Origin: Lichenostomus cassidix
Lineage: Eukaryota; Chordata; Aves; Passeriformes; Meliphagidae
Length of the DNA stretch: 64,000 bases
Reading direction: 5' to 3'
Assembly (NCBI GenBank): GCA_008360975.2
Contig: CM039210.1
Location: forward strand, 6,512,293 to 6,576,292
Shown here: piece by piece, positions 1-64,000 of the stretch
How positions within the stretch are numbered: the stretch's first letter is position 1
How the letters are laid out: the number at the start of each line of letters is the position of its first letter
The notes under the pieces: model-generated
The model's database searches: none
Seen by the model: the letters and a program-made list of their open reading frames with translations, nothing else
Told to the model about the DNA's origin: nothing
Position numbers and translations under genes: made by a program

Positions 1-902
1 CTATCGTTTTCATTTTGATTGTTCCAATTAGGCCTCTGAAGGGGCCATTTAACATCTCCAATGGGGCCTTGTGGGTGGTTGTTTTCCCAAATCCTCATCC
101 CAGCTGCCCTTATCATTCTTCTCTCTTCTGCTATGAATAAGATGCTCAATATTGACTGTATCTCATCCCAAGTATAAATATTTAGTCCTAAGAATTGATC
201 TACTCTTTCTGCTACCCCCAGTGGATCTTCCAATAAATGCCCCATTTCCTTTTTAAATTCCCTGACATCGGCTGAGTTCAGAGGGACGGCTATGTATCCG
301 ATACCGGGCGCCTGTCCTCCCCCTGGTTGATTAACCATACCCATGCCTACTTCTCTGAGAGGGTATAACTGGTTCCTTGCCTGGCTTCTAGTAACCCGTC
401 TCTCGGGTGGTGGAGTGTCATCCCCCTCCATCTGTGGTGCATTTGGAACCGGCAGAGGTTGTGCTGGAGGGGGCACTGCAGCATCTGGCATGGGGGACGG
501 GGGAACATAGGGTGGAGGTATTTCCTCCGCCTGTTTTCTCTTTCCTTTACTGAGAACAAACAGGCTTGTCCGATTTCCACTAGTTATCCACAGGGCTGCA
601 TAATCACTCTCTTCCTGGCTAAAAGGCTTTTTAGAGTTTACATACAAATTTAGAGCTTGGCAAATCCAATCCTCAGAGGATCCAAAAACCGGCCAGTAAA
701 GAGGGTCTCCTCTAATTTGTTTTCCTCCCCAGACTGTCATGCAATAGTTAATCATTTTTGCCTTAATTTTCCCTCGTGTACGTGGATCATCATCCCAATA
801 TTTGATCATTAACCCCAGAGGACTATCTGGTGGTATATCCGGGAGTCTTACTTGGGGCTCCCCCCCCATGGGTCCAGATGGCTTGCTCTTCCTCTGTCCC
901 AT
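1..902 (-). CDS. gag: gag N-terminal part (ERV A copy 1), truncated by window edge
   Basis: Gag makes the inner structural proteins of the virus. The start codon is the complement of 900-902 and is followed by a glycine, which suits N-myristoylation and plasma-membrane targeting of the matrix protein. The reading matches the gag of copy 2 at 56,899-58,353 almost base for base, including the proline-rich segment with the PPPY late-domain motif. Only about 300 codons are in the window, so the capsid and zinc-knuckle parts are not seen. I noticed no lesion in the visible part. Confidence 0.8.
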   Translation of the reverse strand, partial: MGQRKSKPSGPMGGEPQVRLPDIPPDSPLGLMIKYWDDDPRTRGKIKAKMINYCMTVWGGKQIRGDPLYWPVFGSSEDWICQALNLYVNSKKPFSQEESDYAALWITSGNRTSLFVLSKGKRKQAEEIPPPYVPPSPMPDAAVPPPAQPLPVPNAPQMEGDDTPPPERRVTRSQARNQLYPLREVGMGMVNQPGGGQAPGIGYIAVPLNSADVREFKKEMGHLLEDPLGVAERVDQFLGLNIYTWDEIQSILSILFIAEERRMIRAAGMRIWENNHPQGPIGDVKWPLQRPNWNNQNEND

Positions 903-1259
903 CTTCCAGAGTGCCTTCACACACACACACTCTCACGTCCTCCTGTTCATGGCCCAGGCCCTCGCGGGATGTGGGAAACGCACTACAAAGGAGTCCACAC
1001 TCAGGTCGTCCGCACCGGACGTCTCAGACACGGCACTCTAGGATCCCCACCCCGACCGAACAGATTCCCTGTGTTATAAATTAACACATACTCACGCGTC
1101 TCGCGTCTTCGTCCGGACTTTGTGCAGAAAGATTAAGGGGTTCCTTCGCTCACTACCCGAAATTTAGGTTCGTCGGTAAGGGTTTCAAAGGGGTACCCTC
1201 TCCGGGCCGTTGTGACAACGGGGCGCCTCCCGTTGAGGGGTCCCCTAAGAATTGCCCCT

Positions 1260-1277
1260 ATCCGAGTCACGGCACCA
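1260..1277 (-). promoter_or_regulatory. tRNA-His primer-binding site (ERV A copy 1)
   Basis: On the minus strand the 18 bases after the LTR begin TGGTGCCGTGACTCGG. They are complementary to the 3' end of tRNA-His, the primer for first-strand DNA synthesis. The site starts two bases after the LTR end, as usual. Confidence 0.85.
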
Positions 1278-1279
1278 AT

Positions 1280-1740
1280 TGTTATAAATTAGGTCTCAAT
1301 AATCAATCAGAGACAATGTCCAATTAAGTATAATTTGATTTATTTAGAGCAAGCGGGTATCAGCGAGGCAGCGCTGGGCAGATAACTGCGTCAAAATAGT
1401 CCGAGCCCCCCCTTTTTATGCAGTCTCTATATTTTCTGACCACATATATCTTCCGGAGTTGGTGCAGCCCTTTGCATCGTGGTGTTGTTAGATGATCTTA
1501 TTCTGCCCTTCGGTGGTCGTGGGAAACAAGTTCTTGTACGTTCGCAGTGCACCCCCCCCCCCCTTTTTCCCCCCAAGCAATGATTCTATAACAGCCCACT
1601 CCCAACAAATACAGGATACAGGATGTGCAGGGTGGGGGTCTCCCTCCCCTTTCTATTTGGTTCTGTGGGCAAACAGGATGCCTTAACAGGATGTGTTGGG
1701 GCCCCTTTCCTCTCTCTTGCGATTCTGCGAATTCTTATCA
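1280..1740 (-). repeat. 5' LTR of ERV A copy 1 (461 bp)
   Basis: Starts TGATAAGAATTC and ends TTTATAACA in minus-strand sense. It matches the LTR at 56,066-56,521 along its length, with small differences in the C-rich tract near 1550. It carries an AATAAA signal shortly before its 3' end. The 1740 boundary falls inside LTR D. Confidence 0.9.
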
Positions 1741-1932
1741 CAACAGGATCACTGCTTGAACTGAACTACTTCATTTGGACTGCTACCACCACCACCCTAA
1801 CTGGGTGTCAGGTTGTATCTGACTTTGTCAGTGCTTTTTCCTTGTATTATTTCACTTATTTTTAATTTTTCCTATTAATTTTAATCTTGACTTGTGATCT
1901 CCCACTGGTTTGTTTTCAAACCAATACACCTC
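1741..1932 (+). repeat. 3' fragment of LTR D, split by ERV A
   Basis: Matches about the last 170 bp of the complete solo LTR at 43,296-43,761, from the ACAGGATCACTGCTT stretch to the terminal AACCAAYACA. The missing 5' part should lie beyond the other end of ERV A, outside the window. Confidence 0.85.
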
Positions 1933-2480
1933 CCCTGCCACTCACAACAAAATTTCTTAAATGAAAGTTAAAAAAACCAACCTATTTATTTAACAAAACA
2001 TGCAGAGTGCCCTGCAAGGCACAGGGGAAGGGGAGAAACAGGGGAAAAGGAGTTATTCAACCTGAGTAAACAGCTGGTGAACTTTAGTGTCCTTTTCCTC
2101 AGATGTAGTTTCCCCTCTCTGGGGGCCCCCGGGGACTGGGCGGAGTTGCTCCAGTAGCTCCCTAGAAGATTCTTGTCTGCTGTCCTCCGGGGCTCCTTGG
2201 GTTTTCTTGGCGAGAAAGCAAATTGGAGAAAATGGTCCAAAAAGGAAGATGACGAACAGGCAGCCCTAGGGAAAAACTCACAGCGTCGACAGCAGCCACC
2301 AGCCAGTCCCAGGAGTGTCTTTTCCTCCACCTCACTTCCCCCACAGAGAGGCTTGGGGAAGGGTTTTAAACAACCCGCTCTCCTCCCATTGGCTGAATGC
2401 AGTTAAAGCTACAGGACCACATTTTCTGAGCATACGAACAACAATAGGGGAATACACAGGATTACCCTCACCCCAGTACA
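1933..2480 (-). repeat. LTR K, truncated member of the provirus H LTR family
   Basis: Reverse-complement match to the LTRs at 16,287-16,930 and 21,091-21,738. About 115 bp of the 3' end is missing at 1933, where LTR D sits, which suggests that D was inserted into K. The right edge near 2480 abuts U3 sequence of ERV C. Confidence 0.8.
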
Positions 2481-2791
2481 AAGTCTACTAACTTTGTCCC
2501 TCATTTATTTTTGGGGCCCTCGCCCACAATTAATTCGTGACACTGTGCTTGCGCGAGCATATTTAAATGAACTTTGAACTCATTATAATATGAAGCGGGG
2601 ATAGGTAATGAATATGTACTGGGGCATTGTGTAACTTCATGCATATGTAACCTGTAACCTAATATAAACCAAGTGAAGTGCTGCTGGCAGTGTGCATGCC
2701 TTTGTAGGGGCTACCTCCCATGCACCCCAGCTGGAATAAAAAGCATATCTACTTCATACCTTTCTGAGTTGTGTAGTCTATCCACGCCTCA
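2481..2791 (+). repeat. 5' LTR of ERV C, 3' part only
   Basis: Aligns with 10,765-11,076 of the 3' LTR: the shared ATTTAAATGAACTTTGAACTC stretch, the AATAAA near 2736 and the terminal TCA. The U3 start is missing because LTR K interrupts it. The next bases, TGGCACCCAGATGGGA at 2795, lie where a primer-binding site should be; I cannot assign the tRNA. Confidence 0.8.
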
Positions 2792-3759
2792 TTTTGGCAC
2801 CCAGATGGGATAAAGTCTGCCTGGCTGCAGGATCGACTGAGGGGCTGACATCCTAAGGTGTGCCCTGGGATTTTCCTGGAGGAACTCCACTCCTCAGCCA
2901 CTCACTGCGGGGGCATACAACAACCACCTGATATGGTGGAGAAACAGTATGCTTTGGGTATAGGGAAGCCTGTAAGTCATATATGCATGGCTAGGGCTGC
3001 TAATAAGTCATGGAGAGACGTCTCCGTGCCCAGCATTGTCCCTGAATGAGTTAAGCTTGCAAGCAACCGGTTAGGGGAACCGGGAACCGGGAACCGGTGA
3101 GGTAATTCGCGTTGTTAGATGGCAGAGGGGGATTTGCTGACTGATAGTGCGGCCGCTAACGATCCTGGGGGTGGATCGAGTGAATCCCAAAAGAAACTAT
3201 TTTGAACTGTTGTTAACACCGGTGTTGTGTTTGTGTGAGTGTGTGTGTATGAGACGCAGATTAGATAATTTGGATTTGTGAAGCGAGTGTAAAGTTGGGG
3301 TTTTTTTAACCACGGTTTTAGATCCCTGCAAGGGGACTGGCTGGTGAAGAGATGAAGCAAATGATTTAATAAAGCTGGAATGAATGTTTGGTTATGGTTA
3401 GAAATTATTAACTTTAGTACATTAGTGTTGTGTATTGAAATTTATGTTATAATTTGTTGTGGCTATAAAAAAGTGTTTGCTGTGTTGTGATATGTGTTTG
3501 TCGTGTGTTGTATAAACTAGTGAGTAGTTAACTTAGAGTTATTGTTGTGTGTTTAATTTAAGTTAGAGTTTAACTTTATAAACTTGTCACAAGATATTTT
3601 TTTCTCTCCCAGCCGTTATATTAAAGGAGCAGAGCTCCCAAGCCTCTGACTTTATGTGAATGTAGAACAGCAATTGTGCCACGGCATGATTTGTGGGTTT
3701 TAACACAGTGCCAGTTTTGTGAAGTTAGGAGATATTATGTTTCCGCCGAACTGCCAGAA
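2792..3759 (+). other. ERV C leader and degenerate gag region
   Basis: No reading frame of any length reads as Gag. The stretch is T- and G-rich, with many stops in every frame. It is assigned to ERV C only by its position between the 5' LTR and the protease end. Confidence 0.5.
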
Positions 3760-4090
3760 TGCTGGGAGGCAAGGAGGAAACATGCAAAGACTCAATATGA
3801 GTTATAAGCAAGTTCCATTTATTTCATGGTATGCATGGCTTATATACTGTTACAAGTGCTTATGCTTACTACTAAAAGTTACAATCTGCATTCCATTCTC
3901 ACTTTCAGGGTTCCTCCTCATTCTTCTCAGGGTTCCTCCTCATTCTTCTCACGGTACTTTCCCAGAGCTCAAGGGCACTCTGTCCTGTCAGCATGCCCCG
4001 CACCCATCTTACTGCTGCAGCCTGTATGGCCCACTTCAGCTAATGCTGGCTTTGCTAGCACAAGCCTCTTTTCCTCCTTATTCTGTAACA
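3760..4090 (-). repeat. solo LTR J inside ERV C (331 bp)
   Basis: In minus-strand sense it starts TGTTACAG and ends CCCAGCA. It is flanked by a perfect 6-bp target duplication, CCAGAA, at 3754-3759 and 4091-4096. It matches the plus-strand copy at 49,000-49,341, sharing the AGAAGAATGAGGAGGAACC repeat and the ACTATATAAGCC promoter region. Confidence 0.88.
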
Positions 4091-4909
4091 CCAGAAGGAT
4101 GTGTAGATTATTAAAAAAAAAAAAAAGTTGAAGCACTATAAAAGTTGTGTGTGGACAGAAACACCAAGGCCTTTTTTTCAGTAGTTCGATTTAAAAAAAA
4201 TATTAGGAAGTAACTGTTAATCAACTTTGTGAAAAGAGACTCAAAGAAGAAAAAGATAAAAAGACAAGACATAAAAAAGAGCATATAAAGAGTGGTTAGT
4301 TCACTATACAAGTGACCTGGAGTAGGTAAAACAATATTAAGTGAACTTTAATATATAAAAGTGGTGTTTTTTAGTAGTTTAATTTTGATTTTTGAGACAG
4401 AGTGGTAAAGACATGAGTGTTTAGTTGTGGTTAAGAACAATAATTATAGTGTTGTTAGTATTTTAAGAATTTGCTGGGCAACATGGGTTTATGAGTGCAG
4501 TGGGTGTATACTGTGTGCATGTTTGTGTAATATATCAAAGTATTTTATCATGGCCTGCAGTGGTTTGGCCTTAACCTTTCCTCCCTTTTTCTTTTTCCTA
4601 GTAGCTTGACTTTAAGTGAAATAAATGAGATGTGTGCCTGATGCCAAAAATATTTTTGCCCTGAATGTAAAAACAATTATTATAAGGCTTAGACATATAA
4701 AAGGTGGTATTGTACTTTTATTTTAAAACCATAGCAGTGTTTGGTGTGTAAGGTATTCGGTTTTAAATAAAGCTTTAACGCCAGTGAAAGATAATTACAT
4801 TATGGTTAAAGAGACAACTGGCCAATCTGAAAAGCATATTTTTGTAAACCTTTAAAGTATAAATTGGAAAAGCAATGGAGTATTTATGAGTTTTTGTACA
4901 GGCCCAAAT
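4091..4909 (+). other. ERV C internal region without readable genes
   Basis: A+T-rich sequence with stops in all frames. Presumed decayed gag and start of protease. I see no other feature. Confidence 0.4.
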
Positions 4910-7900
4910 TTTCAAAAGCCCTTTTGGGCAAAGACCTGTTGGAGCAATTACAAGCAACCAATATGTTTAAGAATGGGGAAATTACTCTGGAGGTAAATGA
5001 TTAACAGTATATAAAAATATTAAGCTTGATGTTAACAACCACAAAGGCTAAGAGAAAAATTAGTAAAGAAATTACAAATCAAGTAATCCATAGCATATGG
5101 GCAACAAGAGTACCTGAGAGAGCTAAGAAAACACCTCAATACAGATGAGGCTCAAGGAAAGGAAACAACCAGTCAGAGATTGCAAATCTGATTTTAACAC
5201 TCTCATTTTACCAGTTTGCAAGCCTAATGAGTCATATCAGGTGGTAGAAGATTTAAGGGCAGTAAACAAAATAACTGAGAACCTCTATCCTGTGGTATCA
5301 AACCCCTACACACTACTAACTGAGCTAACACCTGAACTAACCTGTTTAAGCTTACTGTTTTAGATTTGAAAGATGCCTTCCTTTACCTCCTTTTCCATGA
5401 AACCAGCCAGAAAATATTCGCATTCGAATGGGAAAATCCCAAAAGCAGACGCAAAACTGAGCTTACTTGGACAGTGTTGCTTCAAGGATTCAAGAACAGT
5501 CCCACCCTATTCGGGGACCAATTAGCAAAAGACCTGAAATCTTAGGAAGCCCCATCTGAAGAAGGGAAGCTATTGCAATACGTTGATGACATCCTAATAG
5601 CTACCCGGGCAGAAAAATCCTGTGTACTCTGGACAGTAAGTCTACTAAATTTTTTGGGGCTCCAAGGGTACAGGGTGTCCAAGAAAAAAGCTCAAGTAGT
5701 AAAACCAAAAGTAATCTATTTGGGCTATGAAATTAGTGTTGGACAGTGAACTCTGGGACAGAACCGGGAAGAGGCAATCTGCCAAACCCTGAGCTCCCAA
5801 ACTGTGAAAGAGTTACGGACTTTCCTGGGGATTTTCAATTATGGGGTACTTGTGAAACCTTTGTACAAGCTCATCACAAAAGAAAGCTGAGACCTTCAGT
5901 AGACAAAAGAGGCCACGAGAGCCTTCAAACAGCTGAACAATGCCCTGATGTCAGCTCCAGCTTTGGGTCTTCCAGACGTGAGTAAACGATTCTTTCTGTT
6001 TTCTCATGAGAAACAGGGGATTGCCCTGGGAATACTAGCACAAAATCTGGGCCCATATCAATGGGCAGTTGCTTACTTCTCTAAGCAACTGGACACAGCA
6101 GTCAAAGGGTGGGCCGGGTGCCTCAGGGCCATCGCAACAGTTGTGCCAAACATCCAAGAAGCACGCAAGTTTACCTTGGGCCAGAAAATGACTGTGCTAA
6201 TGTCCCATACATTGTCTGCAGTGCTGGAAGTGAAAGGCGGACACTGGCTTTCCCCACAGAGGTTCCTGAAATACCAAGACATCATGATGGAGCAGGACAA
6301 TGTGGCAATAGTGGTCACTAACATTGTCAACCCAGCTTCTTTCCTAAGTGGAAACAATGGGGAGCAGGTACACCACGACTGCCTGGAAACTATTGAAGCC
6401 ACATACTCCAGTTGTTCAGATCTGAAGGATACACCTTTGGATGATGCAGAGACCTGGTTTACCGATGGGAGCAGCTATATCATCAGTGGAAAGCGACATG
6501 CAGAGTATGCAGTCACCACCAGCAAAAAGGTAATAGAATCTAGACCCCTACCAATAAATACTTCTGCCCAGAAAGCTGAAATAATTGCTTTGACCCGTGC
6601 TTTGGAAATAGCAAAAGTAAAAAAGATAAACATTTATACAGACTCAAAGTATGCATTTGGAGTTGTACATGCACACGGAGCCATTTGAAAAGACAGGGGA
6701 CTGTTGAACTCACAAGGAAAAAACATCAAACATGCACAAGAGATAACCCAGCTGTTGGAAGCAGTCCAGCTACCCGAAAAAGTAGCAATCATGCACATCA
6801 AGGCACACCAGAAAGTGAGCTCAGAATTGGAAGAAGGAAATTATCTGGCGGACAGAGAGGCAAAAGAAGCAGCAAAAGGTGAGGTGACAACTGAAGGGGC
6901 TTTAATTCCAGATGGCCAAATCTCCCTAGAAGGCAAGCCAACCTATAACAAAGAGGACAAAAAACTAATCAAAGATCAGAATGGGTCATACAAGGAAGAG
7001 GGTTGGGCTATTACTGAACAGGGGAGGTTGGTCATTCCTTCTCATTTAGTGTGGGCACTAGTAAGAACAGAACACCAAAAGACACATTGGGGAATAGATG
7101 CCCTACACAAATATTTAATTGAAAGAATTATTGCCAGAAATTTATATGCTACCATCACACAGGTAACCCGACAGTGTGACCTTTGCCTCCAGACTAGCCC
7201 TAAAAATATCCCCAAACCATAATTGGGCCAAATTGGGAAAGGGAATGGGCCTGGACAGCAGTGGCAAATTGATTTTTCGGAACTCCCAAGAAAAGGGGGG
7301 TATCGGTACTTGTTGGTATTAACAGATATTTTTTCAGGATGGCCAGAAGCCTTTCCCACTAGAACTGTCAATGCTCGGGAGGTAACCAAGGTATTGTTAC
7401 AAGAAATAATACCACACTTCAGACTTCCAGCCACAATGTCCTCAGATAGAGGACCACATTTCATTTCAAAGGTGGTACAACAAGTTAGCCATCATTTAGG
7501 CATAGATTGGGAGATTCACACCCCATACCACCCACAGTCAAGTGGTCAGGTGGAGAAAATGAACCACCTAATCAAACAGCAAATTGTAAGATAGGGGCAA
7601 GAAGCCAATTTACCCTGGCCCCAATCTCTTCCACTTGCATTATTACGAATCCGAACTAAACCCAGAACTAAAGAAAAATTAAGTCCTTTTGAGATGCTCT
7701 ATGGGAGACCATACGGAGTACAGAAAGGGCTATCCACCCAAGCTGGGGAGGAAACACTGACCGCCTATATGGTGGCCTTGAGTAAGCAACTCAGGAAAAT
7801 TGAAAAGCATGTGGCTGGAACCCGGAGTCAGGGCCTAGACAGCCCAGTACACAACATTCAACCTGGAGATTATGTTTATGTTAAGTCTCTTACAGAGAAA

Positions 7901-8125
7901 ACTTTGGAGCCACAGTGGGAAGGACCATTTCAAGTACTCCTTACCACTTTCACTGCAATTAAAATCAAAGAACAGAGCGCCTGGATTCATCATACTCAAG
8001 TGAAGAAGTCTCCAGAGACCCCTTGGAAAGTGGCTTCTAATGATAATGAACTGAAATTGAAATTTACCCAGGTAAAATGGATGCAATTAGAAAAGCTACT
8101 CTCGTTGGTGTTCTCACAATTATAA
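4910..8125 (+). pseudogene. pol: pol remnant of ERV C (protease end, RT, RNase H, integrase)
   Basis: Pol copies the viral RNA and inserts the DNA. Near 4917 the LLGKDL segment is the end of a protease. RT is recognisable from 5145, with the YVDD catalytic box at 5579-5590, but it is cut by stops and frame changes. The frame at 5948-6688 carries the RT connection and an RNase H with the FTDGSS motif near 6455 and YTDSKYAFG near 6637. A stop (TGA) interrupts it at 6686. Integrase follows: the zinc-binding H-H-C-C region at about 7070-7195, the three catalytic acidic residues in [14 protein letters not shown] and SGQVEKMN, and a C-terminal domain at 7694-8125. Stops near 7220 and 7592 break it. 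The end of pol overlaps the start of env by about 50 bases, as in gammaretroviruses. Confidence 0.88.
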
Positions 8126-8957
8126 CCATACTTCAAGGAAAAGGAGGTACTTTCAACCAGGGCGATACTGAATGGCCTTGGTCACAAGCCCTCATAGGGC
8201 CTTCCAGCTTTCAGGGAAACTACCCTACAGACAGCCGTCCAGATTTGGCTATAATTGTAATGCATGGTGATGAAATTTACCACCCACCTGAATGGGCTTG
8301 GAATCGAGATGCGTGGGTCATGACCCTACCTGGTATCCTTAATAAAAAAATCCATGTGGGATGCAGGAAAATAGAACCTGGTTTTCTATATGAAAAAGCC
8401 TCTTCTATTACGGTTTTTGGCATTTTTCTGATTTCAATCTGGCATCCAAAATTCACTCTGGCATTTCAAAGGAACCATGTCCTACTGAGGACTGGGATTG
8501 TGTTAAACAAGGTGTGTTTTCCTTATGTTGTCGCCAGAAATTCGCTAGCAACAAGACTTCCGGTGACCCAAGCAATAATAATGTCAAAATTACCAAGTCA
8601 TGCAAGGAAGAGCAAAGTGACTGCTGGTTTAATCTTACTATGGTTCATCCTTTTTATGTAGTGTGCCAGTGGACATCTAAACCTACTCAACCAACACTAT
8701 TAGGTTTAATTCAGAAAATTAAAATGAATGTGGTAGCCAGACCAAAACAAGAGTCCTCCCAAATTAACACTCCTATTCCTCCTAAACTAACACTTCAACC
8801 AAAAATTTATGAAGTTGGCCCATATGTGATAAGAAACACAGGCCAACAGCAATTGTTGTTCAGCCCAGAATGGTCTCTTAAGCGTTCAGAATTACTGATG
8901 CAAATTAACATTTCTGAAATCCAACCAGCTTGCTCCTCACTTTTAGACATCTTTTGA
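8077..8957 (+). pseudogene. env: env surface subunit remnant of ERV C
   Basis: Env mediates receptor binding and fusion. The start at 8077 opens into a short hydrophobic leader, and the protein reads in one frame to about 8520, then in another to 8957 after a frameshift. Cysteine- and Asn-X-Ser/Thr-rich segments are typical of a surface subunit. The overlap with the end of pol supports the start. It could not make a full protein as it stands. Confidence 0.7.
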
Positions 8958-10419
8958 AGGCTGGACAACATGGTTACAGAGGCAAGGACTCTTCAGGACC
9001 AGAACATGGAGAGATTTAACTGGAGTGTTAGGAACAGGATTGGGTGTTTTAAATGAGATTGATTCAGAGATACTAATGAATAAATTGGCCACCACAACCG
9101 GTGACCTAACAAGACTAAAACAACCTTTACAATCTTCTTTACTAGCGTTAGGAAATGGTCAGTGGCAAATTTCAAAGGTACTTCCAGATCTTGCAAAAGC
9201 TAACAATCAGGATCATAAATTAATAATAGATGCACTTGGAGCAGTTCAAAATAATGTGTCCCTTGCTCTTAGTTGCATACAAGCACAATTATGCATGCAA
9301 TCAGCAGCTTCTTTAATTATAAGGAAAGGAAATGAAGGTGTTTTCCATATTGAAATACGAAAAGCTGTTTGGGATAATGCTACTGAACTGGAAAAGAAAC
9401 TCCAATCTTGGTGGACTTTAGTAAACTTCACCTATGATCCAATTACTAACACAGCTACAGCCTTTGTACTTACTATACGCAATGCCACAATTTATGTAAT
9501 ACATCCCATTGTTCCTTTAGGATTAAACCACAATGGAGCAGTGCTTTACCCTTCTAAACACAGAGCATGGGCCCGGATGGTTGACAAGAAATGGCAAACT
9601 GTAAATTTAGAATCATGCATTACACGAGAACAACAAGGGTTTATCTGTGAGAGTAACACAGTTAATGCCAAAGATATATGCTTAGATGTTGAGCAAAGCA
9701 TTTGCCACTTTGAAGTTCACCCGGATACTAGTCAGAAAACAGTACTTGTATATCTTGGTCAGGGTTGTGTTTGCTTAAGAACAATATGTGTTTTCATAGA
9801 AATAGATAATGACAATGTTACTTTGGATGTTAGGAATCATTCTAATTTTTGTATTTGTAATTTTGTGAAGATCATTGGGTGTGACTTTTTGTATTTGGCA
9901 CCAGTTGTATCTCATCAATTGATAAAATCCAATTACACAATGTATCATGAATTATCATCAATACCTGTTGGGATGAACCTTACGCTGGTAAGACAATTGG
10001 TAGAGCACCAAGACTTAATTAACATCCTAAAAGGAATTCAAAAAAGTGAAAAGAAAATTTTAATAACCATTCACCATGATACAGAGGAAATAAGCAGAGT
10101 CTTGCAAAGAGCCAGACAGGATGCGGATCACCACTGGTGGAATGTGCTTTTTGGATGGTCACCTACTGCAACTGGCATCTTTAATACATTATGTCACCCC
10201 ATAATTGTTTTACTAATTTTGGTAGGTATTAGTCTTGTGTTATCTGTTTTGCTATTTGTTTGGAATTGTAGGATGTTAAAGAGGCTATCCATTTTAACTA
10301 CCTTATCAAATGTACATGGTAAGGTATTGAGAGATACTTATCGCAGAAGCTTGCTAGAAAAAATCCATGTTCTAGTAAAAGAATTTACTAATTTCATAGA
10401 AAAGGGGGGACTGATTTAG
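8958..10419 (+). pseudogene. env: env transmembrane subunit of ERV C with a long open frame
   Basis: A single open frame of 464 codons runs from 9025 to 10,419 in a different frame from the preceding surface-subunit segment. It begins with a Gly-rich hydrophobic stretch that could be a fusion peptide. It then has coiled-coil-like sequence, many cysteines and N-glycosylation sites, a hydrophobic anchor at about residues 390-415, and a cytoplasmic tail of roughly 45 residues. I do not see the CX6CC motif of ordinary gamma-type subunits, so this is another Env type. The polypurine tract and 3' LTR follow at once, which fixes its position as the end of env. Confidence 0.7.
10400..10411 (+). promoter_or_regulatory. 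polypurine tract of ERV C
   Basis: AAAAGGGGGGAC lies directly before the LTR start TGATTTAGGG. It is the plus-strand primer site of reverse transcription. Confidence 0.75.
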
Positions 10420-11076
10420 GGTAAAATAGAAATTATTAATTTAAAAGAACTAGAAGCTGGATAATAATAATAATATTTTTAAACTGATTTAGAGGGCCAG
10501 AGGTTGGATAATGATTTACTAAGATTTGCTTGCTGAAAACCATTTATTATTCGCCTAATGAATTTGTGCCTACCTAGTATCGGGGAGGATAGAGAGAAGA
10601 GAGCCAAATAATTGAGAAAAACCACTAAGTGTGACCGAGCATCCCGCCCTTGGACCCCAGAACCGGTACAAGTTGGTTCTCAGGCATGGACTTGGACCAA
10701 GAACCAAGGGAGCATGCGCAAGGGAACAGGGTGAACAGTTCATCATGAGGAAGACTACCGATTTTGCCATCATTAATTTTTTGGGCCCCTGCCCACAATT
10801 AATCTGAGACACTGCTCTTGCACGAGCATATTTAAATGAACTTTGAACTCATTATAATATGAAGCGGGGATAGGTAATGAATATGTATAGGGGCTTTGTG
10901 TAACTTTATGCATGTGTAACTTTATGCATATGTAACCTGTAACCTAATATAAACCAAGTGAAGTGCTGCTGAGGGTGTGCATGCTTTTGGAGGGGCTACC
11001 CCCCATGCACCCCAGCTGGAATAAACATATACCTACTTCATAACTATCTGAGTTGTGGAGTCAATTCCGTGCTTCA
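10412..11076 (+). repeat. 3' LTR of ERV C (665 bp)
   Basis: Begins TGATTTAGGG after the polypurine tract and ends near GTGCTTCA. Its last 310 bp match the partial 5' LTR at 2481-2791. AATAAA occurs near 11,021. A local duplication of the ACTTTATGCATRTGTAAC stretch near 10,915 is absent from the 5' LTR. Confidence 0.8.
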
Positions 11077-11793
11077 AATGGACCACAACCCCCTAAAGAA
11101 CCGCACTCCATCACCAGCAGAGTTGCTTACTTTGCAGGCGGAATGAACCATATGGACAGGGGAGAACCAACTTCAATCCCTATTCACTCAGCAGATGAGG
11201 TCACAATTGCAATAACAAAAGCTGCTTGTATTCAAGCAATGCATGACAGGGCAGACAGAGACATCCCGATCTCTGCAGAGGTAGATCCTGACAGAATGCG
11301 GCCCTTGATACGAGGGGCCCCAGCCGCCTTAAAAAATTACTTGGTAGAGAGACGAAATGAAATCAGAAACAATGTAACATACAACAGAACACTAATGCAA
11401 AATCTGCAAGCACCACAGAGACATATCCCGACATGGGCAGATCTCTCACATGATATAGCCACGCACCCAAAAGAAATAGGCTGGGATATACAAGAACCCG
11501 AATTTAAGAAACTCCCTGAATGGCGGGTGAGAGTAATGAAACATAACCCTCCCGAGAAAAGGAAAAATCCTAACTGACCTGACTCCAGCAGAGAAAAAAG
11601 GAATGAACTGTGGAGGAAAGCCCTCACTCTAGGAATTCCTAACAGTGTTATGAGGGGACAGCCTAACAGTGCAATAGCAGACTTGATTCAATTCGCAGAA
11701 AGGGTTAAAGAACAACCAGCTAGCAGTTCAAACACCACACAAGAAGCAGGAACTGCTCCCACCCCCAATCCATTTGCAACTCAGGGAAACTGA
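11077..11793 (+). pseudogene. gag: gag remnant of ERV B
   Basis: The frame from 11,053 to 11,577 starts inside the LTR of ERV C, so its first codons are not viral coding sequence. From about 11,120 it reads as a hydrophilic capsid-like protein. A TGA at 11,575 ends the frame, but the same frame stays readable to the TGA at 11,791, with helical, Asn- and Gln-rich sequence. No zinc knuckle was seen. The N-terminus is lost at the ERV C junction. Assigned as Gag by its place before the protease. Confidence 0.6.
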
Positions 11794-11828
11794 TAAGATC
11801 TGGAAATCGAGGGCAGCTAAGCCAGCAC

Positions 11829-12149
11829 TTGGACACACCCGATGAGATTAGCCCGCATGTGTATTTGCCCATAGGGCCAAAATGGCAACTGTTGAAATTC
11901 CTCATTGACACAGGAGCTCAAATCTCTTTAATTACTTTGGCAGATGCTGCAAAATTAAACTTCAGTTATCAAAAGAGAAAAAAGATACATTTAACTGCTT
12001 TTAATGGAGACAGCACCACAGCTCACCTAGCAAAAATCTGGTTGTGGTTACCCGGAGGAAAAAGGATGACAGCTCACATTTTTGCTATCACTGATTATGA
12101 AGAGAGCATTTTAGGATATGATATTCTTCAAGGAAAAATGTGGCAATAA
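11829..12149 (+). pseudogene. pro: aspartic protease of ERV B
   Basis: Retroviral protease cleaves the Gag and Pol precursors. The active-site motif is visible as LIDTGAQIS near 11,904, and a flap-like and a C-terminal LGYDIL segment follow near 12,110. It is open for 106 codons and is followed by a stop before RT. The length is about that of a retroviral protease domain. Confidence 0.75.
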
Positions 12150-12638
12150 CAAAATGGTACTATTTGGTCTTTTGGGTTTGCAGAAACCTCACGCAGTAAC
12201 CTTTTTGGGAAAAATAGAAAAATAAATCTCCTAAAAATGGCTCCAATACTGCCTGTGTCTGCTGTAACTAACATCAAACAATATCCTATACCTCCTGCAG
12301 ACAAACAAGGAATTAATGCGGTAATTAAAAACTTAAAACAGAGAAATATCGTATTTAGAACACATTCTGCTTTCAACTCCCCTGTCTGGCCAGTAAAAAA
12401 ACCAGATAGAAGCTGGAGATTAACAGTTGATTATCGAAGGTTAAACGCTAACAGGGGACCCCTAGCAGCAGCCGTTCCCAATATTGCAAACCTCACTTCC
12501 ACACTGCAGGCTTCTGCTCACGAGTGGATGGCTGTGCTAGATATAAAAGACATGATTTTTATGGTACCAATTTGAGAAGAAGACAAACCCAAATTTGCAT
12601 TAACTTGGGAAGGAACACAATGCACATTTAATCCCCTG
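12150..12638 (+). pseudogene. pol: RT N-terminal part of ERV B
   Basis: The fingers and palm of reverse transcriptase: the WPVKKPDRSWRLTVDYRRLN block near 12,390 and the first catalytic region VLDIKDMIF near 12,535. A TGA at 12,573 ends the open frame, but the same frame reads on to 12,638, where a solo LTR was inserted. It continues behind that LTR with LPQGYK at 13,104. Confidence 0.85.
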
Positions 12639-13100
12639 TGAGAAAGATATGGTCAAATAGAAAACCCAAATCTATTTGCACTTCAATCATCCTTGTGCCT
12701 CTGAGCTTTTGCCCCCCTTCCACGGAGCCTGTCCAAACTGAGGGCTGAACTCTTGATTCAAATTCAAATTGTTGGTAACAGCTCTGGCCTGATGGCTTGT
12801 CAGCTAAACATGCATTTGAAACCAGCACAGAAACCTTCACCCTGGAGGGGTCTTTGGGGGTCTCCAAAGACCACCAGGACCTATTAATGACTTCCAAGAA
12901 ATGATTTGTATAACCACTCCTATCCTGAATAATGTAATGAATATTCATGAATTTTACCTATAACACTGTGTCTTTGGGGGTACTGAGGTGTGTGTGTTTG
13001 GTGGAAACAATTCCCACACACCCGGTACATTGAATAAAGCAAATACCCACTTCTCTGACTTGGTCTCTGAAGTGTCTCTGGGCTCGATTGGGGCGAATCA
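12639..13100 (+). repeat. solo LTR in RT of ERV B (462 bp)
   Basis: Starts TGAGAAAGATATGG and ends GGGCGAATCA. It is flanked by a perfect 4-bp duplication, CCTG, at 12,635-12,638 and 13,101-13,104. AATAAA is at about 13,034. A 4-bp duplication suggests a gammaretrovirus-like source. No second copy was seen in the window. Confidence 0.82.
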
Positions 13101-13612
13101 CCTGCCTCAGGGATACAAGCACTTGCCCACTATAGCTCACAATGCGTTAGCAGAACTCCATCAACAAATAAAAATGCCAGAAGGAGTGCAAATGTATCAA
13201 TACATCGATGATGTGTTAGTGAAGAGTAAGGAAGAAAAAGCAGTAAGAATTGCCGCACAAGACATATGGAATAAATTGAGCAAAGAGGGAATAGAAGTAC
13301 CTTTAACCAAATGCCAGGGACCTAAAGAAGTTAAGTTTTTGGGAGTTTGGTGGGTTTCAGGAAGAGCTGTGATTCCAGAGGAAACTGTTACAAAAATAGA
13401 CATCATACCTGCCCCCACAACCAAAAAGGAGCTGCAGCAGATCATGGGTACTCTGGGGTACTGGAAAAAGCATGTTCCTGGGTTTTATATTATAACAAGG
13501 CCCTTATACACACTAATGAGAAAAAATAAGGCTTGGAAATGGGATGATATTCACCAACAGGCCCTGCAAACATTAATAGAGGAGCTAAAAACTTACCAAT
13601 CCCTTGGTCCAG
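13101..13612 (+). pseudogene. pol: RT middle part of ERV B
   Basis: Continues the RT with LPQGYK, the catalytic YIDDVL box near 13,200, and the FLGVWW and GTLGYWKKH segments of the palm and thumb/connection. This stretch is open for about 170 codons. It ends where a 261-bp solo LTR was inserted at 13,613. Confidence 0.85.
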
Positions 13613-13873
13613 TGTCGCTGTTGAGCCGCTAGCAGAGAAAAGACCCAGTTCTCAGTGGCAAGAAGGAAAAGACCTTTATTGTTTTGATTTCATCATATAT
13701 ATAGAGTTTTCAAAGGTCACCCAGATTGGTCAGTCAGAAACCTCCCCCTAGGCCTGATTGGCCAGGCCTGCACCGTCCAAATCCTGGGACACTGTTTTCA
13801 ATAACATCCAAACTTTATCTTTATTTATAAAACACAAAAGGAATTCTCATGGGAAAGACCTGTGCTAGCCACA
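13613..13873 (-). repeat. solo LTR G, copy 1 (261 bp)
   Basis: In minus-strand sense it starts TGTGGCTAGCACAGG and ends CAACAGCGACA. A perfect 6-bp duplication, GTCCAG, sits at 13,607-13,612 and 13,874-13,879. It matches the copies at 31,530 and 47,677 and has the same length. Confidence 0.93.
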
Positions 13874-14775
13874 GTCCAGTTCATTCCAGTGATCCCATAG
13901 TAGCCGAATAGGGTTTTGCTGAACATGGAACTTACTGTAACTTGTTCCAAAGGGGATCCCAGGGGCCGAAACACCCCCTGGGATTCAGCTCCACAGCGTT
14001 TAAAGATACTGAAAAAAGATATTCCGACTGGGAGAAGGGACTTCTATCTCTTACCAGAGCTCTCAAACAATTAGAAAAAATTCAACAGAAGCAACCTGTT
14101 AAAATTCAAGGACCTTTCAATTTGCTATCTAGTGTGAAAAAAGGCTGTGCTTCACCTGAGGGGATTGCACAAAGACCCACAGTACACAAGTGATATGCAT
14201 ACCTTTCAGGGATCACAGACTGTATGGTTCTCACTGAAAGGCCAACAAAGCCTACAAAATTGCAAATGACTATCACTCCAGACGAACTGGCTCTACAACA
14301 GCCATACAAGAGTAGCCCCATATCAGATGCCCCCGCACTTACCTCAAATTCTGAGGTAAAACATGTGTGGTTAACTGATGCCTCAGCCAAAGGTGTTGAT
14401 GGTAAATGGAAGTATGGAGCAATGGCTCTGAATATTGACATGGGAGAGGAAGTGATAGAAGAATGTTTAGGAAGTGCACAAGTGGGAGAATTGAAAGCTG
14501 TGTTACTAGCAGTAAAGGAAAAGGCAGAGAAAGTGTATGTAGACTCCTATGCTGTGTGGGCTGGAGCCACACAGTGGTTGTGTCAGTGGGAAGCATTAAA
14601 TTGGCAGGTAAACGGAAAAGCATTTTGGCAGAAAGAGGATTGGAAATGGCTATTAACACAAGCTCAGAATCGGAAAATCCAGATAGGCTGGGTTAAAGCG
14701 CATTCAAATGACCACACATTGCAATCATTCTGGAACAACAAAGTAGATCAGCTAACAAAAAAAGATAAAAAGTGA
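13874..14775 (+). pseudogene. pol: RT connection and RNase H of ERV B
   Basis: After LTR G the pol sequence resumes with stops and frame changes. From 14,224 to 14,775 an RNase H reads through: a WLTDAS first-Asp motif near 14,370, a Glu in GELKAV near 14,490, an Asp in YVDSYAVW near 14,540, and the final His/Asp region AHSNDHT near 14,700. It degrades the RNA strand during reverse transcription. The segment before 14,224 is badly broken. Confidence 0.8.
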
Positions 14776-15560
14776 TGCATTAGAAGACCTACAACACTAG
14801 TACAGATTAGCCGAATGGTTGCATTACAAGTTGAAACATACAAGCCAAGACGCTCTCTGTTTTGCAGCACAAAGTAGGGGATGGCCAATAACCAGAAAGA
14901 TGTGCAAAGACATTCTCACACAGTGTCAACAATGCCAGCTGAGGCTTGAAGAAAATTACCCAGATCAAACACCAGTTTTACACATCAAAAATAATAAGGC
15001 ACTCTGGTCAACCTGGCAAATAGATTATATTGGACCTTTAAAAACATCTAATGGTTATAAGTACATACTAACACAAGTTGAAGTTGTATTTGGGCTATTA
15101 AAAGCCACAAAAAGCAGGCAGGCTAACACAGAAGCCACTATCTCAGGACTCAGTGAGTGGTTTTCTAGCCTTCCTATCCCAGACTTTATACAGAGTGACA
15201 ATGAATCACATTTTACCAGCGTGGCAGTACAAGATTGGGCCAGGAAGGAAGTTATTAAAGGGATTTTCCACACACCTTATTATCCACAGGCAAATGGGGT
15301 GGTGGAACAGGCTACTGGTTTGCTAAAACGTTACCTCAAACTGCAGAATTCAAACTGGGACAGTTATTTTCTGCACTGTACCAGATAAATAATAGATATG
15401 GGATGATGGGTAGCCCAGTTTCACGAGCTTTCTTGAGCCCTATGTCTTTCCAAACAACTCCACATGACAAAATTAAAACCTTCCAAAATAATCTAACAGT
15501 GGGCCAACCAGTTATGGTCAAGCTACCCCAAATTGGGATTGTACCAATGATGCTAACAAA
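14776..15560 (+). pseudogene. pol: integrase of ERV B
   Basis: Integrase inserts viral DNA into host DNA. The zinc-finger cysteines occur in QCQQCQL near 14,925. The catalytic triad is seen in WQIDYIGP (about 15,018), QSDNESHF (about 15,190) and NGVVEQATG (about 15,297). The open frame ends at 15,388, and C-terminal sequence is readable in another frame to about 15,560. Confidence 0.82.
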
Positions 15561-16286
15561 TACTTGAGGGCTCATGGCCTACTGATTCTAATGGCCACCA
15601 ACATAAAATCAGCTCCTGATGGGTATTCCCCACATTTTAAACTATATTTGTGTCTATAACAAATCTGCTCTGGGCAAAACCCTATTTCTTCAATGAAGCC
15701 TCGCAAACCGTCCCTACACTGCCCCCATGTGACAGCAGTGAAATTAGCGACATGTTTGCAACTAAAGGCCAAAGAGGGAATAGCTACTCTCAGGAAAGCA
15801 TGTTTATCACTATTTAAATTCTGCTGGTTTAGTTTCTTTAATAACCTTAAATGTTTAAAAATATCCTCACCAGATCAAAGACTAAGTGTGTACTCCGGAC
15901 GTGAAACAAGAAACGTTCAAGTAGAAGGAGAAGGAGCTGTTTGCTACCTACACGGCTGTGAAAACTTCAGAAATTCCTGAACTCCTAAAGACAAACATCC
16001 ATTCCACACACACAGAAGACCACATGGGACTACACACCAACCAGTAAATCCATTTTAATAAAAATGTTAATGACAATGCTGTTTATGTTTTTATGCCTAC
16101 AGGTCAATGTTTTTAGTACTGCTAAATGGCATGTCAGCCACCCCGATAAAACCTTGCAATTAGTCATTGTAAAAGGGAAAGCAGAAAGAAATATCCCTTC
16201 TTCCATTACTCACTCTAACCTAACACAAATAGAGCAAATGCTATCTAACCCATGTTAAGGAAACACCCATCTCAAACTAATACAAG
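15561..16286 (+). pseudogene. env: env first part of ERV B, split by provirus H
   Basis: Lies after integrase and carries several short frames. A segment at 16,064-16,258 begins with a hydrophobic leader-like stretch and reads as the start of a surface subunit. It ends in the 5-bp sequence ACAAG that was duplicated when provirus H landed. The rest continues at 21,744. Confidence 0.55.
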
Positions 16287-16930
16287 TGTCTTGGAGTGAT
16301 GTATGATAATCTTGTATTTCCCATTGTTAGCTTGTATGCTCAGAAATGTGGTCTTGTGGCTTTAACTGCACTCAGCAGCAGAGAGAAGTGTGAGTTGTTA
16401 TGAAAACTTTTTCCCCAAACCTCGCTGCGGGGGAGCAAGGAGGAAGAGGAGAAGGAGGACTCTGGAGACTGCGGCTGCGATGGCTGTAGCAGTTGCTAGC
16501 TCTGTTCCTGTGGAGTTTTTTTTCCCACCATTTTTTCTTTTGGGCCCTTTTTTTCCAGATTTGCTTTGTCGCCCGGAAAACCCAAGGAACCCCTGAGGAT
16601 GGCAGAGCTCCAGAGAGCTACTGGAGCAACTCCGCCCAGCCCTGGGAGGGGGGTCCCGGAGAAGAGAAACTACGTCTGAGGAAAAGGACACTAAAGTTCA
16701 CCAGCTGTTTAATCAGGTTTAATAACTCCTTTTCCCGTGTTTTTCCCTTCCCCTGTGCCTTGCAGGGCACTCTGCGTGGTTTTGTTATAAATAAATAGTT
16801 TTTTCTTCACTTCCGTCTAAGAAATTTTGTTGTGGGTGGGGGAGGGGGTATTGGAGCCCTTGGCTCTCGGAAGAGGCGTTTTTTCAGAGCGCTCCCCACC
16901 TAGAGAACTTTTTTTCATTAATCCAGGACA
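16287..16930 (+). repeat. 5' LTR of provirus H
   Basis: Starts TGTCTTGGAGTGATG and ends CCAGGACA. It is highly similar to the LTR at 21,091-21,738. GTTATAAATAAATAG near 16,784 probably carries the polyadenylation signal. Confidence 0.9.
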
Positions 16931-16935
16931 ATATT

Positions 16936-16953
16936 TGGCGCCCAATGTGGGGC
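16936..16953 (+). promoter_or_regulatory. tRNA-Lys-type primer-binding site of provirus H
   Basis: TGGCGCCCAATGTGGGGC differs by one base from the site complementary to tRNA-Lys1,2. It starts five bases after the LTR end. Confidence 0.8.
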
Positions 16954-16966
16954 TTGACTACTTGTT

Positions 16967-17535
16967 TTGACAACTTTGACAACTATACGAGATGAGACTG
17001 ACTGTTGCAGCCTCTGGAGACGAGCTATCAGAGCTGCGAGGGGAAGATACCTACATCCCAACGATCTCTATACGCAACAAACCCAGTGGAGAACCATAGA
17101 ACAAGGGATTCAACGCTTGAGAGAAATGGCGGTGGTAGAAATTATCTTCCCAGAGGACATAGCAAACCCAGATCCGATTATGGACCCAGATAGGATAGAA
17201 TGTACACCTGTGATGTGGCAGAAACTCCTACGGCTTGGGCCATCAGGGTATGCTTCTGCTTTAGCAAATCTTGCTTAGATGACGGGCATGAAACTGTGTG
17301 TGATATGACAAGGAAGCTCCGAGTGTATGCAGATGTTGTGCATAGCCCAATGAATGCAAGAATCTCAGCTGTAGAAACAAATCTGCAGAAACTAGAAAAT
17401 AAGATAGAGGAGAATCATGAGAAACTCAGTAAAGAGATTAAAGACATCCTTCTCCAAATCTCGGCAGTACAGATCAGAGGTTCTGTTACCCCATGCAGAC
17501 GCTCCTCAGCTAGGAGAACTAGATACACTCCATGA
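16967..17535 (+). pseudogene. gag: gag remnant of provirus H
   Basis: The frame from 16,967 is open for 103 codons and reads as helical Gag-like sequence. A second segment at 17,200-17,535 in another frame includes a coiled-coil-like stretch near 17,370-17,460. Stops and frame changes separate them, and no zinc knuckle was found, which is usual in ERVL. Identified mainly by position between the primer-binding site and the protease. Confidence 0.6.
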
Positions 17536-17799
17536 CATGAGTTGTGTTATTTCCTGTGTGACAGTGGAGAAAACATGAACAGGTAAGATGGACAACCCAC
17601 TACTGTCCTAGCACGACGAGTGCGTGAATTGAAGGAGGGAAAAACTCAGAGAACTCCACCAGAAGGGAAGTAGCTCCAGTCAACATGTCTGATCCCCTTG
17701 AAGGAACCTCTAATACGCATGCCCACCATAGTTAGAGGGGCCCTGCCTCTAGCCAGGTAGGGGCCAGGGAAAACCGTATTTTTTGGACAGTGTGGATTC

Positions 17800-20700
17800 G
17801 GTGACCTGGCACATCAGAGCCACAAGAATACGAGGCTTTAGTTGACACTGGTGCACAATGCACGATAATCCCATCGCGACATGTGGGGGCAGAACCTGTT
17901 TCTATTTCCGGCGTGACAAGAGGATCACAAGACTTAACCCTAGTGAAAGCTGAGGTGAGCCTGACTGGGAAAGAGTAGAAAGAATATTCCATTGTGACTG
18001 GCCCAGAGGCCCCATGTATTTTGGGTATAGACTTCCTCCAAAATAGATATTTCAAAGACCCAAAGGGACTCAAGTGGGCATTTGGCATAGCTGCTGTGGA
18101 GACAGAGAGCATTAAGCAATTGAACACCTTGCCTGGACTGTCAGAGAACCCATCTGCAGTAAGACTTCTGAAAGGGGAAGAGCAACAAGTACCGATTGCA
18201 ACCTCGATTGTGCACCGCCAACAGTACCAGACAACTCATGATGCTATGATTCCCATTCACAAACTAATCCATGAGCTGGAGAGCCAAGGGGTGGTCAGCA
18301 GGACCCATTCATCCTTTAACAGCCCCATCTGGCCTGTGCGAAAATCTGAAAGAGAATGGAGATTGACAGTGGACTATCGTGCCTTGAATGAGGTGACTCC
18401 ACCTCTGAGTGCTGCTGTGCCAGACATGCTGGAGCTCCAGTATGAGCTAGAGTCCAAGGCAGCAAAGTAGTATGCCACTATTGACATTGCAAATGCATTT
18501 TTCTCCATTCCTCTGGCAGCAGAGTGCAGACCTCAGTTTGCTTTCACCTGGAGGGGCGTGCAGTACACGTGGAACCGACTGCCCCAGGGGTGGAAACAGT
18601 CCCACCATTTGTCATGGACTGATCCAGGCTGCATTAGAAAAGGGTGGGGCTCCAGAATATTTGCAGTAAATTGACAACATCATTGTGTGGGGCGACACAG
18701 CAAAAGTATTTGAGAAAGGAAAGAAAATCATCCAGATTCTCCTGGAAGCCAGTTTCGCCATCAAAAAGAGCAAAGTCAAGGGGCCTGCCAAAGAGATCCA
18801 GTTCCTAGGAGTGAAGTGGCAAGATGGACGGCCTCAGATTCCCACTAAGGTTATCAATAAAATCACCGCAATGTCTCCACCAGCCAACAAGAAAGAGACG
18901 CAAGCTTTCCTAGGAGCTATAGGCTTTTAGAGAATGCACATTCCTGAGTATAGCCAAATTGTGAGCCCTCCTTACCTAGTTACCTGTAAGAAAAATGATT
19001 TCCACTGGGGCCCTGAACAGCAGCAAGCTTTCACCCAGATCAAGCAGGAGATTGCACATGCAGTAGCCCTTGGCCCTGTCAGGACAAGACCAGAAGTAAA
19101 GAATGTGCTTTACTCTGCAGCTGGGAGCCATGGTATGTCCTGGAGCCTTTGGCAGAAGGTGCCTGGTGAGACTCAGGGTCGTCCACTGAGATTCTGGAGC
19201 CAAAGTTACAGAGGGTCTGAAGCCAACTACACCCCAACAGAGAAAGAAATCTTAGCAGCTTACAAAGGAGTCCAAGCCGCCTCAGAAGTAATTGGCACAG
19301 AAGCACAACTCCGCCTGGCACCTCAACTACCAGTGCTGGGATGGATGTTTAAAGCAGAGGTTCCCTTTACTCACCATGCCACCAATGGCACACGGAGCAA
19401 ATGGATTGCCCTTATCACACAGCGCGCCTGTATGAAAAATATCAATCGCCCTGAGATTTTGGAAATAATTACAAATTAGCCTGAAGGTGAAGATTTTAGT
19501 CTGATTGAAGAAGAGGAGCTAGAACAGATGACTCGTGCGGAGGAAGCTCCACCATACAACCAACTGCCAGCAGATGAAACATGCAATGCTCTTTTCACTG
19601 ATGGTTCCTGTCGTCTTGTAAGGACAAAACGAAAATGGAAAGCAGCTGTGTGGAGCCACACACGACAGGTTGCAGAAGCTAAACAAGAAAAGGGTAGATC
19701 GAGTCAACTCACTGAGCTCAAAGCTGTTCAGTTAGCCCTGGACATTGCTGAAAGAGAGAAATGGCCAAAGTTCTATCTCTATATCGATTCATAGATGGTA
19801 GCCAATGCTCTATGGGGTTGGCTGAAAAAGTGGAAAAAAGCTGGTTAGCAGCATAGGGGAAAACCAATTTGGGCAGCTGAAGAGTGGAAAGACATCGCTA
19901 GCAGGGCAAAGAAACTCCCTGTGAAGGTCTGCCATGTAGACGCCCATGTCCCCAAGAGCCAAGCCAGTGAGGAGCACTGAAACAATGAACAGGTAGATCA
20001 GGCTGCAAAGATAAAGGTGTCCCAGGTAGACTTGGATTGGCAGCATAAGGGAGATTTATTCCTAGCTCGATGGGCCCATGATGCCTCAGGCCATCAGGGC
20101 AGAGATGCCACCTATAAGTGGGCATGAGACCGAGGAGTAGATCTAACCATGAACTGCATCTCTCAGGTTATCCATGACTGTGAAATGTGTGCTGCCATCA
20201 AGCAAGCCAAGCGGGTAAAACCCCTGTGGTATGGTGGAAGGTAGTCAAAATACAAGTATGGTGAAGCCTGGCAGATTGATTACATCACACTGCCTCAAAC
20301 CCACCATGGTAAGCACTATGTGCTCACAATGGTAAAAGCCACCCCTGGGTGGCTGGAAACCTACCCTGTGCCTCACGCCACTGCCCGTAACACCATCCTA
20401 GGCCTTAAAAAACAAGTCCTGTGGAGGCACGGTACTCCTGAGAGAATTGAGTCAGATAACGGAACTCATTTTAAAAATAGCCTCATAAACAACTGGGCTA
20501 GAGACCATGGCATTGAGCGGGTGTACCACATTCCTTATCATGCACCAGCTGCTGACAAAGTGGAACGGTATAATGGACTGTTAAAAACCACCCTAAAGGC
20601 ACTGGGTGAGGGAACTTATAAAAATTGGGAGCGACATTTAGCAGAGGCCACCTGGTTAGTCAATACCCGAAGCTCCATCAACCGAGGAGGTCCTGCCCAA

Positions 20701-20850
20701 TCTGAGCCTCTGCATACAGTGGATGGAGATAAGGTCCCAGCAGTACATGCCAGAGGCTTGTTAGGGAAAACTGTCTGGATTAATTCTGCCTCACGTAAAG
20801 ACAAACCCATCCGTGGGGTTGTCTTTGCTCGGAGACCAGGGTGTACTTAG
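17800..20850 (+). pseudogene. pol: pol of provirus H (protease, RT, RNase H, integrase) with many stops
   Basis: The protease active site reads VDTGAQCT near 17,840. RT follows from 17,994 with the WPVRKSEREWRLTVDYRALN block near 18,330; the catalytic box near 18,664 has a stop in place of its first residue and Asn for the last Asp. RNase H shows FTDGSC near 19,595, ELKAV near 19,715 and YIDS near 19,783. Integrase has its His and Cys ligands (HDASGHQG, CEMC) and the triad in QIDYIT, ESDNGTHF and DKVERYNG. In one continuous frame I count ten stops between 17,976 and 20,244, seven of them TAG. The frame itself is otherwise kept, so decay was by base substitution more than by indels. Confidence 0.9.
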
Positions 20851-21090
20851 TAGATAATGCAAAAAGATAGAGAAACACAATGTGTCCCTCAAAGAAATTT
20901 AATTTTGGGTGAGGGCCACATGTAATGTTGAGATAGCAACATATCACTGTTTATTAAATAACATTACTTTTACATAGTTATGTGTATTTATGTATATATG
21001 TATATATATGTATATATATATGTGTGTGTGTGTGTTTAAAGTTAAAAAATGTTAAAGTAGGCTTTAAGCCAACGATATAGAATAAGGGGT
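20851..21090 (+). other. 3' untranslated stretch of provirus H with TA/TG microsatellite
   Basis: Holds an ATATGTATATA/TGTG repeat at about 20,990-21,036 and a purine run, AATAAGGGGTAGAA, just before the LTR that may be the polypurine tract. No env reading frame is present. Confidence 0.7.
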
Positions 21091-21738
21091 AGAATGTCTT
21101 GGAGTGATGCTATGATAATCCTGTATTCCCCATCATTAGCTTGTATGCTCAGAAATGTGGTCTTGTGGCTTTAACTGCACTCAGCAGCGGAGAGAAGTGT
21201 GGGATGTTATGAAAACTTTTTCCCCAAACCTCGCTGCGGGGGAGCAAGGAGGAAGAGGAGAAGGACTCTCTCCGGAGACTGTGGCTGCGACAGCTGTAGA
21301 AGTTGCTAGCTCTGTTCCTGTGGGGTTTTTTTCCCCACCATTTTTTTGTTTGAACCCTTTTTTCCAGATTTGCTTTGTCGCCCGGAAAACCCAAGGAACC
21401 CCAGAAGATGGCAGAGCTCCAGAGAGCTACTAGAACAACTATGCCCAGCCCTGGGGGGGAGGGCCTCGGAAAAGAAAAACTACGTCTGAAGAAAAAACAC
21501 TAAAGTTCACCAACTGTTTAATCAAGTTTAATAACTCCTTTTCCCCTGTTTTTCCCTTCCCCTGTGCCTCGCAAAGCACTCTGCATGGTTTTGTTATAAA
21601 TAAATAGTTTTTTCTTCACTTCCATCTAGGAAATTCTGTTGTGAGTAAGAAAGACAGTGTCAGAGCCCTTAGCTCTCAGAAGAAGCATTTATTCAGAGTG
21701 CTCCCCACCTAGAAAATTTTTTTCATTAACCCAAGACA
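21091..21738 (+). repeat. 3' LTR of provirus H
   Basis: Starts TGTCTTGGAGTGATG and ends AAGACA, followed by the duplicated ACAAG. It aligns with the 5' LTR over its length with scattered differences, so the element is not very recent. Confidence 0.9.
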
Positions 21739-21743
21739 ACAAG

Positions 21744-22811
21744 CTGTAACCTTAATAGCCAATTGAAGTGACTGTTGGATCTGTTCTCAATTCCCTACTC
21801 ACTCAGATGAAAGTACTCGGATGATGGGAATTCCCACACCAATTATATTTTCTAATGGTATCCCTCCTGCCAAAATCATGCTCTTTCTGGGGGGAAAAAC
21901 AATCCACACCATTATAGACCAGCAAATCCTAACAATAGACATAGTGACTGTGGAAACGTCCTGTATTCACAGATGTCTAGAGGGACCAGGAGTGACTTCA
22001 CACCAAAAAATGAAATTACCTGAATGTAGCCATGGTGTCAGGGTAGGAATCTATCCCAAGTGTCATTCATATCTGGACGTAACTAAAAAAGGCATTTTAA
22101 CCACACAATGGTGGCCTATTCCAGACAGCATGGGATACTACTGGCTTTGTGGAAATCAAGCCAGAAAAGCTCTACCCCCTCTGTGGCAAGGAATATGCAC
22201 CATCGGCACAGTTGTCCCAGAGATAGACATTATTGACAAATCAGAATTTCCCCAAGGACACCTACAATCTTTGATAACAAGATACAAATGAAATTTAAAT
22301 CCCTTAGTTGAGAGGCCTACTGGATTTCTTATCATGGATAGGAATACCTGAATTAGAACAAGCAATAGTAAATATATCTGCGGTTTTTGAACAAATTGAA
22401 AAATGGACAGATGATGCAATCAGTGCCTTGCAACAAGAAGTTACCAGCCTCTCAAAGATAGTTAAGCAAAACTGAATGGCTTTGGACTTGCTGTTAGCCT
22501 CCAAAGGCGGGGTATGCACAGTCATCAACACAAGCTGCTGTGTATATGTAGATCAAACCCTCAGAATACAGACTGATCTAGAGGAAATTAAGAAAAACAC
22601 TAAAAGCTTACACGAGATCCAGAAATATCAAGGAACAGATGTATTTTATTGGATAACCTCGTGGATTCCAAATCTAAGTGCAATCATGAGGAAACTAATT
22701 GGCATAATAATTGTAGTTCTAATATTAATGATTGGGATATGGATCATATCCCGAATTTGCAAAACTGGAATCAACAAAATTTGTAAATCTAACGATAATC
22801 AGCTTCTCTAA
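21744..22811 (+). pseudogene. env: env second part of ERV B (surface end and transmembrane subunit)
   Basis: Reading resumes behind provirus H. A CWIC motif near 21,772 is the disulphide-exchange motif of gamma-type surface subunits; a TGA precedes it. The frame at 21,821-22,291 is the rest of the surface subunit. The transmembrane subunit follows in a shifted frame: helical segment, a TGA at 22,473, the CX6CC motif with its preceding conserved helix at about 22,476-22,545, a membrane anchor of about 22 hydrophobic residues near 22,700-22,765, and a short tail ending at 22,811. Stops and frame changes leave it non-functional. Confidence 0.8.
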
Positions 22812-22941
22812 AAAGAAGAAAACCCCAAAAGGAATAAATTTAACTTTGTTCACGTAGCATTAGAATTCTATTTAGTATTATTGAAGTACTAAATAATTTC
22901 ACAGCTTCAATTGATGTCTATGTATATCCTTTAAAGTTTTC

Positions 22942-23205
22942 TGTGACAGCACAGATTCCTACCCATGGGAATTTTCCCCTTCTCTTACTAAGTTTTAATA
23001 AACATAAAATTCTATGTTTATCGAAAATGCTTAGAATGAGCGTTGAAATGCCTCGGCCAACCACTCCGAGGGGTGGTTGATTGTTGGCCAATCCGAATGC
23101 CATTCTCTGTGCTATAAAGCTCAGATTTTTTCTTTATTAAAAACCTTTTTTCTCCACTTCACTTGCTGTGTGAGGTTTTGCTCCATTACCAGTTCAGCAG
23201 CGACA
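22942..23205 (+). repeat. 5' LTR of provirus F
   Basis: Starts TGTGACAGCACAGATTCC and ends CAGCAGCGACA. GCTATAAAGC near 23,112 looks like the TATA box. It is very similar to 29,014-29,282. Confidence 0.92.
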
Positions 23206-23305
23206 TCTGGTAACCACTGACATGTACTGCACACACTGCTGAAAGGTAAGTCAGCACCCCCCCACCCCTCCCCACCCGCCATGCAGCTTGGGGTTCGGAA
23301 GAAAA

Positions 23306-24277
23306 ATGGACCCCCTGCTGCCAAAAGACGGCCTTTTGCGGTCCTTCCTGGAGGACCCCTGGGGTGGCCTGATGGTCAAGTGGAAACAGCACTTGACCAG
23401 AGCCCTCTTAAACTGGGCTGCGACCCATGGCTTTCTTGAAGTGCTGGACCCTGTTCTCTGGCTGAAGATTGAGGGCAGGCTGTGGAAAGACTTGGTGTTT
23501 GGGGATCCAAAAACTGATTTAGGAAAGAGACAAAACTTCACAACTTATATAATTTTAAGTGGTAAAGCTAGTATGTTTATTGCAGCGCTGGGCACGTGGG
23601 AGGTAGCCCTTCAAAGACATGTGCGCTGTCAGTCCCGTATAGCTTGGTATATATGTGGTTACATGTTACAAATTCATAGAGTTTCCCAATACGCTTATAC
23701 ATATGCATAACTTTTCCCCACTTCGTATTATAATGAGTTCAAAAGTCATTTTTATATCCTTGCACCTGTGTAGTTCTGTTTTGTGAAGGGGTCTTTGCAG
23801 AAGGTCTTTTTCACTGACCTTCTCTCCATCTAAAGGCCAGAACAACAAATTTGGTTTTTTTGCCAGCGTGGAAGTTCCAGAGTATCGCAGTCCTTGTTTG
23901 GCAAACACAATGAATGCTAAGTCAGTAGATATATTGTGTAGTGAGCAGTTTCTAACAAGTTATCTCTTAACTTCTGATTCCCTTGTATCAAAACAAAAAA
24001 TTCGTTTGCATCGCACATGGAGGTCCATCTGGGATTCCTTAAGACAGGAGGAATTTTACACTGTAGAATTTGATCCTTCTCTCTGTCTGGACTCCTCGCT
24101 CTCGGTTAGCGAGAACTGCACTGAGGGATCCCCACCCCGGGTTGACCCCGCCATAGCGGATGGGTCCTCCAAACACAAATTTAATTCCCCAGGGGACTAC
24201 GTTCCTCTTACGTATCCCCATCCTAATGACCAGCTGGCAGAGATGTTGAAACAAGAGAAAAACTGACAGGGTCCCAG
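23306..24277 (+). pseudogene. gag: gag first part of provirus F
   Basis: The likely start at 23,306 opens a matrix-like segment rich in Trp and Leu to about 23,530. Coding-like sequence resumes at about 23,868-24,266 with a helical segment and a Pro-rich end. Between them (about 23,530-23,860) is A+T-rich sequence with an AATAAA on the minus strand; it may be a further insertion, but I could not find clean ends. A solo LTR at 24,278 interrupts gag. Confidence 0.6.
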
Positions 24278-24689
24278 TGTTAGTGTGGATAACACATAAT
24301 CACAAAGGTTATGTGCAGGTGCTTTTTATTCGAGCTCGGAAGACAGGGGTGAGATACCCAAATCTGACTTTGACATTGATCTGAAGCGAATACATTTTAT
24401 ACTCTTCCCTTACATAACAGTGGTATGATCAAATGTTAATCATCAACGTAATATTGTTCCATTGTTTTCCCCCAAGCATGACTTTAGGCTTCCCTTCTCC
24501 TGCAATATTTCTGATTTATTTCGCAGGTGCAAATCCGCATGATTTAGCTGAAACAATTCGTGATATTTTCTAAACAATCTTCGTGTTCATGTCACCCTGA
24601 GCTCGTACATGCAGTTCTTACCTACCCCCGTTCCCAAAGCCTATTATTAACTATCCCGATTTTAGAAACATTTTAACCCTATGTTAACA
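24278..24689 (-). repeat. solo LTR inside gag of provirus F (412 bp)
   Basis: Ends TGTTAGTG...TTAACA on the plus strand, with a 4-bp duplication, CCAG, at 24,274-24,277 and 24,690-24,693. The minus strand carries CGAATAAAAAGC near 24,330, a polyadenylation signal, so the LTR reads on the minus strand. No second copy was seen in the window. Confidence 0.8.
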
Positions 24690-26714
24690 CCAGGGCAGTC
24701 GCTGGCGCGACGCCACCACTGCCTCCGTGGACCAACATGGCCCCTCCCCCTGCGCCAAAGCCGCCGGCGTCACCTCAAGCCGTGGCGCGGGCTCCCTCGG
24801 TTGCGGCAACTGAGAATGCAGGAGCTGCGTGCCCTGCCGCGGTGCGGCCAGGGCGGCAACAGACCCCGGTTCCGTCCGTCCAAACCGCAGACTCGGGAAT
24901 GCAGGCGGCTGGCCCGGTCCGGGCTGGACCGCAGGCATAAACTGCACGGGGCCTGGAAGGAGATCCTCTGATAGCGGATGCTTCTGCCCAGACCGGTTTC
25001 TTCCCCATGGCAACCGTGGTGCCTCCGGGACAAAACCCCCACACATTGGCCGCGCACGAACCTGGGTTTCTGCAGGATTTACCCCTCCTCTCTTGGTTTT
25101 TAATGGATATCTTGGCCGAACTCGCCGGATTCCGCCGAGACTTGGCGGAGACCCGTTTGCCCAGAAATGCCTGCTTCGGCAGCCCGGAAGAGCTCTGGGC
25201 TCCATGCCACGGTGACAGCGGAAGTGCCCGCAGGGGCGCAGATGGGTTCCGGGCAGGACATGTCTGTCCCTGTGACAGTTCCGGTGGCAGAGGCAACCTC
25301 TGCTGAGCACGGTTACCCAGCCGCTTCTACGACGATGCGGCAGGCGATTTTAACTGACGCTGTGCCTGTGCACCCAGCGGGGACTGCCGACGTTCCGCCT
25401 CTATCGCTGCCTTCTTCGTGCCCCGCTCCGAGCTCCACCGTCGTGCCGTCTCTCGGCACAATGACTGCATCCGGCCAGACTCCGTCTTTCGTGATAGGGC
25501 TTGCAGATAAGCCCCACTCTGATGATTCAGACAGCGAATCAGACGAGGTGCCTCCTCCAGGGCGAAAGGCTGCGGTGGCAGGGCAGCGAAAGAAGCGCTT
25601 GCTTCAGAACCACCCTTGGACACTCCTGGACTGTACAGAGACGGTGCGCCCAAGGAACCCCCAGCATTACTGGGAGTCAGTAAAGCAGGGCGCGCTGGGG
25701 GTGGGAAATTGGGATCTTTTAGAGAAATTAGGGTTGCCAGACCAACCGGGGAACCCTGAAGGGAGTCTGGTGGCTGCTACAGCACCTCCAGGAGGTGTAC
25801 CAGCAGATCAAGGTGATGCTAGCACCCTGCAAGGGGACGTCCAGGCTTTTCCCGTGTTTAAGCCTGAGCCGAATTCGAGTCAGCAACAGAGACATGACGT
25901 CATTGCATGGAAGATCATAAATGACTTACATACAAAGATAACTCAGTTCGGCCTCTCCGCACAGGATGCAAATTATTAGATTTATAAATACTGACCTGCT
26001 TGCTCCACTCGATATTAGGCATTTGGGTCAAGTTCTGTTTCAGCCTGTGCAATATGCAGTTTTTGAGAATAACTGGAGAAAAATGGCTGAAAAGCAGGCA
26101 AGGCAGAATATGCGCTTGCCTGCTGATGATCCTAGATGTACAATTGGGGTGGATGTCCTCAAGGGAACAAATTTTTTTCTAACCCCAACGTCCAAGCCAG
26201 TTGGGATCCTTGGATCCTGGAGCAGGCCCAGAAGGTTAGTTTGGGGGCCATCATGAAAACCATAGACATGGCCGTCCCACAACCACGGTATTCAAAATTA
26301 TCTCAGGAGCAGTCTGAACTTTTCCTGACCTTTGTAGGAAAGGTAGCGGCAGCCCTGGAAAAGCACGTGGAAGATGATTCAATGAGACAGATGTGCACAC
26401 AGTTGGCAAGAGACGATGCCAACGAGTGTAAAAAGATCATAAATGCCCTACCAGGGGAACCTACACTCGCAGAAATGGTAGAAGCTTGCGCTACAGTGGG
26501 ACCAGGGGACCAAAAGAAGTCGGCCTTGGCTGCACTTCTACCACCTGGTCAGGTACCCCCTGACCAGGGACAAAAGCAGCCCAAGGCTGGGAACAAACGG
26601 AAACAAGTCAAATCAAAGCAGAAGGAAAATTCGGGGACCAGGGTTCCTCAGTGCGGGAGGTGTGGTAGACCGGGTCACTGTTCAGACTATTGCAGCTCTA
26701 AGTACCATGAATGA
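24690..26714 (+). pseudogene. gag: gag second part of provirus F (Pro-rich region, capsid, zinc knuckle)
   Basis: The G+C-rich stretch from 24,690 is Ala/Pro-rich, followed by a 270-codon frame at 25,167-25,979. Capsid continues in a shifted frame (about 25,966-26,200) and shifts back near 26,190, so two frameshifts break it. The major homology region lies near 26,440. One CCHC zinc knuckle, CGRCGRPGHCSDYC, is at about 26,652. Gag ends at 26,714. Confidence 0.8.
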
Positions 26715-26990
26715 TGCCCAAAAATTGCTGGGTATCATCAATTGGTTACGTCCTTATTTGGGACTAACCAATGCACAACTTTCCCGGCTTCTTAATATTT
26801 TAAAGGGGGACTCTGATCTAAACTCACCTCGGAAATTGACTCCTGAGGCGCGACGAGAGCTGAATGAGGTGCAGCAGGCTGTTTCTGCTCATCAGGTTTA
26901 TCGAGTAGATCCCTCTACTGATATCACTCTTTTCATTACTGCTCCAGACCTCCATCCTACAGGTATCATTGGCCAGTGGAAGAAACAATG
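26662..26990 (+). pseudogene. pol: RT C-terminal remnant of provirus F
   Basis: Directly at the zinc-knuckle end of gag the sequence passes into an RT thumb/connection segment (LLGIINWLRPYLGL near 26,728). Protease and most of RT, including the catalytic box, are missing. A stop at 26,989 ends it. The overlap in coordinates with gag reflects the deletion junction. Confidence 0.7.
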
Positions 26991-27111
26991 AGCAGACCCT
27001 TTGCATATCCTGGAATGGGTCTTTTTGCCCCATCAGCCAAAAAAGAGAGCACCCACATTGTTTGAATTGATCGCTTGTCTGATAATTAAATGCCGTCATT
27101 GATGTTTACAA

Positions 27112-28677
27112 TTGATGACAGCAGATCCTGAAACGATTGTTGTTCCGGTATCACGTGACAGCTCTGAATGGAGTCTTGCTAATAGCACTCCTTTGCAAAG
27201 TGAACTGCAAAGTTTCTCAGGGCAGATTGCTTATCATCTGTCCAGCCACAAATTGCTGCAGCTGGCAAATTCAATCAGTTTTACGTTGTGGCCAAAGAAC
27301 AGCCGGGTGCCAGTTCACGGACCTACCGTCTTCATGGACGGTTCTGGAAAAACAGGAAAGGCCATTGTCACCTGGAAGGAGGGATCTGAGTGGCAGGTGC
27401 TGAAAGGCCACAAGTCAGGCTCTGCTCAGCTGGTCGAATTGAAGGCAGTTGCCATGGCTTTTCAGCGGTTCTCTCAGGTGCCTTTGAATTTGGTCACTGA
27501 CTCTGCTTACGTAGAAGATATAACCAAATGTTTGGATTGTTCACTTCTAAAGGAAGTCAATAATGTGGCTCTGTTTTCACTATTGCAAACTTTGTGGAAT
27601 GCGATTCAAGTTGAAGTGCACTCATATTATATTTTGCACATTCGAAGCCACACCAATTTACCAGGTTTTATAATGGAAGGCAATGCCAGGGCTGACATGT
27701 TAGCCAACCCTGCGTGGGTGGCACCTCAGCCTGACAAAATTGCACAAGCCAAGGCATCGCACAATTTCTTTCATCAGAGTGCACATACCCTGCAGAAGCA
27801 GTTTCAATTGACGCCAACTGAGGCTCGTGACATTGTCAGTGCTTGTGCTGACTGCCACGGACTCGCTGCACCTCTGCCGCCGGGAGTAAACCCCAGAGGC
27901 CTAAAGGCCTTACAACTCTGGCAGAAGGCTGTGACACACATCCCTGAATTTGGCCGATTCAAATATGTGCATGTGCCTATCGACACTTTCTCCTCAGCTA
28001 TGTGGGCAACTGCTCATACTGGAGAAAAGAGTCGTGATGTCATTGCCCATTGGAAATTAGCCTTCTCAGTCCTGGGGGTGCCAGCCACTGTGAAAACTGA
28101 TAATGGTCCTGCCTATGCCTCCCAGAAGTCGCGGCAGTTCTTACACCTATGGGGTGTAGATCATAAATTCAGTATTCTGCATTCTCCTACTGGCCAAGCC
28201 ATTGTTGAACGCGCTCATGGTACTTTGAAGCATGTTTTGGAAAGACAAAAAGGGGGAATGCGTGGGGAAACCCCACAGAGCCAATTGGAAAAATCTTTGT
28301 ATACAATTGATCACCTCACAGTGCCACCGAATTCGAATAATCCTGTGATTTTGAACCATTTTCTCTCATTGCAGTCATCAGGCGAGATGCACTTGCTCCG
28401 GGCGAAGGTATGGGTACGGAACCTACTTACCTGGGAAGGCCCGCATGAGCTTATTGCTTGGGGTCGTGGGTATGCTTGCGTTTCCACAGATACTGGGGTA
28501 AGATGGCTGCCTGCAAGATGCGTTTGCCCTGACCTGTGGCTCCAGAGACAGAACCAGCAACCTCAAAATGATAACCAGAATGATAACCAGAATGCAGAAC
28601 ATCAACCGAATGATCCTTCTGATGATGGCCAGGACATCGACCATCAGGCAGACGGTCCTTCCACAAGCAGAGACTGA
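27112..28677 (+). pseudogene. pol: RNase H-integrase open frame of provirus F (521 codons)
   Basis: One uninterrupted frame. RNase H: FMDGSGKTGK near 27,333, VELKAV near 27,435, VTDSAYVED near 27,492 and a final Asp in NARADML near 27,690. Integrase: His ligands in HQSAH near 27,772 and Cys in SACADC near 27,840; catalytic Asp in PIDTFSSAM near 27,976, Asp in KTDNGPAY near 28,092 and Glu in AIVERAHG near 28,200. The C-terminal DNA-binding domain follows. The last about 45 residues are very polar, with DNQN repeats. The frame has no true start because the upstream RT is deleted; the ATG at 27,112 is only the first Met. Confidence 0.85.
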
Positions 28678-28999
28678 AATTTAAGTTTCTTTTATGGAGT
28701 CAGAAAGCAAGGACTTTGAAAGCATGTTTAGAATTAATTTTGATAGAATTGTGATATAGAATTAAGTTTTGATAGATGCATCACCTATGGTATTGCTGGA
28801 GAATCTCTCTGTCTGCCTTAAAACAGCACCTGGTTTGGGCTCTGTTTGGTGGCTGGCCACCGCCGAGCAGACCCCTTATCGATATTTAATTTAGGCTCTG
28901 GTAACTGGCCACTACCAAGCAGATCCTTCATGCTGAGTTTGTTCTCCCTTCTTCAAGGGACCTACAGAGGATCACAAGCAATGCCTTTCAGTTTTTAAA

Positions 29000-29013
29000 C
29001 AAAAAGGGGGAGC
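29000..29013 (+). promoter_or_regulatory. polypurine tract of provirus F
   Basis: AAAAAGGGGGAGC directly precedes the LTR start TGTGACAGC. It primes plus-strand DNA. Confidence 0.8.
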
Positions 29014-29282
29014 TGTGACAGCACAGATTCCTTCCCATGGGAATTTTTCCCTTCTCTTACTAAGTTTTAATAAACATAAGATAAAATTCCATGTTTATCG
29101 AAAATGTTTGGAATGGGCATTGAAATGCCTCGGCCGACCACTCCGAGGGGTGGTTGATTGTTGGCCAATCCGAATGCCATTCTCTGTGCTATAAAGTTCA
29201 GATTTTTTCTTTATTAAAAACCTTTTTTCTCCACTTCACTTGGTGTGTGCTGTTTTGCTCTGTTACCGGTTCAGCAGCGCCA
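29014..29282 (+). repeat. 3' LTR of provirus F
   Basis: Same ends as the 5' LTR apart from a final GCGCCA and a 5-bp insertion near 29,078. The duplicated GTTTTC follows. Confidence 0.92.
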
Positions 29283-29338
29283 GTTTTCTACAAGTTATTC
29301 TCTAAAATATGTATGCCTTTACTCTGATTATCACAGTG

Positions 29339-29351
29339 GGAAAAGGGGGAT
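29339..29351 (+). promoter_or_regulatory. polypurine tract of ERV B
   Basis: GGAAAAGGGGGAT precedes TGCATCCTAAAT. It lies just behind provirus F and fits the end of ERV B env, which stops at 22,811. Confidence 0.6.
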
Positions 29352-30797
29352 TGCATCCTAAATATAACCTAATCAATTTTAATTCTATATCCACCTCTTC
29401 AAGTATAGAAATGACAATTAGAATTACATTCTAAATAAATGAAACAAATTAAAATTAATTGTATCCCCTGAGACAATCTAACCAATTATATATATATATA
29501 TGTGTATTTCTTTACATTATTATAGAGTTGTGTAATGCTTGATATGTTAACACTAAACTCCATTGGAAAAGAAGACTGAATTGAAAAGCAAAGAAGGAGT
29601 GAAAGACTCACCAACCATTTACTCGACTCATCCAGTTGCTACAACCAAGAAGCTATCTCCACGGACTCTTCTTTGTTCCTAATTTTCATCTCATCCTCCT
29701 ATAATCCTAAGAGTAAAGGGGTGGAAAAATATCTACCCTACATGGACTAATATCAACACGAATATAAATGACTTGTTAAATTGTCTCCAATTACCACGAA
29801 TACTCTAAAGTTAATGCCATATCTTATAATCACTTAGTTGTTGCTACTAATTTTTCTTTTAAGATATATATTTTGTGTTACATAATCTACTACATGAACC
29901 CATAAACTGAAGCAACAGCAGGTGCTTCCTATTAATATCAATAACATGGCCAAGGTTCTATTAAGGAATAATAAAATTTAGGAACACAATGTATACTAAA
30001 ATACTTAATAATAGCACATATATTAGAAACGTGAGTACTTTTATAGCATGAAGGCAAGATACACCTGTACTGTCACTTCATGAGGTAAAAGTAGTGCCTT
30101 TTGGTCACAGGGGTGGAGTGTGGCAAGACGTTCCCCCCCCTCCTTCTGCTCGATGGCGCAAGATAGATAACTCTGGTGGGGTCAACAGCCTGGCAGGGGT
30201 TATCTCTTAGTGCCCGAAATTCTAAGACCTCTAACCTTAATTCATATTTTGGAATGAAGAGAGGATGTGAAAAGAGAAAAAAAATTGTACATGCTGACCA
30301 AGCAAGGCATACTTTTATCCTATAAAAATCTCACGGATTTCCAAAAAGGTGGAAGCTTTTCTACATGGACCCTGGAGCCTGAGAAAGCCTCTCCCCACAG
30401 TCTGGACGCAACTCTGTGGTAACTTCTTGCAGGATTGGGGGAGGATTCTGATGCATCCCAGCACCAAAATTGGATTTTGGTAAGATCATTGGTTTCCTAA
30501 ATTGTATTCTTCTTTGCTAGCAATAATAACAACAATAATAAGTACCTTTTGCATGCTGCATTTTAGCTATTCATAGTTTTCCCATTTTGGGCAATATATC
30601 ATTTGTTTAGCTATCTGTAGTTTTCCTATATTGTGTAGTATATAAGTTGTTTAGCTCCTTGTTCTGCTATCTCTTGTGTCTAATAAACAATAGCCCTTTT
30701 ATATTAGACCTAAATTGGCCATCATTAAGAACTTGCGAACAAGACTGGGTTTAGGGGGTGCTGGTCGCTCTAAATAGGTTAACTGCCAGTTGTCACA
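29352..30797 (+). repeat. probable long 3' LTR of ERV B
   Basis: Starts TGCATCCTAAAT after a polypurine tract and may end at GTTGTCACA near 30,797. It holds CCTATAAAAATC near 30,319 as a TATA box and TCTAATAAACAATAG near 30,680 as a polyadenylation signal. A T(A)n microsatellite lies near 29,490. With no second LTR in the window the 3' edge is a guess; about 1.4 kb would be long for an LTR. Confidence 0.5.
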
Positions 30798-31529
30798 GGC
30801 CTAGGCAATTGGCAAAAATCTATCAACCCTCTATCTCCATTCATAACAGAGATCAGAACTGATATTGCATTATCTAATTGTTCTTGAGGAGCCATACTAC
30901 TCCATTTTGTTTTTGGCAACATGCACTTCTCTTAGTATGAACATGAAAGCAACACAAAGGTAAAACAATTCATGGGATAAAACAAGAAGCTTACTACGTG
31001 TTCAGCTCTAGTAATGAACAAAAATAAGCAAGGTAATACATGCAAGCACTGGTACACGAGAGAAAGGATATTGATTCAGGAAGATACATCATCAATTGCT
31101 ATCACCTGGAGTTTGCAACCACTGGGGAACCCCATTTCACAGGCAGGACCTGGAGAACCTTTCCCAGGCAAAGGTTCCAAGTTTACGTCGAAGGGGGTCC
31201 AGCTTTCATAAGCCCAAATCAATGTCAGTGACTCAGTTACATTTTTAGTGCAGAAACACTTGGGACTGATGGCATACTTCCCAAACAGCCAGGGCCAGGG
31301 CTTGGCCAGAGCCTAGGCCTCAACTGGGAGGGTTTCCCTAAAACATCCTACAAACAAGCCTTTATTAATATCAATTGGGAAACTTTCTTAAAATGATAGT
31401 TCTTGCAGATAACTACACAAGGTTAGGTGAAAGTTTCTAAGGCAGACGGCATTGTCATTTAATTTTAACTAAGTAATCAATGGTACCATGAACAAATTGC
31501 AAATAACTGCAAATAAAGGAATGCATATG
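30798..31529. other. unassigned sequence between ERV B and LTR G
   Basis: No convincing reading frame or repeat end. The ORFs on the plus strand are short and unlike any family I know. Confidence 0.3.
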
Positions 31530-31790
31530 TGTGGCTAGCACAGGTCTTTCTCATGAGAACTTTCTTTTGTGTTTTATAAACAAAGATAAAGTTTGGATGT
31601 TGTTAGAACAGTGTCTCGAGATTTGGACAGTTCAGGCCTGGCCAATCAGGCCTAGGGGGAGGTTTCTGACTGACCAATCTGGGGGACCTCTGAAAAGTCT
31701 ATATAGGTTGGATTCAAAATAATAAAGCGCTTTTTTCTATGCCACGCTGAGAATCCGGGTTTCTTCTCTGCTAGCGGCTCAACAGCAACA
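31530..31790 (+). repeat. solo LTR G, copy 2 (261 bp)
   Basis: Starts TGTGGCTAGCACAGG, ends CAACAGCAACA, with a perfect 6-bp duplication, CATATG, at 31,524-31,529 and 31,791-31,796. TCTATATAGG and AATAAAGCG mark TATA box and polyadenylation signal. Confidence 0.93.
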
Positions 31791-34700
31791 CATATGTGTA
31801 ACAACAAATAATATCTTCTGGATAATTCCCTTTATAAAAGCTCAGTGAATTCTAATCATTACATTAACAACATATCCAGAATCGTTAATATAGTAACAGT
31901 AACTGTTCTAAAAAAGCGAGGTTATATTTCTCCACACATCTATGCATATATGACAAAAAAGCAAAATGAAAGCAAGAAAGAAAGCACTAAGCATCTTACA
32001 ATTAATAATATCCATAATTTGAAATTGTTACTCATTCTTCTGTGTTACCTATGGAAGATAAAACTGCAAAGATTGTTATAAATAGTCATCTTGATTAACC
32101 AATGTAGAACATTTAGACCCATGGAATTTGTGATGAAATTAAGGATCCAACAAATCGCATCTTCACATATTTGTCTTACCAGTTCTCCATCATCAATGTT
32201 TCAGTTCACTCCATCTTATCTCTTCAGTAAAAGAACTGTATTTATATTTTTTAAATTAAATTAGCATATTTCAATAGAACTTGAACTTCACTAAAACTGA
32301 ACAGAACGTCACTTAACAGAACTTATTGAACTGAACAGAACTTAACCTTAAAAGAATTTAAACCTAACAGAATTTAAACTTTACATTGCTTGAACTTCAC
32401 TTAAACTGAACAGAATGTAGCTTCAATAGAACTTAAAATCAAGACTTTACTTAAATTTTACTCAGCTTAAAGTTAACAGGCCTGAAACTGAACAACACTG
32501 AAATGCAACAGACTTAACCTTAATTGAACTTAGACTTAACAGAGCTTAGAAGCAACAGACCGTAAACTTAACATCAGTGAAATTTAACAGAATTTAACTT
32601 CAACAGTATTGAACACTTAATGGCACTTAACAGATAACTTAATGTAAACAATTTCGCAATCGATTCATATAGAATTTCCTATGACACAATAGTAACTCAC
32701 AGGCCTAACTTACAAATCTAAAATACTTTAAAAGCTAGAACAACATACCTTGTATACTTGCTGCAGCACTTTCACACTTGCATGCACACAGACATTAAGA
32801 GTCTGTTCAAGGTATACCTGTGAAAAAAAAATCCCTTGCATTCAGTGAAGCAGTAATTTTGGATGCCCTTGCATCTTTTCAATAGGCCCAGGGTTGAGCC
32901 TTAAATTTACCAAAACTAGATTCAAAGTTGAGAGTGTTACTTTAAAGTTTCAGATACAGCAGAATTTAACTAATTTTAACTCCATCGTTACAAGAAAACT
33001 ACTGAAAATTTGTTATACAGCAGTTAAACATCAGCGAACAATATGCAAGGAAACAACTGAATTGTAAATGAAATAGCAACATGGAACTCTAAAAGGTCAA
33101 ATTTCTGCAGGATTAACTGGAAAGATTTTAAAGGTGTGGCAAATATGTAATGATTGTACATAAATCAGTTTCAGGAATAACCTGTAGTAACTATAAGCAT
33201 TATTGAAAAGGCCTGTTTCACAGTCAATAGTCTTCTAATGTAAGCATAAGTTTGCCTGTATTTTTTCAAAGTGCAGCCTTACTCAGAGAAATGATAACAT
33301 CACATATCTTGGCAAATTGCATTTAAAACCTGCTCAATTCGCAGGTGGTAAGACAGCTTCCTGTGATTATCATTACAATAGGTTTGAGATATAAATACCT
33401 AAGAACAGGACATCACATCAGGGACGTAATCATTTAATACCAACATGATTTTTGCACACGTAACTTAGTGTTGTGGGTGTATAGAACTGACACGTGTATA
33501 CAAGCAGCTGCAGTCACGGTTTTAACTGATTCTAACGGAGTGTGCTACTGTATACTTCACTATGACCTCTCGGCCATAAGAGTAAAGAATATTAAGAACT
33601 CAGGTACTGAGCAGATAACTGGGCAAGTCTATTTTATGAGATGGTGTCACCTTCAGTCACTTTTCTGGGCAATCACTGTACTTAAACCATTTTGATATCT
33701 AGCTCCATTTCAATCTATAAGTGTTAAGGAAGAACAAGCACACTGGAATCACTGAACAGCTGCACTTTTTTAAAATGCTGTCACACTTTTCTTCATAGGA
33801 AAACATTCACATTTAAATTGTCTTATTAAAGCTGTACAAGCAAACAGGTAAAGCTGGCACTACGCTTTCTGTTTTTACGGTAGAGAACTATGAGCTAATT
33901 ATATCTGATTTCCGAATAGCTTCAGCAGATAACATACATGTGGTTAAGCCTAGCATGGGCCTTTCACAGTTAATTGCTCCTAGTAACTTTTCAAAATCAT
34001 TTGATGTTTTGACATCAGGCTTTAAAGTTAATTGCTATGGCTTTATATCTTGTCCAGTTAATATTCACCCTAAATATTCCAAGGAGGAATCTACCAAATA
34101 TGTCAGGGGCTACCTGCATCCATGCTGAGTAAGACTAAGACACTGAGCCTGTCCATAAGCCAAGATATTATGCACAAAAGGATAAATGATGCTCTAAGGA
34201 GATAGCCTGAAAATTAACTTTGCTGATTCCTTATGGGACCACAATGTGCTGCCTGCAATTATTTTTGTACTATTTGGTTCATCTTAAGTAGCTTTGGCAT
34301 CTCAAGGTCACACAGCTGGAGTCTGAGCCACTCTCGAAACATTTTGTTGGATGGGTGCCAACTCATCTCTGTGAACTACTGGGCTAGGTACAGAAAAACT
34401 AAATTTTACCCTATGGGAAAAAACAAATTTTACCCTATTGTTTTAGCGTTGCTCCCTCAGTTTTAACAGAGTTGGATGACATTATAGCCTCAATTTGCAC
34501 TTCATAATAAAGCTGATGTAATATATATGTAAAACTGAGCAGAACAGAAAATTATTTGCTCAAATTAAATACTTCAGGTACATCTATTAAACCTGCTGAT
34601 TGAAGAACTTACTTCTCAACACAACACTCATGCAGTCCTTATTTGGAAGAGCAGGTGCTAATAGTCTGCAGGTAGAGGAAAAGTCTTAAATTCTGAGACA

Positions 34701-34995
34701 GCCTCAGAACAAAAAAATGTGGGTCTTTTAAAATATAGTCTCAGAGAAGAAACAAAGTATACTAACTATGGGGCTTTTCAGGAAAGAATACAACAATATA
34801 CATTTGGCTAAAACTTCATGAGCATCAGAGGTGTACTTCATGTAAAACACTTTCAAAGCAACTCAACAGCAAATTAGACAGTCCAGCAATCTGGCCCTCT
34901 GCCCAAGTCTGTTATCAACCAGTTTGTTATTATTCTGCTGCAAGGCTTTCTCCTTGGGAAAGCTGGAAACAAACGTAAAATACAACTCAGTTGCA
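31791..34995. other. 3.2 kb without recognisable genes
   Basis: A+T-rich sequence. Apart from the AACAGAACTTAA-like degenerate repeat at 32,270-32,640 I see no gene, LTR end or RNA gene. Short frames at 33,468 and 33,940 resemble nothing I know. Confidence 0.4.
32270..32640. repeat. degenerate tandem repeat, AACAGAACTTAA-like
   Basis: Variants of TTAACAGAACTTAA and CTGAACAGAA recur at irregular spacing of about 12-25 bases over some 370 bp. It looks like an old, decayed minisatellite. Confidence 0.6.
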
Positions 34996-35670
34996 CTAAT
35001 TAAAAAGGTACTCTGAAAATACATTCACGAATCGAACTTTGCCAACCTGTAGAGGCCCTATGGACCCCCCCCGTGCAGTGCAGGTGCCCGCGTCTGCTGC
35101 CGCCGTCAGCACCTGCCTGCCCCCTCCTGCCGCTCTCTGCAGTTGCTGCACTGACACAAAGAGTGAGTAGCGGCGCCGCACCCCCACGATGGGCAACACT
35201 TGGGATGTGCCCCTGTCTCTCGTGGCTCCCCAGAGGAGTTTCATCCCAGAGCTTCACCACTGCATGTTTCTGCTTCTCTATCAGCTTTTAATTGCAGCGA
35301 GTCCCAAACCAAGCGCCATGTTGTTAGTGATTTTGTGGCTATTTTGTCCCCCTTTGTAGCTGCCTCCCATAACACTTGCCCTGCTTCCTCCCACGTTTCG
35401 ACAAAAAAGGCAGTCTGTACATCCACTCTCACCCTGTTTCCTTTGCACCAAATGAGCAAGGTGCGTAGTGCCTGCTCCTCATATTTGATGCCTCTCTTCT
35501 GTAATATTTGCAGCAGAATGTTCACAATTGATTTTTCTTCTGCTGATATTTAAACCCCAATGTCTATGTTCCCAGTCACTCACCTTTGGCCAGGTGTCTC
35601 TTTCTGCTTTCATAAATCGCCTGGACTTCAGGCTCTCATTCTCTGCCTGTTTTGCTTGTCTGGGCTCCAC
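34996..35670 (-). pseudogene. gag: gag N-terminal remnant of ERV I
   Basis: The frame at 35,241-35,525 reads as a matrix-like helical domain with LRTLLIWCK and FFVETWEEAGQVLW segments. It is like the N-terminal region of alpha/beta-type Gag. The upstream frame at 35,479-35,670 and a downstream Pro-poor, basic frame belong to the same broken gene. It makes no complete protein. Confidence 0.6.
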
Positions 35671-35704
35671 TGCTGGCTGCTCTCAAATCTGCAGTCACGA
35701 CCCT

Positions 35705-35722
35705 ACAACGTCGGGGTCACCA
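35705..35722 (-). promoter_or_regulatory. tRNA-Trp primer-binding site of ERV I
   Basis: On the minus strand TGGTGACCCCGACGT follows the LTR after two bases. It is the primer site complementary to tRNA-Trp that is also used by alpharetroviruses. Confidence 0.8.
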
Positions 35723-35724
35723 TC

Positions 35725-36017
35725 TGACAGTAGACAAAAGACTGATGCTGAAGATGGTGACAAGCATCAGTGGTTTATTATCCAACAGTACAACATTTTA
35801 TACTTTTTATCTATATCAAACGCATAATATGCGCTCCTTTTGGCATTATATTTGGCTAACAAACTATGTACATGCACCTTCCCTAATTGGTCACAAATCT
35901 CTCTGCTTCTTGTTGTCAACACACATCCACATTCTACGCTTCTTTCCCTCAAAGTTGTTTATATATCTTGTTCAAGGACACAGCTGCAACTCATGTCTTC
36001 CCACAATAGCCCCTACA
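35725..36017 (-). repeat. 5' LTR of ERV I (293 bp)
   Basis: In minus-strand sense it starts TGTAGGGGCTATTG and ends CTACTGTCA. AATAAA lies near 35,772, and a TATATAAAC stretch near 35,960 may be the TATA box. Confidence 0.75.
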
Positions 36018-36516
36018 GGCCATAAGCTAGTGATCAAGTAGAGAAAATGAACCATATGATTAAACAGCAAATAGCAAAAATTTGCCAGGAAACCAATCTG
36101 TATTGGTACCAAGCTCTATCCATCGCCCTTGTGTGACTCAGGGTGAAACCCCGATCAAAAGAAAAAGCCCATTCGAAATTCTTTATGGCAGACCTTATGG
36201 ACTAAATGCTACTCATGATGAAAATTTGGCTCAAGTAGGCAATCAATATATCTGTGAATATTTAAAAGCAATTAACAAAAAATTGCATCAGAAATTTAAT
36301 ATTGTATTTAAAAATCAACCTAAGCAGCCAGATCCTAAATTGCATGCAATTGATCCTGGTGACTGGGTATACGTTAAAAATTTTTCAGGTGATCCTCTAC
36401 AGGAGAAGTGGGACGGACCTTTTAAAGTCCTTCTGACAACTTTCACAGCAGTTCATGTAAAAGAGAGACCTACCTGGATTAATTATATCGGAGTAAAGAA
36501 ATCTCCTGTTAAATGA
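36018..36516 (+). pseudogene. pol: integrase C-terminal fragment of ERV L
   Basis: From 36,030 the sequence reads as the end of the integrase core (DQVEKMNHMIKQQ) with stops, then an open frame at 36,082-36,516 for the C-terminal domain with GDWVYVKNF and WDGPFKVLLTTFTAV. It is close to the corresponding part of ERV C (7,540-8,060). The rest of pol to the left is absent. Confidence 0.8.
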
Positions 36517-36571
36517 TGGGCAGCAAAAGCTGTGATACTAAAGGACTGAAACTGAAAATCAACTGTACACT

Positions 36572-36667
36572 ATGAATACATTATTGTTGCTTGTTGCTTT
36601 GTGGCAAGTCACAATACCCTTCAATGCTAATAATTATGTGGCTTTGCTTGAATCCATAGCAAGGATT
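36572..36667 (+). pseudogene. env: env start of ERV L
   Basis: An ATG at 36,572 opens a hydrophobic signal-like stretch of about 15 residues, in the place where env should follow pol. It runs into a GGAAGGAAGG / GGCAGGCAGG microsatellite and is lost. Confidence 0.45.
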
Positions 36668-36748
36668 AAAAGGAAGGAAGGAAGGAAGGCAGGCAGGCAG
36701 GCAGGCAGAAAAAGACATGGGGGTGGGGGGGGAGGGGGGGACAGGGAG
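36668..36748. repeat. AAGG / CAGG microsatellite and G-rich tract
   Basis: Tandem GGAA units pass into GGCA units and then a poly-G tract. It marks the breakpoint at the end of ERV L. Confidence 0.85.
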
Positions 36749-37504
36749 AGAGTGGCAGGGGTTAGGTAGAAACATATCACCCTTCCAAGTGTCCCAACGA
36801 TGTTTCGTTGCTTCCCTCCATCTGGTCTTCTTGGTGCTGGGGGTCCCCCATTGCCCCAGGTCGCAAAGTATAGAATCCAGTGGATCAATATATGTTTTGG
36901 CCAGGTGGGAACGCCCTTGTTCCTCCCCTGGGGAGGGCAAATTTGACACTGTCCCTTGCAAGACTGTGGATCTGTTGCATCATGTGCAGTGCTCTGCTGC
37001 AGGGTCTGGGGACCCCTTGGGGGGGAGCCTTTGATAGGCCATGAGACCCCCCTCTGCTGTCCTTCATGTAGATGCGGCTTTTCCCGGGGTGAAGGGCCCC
37101 ACAGCTGAGCTGGTCTGCACAGCGTAGGATGGACATTCACTACCTCAGACCAGAGGCTTTTTCACCACACACCTAAAACCTCTCCTCCTCTCCCCCTTTG
37201 GTATGAGGGTCTGTGGGAGCCTGGCAGATGATAGTCTTGGGGTGGGGCCTCTACCCCAAAGGTGCTAAGCTTGATCCTCCTGAGAATGTATTCTTCTTCC
37301 CCAGCCCAGACCTGAGTCACTTTATCTTATCTCCATCAGAGTGCAGCGTAGAGCCTTAGGGCCCCATTCAGGGTGTGGTGGTCTTCAGCTTCTGTTATAG
37401 AGTTTTGCTATAATAGGCAAAAGTCTTTAATGAAGATGTTTAAGCCATAAATTATAACATTTCAGTCTCTGACAGCTTGGCTTCACTACCATTCAGTTTC
37501 ATAG
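36749..37504. other. unassigned sequence left of LTR M
   Basis: A 168-codon minus-strand frame (36,634-37,140) crosses the microsatellite and is Pro- and Gly-rich, without a motif I recognise. I see no LTR ends. Origin unknown. Confidence 0.3.
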
Positions 37505-37775
37505 TGTCAGGAAAATTAATCCACAAATGCCAGATGTTTATGTCCAAAAAGAAGACAGAGGAGTCCCGTAACTTTATTCATGAATAAAGGGAGAGGTCAT
37601 GGGCATTCCCCATGGGGTCTCTCTCAACTTGCTAGAGGACACAGCCTCTTTTATCCTAATTCCTGGCCACAGTTCCCTCTCTCTTTCCCCATTGGCTGAG
37701 GTATTTGAGAGGTACAGACTTCACGGAACACCTAATTAACATACATTCCCCCCTAATACAGACACCCCCAATACA
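37505..37775 (-). repeat. possible 3' LTR of gag remnant M
   Basis: In minus-strand sense it starts TGTATTGGGGG after AAGAAGAAAAGGGG, a polypurine-like tract, and ends TTTTCCTGACA. CATGAATAAAG near 37,575 may be the polyadenylation signal. No second copy was found. Confidence 0.5.
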
Positions 37776-38829
37776 CATTCCCCTTTTCTTCTTCTTGTGT
37801 CTCTGTTCTTGTAGTTTATTAACACAGTCTTGGGTAACTCAAATTAGAGAAATTCCTATGGAAATCCTACCCATTGTTTCTTCTATCTCTCAGTATCAAT
37901 GTTATCTTACCAGCAGACTCAGGTCTTTACCAGTCATTTGTTTGTAAAGACACTCCCTTATTCCTTTCAATAGTGTGGGCTGAGATATCCCAGCATTGGA
38001 GCAGGCAGGTCACCAGGGGTTCACCTGACTGGTGGCTGAAATCTTTTCACATATCTTGCAGTTTACCCGGGAATAGGGATCAGGTGATTATTTTGGGCTC
38101 TGTCTCTTCCACTGGTTGTGAGGGCCCTGCTTCCTCTTCATCCCTCACTAAGCAAACTGATTTGGTCTTGGATTTTTTTCTTCTGTATAGAGGTGACTGC
38201 TACCAGCACAGGTTTTTCCTCTGCTTCAGCTGCAGTTTGAGTGCCTGTTTTTCTGCTTTCCTCCTCCTCCTTCCCCTGAGGGTGCTGTCTAGTATTGAGC
38301 AGTGTCTGATAAATAGTAGCCAGGGGCCAGCACATTGCATAACTTTGTGCCTCTCTGGAACTGCCACATTTTTCTATCAAATATTCTGCCACTTTATTGG
38401 CGTCCTGTATTTGTTCAGGGGTGAACTTCCAAACCATTGGAGCAGAATACTCCTTCAAAAGCTGGCCCATTTCCTCCCACATTCCACACCACTCATGACT
38501 ATCCATCCCCAGTGCAGGTATCTGGACAACTTCCCTACAAATCTTTGTTCTGACTCTAAACATGGTGTGGACCACACTGAGGAGACCTGGCAGACTTAGC
38601 AACAAGAACATGCTTTCCTTAACATCCAAGGGGAATTCAAAATCCTCAAAAGCTGTTGTAACAGGCCTGATGGAAGAGGAGGAGGTGAAAGGCTGGGAAA
38701 AATCATCCTCTCCTGTTCCCACCACAGGCTGGGTGCAATTATTAATGAATTCTCAGATGTAGTAGCCAAAGCCAGGACAGGAGACCAACACTGAATACAC
38801 ATCCCAAATGACCACCATTATCCTTGATA
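37776..38829 (-). pseudogene. gag: gag remnant M
   Basis: A minus-strand open frame of 195 codons (38,138-38,725) is helical and hydrophilic, with a capsid-like WKFTPEQIQDANKVAEYL segment. Sequence on its 5' side reads on to 38,829, where ERV N was inserted. A possible polypurine tract and LTR follow on its 3' side at 37,775. Family membership is uncertain; class II Gag is my best guess. Confidence 0.5.
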
Positions 38830-38833
38830 TTAT

Positions 38834-39322
38834 TGTTGCCCGAACCGAGGAAACACAAAACAACCGAAGTTATTTTATGCGGTGCTTTATTGAGGGCCCT
38901 GGGGACCTGAGGACTAATGTCCAAAGTCAGAGCCCCAAACCTGCTACAAAAATCACTGAGTATATATATGTTTTCTTTCCAAATTGCTTCATCTTAACGA
39001 ATTTGATTTCTAGACACATCTACCTGATTTATGATTACATTGTGACTTTGTTTTTCGTTAACTGAACATTCTTTATCATCATTAATCTACTACACCCTAT
39101 TAGATAAGTCGCACACTCCACTTAGCAGATTACTTAAATAAACAAACTGTTCTATAGCTACATTCCTTAGACAAGTCTTTCTCCCCTCATCAGTATGCTC
39201 TATTGATCCTTTTGATCGCTACTGGCAACTTCGCTACACAACAGTGTTTACACTCAGGCCTACTGATCCCTCCAAGCCTTAGCATGACTACTACTAAAGT
39301 TTTTATTCATGGTTTTGCAACA
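38834..39322 (-). repeat. 3' LTR of ERV N (489 bp)
   Basis: In minus-strand sense it starts TGTTGCAAAACC and ends TTCGGGCAACA, with the 6-bp inverted ends TGTTGC/GCAACA. AATAAA is at 38,886-38,891. The TATATATACTCAG stretch near 38,960 is the likely TATA box. Over the shared 371 bp I find one difference from the 5' LTR, a G/A change at a CpG. Confidence 0.93.
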
Positions 39323-39335
39323 AGTCCCCCCTTTT
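39323..39335 (-). promoter_or_regulatory. polypurine tract of ERV N
   Basis: Minus-strand AAAAGGGGGGACT directly precedes the 3' LTR start. It is 40 bases behind the env stop codon. Confidence 0.88.
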
Positions 39336-39375
39336 GAGCATTCTTCAATTTCCAAGTTGCAAGGATGCTCAAATC

Positions 39376-41955
39376 TCAAAGTCTTTCTTCTCTATTTGCT
39401 GGAGGAGGTGTGGAAGACGTTGCATTCCTGGTCATTGCATTGATCAGCCTTCGGGTATGTAGGCGCTCCCTTCCAATGGTTCCTAAAATACATTTATAAA
39501 CTCCAAAAATAATTAGAATCAAAATCAAAAACATTATCGCATACTGAATCACCGATGATATCCATCCAGACACCTGGAGTCCTAAAGAGCTAAACACTTC
39601 TCCAATCCAATTATGTTCTGCTTCCCTTTCGAGATCTTTTGTTTTGTCTTCTATTAGTTCTAATTGTGAAATGTCCTTTTCCACATCAATAGTTACATTT
39701 GGGATATGGATGCAACAATGATCAATTTTCTGGCTCAAATATCCACACACTCCATGTTCCTTCAGTAAGAGCATGTCAAGAGCCATTCTATTTTGTAATG
39801 TCATTCTTGTGGTAGCCTGTAACTGAATATTGAAATCTTTAAATCCTTTCTTAGTGGCTGCTGCCAATCTTTCAGTCTGCCCCATTAGTTTATAGAGCAT
39901 ATCCCTGTTCCGATATGAAGCTACAGGTGCAAACAAGGATTCCAAAGCCCACCCGAATTTAACTCCGCTGGTTGGCTCATGCCATTCGTTTTCATCATCC
40001 AAGTCTCGTTTAGTCCTAGCTGATTGTCGAGTCAAATTAGACTGTTTCCAAAACGGACATAAGGTTGGAATTCCTAAAGTAATTTGTGTGACAGGCCCAT
40101 CTATTGGCATATGGGTGGTCCACTTTCCATGCCCCATAACCCAAACTAGGTTTCCTGGACTTCTGATAGTAGTAGATTTACAACTGATGTTTCTCTTCCC
40201 ATTTTTATCTCCTTGAATTTGGTCTGTAATTGTATGGTTGTATCCTCGACATTCACATCCCCATTTTAGCAAGACTCTTACTGGTACGAGCCCTATTTTA
40301 TCTTGTGGTGTGTCACATGTGATTACTTGGGTACAATTCCAAATGTCTTTTTGGTCCCTCTTCTCCCGTCTGGTAGTCTGGAGGTTCATTACCTCAGTGT
40401 AAGTCTGGTTTTTACTTCCTGTCCATTGTATGCACCAATTAACTTGTCCTAAGTAGCTATATGTTTCTAAAAGGCTTGGTCCCCAAATTGTTCCCCATTC
40501 GTCTTCTAAAGACTGAGTCTGGGTAACATTTTGACAGACTTCTTCCTCTCTAATCTTTTGTTCCTTGAGAGTCACTTTGTTACACGGTTCTGAAACAGGC
40601 CCTGAAACAACACACTTATTACCTCTTGATGTTGTCAGCCATGCATAATATCCTGGCATCTGCCTGCATTGGTGTTCAGTAACCCTCCGGACCAACATAC
40701 AACCCTCTTTCCAGTCATAGTACTCATTAGGAACCAATCTACAGCTCCAAGTTACGTTTACATATGCCTCAGGCAAATCAGTGACGGGAACTATTCCCCA
40801 TGGAATTGGTTCTCCCGCTGCTCGAGGCAGAGGTAAACAAGCAGTGATTTTAGAAACATTCTGCATTTCTCCAAAGTCTCGAATTAAACCTACAATTAAG
40901 TTTTCTTGTTCTGGGTTATGGTGAAAAACCCAGGTTTTATTTCCAATTTCAACATCTCTAATTCTTCTTTTATTTATTCGTGCCCTAGTAAGGGATACCA
41001 AAGTCACAGCGTGTGTCCACCATGCATCTTGGGCAATCCAACACCAATATGTCCCTTCATCCTCTGGTTGAACATCCTGTATCACTAAAGTTAACATGCC
41101 TCCTGATCGCTTCTCTAATTGGTATTTCCCCCCTTCCTGGACATTTCCTTTCTTAAACCACCATCCTAACTCAGAGAAAACAATTCCACGCTCTGGTTGG
41201 CAAACTAAAACTACAGAAGTACCACGGACCGCCTGGTAAATTCCATGGGTAGGTCTTAACCCATCCATTAGATGACTTTTTCCTTGTACTTCTCTCTTCC
41301 CGTACCCCATCATAGAACCACAGCTTATCACACAGAGATATAATCCCTCATTTTTCCCTACACGTGCCTGAGTATCATTTAACCATCCAATTCCACTATC
41401 GCTTCCTGCCTGCAGGTCACTCTTTCCTTCCGGCCTTTCCCACATTATCTGTCTAGCTAATTTCCACCAAGTAACCGTGAACATGCTGCTACATTCATGT
41501 TGGGCTGTGAATGAGCAATTTATTTTTGAGGGCGGACCATCCCACATGTCAATTGATGCTTGGTAAGGTGAGACTTTTATTGCCGAGTTGCTTTGCCATG
41601 TCATAACCCCTAGTGCAATTCGTTTATAATCAAAACTCCACCTAATTTTTACCAGACATATATATATCCCAGCACTTTCCATGCTAACGTTGGTAAGCTG
41701 TAATGTGGTATTGCCTTTTTGTGTGTCCTTATCCCAAAATGTACTATTGATAACATTAGTGAGTGTTTGCTCTTTGCTCCAATATGTACTTATCTCATCG
41801 ACTCCAGCTCCCTGGTCATCAGTGATTTCACAAGTCAAGTTTACAGTCATTCCTTCCATTGCTCCGATTACAGGATCTGAAACAGTGACAAGTACATGTT
41901 CATCAACGGGTAATATTTTTAGCATAACCAGAAATACAGCAATCACAATTTTCAT
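39376..41955 (-). CDS. env: intact Env with three N-terminal immunoglobulin-like domains
   Basis: Uninterrupted, 859 residues. Residues 1-20 look like a signal peptide. Three V-like Ig domains follow: about 22-120 (Cys42, Trp59, Cys100 in AGIYIC), 128-225 (Cys147, Trp163, Cys208 in EGLYLC) and 235-325 (Cys252, Trp265, Cys305 in DEGTYWC). Residues 340-645 are a Cys- and glycan-site-rich surface subunit. A furin-type RTKR site is at 647-650. The transmembrane subunit has a conserved helix before Cys737, a Cys747-Cys748 pair, a membrane anchor at about 801-823 and a 36-residue tail. I chose the start at 41,955 because it opens the signal peptide; the frame is open upstream to 42,222, with an in-frame ATG at 42,108, but that part overlaps integrase sequence. 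Normal Env proteins are about 500-680 residues, so the Ig region accounts for the excess. The role of the Ig domains is unknown. Confidence 0.92.
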   Translation of the reverse strand: MKIVIAVFLVMLKILPVDEHVLVTVSDPVIGAMEGMTVNLTCEITDDQGAGVDEISTYWSKEQTLTNVINSTFWDKDTQKGNTTLQLTNVSMESAGIYICLVKIRWSFDYKRIALGVMTWQSNSAIKVSPYQASIDMWDGPPSKINCSFTAQHECSSMFTVTWWKLARQIMWERPEGKSDLQAGSDSGIGWLNDTQARVGKNEGLYLCVISCGSMMGYGKREVQGKSHLMDGLRPTHGIYQAVRGTSVVLVCQPERGIVFSELGWWFKKGNVQEGGKYQLEKRSGGMLTLVIQDVQPEDEGTYWCWIAQDAWWTHAVTLVSLTRARINKRRIRDVEIGNKTWVFHHNPEQENLIVGLIRDFGEMQNVSKITACLPLPRAAGEPIPWGIVPVTDLPEAYVNVTWSCRLVPNEYYDWKEGCMLVRRVTEHQCRQMPGYYAWLTTSRGNKCVVSGPVSEPCNKVTLKEQKIREEEVCQNVTQTQSLEDEWGTIWGPSLLETYSYLGQVNWCIQWTGSKNQTYTEVMNLQTTRREKRDQKDIWNCTQVITCDTPQDKIGLVPVRVLLKWGCECRGYNHTITDQIQGDKNGKRNISCKSTTIRSPGNLVWVMGHGKWTTHMPIDGPVTQITLGIPTLCPFWKQSNLTRQSARTKRDLDDENEWHEPTSGVKFGWALESLFAPVASYRNRDMLYKLMGQTERLAAATKKGFKDFNIQLQATTRMTLQNRMALDMLLLKEHGVCGYLSQKIDHCCIHIPNVTIDVEKDISQLELIEDKTKDLEREAEHNWIGEVFSSLGLQVSGWISSVIQYAIMFLILILIIFGVYKCILGTIGRERLHTRRLINAMTRNATSSTPPPANREERL

Positions 41956-42154
41956 TTTGCTCGTAAAATCAATCGCGTGGGGGACACGACTTGGGATTCC
42001 CACTGAGTTGGCATCTTCTTGACTCACGTGTAATGTATCCAGGAGTCGATTCCGGCCACTTTGATTGCTGTGAATGTTGTTAGTATCACCTGATACGGGC
42101 CGTCCCATGATTCTCTCAGTGGGTCTGTGAACCAGTTCTTCACGTATACTTGGT
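41956..42154 (-). pseudogene. pol: integrase C-terminal end of ERV N
   Basis: In a frame different from env, the minus strand reads [28 protein letters not shown] and DSWIHYT, the end of a gammaretroviral integrase, like 36,360-36,500 and 7,870-8,000. A TGA interrupts it near 42,026. At 42,154 it joins U3 sequence directly, so everything from the R region to the integrase core is gone. Confidence 0.85.
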
Positions 42155-42525
42155 ATCACTGAGTATATATATGTTTTCTTTCCAAATTGCTTCATCTTAA
42201 CGAATTTGATTTCTAGACACATCTACCTGATTTATGATTACATTGTGACTTTGTTTTTCGTTAACTGAACATTCTTTATCATCATTAATCTACTACACCC
42301 TATTAGATAAGTCACACACTCCACTTAGCAGATTACTTAAATAAACAAACTGTTCTATAGCTACATTCCTTAGACAAGTCTTTCTCCCCTCATCAGTATG
42401 CTCTATTGATCCTTTTGATCGCTACTGGCAACTTCGCTACACAACAGTGTTTACACTCAGGCCTACTGATCCCTCCAAGCCTTAGCATGACTACTACTAA
42501 AGTTTTTATTCATGGTTTTGCAACA
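42155..42525 (-). repeat. 5' LTR of ERV N, U3 only (371 bp)
   Basis: Same as 38,952-39,322 with one difference. It stops at the TATATATACTCAGTGAT stretch; R, U5, primer-binding site and leader are deleted. The TATA element is kept at about 42,164-42,172, roughly 210 bases before the env start. Confidence 0.93.
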
Positions 42526-42529
42526 TTAT

Positions 42530-43295
42530 CACACCATTGTCGGAGGTTGGGGGCATTGGAATTTTTTCTCCATCCGTGTTACTAAGCAACAAATATCTGG
42601 GTGCTTAGAGCCATCAATTCTTTTGTAAGAGAGAAAAGGCTGTGCTAGGTGGGGCAAGGGGAAGAGGCATGCCGGCCAGTTGGGACTGGCACTCGTTCGT
42701 CAGACACCGGGAGGAAAGCAACTGCTTTTGCTTCTGGCTGCAACCACGGGAAATCCAACTGTGCTCTGCCTTCTCCTTCTGGCTGGGTGAGCTTTTGGCT
42801 GGGGAAAAGTTTGGGATCCAACCCTTTTCCCCACTGGGAATGCACACCTTTCCTGGCTGCGTTTTGCTGTAGCTGCGGGGGAGTCCGGCTGTCCCTGCTG
42901 CCCGCCCCGTTTTCGCTGCATGAGACCGTGGCATCTGCTGTAACTGCAGAGTCCCTGTTACCTCTCTGGCTAGCCCGGGAGAGCCAGCCCCTGCCTCCTG
43001 CTGCCCCACTCGCCGCTCCAAGCTGCCTGCCTGCTTCTCAGCCCGTCAACCATTACCAGCTGCGTGAGGCTGACCTGACCCTGTGCCACAGCGCCACCTG
43101 CAGCTGCTCGGCAGTCATCACACCTGCCCTGCCTGGCCAGGAGCTCAACAGCGCCCCTGCTGCTTTTGACCGTAATTACACCACACGAGAAAGTGCTCAG
43201 CAGCTCAAAAAGACATCTGCTATTGGTTTTCTGGTTCTATTTGTTGTTGTTATTCTTTTTATTGCTTGTTTACTCTGCTATAGATACTAGTAAAG
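42530..43295. other. flank of ERV N, possibly interrupted gag leader of M
   Basis: Reads as the continuation of the sequence left of 38,830 across the ERV N insertion. Two long frames cover it: minus 42,614-43,021 (135 codons, Ser/Gln/Pro-rich) and plus 42,649-43,290 (213 codons with a hydrophobic C-terminal segment). Neither has a family motif I can name. G+C is higher than around it. Confidence 0.4.
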
Positions 43296-43761
43296 TGTCC
43301 TAGGTTGCAATATAGATGTAGTTAAGTATTCTATTACCACCAGCTGTGGGCCGTTAGCTGCTATCACCTGCTAATGACCCACTCCGGATGACAGGCAATG
43401 GGCCATCAGGGACCCACCGTGTGACTCTTGGACTTATCTCATCCCATTGTGGGATGCTCTGCCCAGGAGGGAGGAGCCAGGTGTTCCCACCTGGATATAA
43501 CCTGGCCTTGGAACTGCCTGAGCTAGCCCTGTCTACTGGGTTCCCGGAGGACAAGAGCTACCACTGAATCTTCAGCTGGAGACTAGACCTTCACAGGATC
43601 ACTGCTTCAACTGGACTACTTCAGTCGGACTGCTACCACCACCCTAACAGGGTGTTAGGTTGTATCTGACTTTGTCAGTGCTTTTCCTTGTATTATTTCA
43701 CTTATTTTTAATTTCAATCTTGACTTGTGATCTCCCACTGGTTTGTTTTCAAACCAACACA
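43296..43761 (+). repeat. solo LTR D (466 bp)
   Basis: Starts TGTCCTAGGTTGC, ends CAAACCAACACA. A perfect 5-bp duplication, TAAAG, is at 43,291-43,295 and 43,762-43,766, as in ERVL-type elements. Its 3' part matches 1741-1932. CTGGATATAACC near 43,491 may be the core promoter. Confidence 0.92.
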
Positions 43762-43766
43762 TAAAG

Positions 43767-44128
43767 AACTGTTATTCCTTTTCCCATACCTCTGCCTGAA
43801 AGCCCTTGATTTCAAAATTAAAATAATTCGGAGGGAAAGGAGATCACATTCTCTGTTCTAAGGGAGGGTTCCACCTCTCTTAGCAGACACCTGTCTTTCA
43901 AACCAAGACAGCCATAAACTGATATTGCACAGTAGAACAACAAAGCAATCCTGATCTCTCTCCCTGCTCTGAAAAAGGGCACTGCTGTGGACACATAGTG
44001 CATATACAGGAGTATGTACAGGGTTGGGTACCATAACCATGTAGATAGACTGAGTAGCCTTGTAACCAGTGAGTTTCGTAGCTAATAAACAAATGCATAG
44101 ATGAAAGATGTTATTTCAATCCTCTCAT
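43767..44128. other. sequence between LTR D and a primer-binding site
   Basis: Continues 42,530-43,295 behind the LTR D insertion. If the primer-binding site at 44,129 is real, this is the leader of a minus-strand ERV. No coding signal. Confidence 0.35.
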
Positions 44129-44146
44129 GCCTCACGTTGGGCACCA
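44129..44146 (-). promoter_or_regulatory. tRNA-Lys-like primer-binding site
   Basis: Minus-strand TGGTGCCCAACGTGAGGC differs at two of 18 bases from the tRNA-Lys1,2 site and stands two bases behind a CA, the usual LTR end. Confidence 0.6.
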
Positions 44147-44148
44147 AT

Positions 44149-44940
44149 TGAATATGGTGGTTTAACACCAGCTTGAAACTATACTCCAAATAAGGCACTC
44201 CCCTTCCCCCACCCCCTTTGATAAGAGAGGGACATAGAGACTATGGGTCGAGATAATTTACTGAAAGCAAACAGCAATGGAATAAGAAATCCACAGTGAC
44301 AGCAGCAATATTAATAACAAAAGCATGCAAAAAGGTGTTTACACACAAAAGGTGTTCATCACCTTAACGTAGTTCTGTGCGGCCACCAGGACAAAGACAG
44401 GAAGGCAGATGCTCCCTGTAAATTACAGGTATCAATCGCGTCCAGGCGGCCCCCTGGGGCAAAGACAAGATGGCAGGCACTCCCTGCACCCAGCTCTCCC
44501 CATCCCTGAGCTTGAGACAATGGAAAACAATGATGGGAAAAACCCCTCAAAAGCTAGATCAGCCACGTTGCAACATGCTGCCGCTTCAGACTGCTGCACT
44601 GGGCTTGGCTCCTCTCTGTTTCACCACTGCTTTGAACCGCTCTGCTGGGCTCCATTCCATGTGGCTGTTGCCACATTTGCTGCTTTTCAGAACCACGTTC
44701 TGGAGCTGTGTCTCAGAGGAGTGGGAAGGGAATGGACGGCGGCAGCGGCAGAGGATGGGGTGCACAGGGCTGATCCCAGCAACCCCGTCTGATGAAGAGA
44801 GGGAGAGAAAACAGTGCCATTTTCAGGGGTGTGCTCACCTTTTCTTTCCCCCAAAGCTACATCCCCCAGCAATGACGTATGTGATATAGAATAGAAACCT
44901 AGCCATGCCCACATGGCTCTAAACTCCGCCTCCTCTCTGC
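44149..44940 (-). repeat. possible LTR, edges uncertain
   Basis: Inferred from the primer-binding site at its 3' end in minus-strand sense. CAGTAAATT near 44,255 could be a weak polyadenylation signal. I found no second copy and no target duplication, so the 5' edge is a guess. Confidence 0.3.
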
Positions 44941-46048
44941 AACCAGGAAAAATGCATGTTTAAATGCAAATTAAAAAAAAAATTTAAAGCAAAAACACAA
45001 GATAGTGAAAGCTATACCAAAGGAAACAAAGCTGGTTTCTTTTTTTCCCAAAACTTCTACCTAAATGAATATGTTAAATAAACACCCAGAGAACAGTCAG
45101 TACTCACTGTATTAGCAGATACACAAGTGATTTCACTAAATGAGTAAAAATTACTTACATGCATATTTATAATGCATGTTCTTTACAATAGGCTTTTGGG
45201 AAATATTTCCCATTTGCTTTTGATAAGGGGTTCTCAGTGTAACCAATAACAGGTAACAGGAAGAAATGCAACTGAATTTGGCAACAACTACAATGGTATA
45301 TCCTAGGAACACTAACATGATTATATGGGTTAAAAAAACTAGCAGTTAACTTCAGAATGTTAACATTTATGAAATATGAGTTTACTCGAAACACAAAATT
45401 AAACCAAACTATATAAAATAACTAGAATAACGGAGAAAGTGACAAGGATTGCTGGAAGATTAGACATGTTAGATACTTTCAAAAAATATATCAAGCACTG
45501 CACATACTCCTGGAGAAGCATGGGTTAAAACATAAATATATTCATGTAGTCTTGAAGAACACAGAAAATTACAGGATAGTTTTTGCTTGTGAAAGTTGAA
45601 AATAAACTTACCTGAACCAAAAGTCTTGAAAGAACCTGACTTCCAAAACACTGCTTGGTTTTTCACATATCAACATGTAACATGTTTATTCTAGGAAAGA
45701 GTCCAGGCCTCACACATATGTGTTTTGGAAGAGGAAGGAAAAGGAAAAAGAAAACCAAAACTCCCCCCAAAAATAACCCCTCACAAAACACTTATCATGA
45801 TTTCATGATTGTAATCTACAGAAAAAAAACCCAAAAAATGTAATTGATCATGTGTTCTTTAGTCAGAAAAAAACCCAAATAAATACCAGATCTTGTATAT
45901 GGTAAAAAGGATATGTCCTAGTGTATACTAAACCAAGCAAGCAATTAAATTGAAATTGATTTATTCTTCCTTCCCCCCCCCCAAGGTAATCCTATGGGAC
46001 AACTCCCCATTAAATTTTAATTTCCATTATGATACTTTTAAAATCAAT
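44941..46048. other. region downstream of PAIP1
   Basis: A+T-rich, unremarkable sequence with short homopolymer runs. No gene or repeat end recognised. A TTTATT at 45,960-45,965 could be an alternative distal polyadenylation signal for PAIP1. Confidence 0.4.
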
Positions 46049-46291
46049 TTTATTGCAGCCAAACATTGTTTATATACCTGTCCATAAAATAGACTGTGAT
46101 ATATACACAACACGAAGTTACAGGGTATAAGTTTACAACTTTTGGCAGATTCTGTTTAACAAAATGGAAATTGAATAACTTTAGTACTTGGAGAAAGTGA
46201 ACTTCCTTATTTTGGTAGAAATGTTTTTTGTCTCCCTGTACTCTAACCATACCTAAACTGGTTTAATAAACTAATGTTATCGCATAACATC
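46049..46291 (-). promoter_or_regulatory. PAIP1: PAIP1 3' untranslated region with polyadenylation signal
   Basis: AATAAA on the minus strand at 46,049-46,054, about 240 bases behind the stop codon. The true cleavage site should lie just left of it. Confidence 0.65.
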
Positions 46292-46385
46292 TCACTGTTT
46301 TATCTTATGTTCTGATTCTAGACAGAATTTTTCATATGCTTCTTCAATTTCTGGATCCCTCTTGTTATCAAGGTCATTAAAATAC
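46292..46385 (-). CDS. PAIP1: PAIP1 last coding exon
   Basis: Acceptor TTTTTAG at 46,386-46,388; 30 codons and a TGA at 46,292-46,294. The conserved DPEIEEAYEKFCLES segment identifies the PAIP1 C-terminus, the second PABP-binding region. The preceding NDLDNKR is more basic than the acidic stretch I remember for mammalian PAIP1. Confidence 0.93.
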
Positions 46386-47676
46386 CTAAAAAAACAAAAA
46401 CAAAACCCCCCACCAAAACTGTTAAGTTTATGTACAGATTCTCAAAAACAGTAAATAGGTGAAATATTAACATAGACGTCAAGGATAAAACAGAGCTTAT
46501 GGGCACTAGGAAAACAAACAGAAATCCCAAAGCAGCATATACATGTACAAATTACTACAGTGTTTGTCACCATTTTAGATCATCTTAGGCTGTCCACAGG
46601 TTAAAAGACAGAAATAGTTTCCAAGATGACAGAAAAATGCAATAATGCAATACAAGCTTTCAAAAATGTAATAACACATTTGCACAGATGCATTTACAAT
46701 AAATATTATTAGCATCATATTAGCAAAATTTTAGTTGGTTAACATCCCAGTTCAAATACTGTATCAACTGTCTTGGTCGCACACTAGTCAGAAAATATAT
46801 TTATATAGAAAACCTGTATTCCTATTTGTTGGTACATGAAAGAAGGCAACCTTACTTTACCTCCCTTTTGTACCTACATTATATTACCTTCTATTACATG
46901 GTAACCAGTCTTTCGGAAAAGATCTGTCTCATCTAGGTCACAGATAAGACTGTATCCCATTAACAACAATCACGATTGTGCAGAGCGGAAACTAACAGAG
47001 TTTAAAAAAAAAAATCAAGATGGGAAGTGATAGGGATCACTTAACAGCTTTTTTTCTCCTTACAGTTACTGAGAAGTAACTTGAGTGTTCCCTGTTTTCT
47101 CTAGGTCCAACTGGAGTGTTCATCACCATAAACTAGGACAATGGAGTTGTAGTTTGAACATGATAGTGTATATAATTCTAAACAGCCTTAAAAGAAATCA
47201 GCAGCTATTGACTCTCATAAAGTGTGCATTAGTTTCAGGTGCACAGTTTATTACCTTCTGTGCTTTAGTTCCAAACAAGGGAATCAGCATGCACATTAAA
47301 GCAGTTAACATATTTATTTTGTTTGTTCTTCCTTTCCTGTAGAACTGTAGACTTGAGAAGAAACTCAAGAACCCTTCTCCCTGATGTCAGTCATGAGAAA
47401 TAGCTGATAGAGGATCAGGATAGATTTGTCTAAGCTTTTCTTAAGCCTTCAAAGAAGGTTCCACAGTCACCTTGCATGAAGGTTGACTCACAGTCTTTCA
47501 CATGCCACTTTTCAGATTTGCTGTGTTTAACTGCTGCCTGTATTCATTTTGCATTTAATTTTTTCTAAACACAACAGTTCCCAAGGGTAGTTTTTTCCAC
47601 AGTATGATCTTGTTGATTTCTGATGACATCATTAATTTATCTTCCAAACTTCCCGTAACTCCCCTCAGCTAGGTGC

Positions 47677-47937
47677 TGTGGCTAGCACAGGTCTTTCCCA
47701 TGAGAATTCCTTTTGTGTTTTATAAACAAAGATAAGGTTTGGATGTTATTAAAAACAGTGTCCCAAGACTTGGACGGTGCAGACCTGGCCAATCAGGCCT
47801 GGGGGAGGTTTTTGACTGACCAATCTGGGTGACCTTTGAAAACTCTATATATATGATGAAATCAAAACAATAAAGGCCTTTTCCTTCTTGCCACTGAGAA
47901 CTGGATTCTTCTCTCTGCTAGCGGCTCAACAGCGACA
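47677..47937 (+). repeat. solo LTR G, copy 3 (261 bp), in PAIP1 intron
   Basis: Starts TGTGGCTAGCACAGG, ends CAACAGCGACA, perfect 6-bp duplication AGGTGC at 47,671-47,676 and 47,938-47,943. Antisense to PAIP1. Confidence 0.93.
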
Positions 47938-48623
47938 AGGTGCCATCTAAAAGTTTTATAAATTACTAACAAAAACATTGATCTAGACCAGCACTCTTAT
48001 CACACATAACACTGAAAATGCTTTTGAGTATCAAATCATGATCTGAAAGTCCTCCTTCAACCAATACAGAGCTCAGAGCAATTTATTTTAGACCGTATTT
48101 CTTTCACTGATTTCCTATCAAATTCTTATAAACTGGTGTCAGAAAGTGAGACTATATTCCCATCTACTGCTTCCCCTTTTACCATTAATTGAGGGAATAC
48201 CACTTATCCTGAAGAGAAAACCTTAACAACCTTCTCCCTTTGAAAGACACTGAAAATTTTGTAATTATCTCTAGCTAGAATGAATTCAGGTTGTTTCACT
48301 ACCAACAGCTGAACGTCTCACACATCATTTTGCTTGCAATTTTTTTTTCTAAAATACAGAAGAGAGTATGTTTGCACATGTGCAAAAATATATGAAGTTT
48401 AATTGTCCTACTCAGTTGGATAAATATAAAATATTCTAAACTTGTGTGATTACAAACCAACTTACACATGAACAAACACATAACTTCCATTGTAAAACTA
48501 AATAATTATATTATTAATTTCATTTTTTACAATATTGGATTCCTAACTTTGCAGTAAAAATAACTAGTGTTAAAAAACCAAAAAACCACCCCACAACAAC
48601 TATCACTCAAAAAGAAAACATAC

Positions 48624-48717
48624 TGATCTCCAGATCCTGATAAAGCCATGCCATTTTCTTCATAATCTGGAAAGAAATCCTCTCTTTCAAGCAGTTCTTG
48701 GTATTTTTCTTGGTAAT
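48624..48717 (-). CDS. PAIP1: PAIP1 exon (YQEKYQELLEREDFFPDYEE)
   Basis: 94 bp; acceptor ATGGCAG, donor GTATGT. Encodes an acidic, highly conserved segment before the C-terminal tail. Starts and ends inside codons that match the neighbouring exons. Confidence 0.95.
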
Positions 48718-48999
48718 CTGCCATAGTAAAAATGAGACCCAGTAATATATTAGTCCTCTAAATTAACATACATTTACACAGTTTGAAAATAGCCTATTTA
48801 ATGAAACCATAAATGGCGTGAAACGTATAGAAAAAACTCCCACTAAAGTGTTTTCTCAGGACATCAATCAACCTCCAGGAATGATACCTACCTTCCCAAA
48901 GAAACAAAAGTAGTCACAGTTGTCTTTACCTCAAATGATGTCGTGCCATGTTACGTTCAGATTATAGGAAACAAAGAAACAAACTCTTTTGCTACTAAC

Positions 49000-49341
49000 T
49001 GTTGCAGAATAAAGCTTGTGCGAGGTGCGGGCAAGGCCGGTGGTAGCTGAACAGGCCGCAGCAGAGCCCTGGGAATGCTCCGTGGGAAAGGTACCCGGGA
49101 GGCGCAGCAGTGTCCTTGAGCTCTAGAAAGGTACCATGAGAAGAATGAGGAGGAACCCTGAGAAGAATGAGGGGGGAACCCTGAGAGTGTGAGAATGGAA
49201 TGCAATAGAATGCAAATAGTAACTTTTAGTAGTAAGCATAAGCACTTGTAACACTATATAAGCCACGCATACTGTGAAATAAATGGAGCTTGCTTATATC
49301 TCATATTGAGCATGCCGCTTGCTTCCTCTTGCCTTTTAACA
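49000..49341 (+). repeat. solo LTR J copy in PAIP1 intron (342 bp)
   Basis: Starts TGTTGCAGAATAAAG, ends CCTTTTAACA; matches 3760-4090 in reverse. No target duplication is visible: ACTAAC before, ATGGAT after. It may have formed by recombination between two insertions, or one flank has mutated. Confidence 0.8.
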
Positions 49342-49618
49342 ATGGATAAACAAAAGAAGACCTGAAGACCTGGGGAGACCAAGTGCTGAGGACTATGGCA
49401 CAAATTCTTCTGAACTATATGAACTCAACTGCACAGTCTCCATTTCAAACATTTACCTTCTTTTAACACAGAATAAGGCATGTGTTACACAAAGCCGGGA
49501 GTTCAGCCATAATTTTGTCTTTTAAGTTGTATGAGTTTCAGATATTTTAAGAACGTTTTATGTACTTCAACAGGACATAATTACAACTTTTTAAAGATTG
49601 AGAAAACAGGTGACATAC

Positions 49619-49673
49619 CCAGATCTGCTGCAGTGAAAGGAACACCATCAGAAGTGTAAAATGTTGGTTCATT
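49619..49673 (-). CDS. PAIP1: PAIP1 exon (NEPTFYTSDGVPFTAADL)
   Basis: 55 bp; acceptor TTCTTAG, donor GTATGT. Short linker exon at the end of the MIF4G-like domain. Confidence 0.95.
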
Positions 49674-49800
49674 CTAAGAATAAAGTTATACAGTAAGTTA
49701 TATGGGTTCAGAGACAGATGTTTGTAGCTTTTAGCAATGTGATTGTATATTAATCAAATTCATACTAAACTAAGGAACTGAAATATCAGTACATTCTTAC

Positions 49801-49918
49801 CATAAAATAGTTAGGGTCATTTTCAGGAGTAGCTTTTGTATGTGGAGAAGTTTCATGAACTCTACCCCAGTTACTTGATCGTAGTTCCACTACTTTCAGA
49901 AGCATATGTTTCACATCT
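49801..49918 (-). CDS. PAIP1: PAIP1 exon (ELRSSNWGRVHETS)
   Basis: 118 bp; acceptor TATTTCAG, donor GTAAGA. Encodes the last helices of the MIF4G-like domain. Confidence 0.95.
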
Positions 49919-50286
49919 CTGAAATAAATAAAAGCAGCACAAAAGTTAGAATGATTTGTGCTAAACAATAATTGGGCTAATGGTTGGCTAGTGGGGTAGG
50001 GGAAGAACTTAAACCAAACAAACAGAAAATACAAACAGAAAACAAACATACACAACCATCTCATTATGTGGAACAATAATATCTAGTAAAAGATAAAAAA
50101 CAAAACAAAACTGAAAGAACCACCCCCCCACAATTGCAACCTGGAAAGTGACCGACATATCACCTTACTTTTTGTAAATGAAAATTTTAAAGGAACTATT
50201 TTGGACATGATCATTATTCCTGAAGATTTTAAAGATGTTCTGTTTAATATAAAAACAAAATACTGCAAACAAATTTATTTTCTCAC

Positions 50287-50393
50287 CTGCTACAGTTTGC
50301 ATCCAACACAACATTTTCAATTCTCTGAATCATTTCCTCCATATCATTCTTTCCTTTTTCTTTCCAGGCATCTTCTAAAACTGAGCCTGTCAA
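50287..50393 (-). CDS. PAIP1: PAIP1 exon (LTGSVLEDAWKEKGK)
   Basis: 107 bp; acceptor TCTTTAG, donor GTGAGA. MIF4G-like domain helices; ends in phase 2 and is completed by the next exon. Confidence 0.95.
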
Positions 50394-51765
50394 CTAAAGA
50401 CAAAGTATTAGGTTTTGTTTGGAGTTTTTTGCTTAGTTTTTTTTTCTCTTTTAAAGTGAATTATAAAAGTTTACGAAACTGTCAACAGAAGAGTTTCTTT
50501 AACAATGCATAGCATTTAGATGCATTATGTGACTACCTGAGGGTCAAAGGTCCCAGTCTCCTACATATTTTTGTTGAACAGATTAATGACCAAATAAATA
50601 GCTTATTTTGGACTACAGACAGTATGGTAACTCTGTGTTCAAAGTTGCCTAGAATTTCACAGCCACTTCCCTCATTTCACTCTTGAAATGTGATTTTGAA
50701 ACAACTCTCCAGTGATTTAATTACACTGCGAAACAGTCACATTACAACAAAATGCATTTTTTTCATATTGCAGTGATTTCTTGTATAAAAGTGTTACATT
50801 TCATTATCTTTCTGAAGTTGTGTATCAGTGGGACATGGAGATTGTATTTGACTATACTATTACTTGTGTCACATCGACACAAAAATATTGCAACATTCTG
50901 AATCCTGCTGAAAGGACTAACAGCATTTGTCAGATCTTTATTGCTTAAAATACATGCTATGAAAAAAGAGACCATATTTTTGCAGATGATGCCACAGGCT
51001 TACCTGATAATAACAATAGGTTAGTAAGCTTTAGAAAGACTTCAGTCAACATACCTAGAATCAGATATGCCAGAGAATTTCACCTGGGTATGTATAATGA
51101 GGAGCCAAGAATTATCTGACCAAGCCAACTTGAGTTTTAATACATAAAATCTGTAAGACTGAAGCTGTTGCTGAGAGAGTTTTAACAGCAGACAGTCTAG
51201 AACTGCTATGGATGAAAGCCTTTTCTGTTAAGAATAGGTACTTAATTAATTGTCCAATAATTGCACAGTAGGAGATAAGAGCTAAACTACAAAAAATTAA
51301 TTTTGCCACTATAGCCGACCTTAATAGCAGTTCCTAATCTACTCATCATAAATACTACATGATCTAAAAATGCTTGGAATGGTGTCTGATGATACAAAGG
51401 AATAAAATGCAAAGATGAAAGCAAGCACTTGTTTCACATTCCCAGTTTTCTACTGCAGTCCTGCATTGATCCTAGGTAATTAGATAACAACTCCAAGAAG
51501 GTTTAATTTAAAATAAATATACTGCAAAGCAAATAGGTGAAAAGCCTGTATCTATCACTATATTAAATGGAAAGGACAACAGGAGACATCTATTGCTTCA
51601 GCAGTGAATCCAAGGTTTCATGAGGTAGCCCAGTCTAGCTACAGATACACTTCAACATTTGTAGATACTTGGAGTTTCCCTCTTCATTCAGGACTATGAT
51701 GATATATTTAAAAAAATTAAAAACCAAATTTTTTTCTTTTTCTTTTTTTAAAACTACTGTCTCAC

Positions 51766-51891
51766 CTTCAGCAGTTTCACCGCACACATCAAATTATTAT
51801 CCACAGGATTAGAGAAGAGCACACTTAATAATTCCCGAAGACCTTCTTGAAGAATTTCTGCTCGTGTAACCTGTCCCTTTGTTCCTTTAAT
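51766..51891 (-). CDS. PAIP1: PAIP1 exon (IKGTKGQVTRAEIL)
   Basis: 126 bp, exactly 42 codons; acceptor TTTTGCAG, donor GTGAGA. Middle of the MIF4G-like domain. Confidence 0.95.
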
Positions 51892-53034
51892 CTGCAAAAT
51901 ATATTTAAAAAAAACAAAACCCAACTACATTTAAAAGACTTAAGTTTTAGAAATTAATTTAGTCACATTTTCTCTCTCAAATGCTGTATGATTTGGTTTG
52001 TGATTAACATAGTTGAGCTCTTCAGTTGAAAGAACATATCAAATACTGCAACTATTTCTAGAATATAGAGTAGTAGAGTAGTATCCTTGCAATTCTGACA
52101 TATACATAACAATGCCTGCCTAACATTTTGTTTCTTTGCTAATAAATTGCTAAGAAAAGCTGCAAAATGCCTGGCAAGTGATCCACATCATCCCAAATTC
52201 TCATAATCCTATGCTCTTTTCCCATCCTACCTTATGCATTCTCTGCAGCTGTAGAGTACCTTAGTTCTAGAAGGCATTATTTATATATTTAAAAATTAGA
52301 AAAAATGCTTTAAAAATAAATGGTACTCCAAACTGGGCAACTTCCCCTCCCTCAAATCTTTTGGAAAGTTTCTTTTTTACTTCTAGCAAGTGAAAATTAG
52401 ATTTCAAGGCCCACTTATGAATAAAAATGGAAGAGTCAGTTTTCTTTCCTCATGCCAGCAGAACATTTTAGTAGTGTCTGCTTAAATCAAACCTTTGAAA
52501 TAATTCAGTGAAAAATATATTTTAAGGACACTACAGCAGTCAGCGAACTTACTGAACACACGGATATGAGAGTCAAAGAATTTTTATGTGCACATACATT
52601 TTTCTGTACATATCAGAAACAAAAAAACTGATCTAAATAGAAAATTTCATGCTTCATGCATAAGCCAAGGACTCAACCTTCAGAAGAAATATCTTTCAAG
52701 GTCTTAATTTTTAATTGTTCATTTTGAAGATTTCCATGCCTTCCTCAAGCATTTGATAATAGCTCCCATTAGTGTCTGAATACTGAGTTACATAGGTTAT
52801 CAATACCGATTTGTTTCTGCTAGGTTGTAACATTTTCTGTTTTAAGTGTAGTTTATCTGTTTCTTGGACACACATTATAATGAAACTGTTCTAAAGTTCT
52901 TTTACTTTATTCCCCTTTCCCTTTAAAAAAAAACAAACTCAAAATAACCACACCTCAATTGATATTCCATTTTAGTGTTTACCTAAACACAACAAAAATT
53001 AAAGAATATGAATGACATACAACTTTCTCCTTAC

Positions 53035-53146
53035 CTCTAGGTTAAGGTAAAGTTCAGCTAAGAACAACACAAAGGCATGAAATTGTTTTCGAGCAGTCTC
53101 ATCTCCTTTGGCAGCTTCATCTCTGTTTTCATACTCTCTTTGACAC
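53035..53146 (-). CDS. PAIP1: PAIP1 exon (FHAFVLFLAELYLNLE)
   Basis: 112 bp; acceptor TTTTCAG, donor GTAAGG. MIF4G-like domain. Confidence 0.95.
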
Positions 53147-53811
53147 CTGAAAACATTAAAACAAAAATAATATAATCTGTAGACAACCTAACATATGCAA
53201 AATGCTATTTATTTAATAGAATGCTAAGAATTTATTCACTGCGTTAGAACTATTAAATGGTGAATAGTAGTAAGTTTGATTTGTGAAGGAAGTGAGAGGA
53301 CTTCACAAAGAATGCAGATTTTTGTTCTTCTAGGTGAGCACTGAGATATCTGAGAAAGCAAAACGAAATAGAGCAAATTGCAACATGTAAAAATTAAAAG
53401 ACAGTTATACAGTTTATATATTAGAATATGGGTCCAGGAAGTTTAACACGGGCAGACAAATATCAACAGAAATAAAATAGGTGTACTCTGAAAGATGTTT
53501 TCCCCCTTTCAGGGTGCTGCCCACATTGTTTTAGATGCCTTTACACTTATTCAATAAATTTTTTATCCTACTGTTTTAAGAAACAGAAGCAAAATTTAAA
53601 TATAAACACAAACAGTGAGTATTAAGATAACATCATGGTGAGGTAATTTTTTAGTATTCAACAACTGTGTTCTTTTAAGTTTATCATGCCTTTACCCTAA
53701 ACATAGGTGGACTAAGTGAAACTTTTAAAATAAGAAGCAAGTCTGGAGCTTAGGAAGCCAAAAATCCTTAAAGAAAAAGACTAATTTTTAAAGAATTCTG
53801 AAGTATTAAAG

Positions 53812-54440
53812 TGTTGTGGTTTGGGGGATGTTAAAGCAGACCTTACCCCAGAGCGTCTCTACCTAGCCCGGTTCAGCGCCTCAGTGCTCCAAACTCTCTG
53901 TCCCAGGGCTGGAGACTGTGCTCTCACCGGCCGGGGAGCCATAAGGCTAGCTCTGGTTTGTCTGCTTCCACAACTGGCGATGATAAAGGAGGCAGGGAGG
54001 GTCTACACAGTGTGTCCATGGAAGATGTTTATTCGCATGGTGCAGCAGAAGCCAACGACCTCCCAGAGGCAGAGCCTCGAGGGTGAAGGCCTCACATGCA
54101 CAGCCACGTGATGCATAGACAGCCACACGCATAGACACACATGGAGCATAGACACACGTGGAGCATAGGCACACGTGGAGCATAGGCACACGTGGAGCAT
54201 AGACCACAAGATGGCAGAGGGTGAGGGGTTTTATAGGGAAACAGAGAGGGGCAGGGACAGCACACAGGCCCAGTGACCTCTGGGTACAGGGGAGGTACAG
54301 GGGTGGAGTTAAGAGTACAGGAACCAATAGGGGAAACCCGAGGGAGCGGCCAGGACCATGTGGGGTGGGGAAGGCAGGACAATAGGTGACAAGTACAGTC
54401 ATTAAGAAAGGGGTGTGGGGAACTTGCAGCTATTATCACA
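53812..54440 (-). repeat. solo LTR in PAIP1 intron (about 629 bp)
   Basis: In minus-strand sense it starts TGTGATAATAGC and ends CAAACCACAACA. CCCTATAAAACC near 54,230 and GAATAAACATC near 54,028 give TATA box and polyadenylation signal on the minus strand, the same strand as PAIP1. TATTAAAG occurs at both edges, shifted by one base. Confidence 0.75.
54137..54204. repeat. 17-bp minisatellite, four units
   Basis: Four units of ACACGTGGAGCATAGRC in a row, inside the solo LTR. Three units contain CACGTG, an E-box. Confidence 0.9.
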
Positions 54441-55038
54441 ATATTAAAGTGTACTATTCCTTCAAGTGTCATACAGTAAGATTTAAAAGGAAATACATCC
54501 ATTAAAAAATGTTGCATTTTTGTCAACTGTGAAGTCTAATCATTATTAAATCTTAATCCCCCGAATTCTGTAGTAACTGAAAATTGAAGAAATTTATCCT
54601 TCTAGAAATCCAGTGCATCATAGGTGTAAAGTCGGTTAGCAAACCAACAAATAAACCTTTCACAGCAACTCCAGCTAGAAAAGTAATTAAAGAAAAAACA
54701 CAATGAAATAAGCCCTGGCAAGAGTCAAAGGACAAAGACAGTACATATACATGCATTTAGTATACATTTAAAGTTGACTACCTTTCAAATTTACCCTATA
54801 ACTTGGTATCAATACAATATACTCAACTGAAAGGAGCCTACAGAACTTGGAGTCCTATTTTCATATTAAAAATAGAAAAAATTAAAAATATATGTTAGAT
54901 ATCTAGTATGTACCTATGCTTTAATAATCCTCAATCTAAATTTCTATTTTAAATATGCACACTATGTTAAGAGTTACATACAAAAGAGGAAGACAACCTG
55001 AGAAAGTAACAGGCTTAAAATGACACACTGATACTGAC

Positions 55039-55151
55039 CTTTGAAGTAACAACTGCCGAAAGTTCCCACTTTGTGGACTAATGGTTAGATGGTGAGATAG
55101 ATAGTTACATAACCGTACTCCCATGTAGGAAAAATTTGGGACAGATGTGGC
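55039..55151 (-). CDS. PAIP1: PAIP1 exon (VRLCNYLSHHLTISPQSG)
   Basis: 113 bp; acceptor TTGGAAG, donor GTCAGT. First exon visible in the window, in the N-terminal part of the MIF4G-like domain. The acceptor has a weak pyrimidine tract. Confidence 0.92.
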
Positions 55152-56065
55152 CTTCCAAAATAAAAGTGGAAAAATAAATTATTCATAGAAGTCATGATTA
55201 GGCTATCAGGAAATATCTTTAAGAGATTTTTGAAAATCTGTCTTTAACAAGAGTTGACTAGACAATTGAAGAACAGAAGATTAATTACTATTTCTCACGT
55301 TAATTTTTTAATCTCATAAACACTTTGCTATATGCATTTCAGCACTTTGAAGTTCATTATACTGATTTTGTGGCTTTAAGAACACAACCAGCATTATGCC
55401 ATGTGTCCTCAATTCTACTTCTCCATTGTGACCTACACCAAAGTGTATCTGAAAGTCACTTCCAAGCTGTTTAAAAAAAAAAAACAACACAAAAAACCCC
55501 AAACAAAACCAAGAGTGGACATTAAGACTTTTTTTTTTAAGGACCAAACAGTGCATTAAAATAAATAAATCACCTTCATTCTGCCTAAGAGCTATTTATC
55601 CCAGAGTTTTATTTTTGGCAATAAGGAATGCTCAGGGAAAGAGTACAAGAACATGGCAAGTAAAGATAAATACTTTCTCCTGTACATGCTCCAGAAAACT
55701 GCAGAATAGCAAACTTCTGATTCAGATATTAGAACTGTATCATTACAGTTAATAGTTCTTGATAAGTCATTTTTTCTAAAACAAGTCCTGTTACTTTGAA
55801 CATTTACACTTTTATAATCTAAAAACAGGTGGTGGAAATTAAATTCCACAACATAACTTATATACTGTCTGAAAAATATTTTGCTTTGAAACTGATACTT
55901 GAAAATTCCAAGAGGTGGTAAAAGTAATTTGGAATCCATTAGTGTTTACATTCAACCTCTTAGAACCTAAAGCATAACATTCCCTTATTTTGGCAATTTA
56001 TTACTGCTCATTTGTTTTGAGCTCTCTTCTAACAAGACTTGAATTTGATATAATTTCTCAGATAT

Positions 56066-56521
56066 TGATAAGAATTCGCAAGAATCGCAAGAGAGAGGAA
56101 AAGGGGCCCCAACACATCCTGTTAAGGCATCCTGTTTGCCCACAGAACCAAATAGAAAGGGGAGGGAGACCCCCACCCTGCACATCCTGTATCCTGTATT
56201 TGTTGGGAGTGGGCTGTTATAGAATCATTGCTTGGGGAGGGGGGGGGACGACACTGCGAACGTACAAGAACTTGTTTCCCACGACCACCGAAGGGCAGAA
56301 TAAGATCATCTAACAACACCATGACGCAAAGGGCTGCACCGACTCCGGAAGATATACGTGGTCAGAAAATATAGAGACTGCATAAAAAGGAAGGGCTCGG
56401 ACTATTTTGGCGCAGTTATCTGCCCAGCGCTGCCTAGCTGATACCCGCTTGCTCTAAATAAATCAAATTATACTTAATTGGACATTGTCTCTGATTGATT
56501 ATTGAGACCTAATTTATAACA
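56066..56521 (+). repeat. 5' LTR of ERV A copy 2 (456 bp)
   Basis: Starts TGATAAGAATTCGC, ends ATTTATAACA. TGCATAAAAAGG near 56,379 is the likely TATA box and CTAAATAAATC near 56,455 the polyadenylation signal. Confidence 0.93.
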
Positions 56522-56523
56522 AT

Positions 56524-56541
56524 TGGTGCCGTGACTCGGAT
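56524..56541 (+). promoter_or_regulatory. tRNA-His primer-binding site (ERV A copy 2)
   Basis: TGGTGCCGTGACTCGGAT, complementary to the 3' end of tRNA-His, two bases after the LTR. Confidence 0.9.
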
Positions 56542-56898
56542 AGGGGCAATTCTTAGGGGACCCCTCAACGGGAGGCGCCCCGTTGTCACAACGGCCCGGA
56601 GAGGGTACCCCTTTGAAACCCTTACCGACGAACCTAAATTTCGGGTAGTGAGCGAAGGAACCCCTTAATCTTTCTGCACAAAGTCCGGACGAAGACGCGA
56701 GACGCGTGAGTATGTGTTAATTTATAACACAGGGAATCTGTTCGGTCGGGGTGGGGATCCTAGAGTGCCGTGTCTGAGACGTCCGGTGCGGACGACCTGA
56801 GTGTGGACTCCTTTGTAGTGCGTTTCCCACATCCCGCGAGGGCCTGGGCCATGAACAGGAGGACGTGAGAGTGTGTGTGTGTGAAGGCACTCTGGAAG
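56542..56898 (+). other. ERV A copy 2 leader with candidate splice donor
   Basis: G+C-rich leader before gag. GCGTGAGTATG at about 56,704 fits a 5' splice site (GT at 56,706) for a spliced env mRNA. The packaging signal is expected here but cannot be read from sequence alone. Confidence 0.55.
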
Positions 56899-58353
56899 AT
56901 GGGACAGAGGAAGAGCAAGCCATCTGGACCCATGGGGGGGGAGCCCCAAGTAAGACTCCCGGATATACCACCAGATAGTCCTCTGGGGTTAATGATCAAA
57001 TATTGGGATGATGATCCACGTACACGAGGGAAAATTAAGGCAAAAATGATTAACTATTGCATGACAGTCTGGGGAGGAAAACAAATTAGAGGAGACCCTC
57101 TTTACTGGCCGGTTTTTGGATCCTCTGAGGATTGGATTTGCCAAGCTCTAAATTTGTATGTAAACTCTAAAAAGCCTTTTAGCCAGGAAGAGAGTGATTA
57201 TGCAGCCCTGTGGATAACTAGTGGAAATCGGACAAGCCTGTTTGTTCTCAGTAAAGGAAAGAGAAAACAGGCGGAGGAAATACCTCCACCCTATGTTCCC
57301 CCGTCCCCCATGCCAGATGCTGCAGTGCCCCCTCCAGCACAACCTCTGCCGGTTCCAAATGCACCACAGATGGAGGGGGATGACACTCCACCACCCGAGA
57401 GACGGGTTACTAGAAGCCAGGCAAGGAACCAGTTATACCCTCTCAGAGAAGTAGGCATGGGTATGGTTAATCAACCAGGGGGAGGACAGGCGCCCGGTAT
57501 CGGATACATAGCCGTCCCTCTGAACTCAGCCGATGTCAGGGAATTTAAAAAGGAAATGGGGCATTTATTGGAAGATCCACTGGGGGTAGCAGAAAGAGTA
57601 GATCAATTCTTAGGACCAAATATTTATACTTGGGATGAGATACAGTCAATATTGAGCATCTTATTCATAGCAGAAGAGAGGAGAATGATAAGGGCAGCTG
57701 GGATGAGGATTTGGGAAAACAACCACCCACAAGGCCCCATTGGAGATGTTAAATGGCCCCTTCAGAGGCCTAATTGGAACAATCAAAATGAAAACGATAG
57801 AGCACACATGCAAGATTTAAGGACTATCATAGTCCAAGGCATTAAGGAGGCTGTCCCCCGAGGACAAAATATGACTAAGGCCTTTAATGAGCTGCAAAAG
57901 AAAGATGAAGACCCTACTGAATGGTTGGAAAGGCTCCGGAGAAATTTACAACTTTACTCCGGCATAGATCCTGATTCCCCGGTAGGACAAACATTGCTAA
58001 AAACCCAATTTGTAGCAAAGGCATGGGTGGATATTAGGAAAAAGTTAGAAAAATTAGAAGACTGGCAAAACCGGGGGTTGGATGAGTTATTGAGAGAAGC
58101 ACAGAAAGTGTATGTCAGAAGGGATGAGGAAAGTCATAAGAAACAAGTTAGAATGATGGTAGCAGCTGTAAGAGGGGGACAAGAGAGAACCACCACTAGA
58201 TCACCGCAAGAGAAATGGCCCCCGAAACCTCCAAGAAATACGGAAGGGCAAAAGAGGAATGAGATAGTGTGCTTTTACTGTGGGAAAAAGGGACACATGA
58301 AGAGGGAATGCCGCCAACGATTGGCAGACATAAAAATGTTCAAAGAGGACTAG
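56899..58353 (+). CDS. gag: gag of ERV A copy 2, intact (484 residues)
   Basis: Gag assembles the particle. I chose the ATG at 56,899 because it gives Met-Gly followed by basic residues, a myristoylation and membrane-binding signal; the frame is open a little upstream. Matrix covers about residues 1-120, then a Pro-rich linker with the PPPY late-domain motif at 129-132, which recruits host WW-domain ubiquitin ligases. Capsid is in the second half. One CCHC zinc knuckle (Cys458, Cys461, His466, Cys471) binds RNA. The frame closes with TAG at 58,351, in frame with pol. Length and order are those of a gammaretrovirus. No lesion seen. Confidence 0.93.
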   Translation: MGQRKSKPSGPMGGEPQVRLPDIPPDSPLGLMIKYWDDDPRTRGKIKAKMINYCMTVWGGKQIRGDPLYWPVFGSSEDWICQALNLYVNSKKPFSQEESDYAALWITSGNRTSLFVLSKGKRKQAEEIPPPYVPPSPMPDAAVPPPAQPLPVPNAPQMEGDDTPPPERRVTRSQARNQLYPLREVGMGMVNQPGGGQAPGIGYIAVPLNSADVREFKKEMGHLLEDPLGVAERVDQFLGPNIYTWDEIQSILSILFIAEERRMIRAAGMRIWENNHPQGPIGDVKWPLQRPNWNNQNENDRAHMQDLRTIIVQGIKEAVPRGQNMTKAFNELQKKDEDPTEWLERLRRNLQLYSGIDPDSPVGQTLLKTQFVAKAWVDIRKKLEKLEDWQNRGLDELLREAQKVYVRRDEESHKKQVRMMVAAVRGGQERTTTRSPQEKWPPKPPRNTEGQKRNEIVCFYCGKKGHMKRECRQRLADIKMFKED

Positions 58354-58403
58354 GGGTGTCAGGGGCTCTATTTGCTGGGGTCAAAAAAAGCATCGGAGCC
58401 CCT
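58351..58403 (+). promoter_or_regulatory. gag-pol readthrough region with 8-bp stem
   Basis: TAG at 58,351 is followed after seven bases by AGGGGCTC (58,361-58,368), which pairs perfectly with GAGCCCCT at 58,396-58,403. Gag and pol are in the same frame across the TAG. Gammaretroviruses make Gag-Pol by stop-codon readthrough that depends on a pseudoknot in this place; the same arrangement is inferred here. The second pseudoknot stem was not worked out. Confidence 0.7.
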
Positions 58404-61400
58404 AGTAAAATTACAGGTAGGACCCCAGCGACAAGAAATTGAATTTTTAGTGGACTCCGGAGCAGAGCGCTCCACTGTGCATAAACTGCCTCAGGGGTGT
58501 AAAGTATCCAAAGACACTGTACAAGTAATAGGAGCAAAAGGGGAACCATTCGGAGTCCCTATAATTAAAGATGTGCTAATTGAAACGAACTCTAAATTGG
58601 GTATAGGTAGTTTCTTATTGGTACCGGAGGCAGAATGCAATCTACTAGGGAGAGATTTAATGGTAGAATTGGGAATAGGATTGGAAATAAATAAACAAGG
58701 ATTAAATATTAAAATATACTCCCTTAGCACAAAGGATGAGCAACAGATAGACCCAAAGGTTTGGTACACCCCGGACTCAGTGGGGAAGCTAGACATCAAA
58801 CCTTTCTCAATAACCTTAACAAATCCACATATCCCAGTAAAAATAAAACAGTATCCGTTACCTGAGGAAGGGCAAAGAGGACTGAAACCCGAAGTCGAAA
58901 GGCTAATAAAACAAGGGATTTTAGAGCCCTGTATGTCCCCGTTTAACACTCCAATTTTGCCAGTAAAAAAACCAGATGATAGTTACCGATTAGTGCATGA
59001 CTTGAGAGAAATAAATAAAAGAACCGTTAAACGGTTCCCTGTGGTAGCCAACCCTCATACTATCCTCAGCCAACTAGGCCCACATGATTGCTGGTACAGT
59101 GTGATAGACTTAAAAGATGCATTTTGGGCTTGCCCCTTAGATAAAAACTGTCGCGACTATTTTGCATTTGAGTGGGAAGATCCTGACAGTCATATAAAAC
59201 AACAGCTACGATGGACTGTCCTTCCCCAGGGATTCACAGAATCCCCCAATCTATTTGGACAAGCCCTGAGTCAAATACTACAAAACTACCAAGTGGGACC
59301 AGAAGTTAAACTCATACAGTATGTAGATGATCTAATAATAGCTGGGAAACAAGAGGAATTAGTGAGGGAAGAAAGTATAAAGATGTTAAATTTTTTGGGG
59401 AAACAGGGACTAAAAGTCTCTAAATCAAAACTGCAATTTACCGAACAAGAGGTAAAATACTTAGGACACCGACTAACTAATGGGACTAAAAAGCTTGATC
59501 CCAGCAGGGTACAAGGGATTCTGTCAATGCCACCTCCCCAGACCAAGCGACAGATTTGACAATTGCTAGGTTTATTTGGATAGTGCAGACAATGGATTGA
59601 AAATTACAGTAAAAAAGTAAAATTCCTATATGAAAAATTAACACGGGATGGATTACTTAAATGGACCTCAAGATGAGGAAAACCTTCAAAATCTAAAAAG
59701 GGAGTTAACAAGTGCCCCCATACTAAGCTTACCAGACTTAAAGAAACCTTTTTATTTATTTGTAAATATTGAAGAAGGAACTGCATTTGGGGTGCTAGCA
59801 CAAGAATGGGCAGGAAGTAAAAAGCCGATAGCCTACCTTTCAAAGTTATTAGACCCAATTAGTAGAGGCTGGCCCACTTGTCTACAGGCAGTAGCGGCAG
59901 CTGCTGTAATGGTAGAGGAAGCATTAAAAATAACATTTGGGGTTGAGTTAAAAGTTATGTCCCCACATGACATTCGGGGCATATTGACACAAAAGGCTGA
60001 AAAATGGATCACTGATGCCCGATTGCTGAAATATGAAGGAATTCTGGTATCATCCCCCAAGCTTACTTTAGAAGTGGCATCCATACAGAACCCAGCACAA
60101 TTTCTGTATGGGAACCCTGAGAGTAACATCTTATGGCACAATTGCCTACAAACCATAGAGGAACAAACTAAGATCAGGCCAGACTTAGAAGAGGAAGAAC
60201 TGGGGGAGGGTATGAAATTATTTGTAGATGGTTCCTCACGGGTGCTTGAGGGGAAGCGCAAATCGGGATATGCAATAGTGGATGGAAATAAATTAGAAGT
60301 ACTCCAATCTGGCCCACTAAGCCCAAGTTGGTCGGCTCAGGCATGTGAGCTGTATGCAGTTCTAAGGGCTTTACAAATTATAGGAAAAGGAGAGGGAACT
60401 ATTTACACAGACTCCAAATACGCATTCGGGGTAATACACACATTTGGAAAAATCTGGGAAGAACGGGGCCTTATTACATCACAAGGAAAGAGCCTAGTCC
60501 ACAAGAGACTCATAAAAGAAATTTTAAAAGCTATTAGAGTACCCTCCAAACTTGAAGTGGTCCATGTCAGGGGACATCAAAAGGGATTGGGAACAGTGGT
60601 ACGGGGAAACAACCTGGCTGATGAAGAAGCTAAACGAGCAGCATTACTACCCCTCTGGGTAAGGAATCCTAGGGAAAGTTGTTCTACCTGCAGGTATGAC
60701 TTGGAAGGATTCCCTTGTTCTGCTTGCTGGAAGGACTAGGGAGTGGATGGTTTAGTTTGCTCCTGTTACAGTCCTGATGGGCAATCAAATTCGGACAAAG
60801 ATTTTTGTTATATTCACGGGGAAAACAAACCATACATAGATTACCCCTGTACAACCTACTTGCTAAGCTTTACAACAATAGAGCAAGAAAAATTGAGGCA
60901 AGTGGGTATAAAACCAAACTCAGAAGGTAAATGGGTTCTGGGAGACGGAAGAGAGATTTTACCTAAGCCTATGGCCTTAAGGGTTCTGAAGAGACTCCAT
61001 GAAAAGACCCATTGGGGAACACAGGCCCTGGTGGATCAGTTTGCCAATAAATATATGTGCATGGGTATTTACAACTTAGCTAAACAGATAACCATGGGAT
61101 GTGTTACTTACCAAAAAGTAAACAGACATCAATTAAGAAAAAGAATCCCTGGGGGCAGAGAATTAGCACATAGACCTTTTTCCCACATCCAGATTGACTT
61201 TACTGAATTGCCTTTAGTGGGAAGGTATAAATATTTACTGGTTATAGTAGACCACCACACTCACTTTGTGGAAGCCTTCCCAACGACAAGAGCCACAGCA
61301 CAAACAGTTGCAAAAACTTTATTAGAACAAATAATGCCAAGATATGGCCTTATAGAAGTAATAGATTCAGATTGGGGACCACACTTTATATCTAAGATTA

Positions 61401-62004
61401 CAAGAGCTGTATCTGAGGCGCTCGGAATTGCCTGGGAATACCACACCCCTTGGCACCCTCAAAGTTCGGGCAAGGTAGAAAGAATAAATGGAGAAATAAA
61501 AAGCAACTAACTAAATTAATGCTAGAAACAAAAATGAGTTGGATTAAATGTCTACCATTAGCATTATTAAACATTAGAACTCAACCCCGTACAGATATAG
61601 GGATTTCTTCATATGAAATGTTATATGGAATGCCATTTAATTTAGAAATGCCTGAAGACCACCCGGCCATATCAGATTTCCATCTACAATCCTATATAAC
61701 CAGCCTAGAAAACCGAAGGGAAAAACTCCGTAAGAAGGGACTGGTGGTTCAACGACCACCCCTGTGGCTACCTATTCACTCATTCCACCCTGGAGATGAA
61801 GTTTTAATAAAATCTTGGAAAGAAACATCTTTAACCCCTCAATGGGAGGGACCGTATGTCGTGTTGATTTCTACAGAATCATCGGTCCGGACAGCGGAGA
61901 GAGGCTGGACCCACGCTAGCCAAGTGAAGAAGTTCAACAGAGACCCCACCTGGAGAGTGGTGGAACAACCACAGGACTTAAAAATTAGGCTTAAGAAATC
62001 CTAG
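58354..62004 (+). pseudogene. pol: pol of ERV A copy 2 (protease, RT, RNase H, integrase), broken
   Basis: Protease has FLVDSGAERS near 58,444. RT has the LPVKKPDDSYRLVHDLREIN block near 58,960 and YVDD at 59,320-59,331. Lesions: TGA at 59,557, TAG at 59,581, a frameshift near 59,645, TAG at 60,737 and a frameshift near 61,490. RNase H (59,648-60,739 frame) shows FVDGSS near 60,220, CELYAV near 60,345 and YTDSKYAFG near 60,404. Integrase has HEKTH near 60,999, but the second Cys of the zinc site is Tyr (CVTY near 61,100). The triad is in QIDFTE, DSDWGPHF and GKVERING. The C-terminal domain ends at 62,004. It cannot make a full Pol. Confidence 0.92.
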
Positions 62005-62047
62005 CCTGCCTATGCATGAAATCCTATAACTGTATACTTGAGAAACC

Positions 62048-62455
62048 ATGATTTATTGCTTGGAGAATATGTTAATAATTATATTGTTAAGTGCAACATC
62101 CATAATTGTAATTGCTACCCTTTTGCTTGCTTTATATGTAAGGTGTGCCAGGAACGATAGTGGGCCCATTGCAAGGGGGGGGAACCTCCTAAGGGAATTT
62201 GCCGAATGTGTTAGTGATGGGACATATATGCATTTGGGATACACCAAGAACTGTATTATTACCACTCAAATGAACCCGCACCAATGGTGGCAAACATCAC
62301 CGGCGGGGAGTGCAGAAAAGCCCTGGTCTATCTGCCTTGTGGTGACCTCATGGTTAAACATGTCAACCGGGACAGCTACAAGAAAAGATCCTTTGTCCCT
62401 GAGACCCCTGAAAAAAAAAAAATCCTTGCTGCCGAGAAGAATTCCATCCCCGTGA
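62048..62455 (+). CDS. small membrane-protein ORF between pol and env of ERV A
   Basis: 135 codons from 62,048. Residues about 8-30 form one strongly hydrophobic segment followed by Arg-Cys-Ala-Arg, so the product would be a small membrane protein with a mostly cytoplasmic or luminal soluble part. The last third is basic and Lys-rich. It overlaps the env-frame sequence from 62,284 in another frame. Simple gammaretroviruses have no gene here. It may be an accessory gene, the start of an earlier env leader, or chance; I do not recognise a family. Confidence 0.45.
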   Translation: MIYCLENMLIIILLSATSIIVIATLLLALYVRCARNDSGPIARGGNLLREFAECVSDGTYMHLGYTKNCIITTQMNPHQWWQTSPAGSAEKPWSICLVVTSWLNMSTGTATRKDPLSLRPLKKKKSLLPRRIPSP

Positions 62456-63999
62456 CTCGCTGCAACCGAGCCGACGGGCGAGGCAGAGGGATATATACAG
62501 CCAGTGGGGTGAACATAGCTGGGACTATGAAAAGATCTGGTATGAGCTGCCCCAAATCGAGAAAGAACCCGAAACAGGCACCACTGTATAAGGCTAAAAA
62601 GGGGACCAAGGCAGGGTCTAAACAAACTAAAAGAATTCAAAAAGCACTGGGACCCCCATCTTCCTACCACACCTATATCTTGCTTTTAAGCCTAACATTT
62701 ACATGTACTACCTCTGATGTACACCCTCACCAACCTTTTCGCTGGACGTTAAGACAATGGGACAGCCAAACCCTAATCCAAACCCGACTCGGACCGGGGC
62801 AAATCAGTTTTAATGCATCCCTGTGTGTTTTAGCTCCTATAGAACCTTGTATGCTTGAAGGTAAAGGTTGGTATTTTTGCCCTAGTGCAAACCCCGGAAA
62901 GGGATATTGCAACCACCCAAATTCTTATTACTGTGCTTATTGGGGATGCGAAACCATAGCTTACCCCTGGCTCCCAGACGGAGACAAGCATATTAAAGTT
63001 GGGTGGGGACCTTACGGTTGTAATCCACCTGACTATAGTAGCCAGATTGGAAGGAGGGGAGCAGGGCCCAAAGTAACCTGTAAATGGTTATACATAAATA
63101 TAACACAACCCCAAGATCCTACGTGGCTACTAGGCAAGACCTGGGGTATAAGGTACTGGGAATCAGGAACCGACAGAGGTGGTCTTATCTATATAAAAAA
63201 GGAACCTCTCCCCAATGACCCCGAGCCAGTGGGACCAAACCGGGTCATAATAGACATGATAAATACTGAAGCAGATGGATTAGGCATAGACCATGAGGAA
63301 AGTACCACCATATCCAAAACCGAAATACCCCCAACCCCCTCGGGAGAAATAACTGATGAATTATGGAGACTTATGGTAGCCAGCTATAAGGTCCTAAACA
63401 AAACACACCCAGAATTAACAGACCACTGCTGGCTATGCTATAACGCCAGACCACCCTTCTATGAAGCTATGGGGACAATTGAAAAAGCTAGAAGGGTAAT
63501 GGGAGCAATCCTGCTCAATGTCTGTGGAAATCTGGCAAAAGAACAAAATCTGGTATCACATTGGCGCAGGTATCAGGAGAAGGAAGGTGCATAGGAAAAA
63601 TCCCATCTTCTAAAATGCACCTATGTAAAGTAACAATGCAAGCCCAAAAACCAAAAGAGCCTGCAGATTGGCTAATACCAGCTAAAAATGCTAAATGGGT
63701 ACGTGCAAGTGTAGGGGTAACTCCCTGTATTCCCTTAAAGGAGTTTAATCAATCAGACTATTGCATACAAGTAGTAATAGTGCCAAGAATCACCTACCAC
63801 CCAGGTGATTACATATATGACCACCATTCGGTCCCAAGGCACCACCTTGTAAAAAGAGAGCCTATTACAGCTATAACTATCGCAACCCTATTAGCATTAG
63901 GCACAGCAGGAGCAGGCACAGGTATAGCCTCCCTTGTAAAACAAGACACAGAATTTGCCAATTTGCGAGAAACCGTAGATGAAGATGTAGCCAAAATTG
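62284..63999 (+). pseudogene. env: env of ERV A copy 2, frameshifted, cut by window edge
   Basis: The surface subunit is open from 62,284 to 63,594. The likely start is ATG 62,527, about 45 codons before a signal-like hydrophobic run (YILLLSLTFTC, near 62,672). The protein is Cys-rich with N-glycosylation sites, and CWLC at 63,427-63,438 is the disulphide-exchange motif of gamma-type Env. A one-base frameshift near 63,570 moves the rest to another frame, which continues through a basic VKR site at about 63,849-63,857, a Gly/Ala-rich fusion peptide at about 63,870-63,940 and the start of the transmembrane subunit. The frameshift should prevent a whole Env. The end is outside the window. Confidence 0.85.
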
Positions 64000-64000
64000 A

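What the first reader, a model, noticed from the sequence alone, without database searches (positions are those of the whole stretch)
39376..41955. Retroviral Env carrying three tandem immunoglobulin-like domains
The open frame joins a signal peptide and three V-like Ig domains (each with Cys...Trp...[D/N/A]xGxYxC) to an ordinary Env backbone with an RTKR site, a fusion subunit and a membrane anchor. The third domain ends DEGTYWC, a form common in CD300/pIgR-type receptors. I know of no described retroviral Env of this build. It could be capture of a host immune-receptor gene, giving a decoy, a new receptor-binding head or a restriction factor.
Basis: partly seen in the sequence, partly recalled or inferred. 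Interest (0 to 1): 0.93.

Follow-up and report, generated by a model that had tools for sequence, protein, structure and literature searches.

The report
Retroviral spike with captured immunoglobulin head
A young family of bird endogenous retroviruses carries a spike protein with a three-domain immunoglobulin-like module fitted in front of an otherwise complete spike, and the best viral match found for that module is a bird poxvirus protein.

Summary
On the minus strand, 39376-41955 encodes an 859-aa Env: signal peptide, three Ig-like domains (residues 19-326), SU backbone with an RTKR site, TM and anchor. Ig1 and Ig3 pass Pfam cut-offs; Ig2 rests on hallmark residues and a weak profile match. 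The window copy is an env-only deletion derivative of a gammaretrovirus-like provirus. The Ig3 part occurs at 43 places in this genome at 96-100% identity; nine LTR pairs differ by 0-1.04%. Shared variants suggest constraint on the Ig part as on the rest of Env. Relatives in the same genome (TM 54-71%, integrase mostly 53-67% identical) have the SU backbone directly behind a signal peptide, without Ig domains: the module is added to the backbone, not put in its place. Ig1 and Ig3 have no close host gene in this genome. The best viral match for the module is the avipoxvirus Ig-like protein SWPV1-183 (CNPV081 family; Foldseek E 1.8e-19, 33% identity over 320 columns, but TM-score 0.26). Best reading: a captured Ig module, probably of common descent with the avipoxvirus protein, displayed as an added binding or immune-modulating head on a retroviral spike. 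Donor, direction of transfer and function are not shown.

The parts
42526..42529 (-). 5' target-site duplication, 4 bp
   Evidence: flanks read; same four bases as 38830-38833
42155..42525 (-). 5' LTR fragment: the first 371 nt of the LTR, with a TATA-like stretch at about 42164-42171; rest of the LTR deleted
   Evidence: 370 of 371 identical to the 3' LTR
41956..42154 (-). leader before env, which in other copies follows pol sequence and here follows the LTR fragment
   Evidence: 97-100% identical where it is found in other copies (split in L009 and L010, not found in L029); junction read
39376..41955 (-). Ig-Env coding sequence, 859 aa plus stop
41902..41955 (-). signal peptide, residues 1-18 (boundary inferred)
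   Evidence: read by eye
41596..41901 (-). Ig1, residues 19-120
   Evidence: Pfam ig 3.9e-10; hhalign probability 95.6; model pLDDT by ten-residue block 57-80, lower at the end
41260..41595 (-). Ig2, residues 121-232; Ig-like by Cys..Trp..GxYxC, no Pfam match above cut-off
   Evidence: hhalign probability 16.7, 0 of 100 shuffles; model pLDDT mostly under 50
40978..41259 (-). Ig3, residues 233-326, with DEGTYWC
40006..40977 (-). SU backbone, residues 327-650, ending in RTKR
   Evidence: 34-35% identical over 311 columns to the Ig-less Envs L070 and L071
39379..40005 (-). TM subunit, residues 651-859, with LQNRMALD, CX9CC and anchor
38834..39322 (-). 3' LTR, 489 nt
   Evidence: 40 matches at 98-100% among the 40 scored of 134 candidates
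38830..38833 (-). 3' target-site duplication

Best explanation
A gammaretrovirus-like lineage of birds gained a three-domain Ig module between the signal peptide and the mature SU of an already complete Env. Shown by calls: the module and its place, its absence in related Envs, the young multi-copy proviral family, moderate evidence of constraint on the Ig part, and a Foldseek match along its length to an avipoxvirus Ig-like protein. Inferred: the Ig trio sits as an outermost head on the Env and binds a host surface or immune protein, either as an added attachment head or to blunt immune recognition, while the kept SU backbone and TM do receptor triggering and fusion. The window copy is a deleted copy in which the LTR promoter region stands directly before env, so it could be transcribed without splicing; that too is inferred.
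For: Ig domains. Related Env frames of 582 and 597 aa without the module. In 9 of 15 fetched relatives both an integrase match and the start of the SU match are seen, 114-264 nt apart, too short for about 924 nt of Ig module. 43 places with Ig3 at 96-100%, next match 28% (all 83 candidates scored). 9 LTR pairs 0-1.04% apart. 24 of 30 fetched env copies full length without gaps, 14 of these 24 without a stop. Variants shared by two or more copies in the Ig part: 13 silent, 12 replacing; P 0.0006, 0.005 and 0.011 for transition weights 1, 4 and 8. Avipoxvirus match; annotation.
Against: No binding partner is known or predicted. Ig2 is weak by sequence and badly modelled. The pox match rests on Foldseek against one protein whose letters I could not fetch; its TM-score is 0.26 and rmsd 20.6, and 106 viral proteins match at E <= 0.001, so much of the list is the common Ig fold. 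Eight copies share one frame break behind the Ig part, so an intact Env was not needed for all spread, or these copies were multiplied later. Shared variants also reflect subfamily history and 61 of 68 are transitions; counting all variants, the Ig part has 26 silent and 47 replacing, ratio 0.48, so the constraint test is moderate. Closeness of the SU backbone to the relatives is only 27-39% by piece.
Confidence: 0.7

Rival explanations
1. Residues 19-326 are an ordinary gammaretroviral receptor-binding domain whose core merely resembles an Ig fold.
For: MLV-type receptor-binding domains have an Ig-like core (recalled).
Against: Two of the three domains pass Pfam Ig cut-offs. The relatives L070 and L071 align over Env residues 349-639 by tblastn and have no match to the Ig part, and none of the 8 relative frames scanned matches an Ig family up to E 1.
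Confidence: 0.03
2. Direct virus-to-virus transfer: the module moved between an avipoxvirus (CNPV081 family) and this retrovirus, in either direction.
For: First viral match with E 1.8e-19 against 6e-8 for the next; first again, and the only match with E <= 0.001 (1e-4, 19% over 368 columns), with a model made without an alignment. No close host gene for Ig1 or Ig3 in this genome. Reticuloendotheliosis virus sequences are reported inside fowlpox virus genomes (PMC4229897, passage).
Against: Both viruses may have taken the same bird gene independently; 33% identity cannot order the events; only one host genome was searched; no tree could be made; overall structural superposition is poor (TM-score 0.26).
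Confidence: 0.3
3. The Ig-Env, or the window copy in particular, is a host-domesticated restriction factor or decoy.
For: The window copy keeps an open Env frame directly behind the LTR promoter region. The eight frame-broken copies would make an Ig-only secreted product (inferred).
Against: Young, multi-copy and proviral; one difference in 371 LTR positions in the window copy leaves little time for selection on that copy.
Confidence: 0.1
4. Loss rather than gain: the ancestral Env had the Ig domains and the relatives lost them.
For: One family with and several without is formally compatible; the TM tree does not settle the order (no starred branch).
Against: In the nine relatives with both ends seen, TM identity 37-67%, there is no room for the module; unless Ig-Env branches off before all of them, more than one loss is needed.
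Confidence: 0.07

Closest known systems
CrocERV31 with captured nectin3 in alligators (PMC4299795, passages seen)
   Same: An endogenous retrovirus lineage carrying three Ig-like domains of host type
   Different: There nectin3 replaces env; here the Ig trio is fused in front of an Env that keeps SU and TM
Avipoxvirus Ig-like protein SWPV1-183 / CNPV081 (table passage in PMC5390406)
   Same: 332-333 aa; Foldseek aligns SWPV1-183 with the Env Ig module over 320 columns, 33% identical
   Different: A free-standing poxvirus gene of 332 aa, too short to hold SU and TM
Gamma-type Env (PMC9967133, passages seen)
   Same: SU/TM with basic cleavage site, LQNR motif, CXnCC, gammaretrovirus-like gag and pol in the same family
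   Different: Ig trio at the N-terminus, no CXXC, nine instead of the typical six residues in CXnCC
Related Envs in the same genome (L070, L071)
   Same: SU backbone 34-35%, TM 56-71% by stretch, integrase 64-66% in the main piece; same CX9CC, no CXXC
   Different: No Ig module; frames of 597 and 582 aa stop to stop
TgERV-F, a songbird alpharetrovirus with a gamma-type env (PMC10536682, passages seen)
   Same: An altered env history in songbird retroviruses
   Different: Whole env exchange; the paper's text has no word beginning immunoglobulin or Ig-like

Membership tests
Immunoglobulin superfamily (Ig1, Ig3) | Profile match above the curated cut-off | tested here: met
   Ig1 ig 40.3 bits (cut-off 21.8), Ig3 V-set 33.9 (cut-off 26)
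Immunoglobulin superfamily (Ig2) | Profile match or confident Ig fold | tested here: inconclusive
   Only Ig_VWDE at E 0.029 below cut-off; hhalign probability 16.7, 0 of 100 shuffles; model pLDDT mostly under 50; one PDB sequence match at E 1.1, an antibody chain
pIgR/CD300-type receptors | Closest kinship of Ig3 to this family | tested here: inconclusive
   Best PDB sequences are pIgR, 2.6e-8 whole, best stretch alone 0.09; own-genome hit exons read to me as mostly titin-like, two as CD300-like (labels recalled)
B7/PD-L1 family | Closest kinship of Ig1 | tested here: inconclusive
   CD276 7.8e-8 whole with no stretch significant alone; PD-L1 9.5e-7 with one stretch
Gamma-type Env | TM with LQNR motif and CXnCC, basic SU/TM site | tested here: met
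   n is 9, typically 6 by PMC9967133
Gamma-type Env | CXXC in SU | tested here: not met
   also absent in L070 and L071. Alpharetroviral Envs lack it too (PMC9967133). Hence I call it an Env related to the gamma type, not a plain member
Gamma-type Env | Pfam TLV_coat above cut-off | tested here: not met
   21.0 bits whole frame, 22.3 backbone alone, cut-off 22.5; relatives L070 28.2 and L071 23.5 pass
Gammaretrovirus-like provirus | Gag p30, MLV-type RT and integrase C-terminus in the same family of copies | tested here: met
   Gag_p30 5.9e-37, MLVIN_C 1e-15, RT matches include MMLV
Avipoxvirus CNPV081 Ig-like family | Similarity along the whole three-Ig stretch | tested here: met
   Foldseek only; TM-score 0.26 and 0.19
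Avipoxvirus CNPV081 Ig-like family | Common clade in a sequence tree | not testable with these tools
   pox sequence not fetched; two viral-contig scans found nothing
CrocERV31-type capture | Ig gene replaces env | tested here: not met
   SU and TM are present and align with Ig-less Envs

The most novel reading that the evidence does not exclude
A three-Ig gene of immune-evasion type passed directly between an avipoxvirus and a bird retrovirus and became a new outer head of the retroviral spike: a virus-to-virus exchange that built a chimeric Env. Copies with a shared frame break would release the head alone as a soluble factor.
Probability: 0.25. Interest if true: 0.95.

Novelty: new variant of a known kind. 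Interest (0 to 1): 0.85.

Why it matters
Retroviral envelopes are known to be swapped whole, and a host Ig gene is known to have replaced env. An Ig module fused in front of an Env that keeps SU and TM, present in dozens of young copies, is a build that I saw described in no title, abstract start or passage from the searches made (open-access library only, papers not read whole). It gives a concrete case of how retroviral spikes gain outer domains, and a testable link between avipoxviruses and retroviruses of birds.

Tried and rejected
The protein database search could not be made (database switched off), so relatives in other birds are untested. Two viral-contig scans found nothing. The single-sequence AlphaFold model was poor, mean pLDDT 37; with 19 bird Ig domains aligned, mean 63.4. 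Those rows lie almost all on Ig3, which explains why Ig3 is modelled best. PDB Foldseek rows span the three domains at rmsd of about 13-40, so domain packing is not modelled. MAFFT set the first residues of L070 and L071 against the end of Ig3; I take that as gap placement, since tblastn finds no Ig match there. The TM tree used the window and 8 of 15 relatives: 4 left out for stops, 3 gave no match at the cut-off; it left the place of Ig-Env open. Own-genome searches with Ig2 and with the SU backbone did not complete. That contig C32 is a W chromosome is a guess from its retroviral load, not tested. A paper on a Hawaiian honeycreeper that shares search words reports an Ig-like transcript and, apart from it, an RNase H/envelope transcript; the passages show no link between them.

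Limits: the 30 fetched loci are the best by Env match, so the share of open copies is biased upward. The TM search scored 150 of 898 candidates and I fetched 15 of its matches, so other relatives may differ. The age printed uses an assumed, recalled rate and is not relied on.

Full report
What is there. The window stretch 39376-41955 encodes, on the minus strand, an open frame of 859 codons from its ATG (948 stop to stop). It has a signal peptide, three Ig-like domains at residues 19-120, 121-232 and 233-326, an SU backbone with an RTKR site at 647-650, and a TM subunit with LQNRMALD, CX9CC and a hydrophobic anchor. Pfam finds Ig families and, below its cut-off, TLV_coat. Ig1 and Ig3 pass cut-offs alone; Ig2 has only a sub-threshold match. 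A profile of 16 bird Ig domains matches Ig1, Ig2 and Ig3 with probability 95.6, 16.7 and 98.5; the SU backbone as a control gives 0.2. In 100 shuffles each, none reached the real score, but for Ig2 the best shuffle had 21.2 against 22.4. Of those bird domains 14 were found by Ig3 and 2 by Ig1, so these two scores are partly circular; the Pfam result is not. The backbone matches, weakly, solved TM parts of filovirus GP2, ERV S71, syncytins and MLV (E 0.001-0.01).

The window copy. It is bounded by a full 3' LTR (489 nt) and by the first 371 nt of a 5' LTR, 370 of 371 identical, with a 4-bp target-site duplication. Gag and pol are missing: the LTR fragment is joined directly to the leader before env. 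Of 30 fetched loci only this one shows U3 next to the leader. A TATA-like stretch lies close before the junction, so transcription could start directly before env (inferred).

The family. LTR coordinates place complete proviruses at about 9.28 kb. Pieces upstream of env in other copies hold Gag p30, protease, MLV-type RT, RNase H and integrase. Env searched in the genome gave 54 matches, with 53 of 905 candidates scored. Ig3 alone gave 43 places at 96-100% identity, all 83 candidates scored; 32 of the 43 lie on contig C32, 24.1 Mb long. Nine LTR pairs differ by 0-1.04%. Of 30 fetched loci, 24 have full-length gapless env and 14 of these 24 no stop; these were the best-matching loci, so the share is biased upward. 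Variants found in two or more copies are 39 silent and 29 replacing over Env, and 13 and 12 in the Ig part; against a neutral expectation the Ig part gives P 0.0006, 0.005 and 0.011 for transition weights 1, 4 and 8. 61 of the 68 shared variants are transitions, so the true weight may be higher and P somewhat larger. Over all variants the Ig part has 26 silent and 47 replacing, ratio 0.48, like the whole Env at 0.45. So the Ig part seems to have been kept under selection much like the rest while the family spread. Eight copies share one frame break just behind the Ig part; these would make a secreted Ig-only product, if anything; a ninth examined copy has a different break.

Where the Ig part came from. 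The TM subunit searched in the same genome gave, beside the family itself, relatives from 69% down to about 30% identity (150 of 898 candidates scored). I fetched 15. None matches Ig1, Ig2 or Ig3 at E 0.001; 11 of 15 match the SU backbone. The two with whole Env frames (597 and 582 aa stop to stop) begin with a signal-peptide-like stretch, and by tblastn their SU aligns with Env residues 349-639. In nine relatives both an integrase match and the start of the SU match are seen, 114-264 nt apart. In the six relatives L070, L071, L073, L074, L079 and L080 the best integrase piece is 53-67% identical. The most economical reading is that the module was added to a complete Env in this lineage; the TM tree (window and 8 of 15 relatives) does not resolve the branching. 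Host genes: beyond the family, Ig3 finds 26 matches of 27-41% local identity with E 0.0014 and worse, and Ig1 two at E 0.33 and 0.35. Some hit exons read to me as titin-like, CD300-like or PD-L1-like (labels recalled). The genome searches with Ig2 and SU did not complete.

The avipoxvirus match. An AlphaFold model of residues 19-345 with 19 aligned bird domains has mean pLDDT 63.4, Ig3 mostly 91-98, Ig2 low. Against predicted viral structures the best match is SWPV1-183 of shearwaterpox virus, 332 aa, E 1.8e-19, 33% identity over 320 columns; the next has 6e-8. Its TM-score is only 0.26 at rmsd 20.6, as expected where the arrangement of domains is not modelled, and 106 proteins in that list reach E 0.001, so a shared Ig fold alone explains much of the list; what sets SWPV1-183 apart is the E-value and identity. 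With the poor model made without an alignment it is again first and the only match with E <= 0.001 (1e-4, 19% over 368 columns). The genome paper lists SWPV1-183 as a CNPV081 Ig-like domain protein homologue, 54% identical, 332 against 333 aa (PMC5390406, table passage). I could not fetch the pox sequence, so no sequence tree exists.

How it most likely works. The comparison with relatives shows that the module is extra, so the backbone probably still does receptor triggering and fusion. The Ig trio is then an outer head that binds a host protein, for attachment or against immune recognition. The pox kinship leans slightly to the immune side, because poxvirus Ig-like proteins are generally seen as immune modulators (recalled). 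Nothing here tests binding.

Comparison with what is known. CrocERV31 in alligators carries nectin3 in place of env (PMC4299795, passages). Gamma-type Envs typically have CXXC in SU and CX6CC in TM (PMC9967133, passages); this Env and L070 and L071 have no CXXC and have CX9CC. Eight searches of the open-access library showed no title, abstract start or passage that describes a retroviral Env with an Ig module; I read listings and passages, not whole papers, and subscription papers were not searchable, so 'undescribed' is limited to that.

Verdict. It is a new variant of a known kind, with an unusual and testable link to avipoxviruses.

Noticed in passing
L031-L035 (pieces upstream of env in other copies): Gag p30 and protease-pol lie in one frame, open without a gag-pol stop in 2 of 5 pieces; the other three have stops or breaks. 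A single zinc knuckle was seen in L032. How Gag alone is made is unclear.
   Followed up: partly
window 56869-63594 (+): Another provirus with long gag, pol and env-like frames (read by eye).
   Followed up: no
window 5903-10419 (+): Pol- and env-like frames of a further, different endogenous retrovirus (read by eye).
   Followed up: no
copies on C4, C77 and C32: Eight copies share one frame break just behind the Ig part, which leaves signal peptide plus three Ig domains and a short tail: either spread with a broken Env helped in trans, or later duplication.
   Followed up: partly
L077, L076, L082: Three further env frames in the genome match Avian_gp85 and TLV_coat above cut-off: several Env types coexist.
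   Followed up: no
contig C32 of the own genome: A 24-Mb contig rich in young retroviral copies, possibly the W chromosome; not tested.
   Followed up: no
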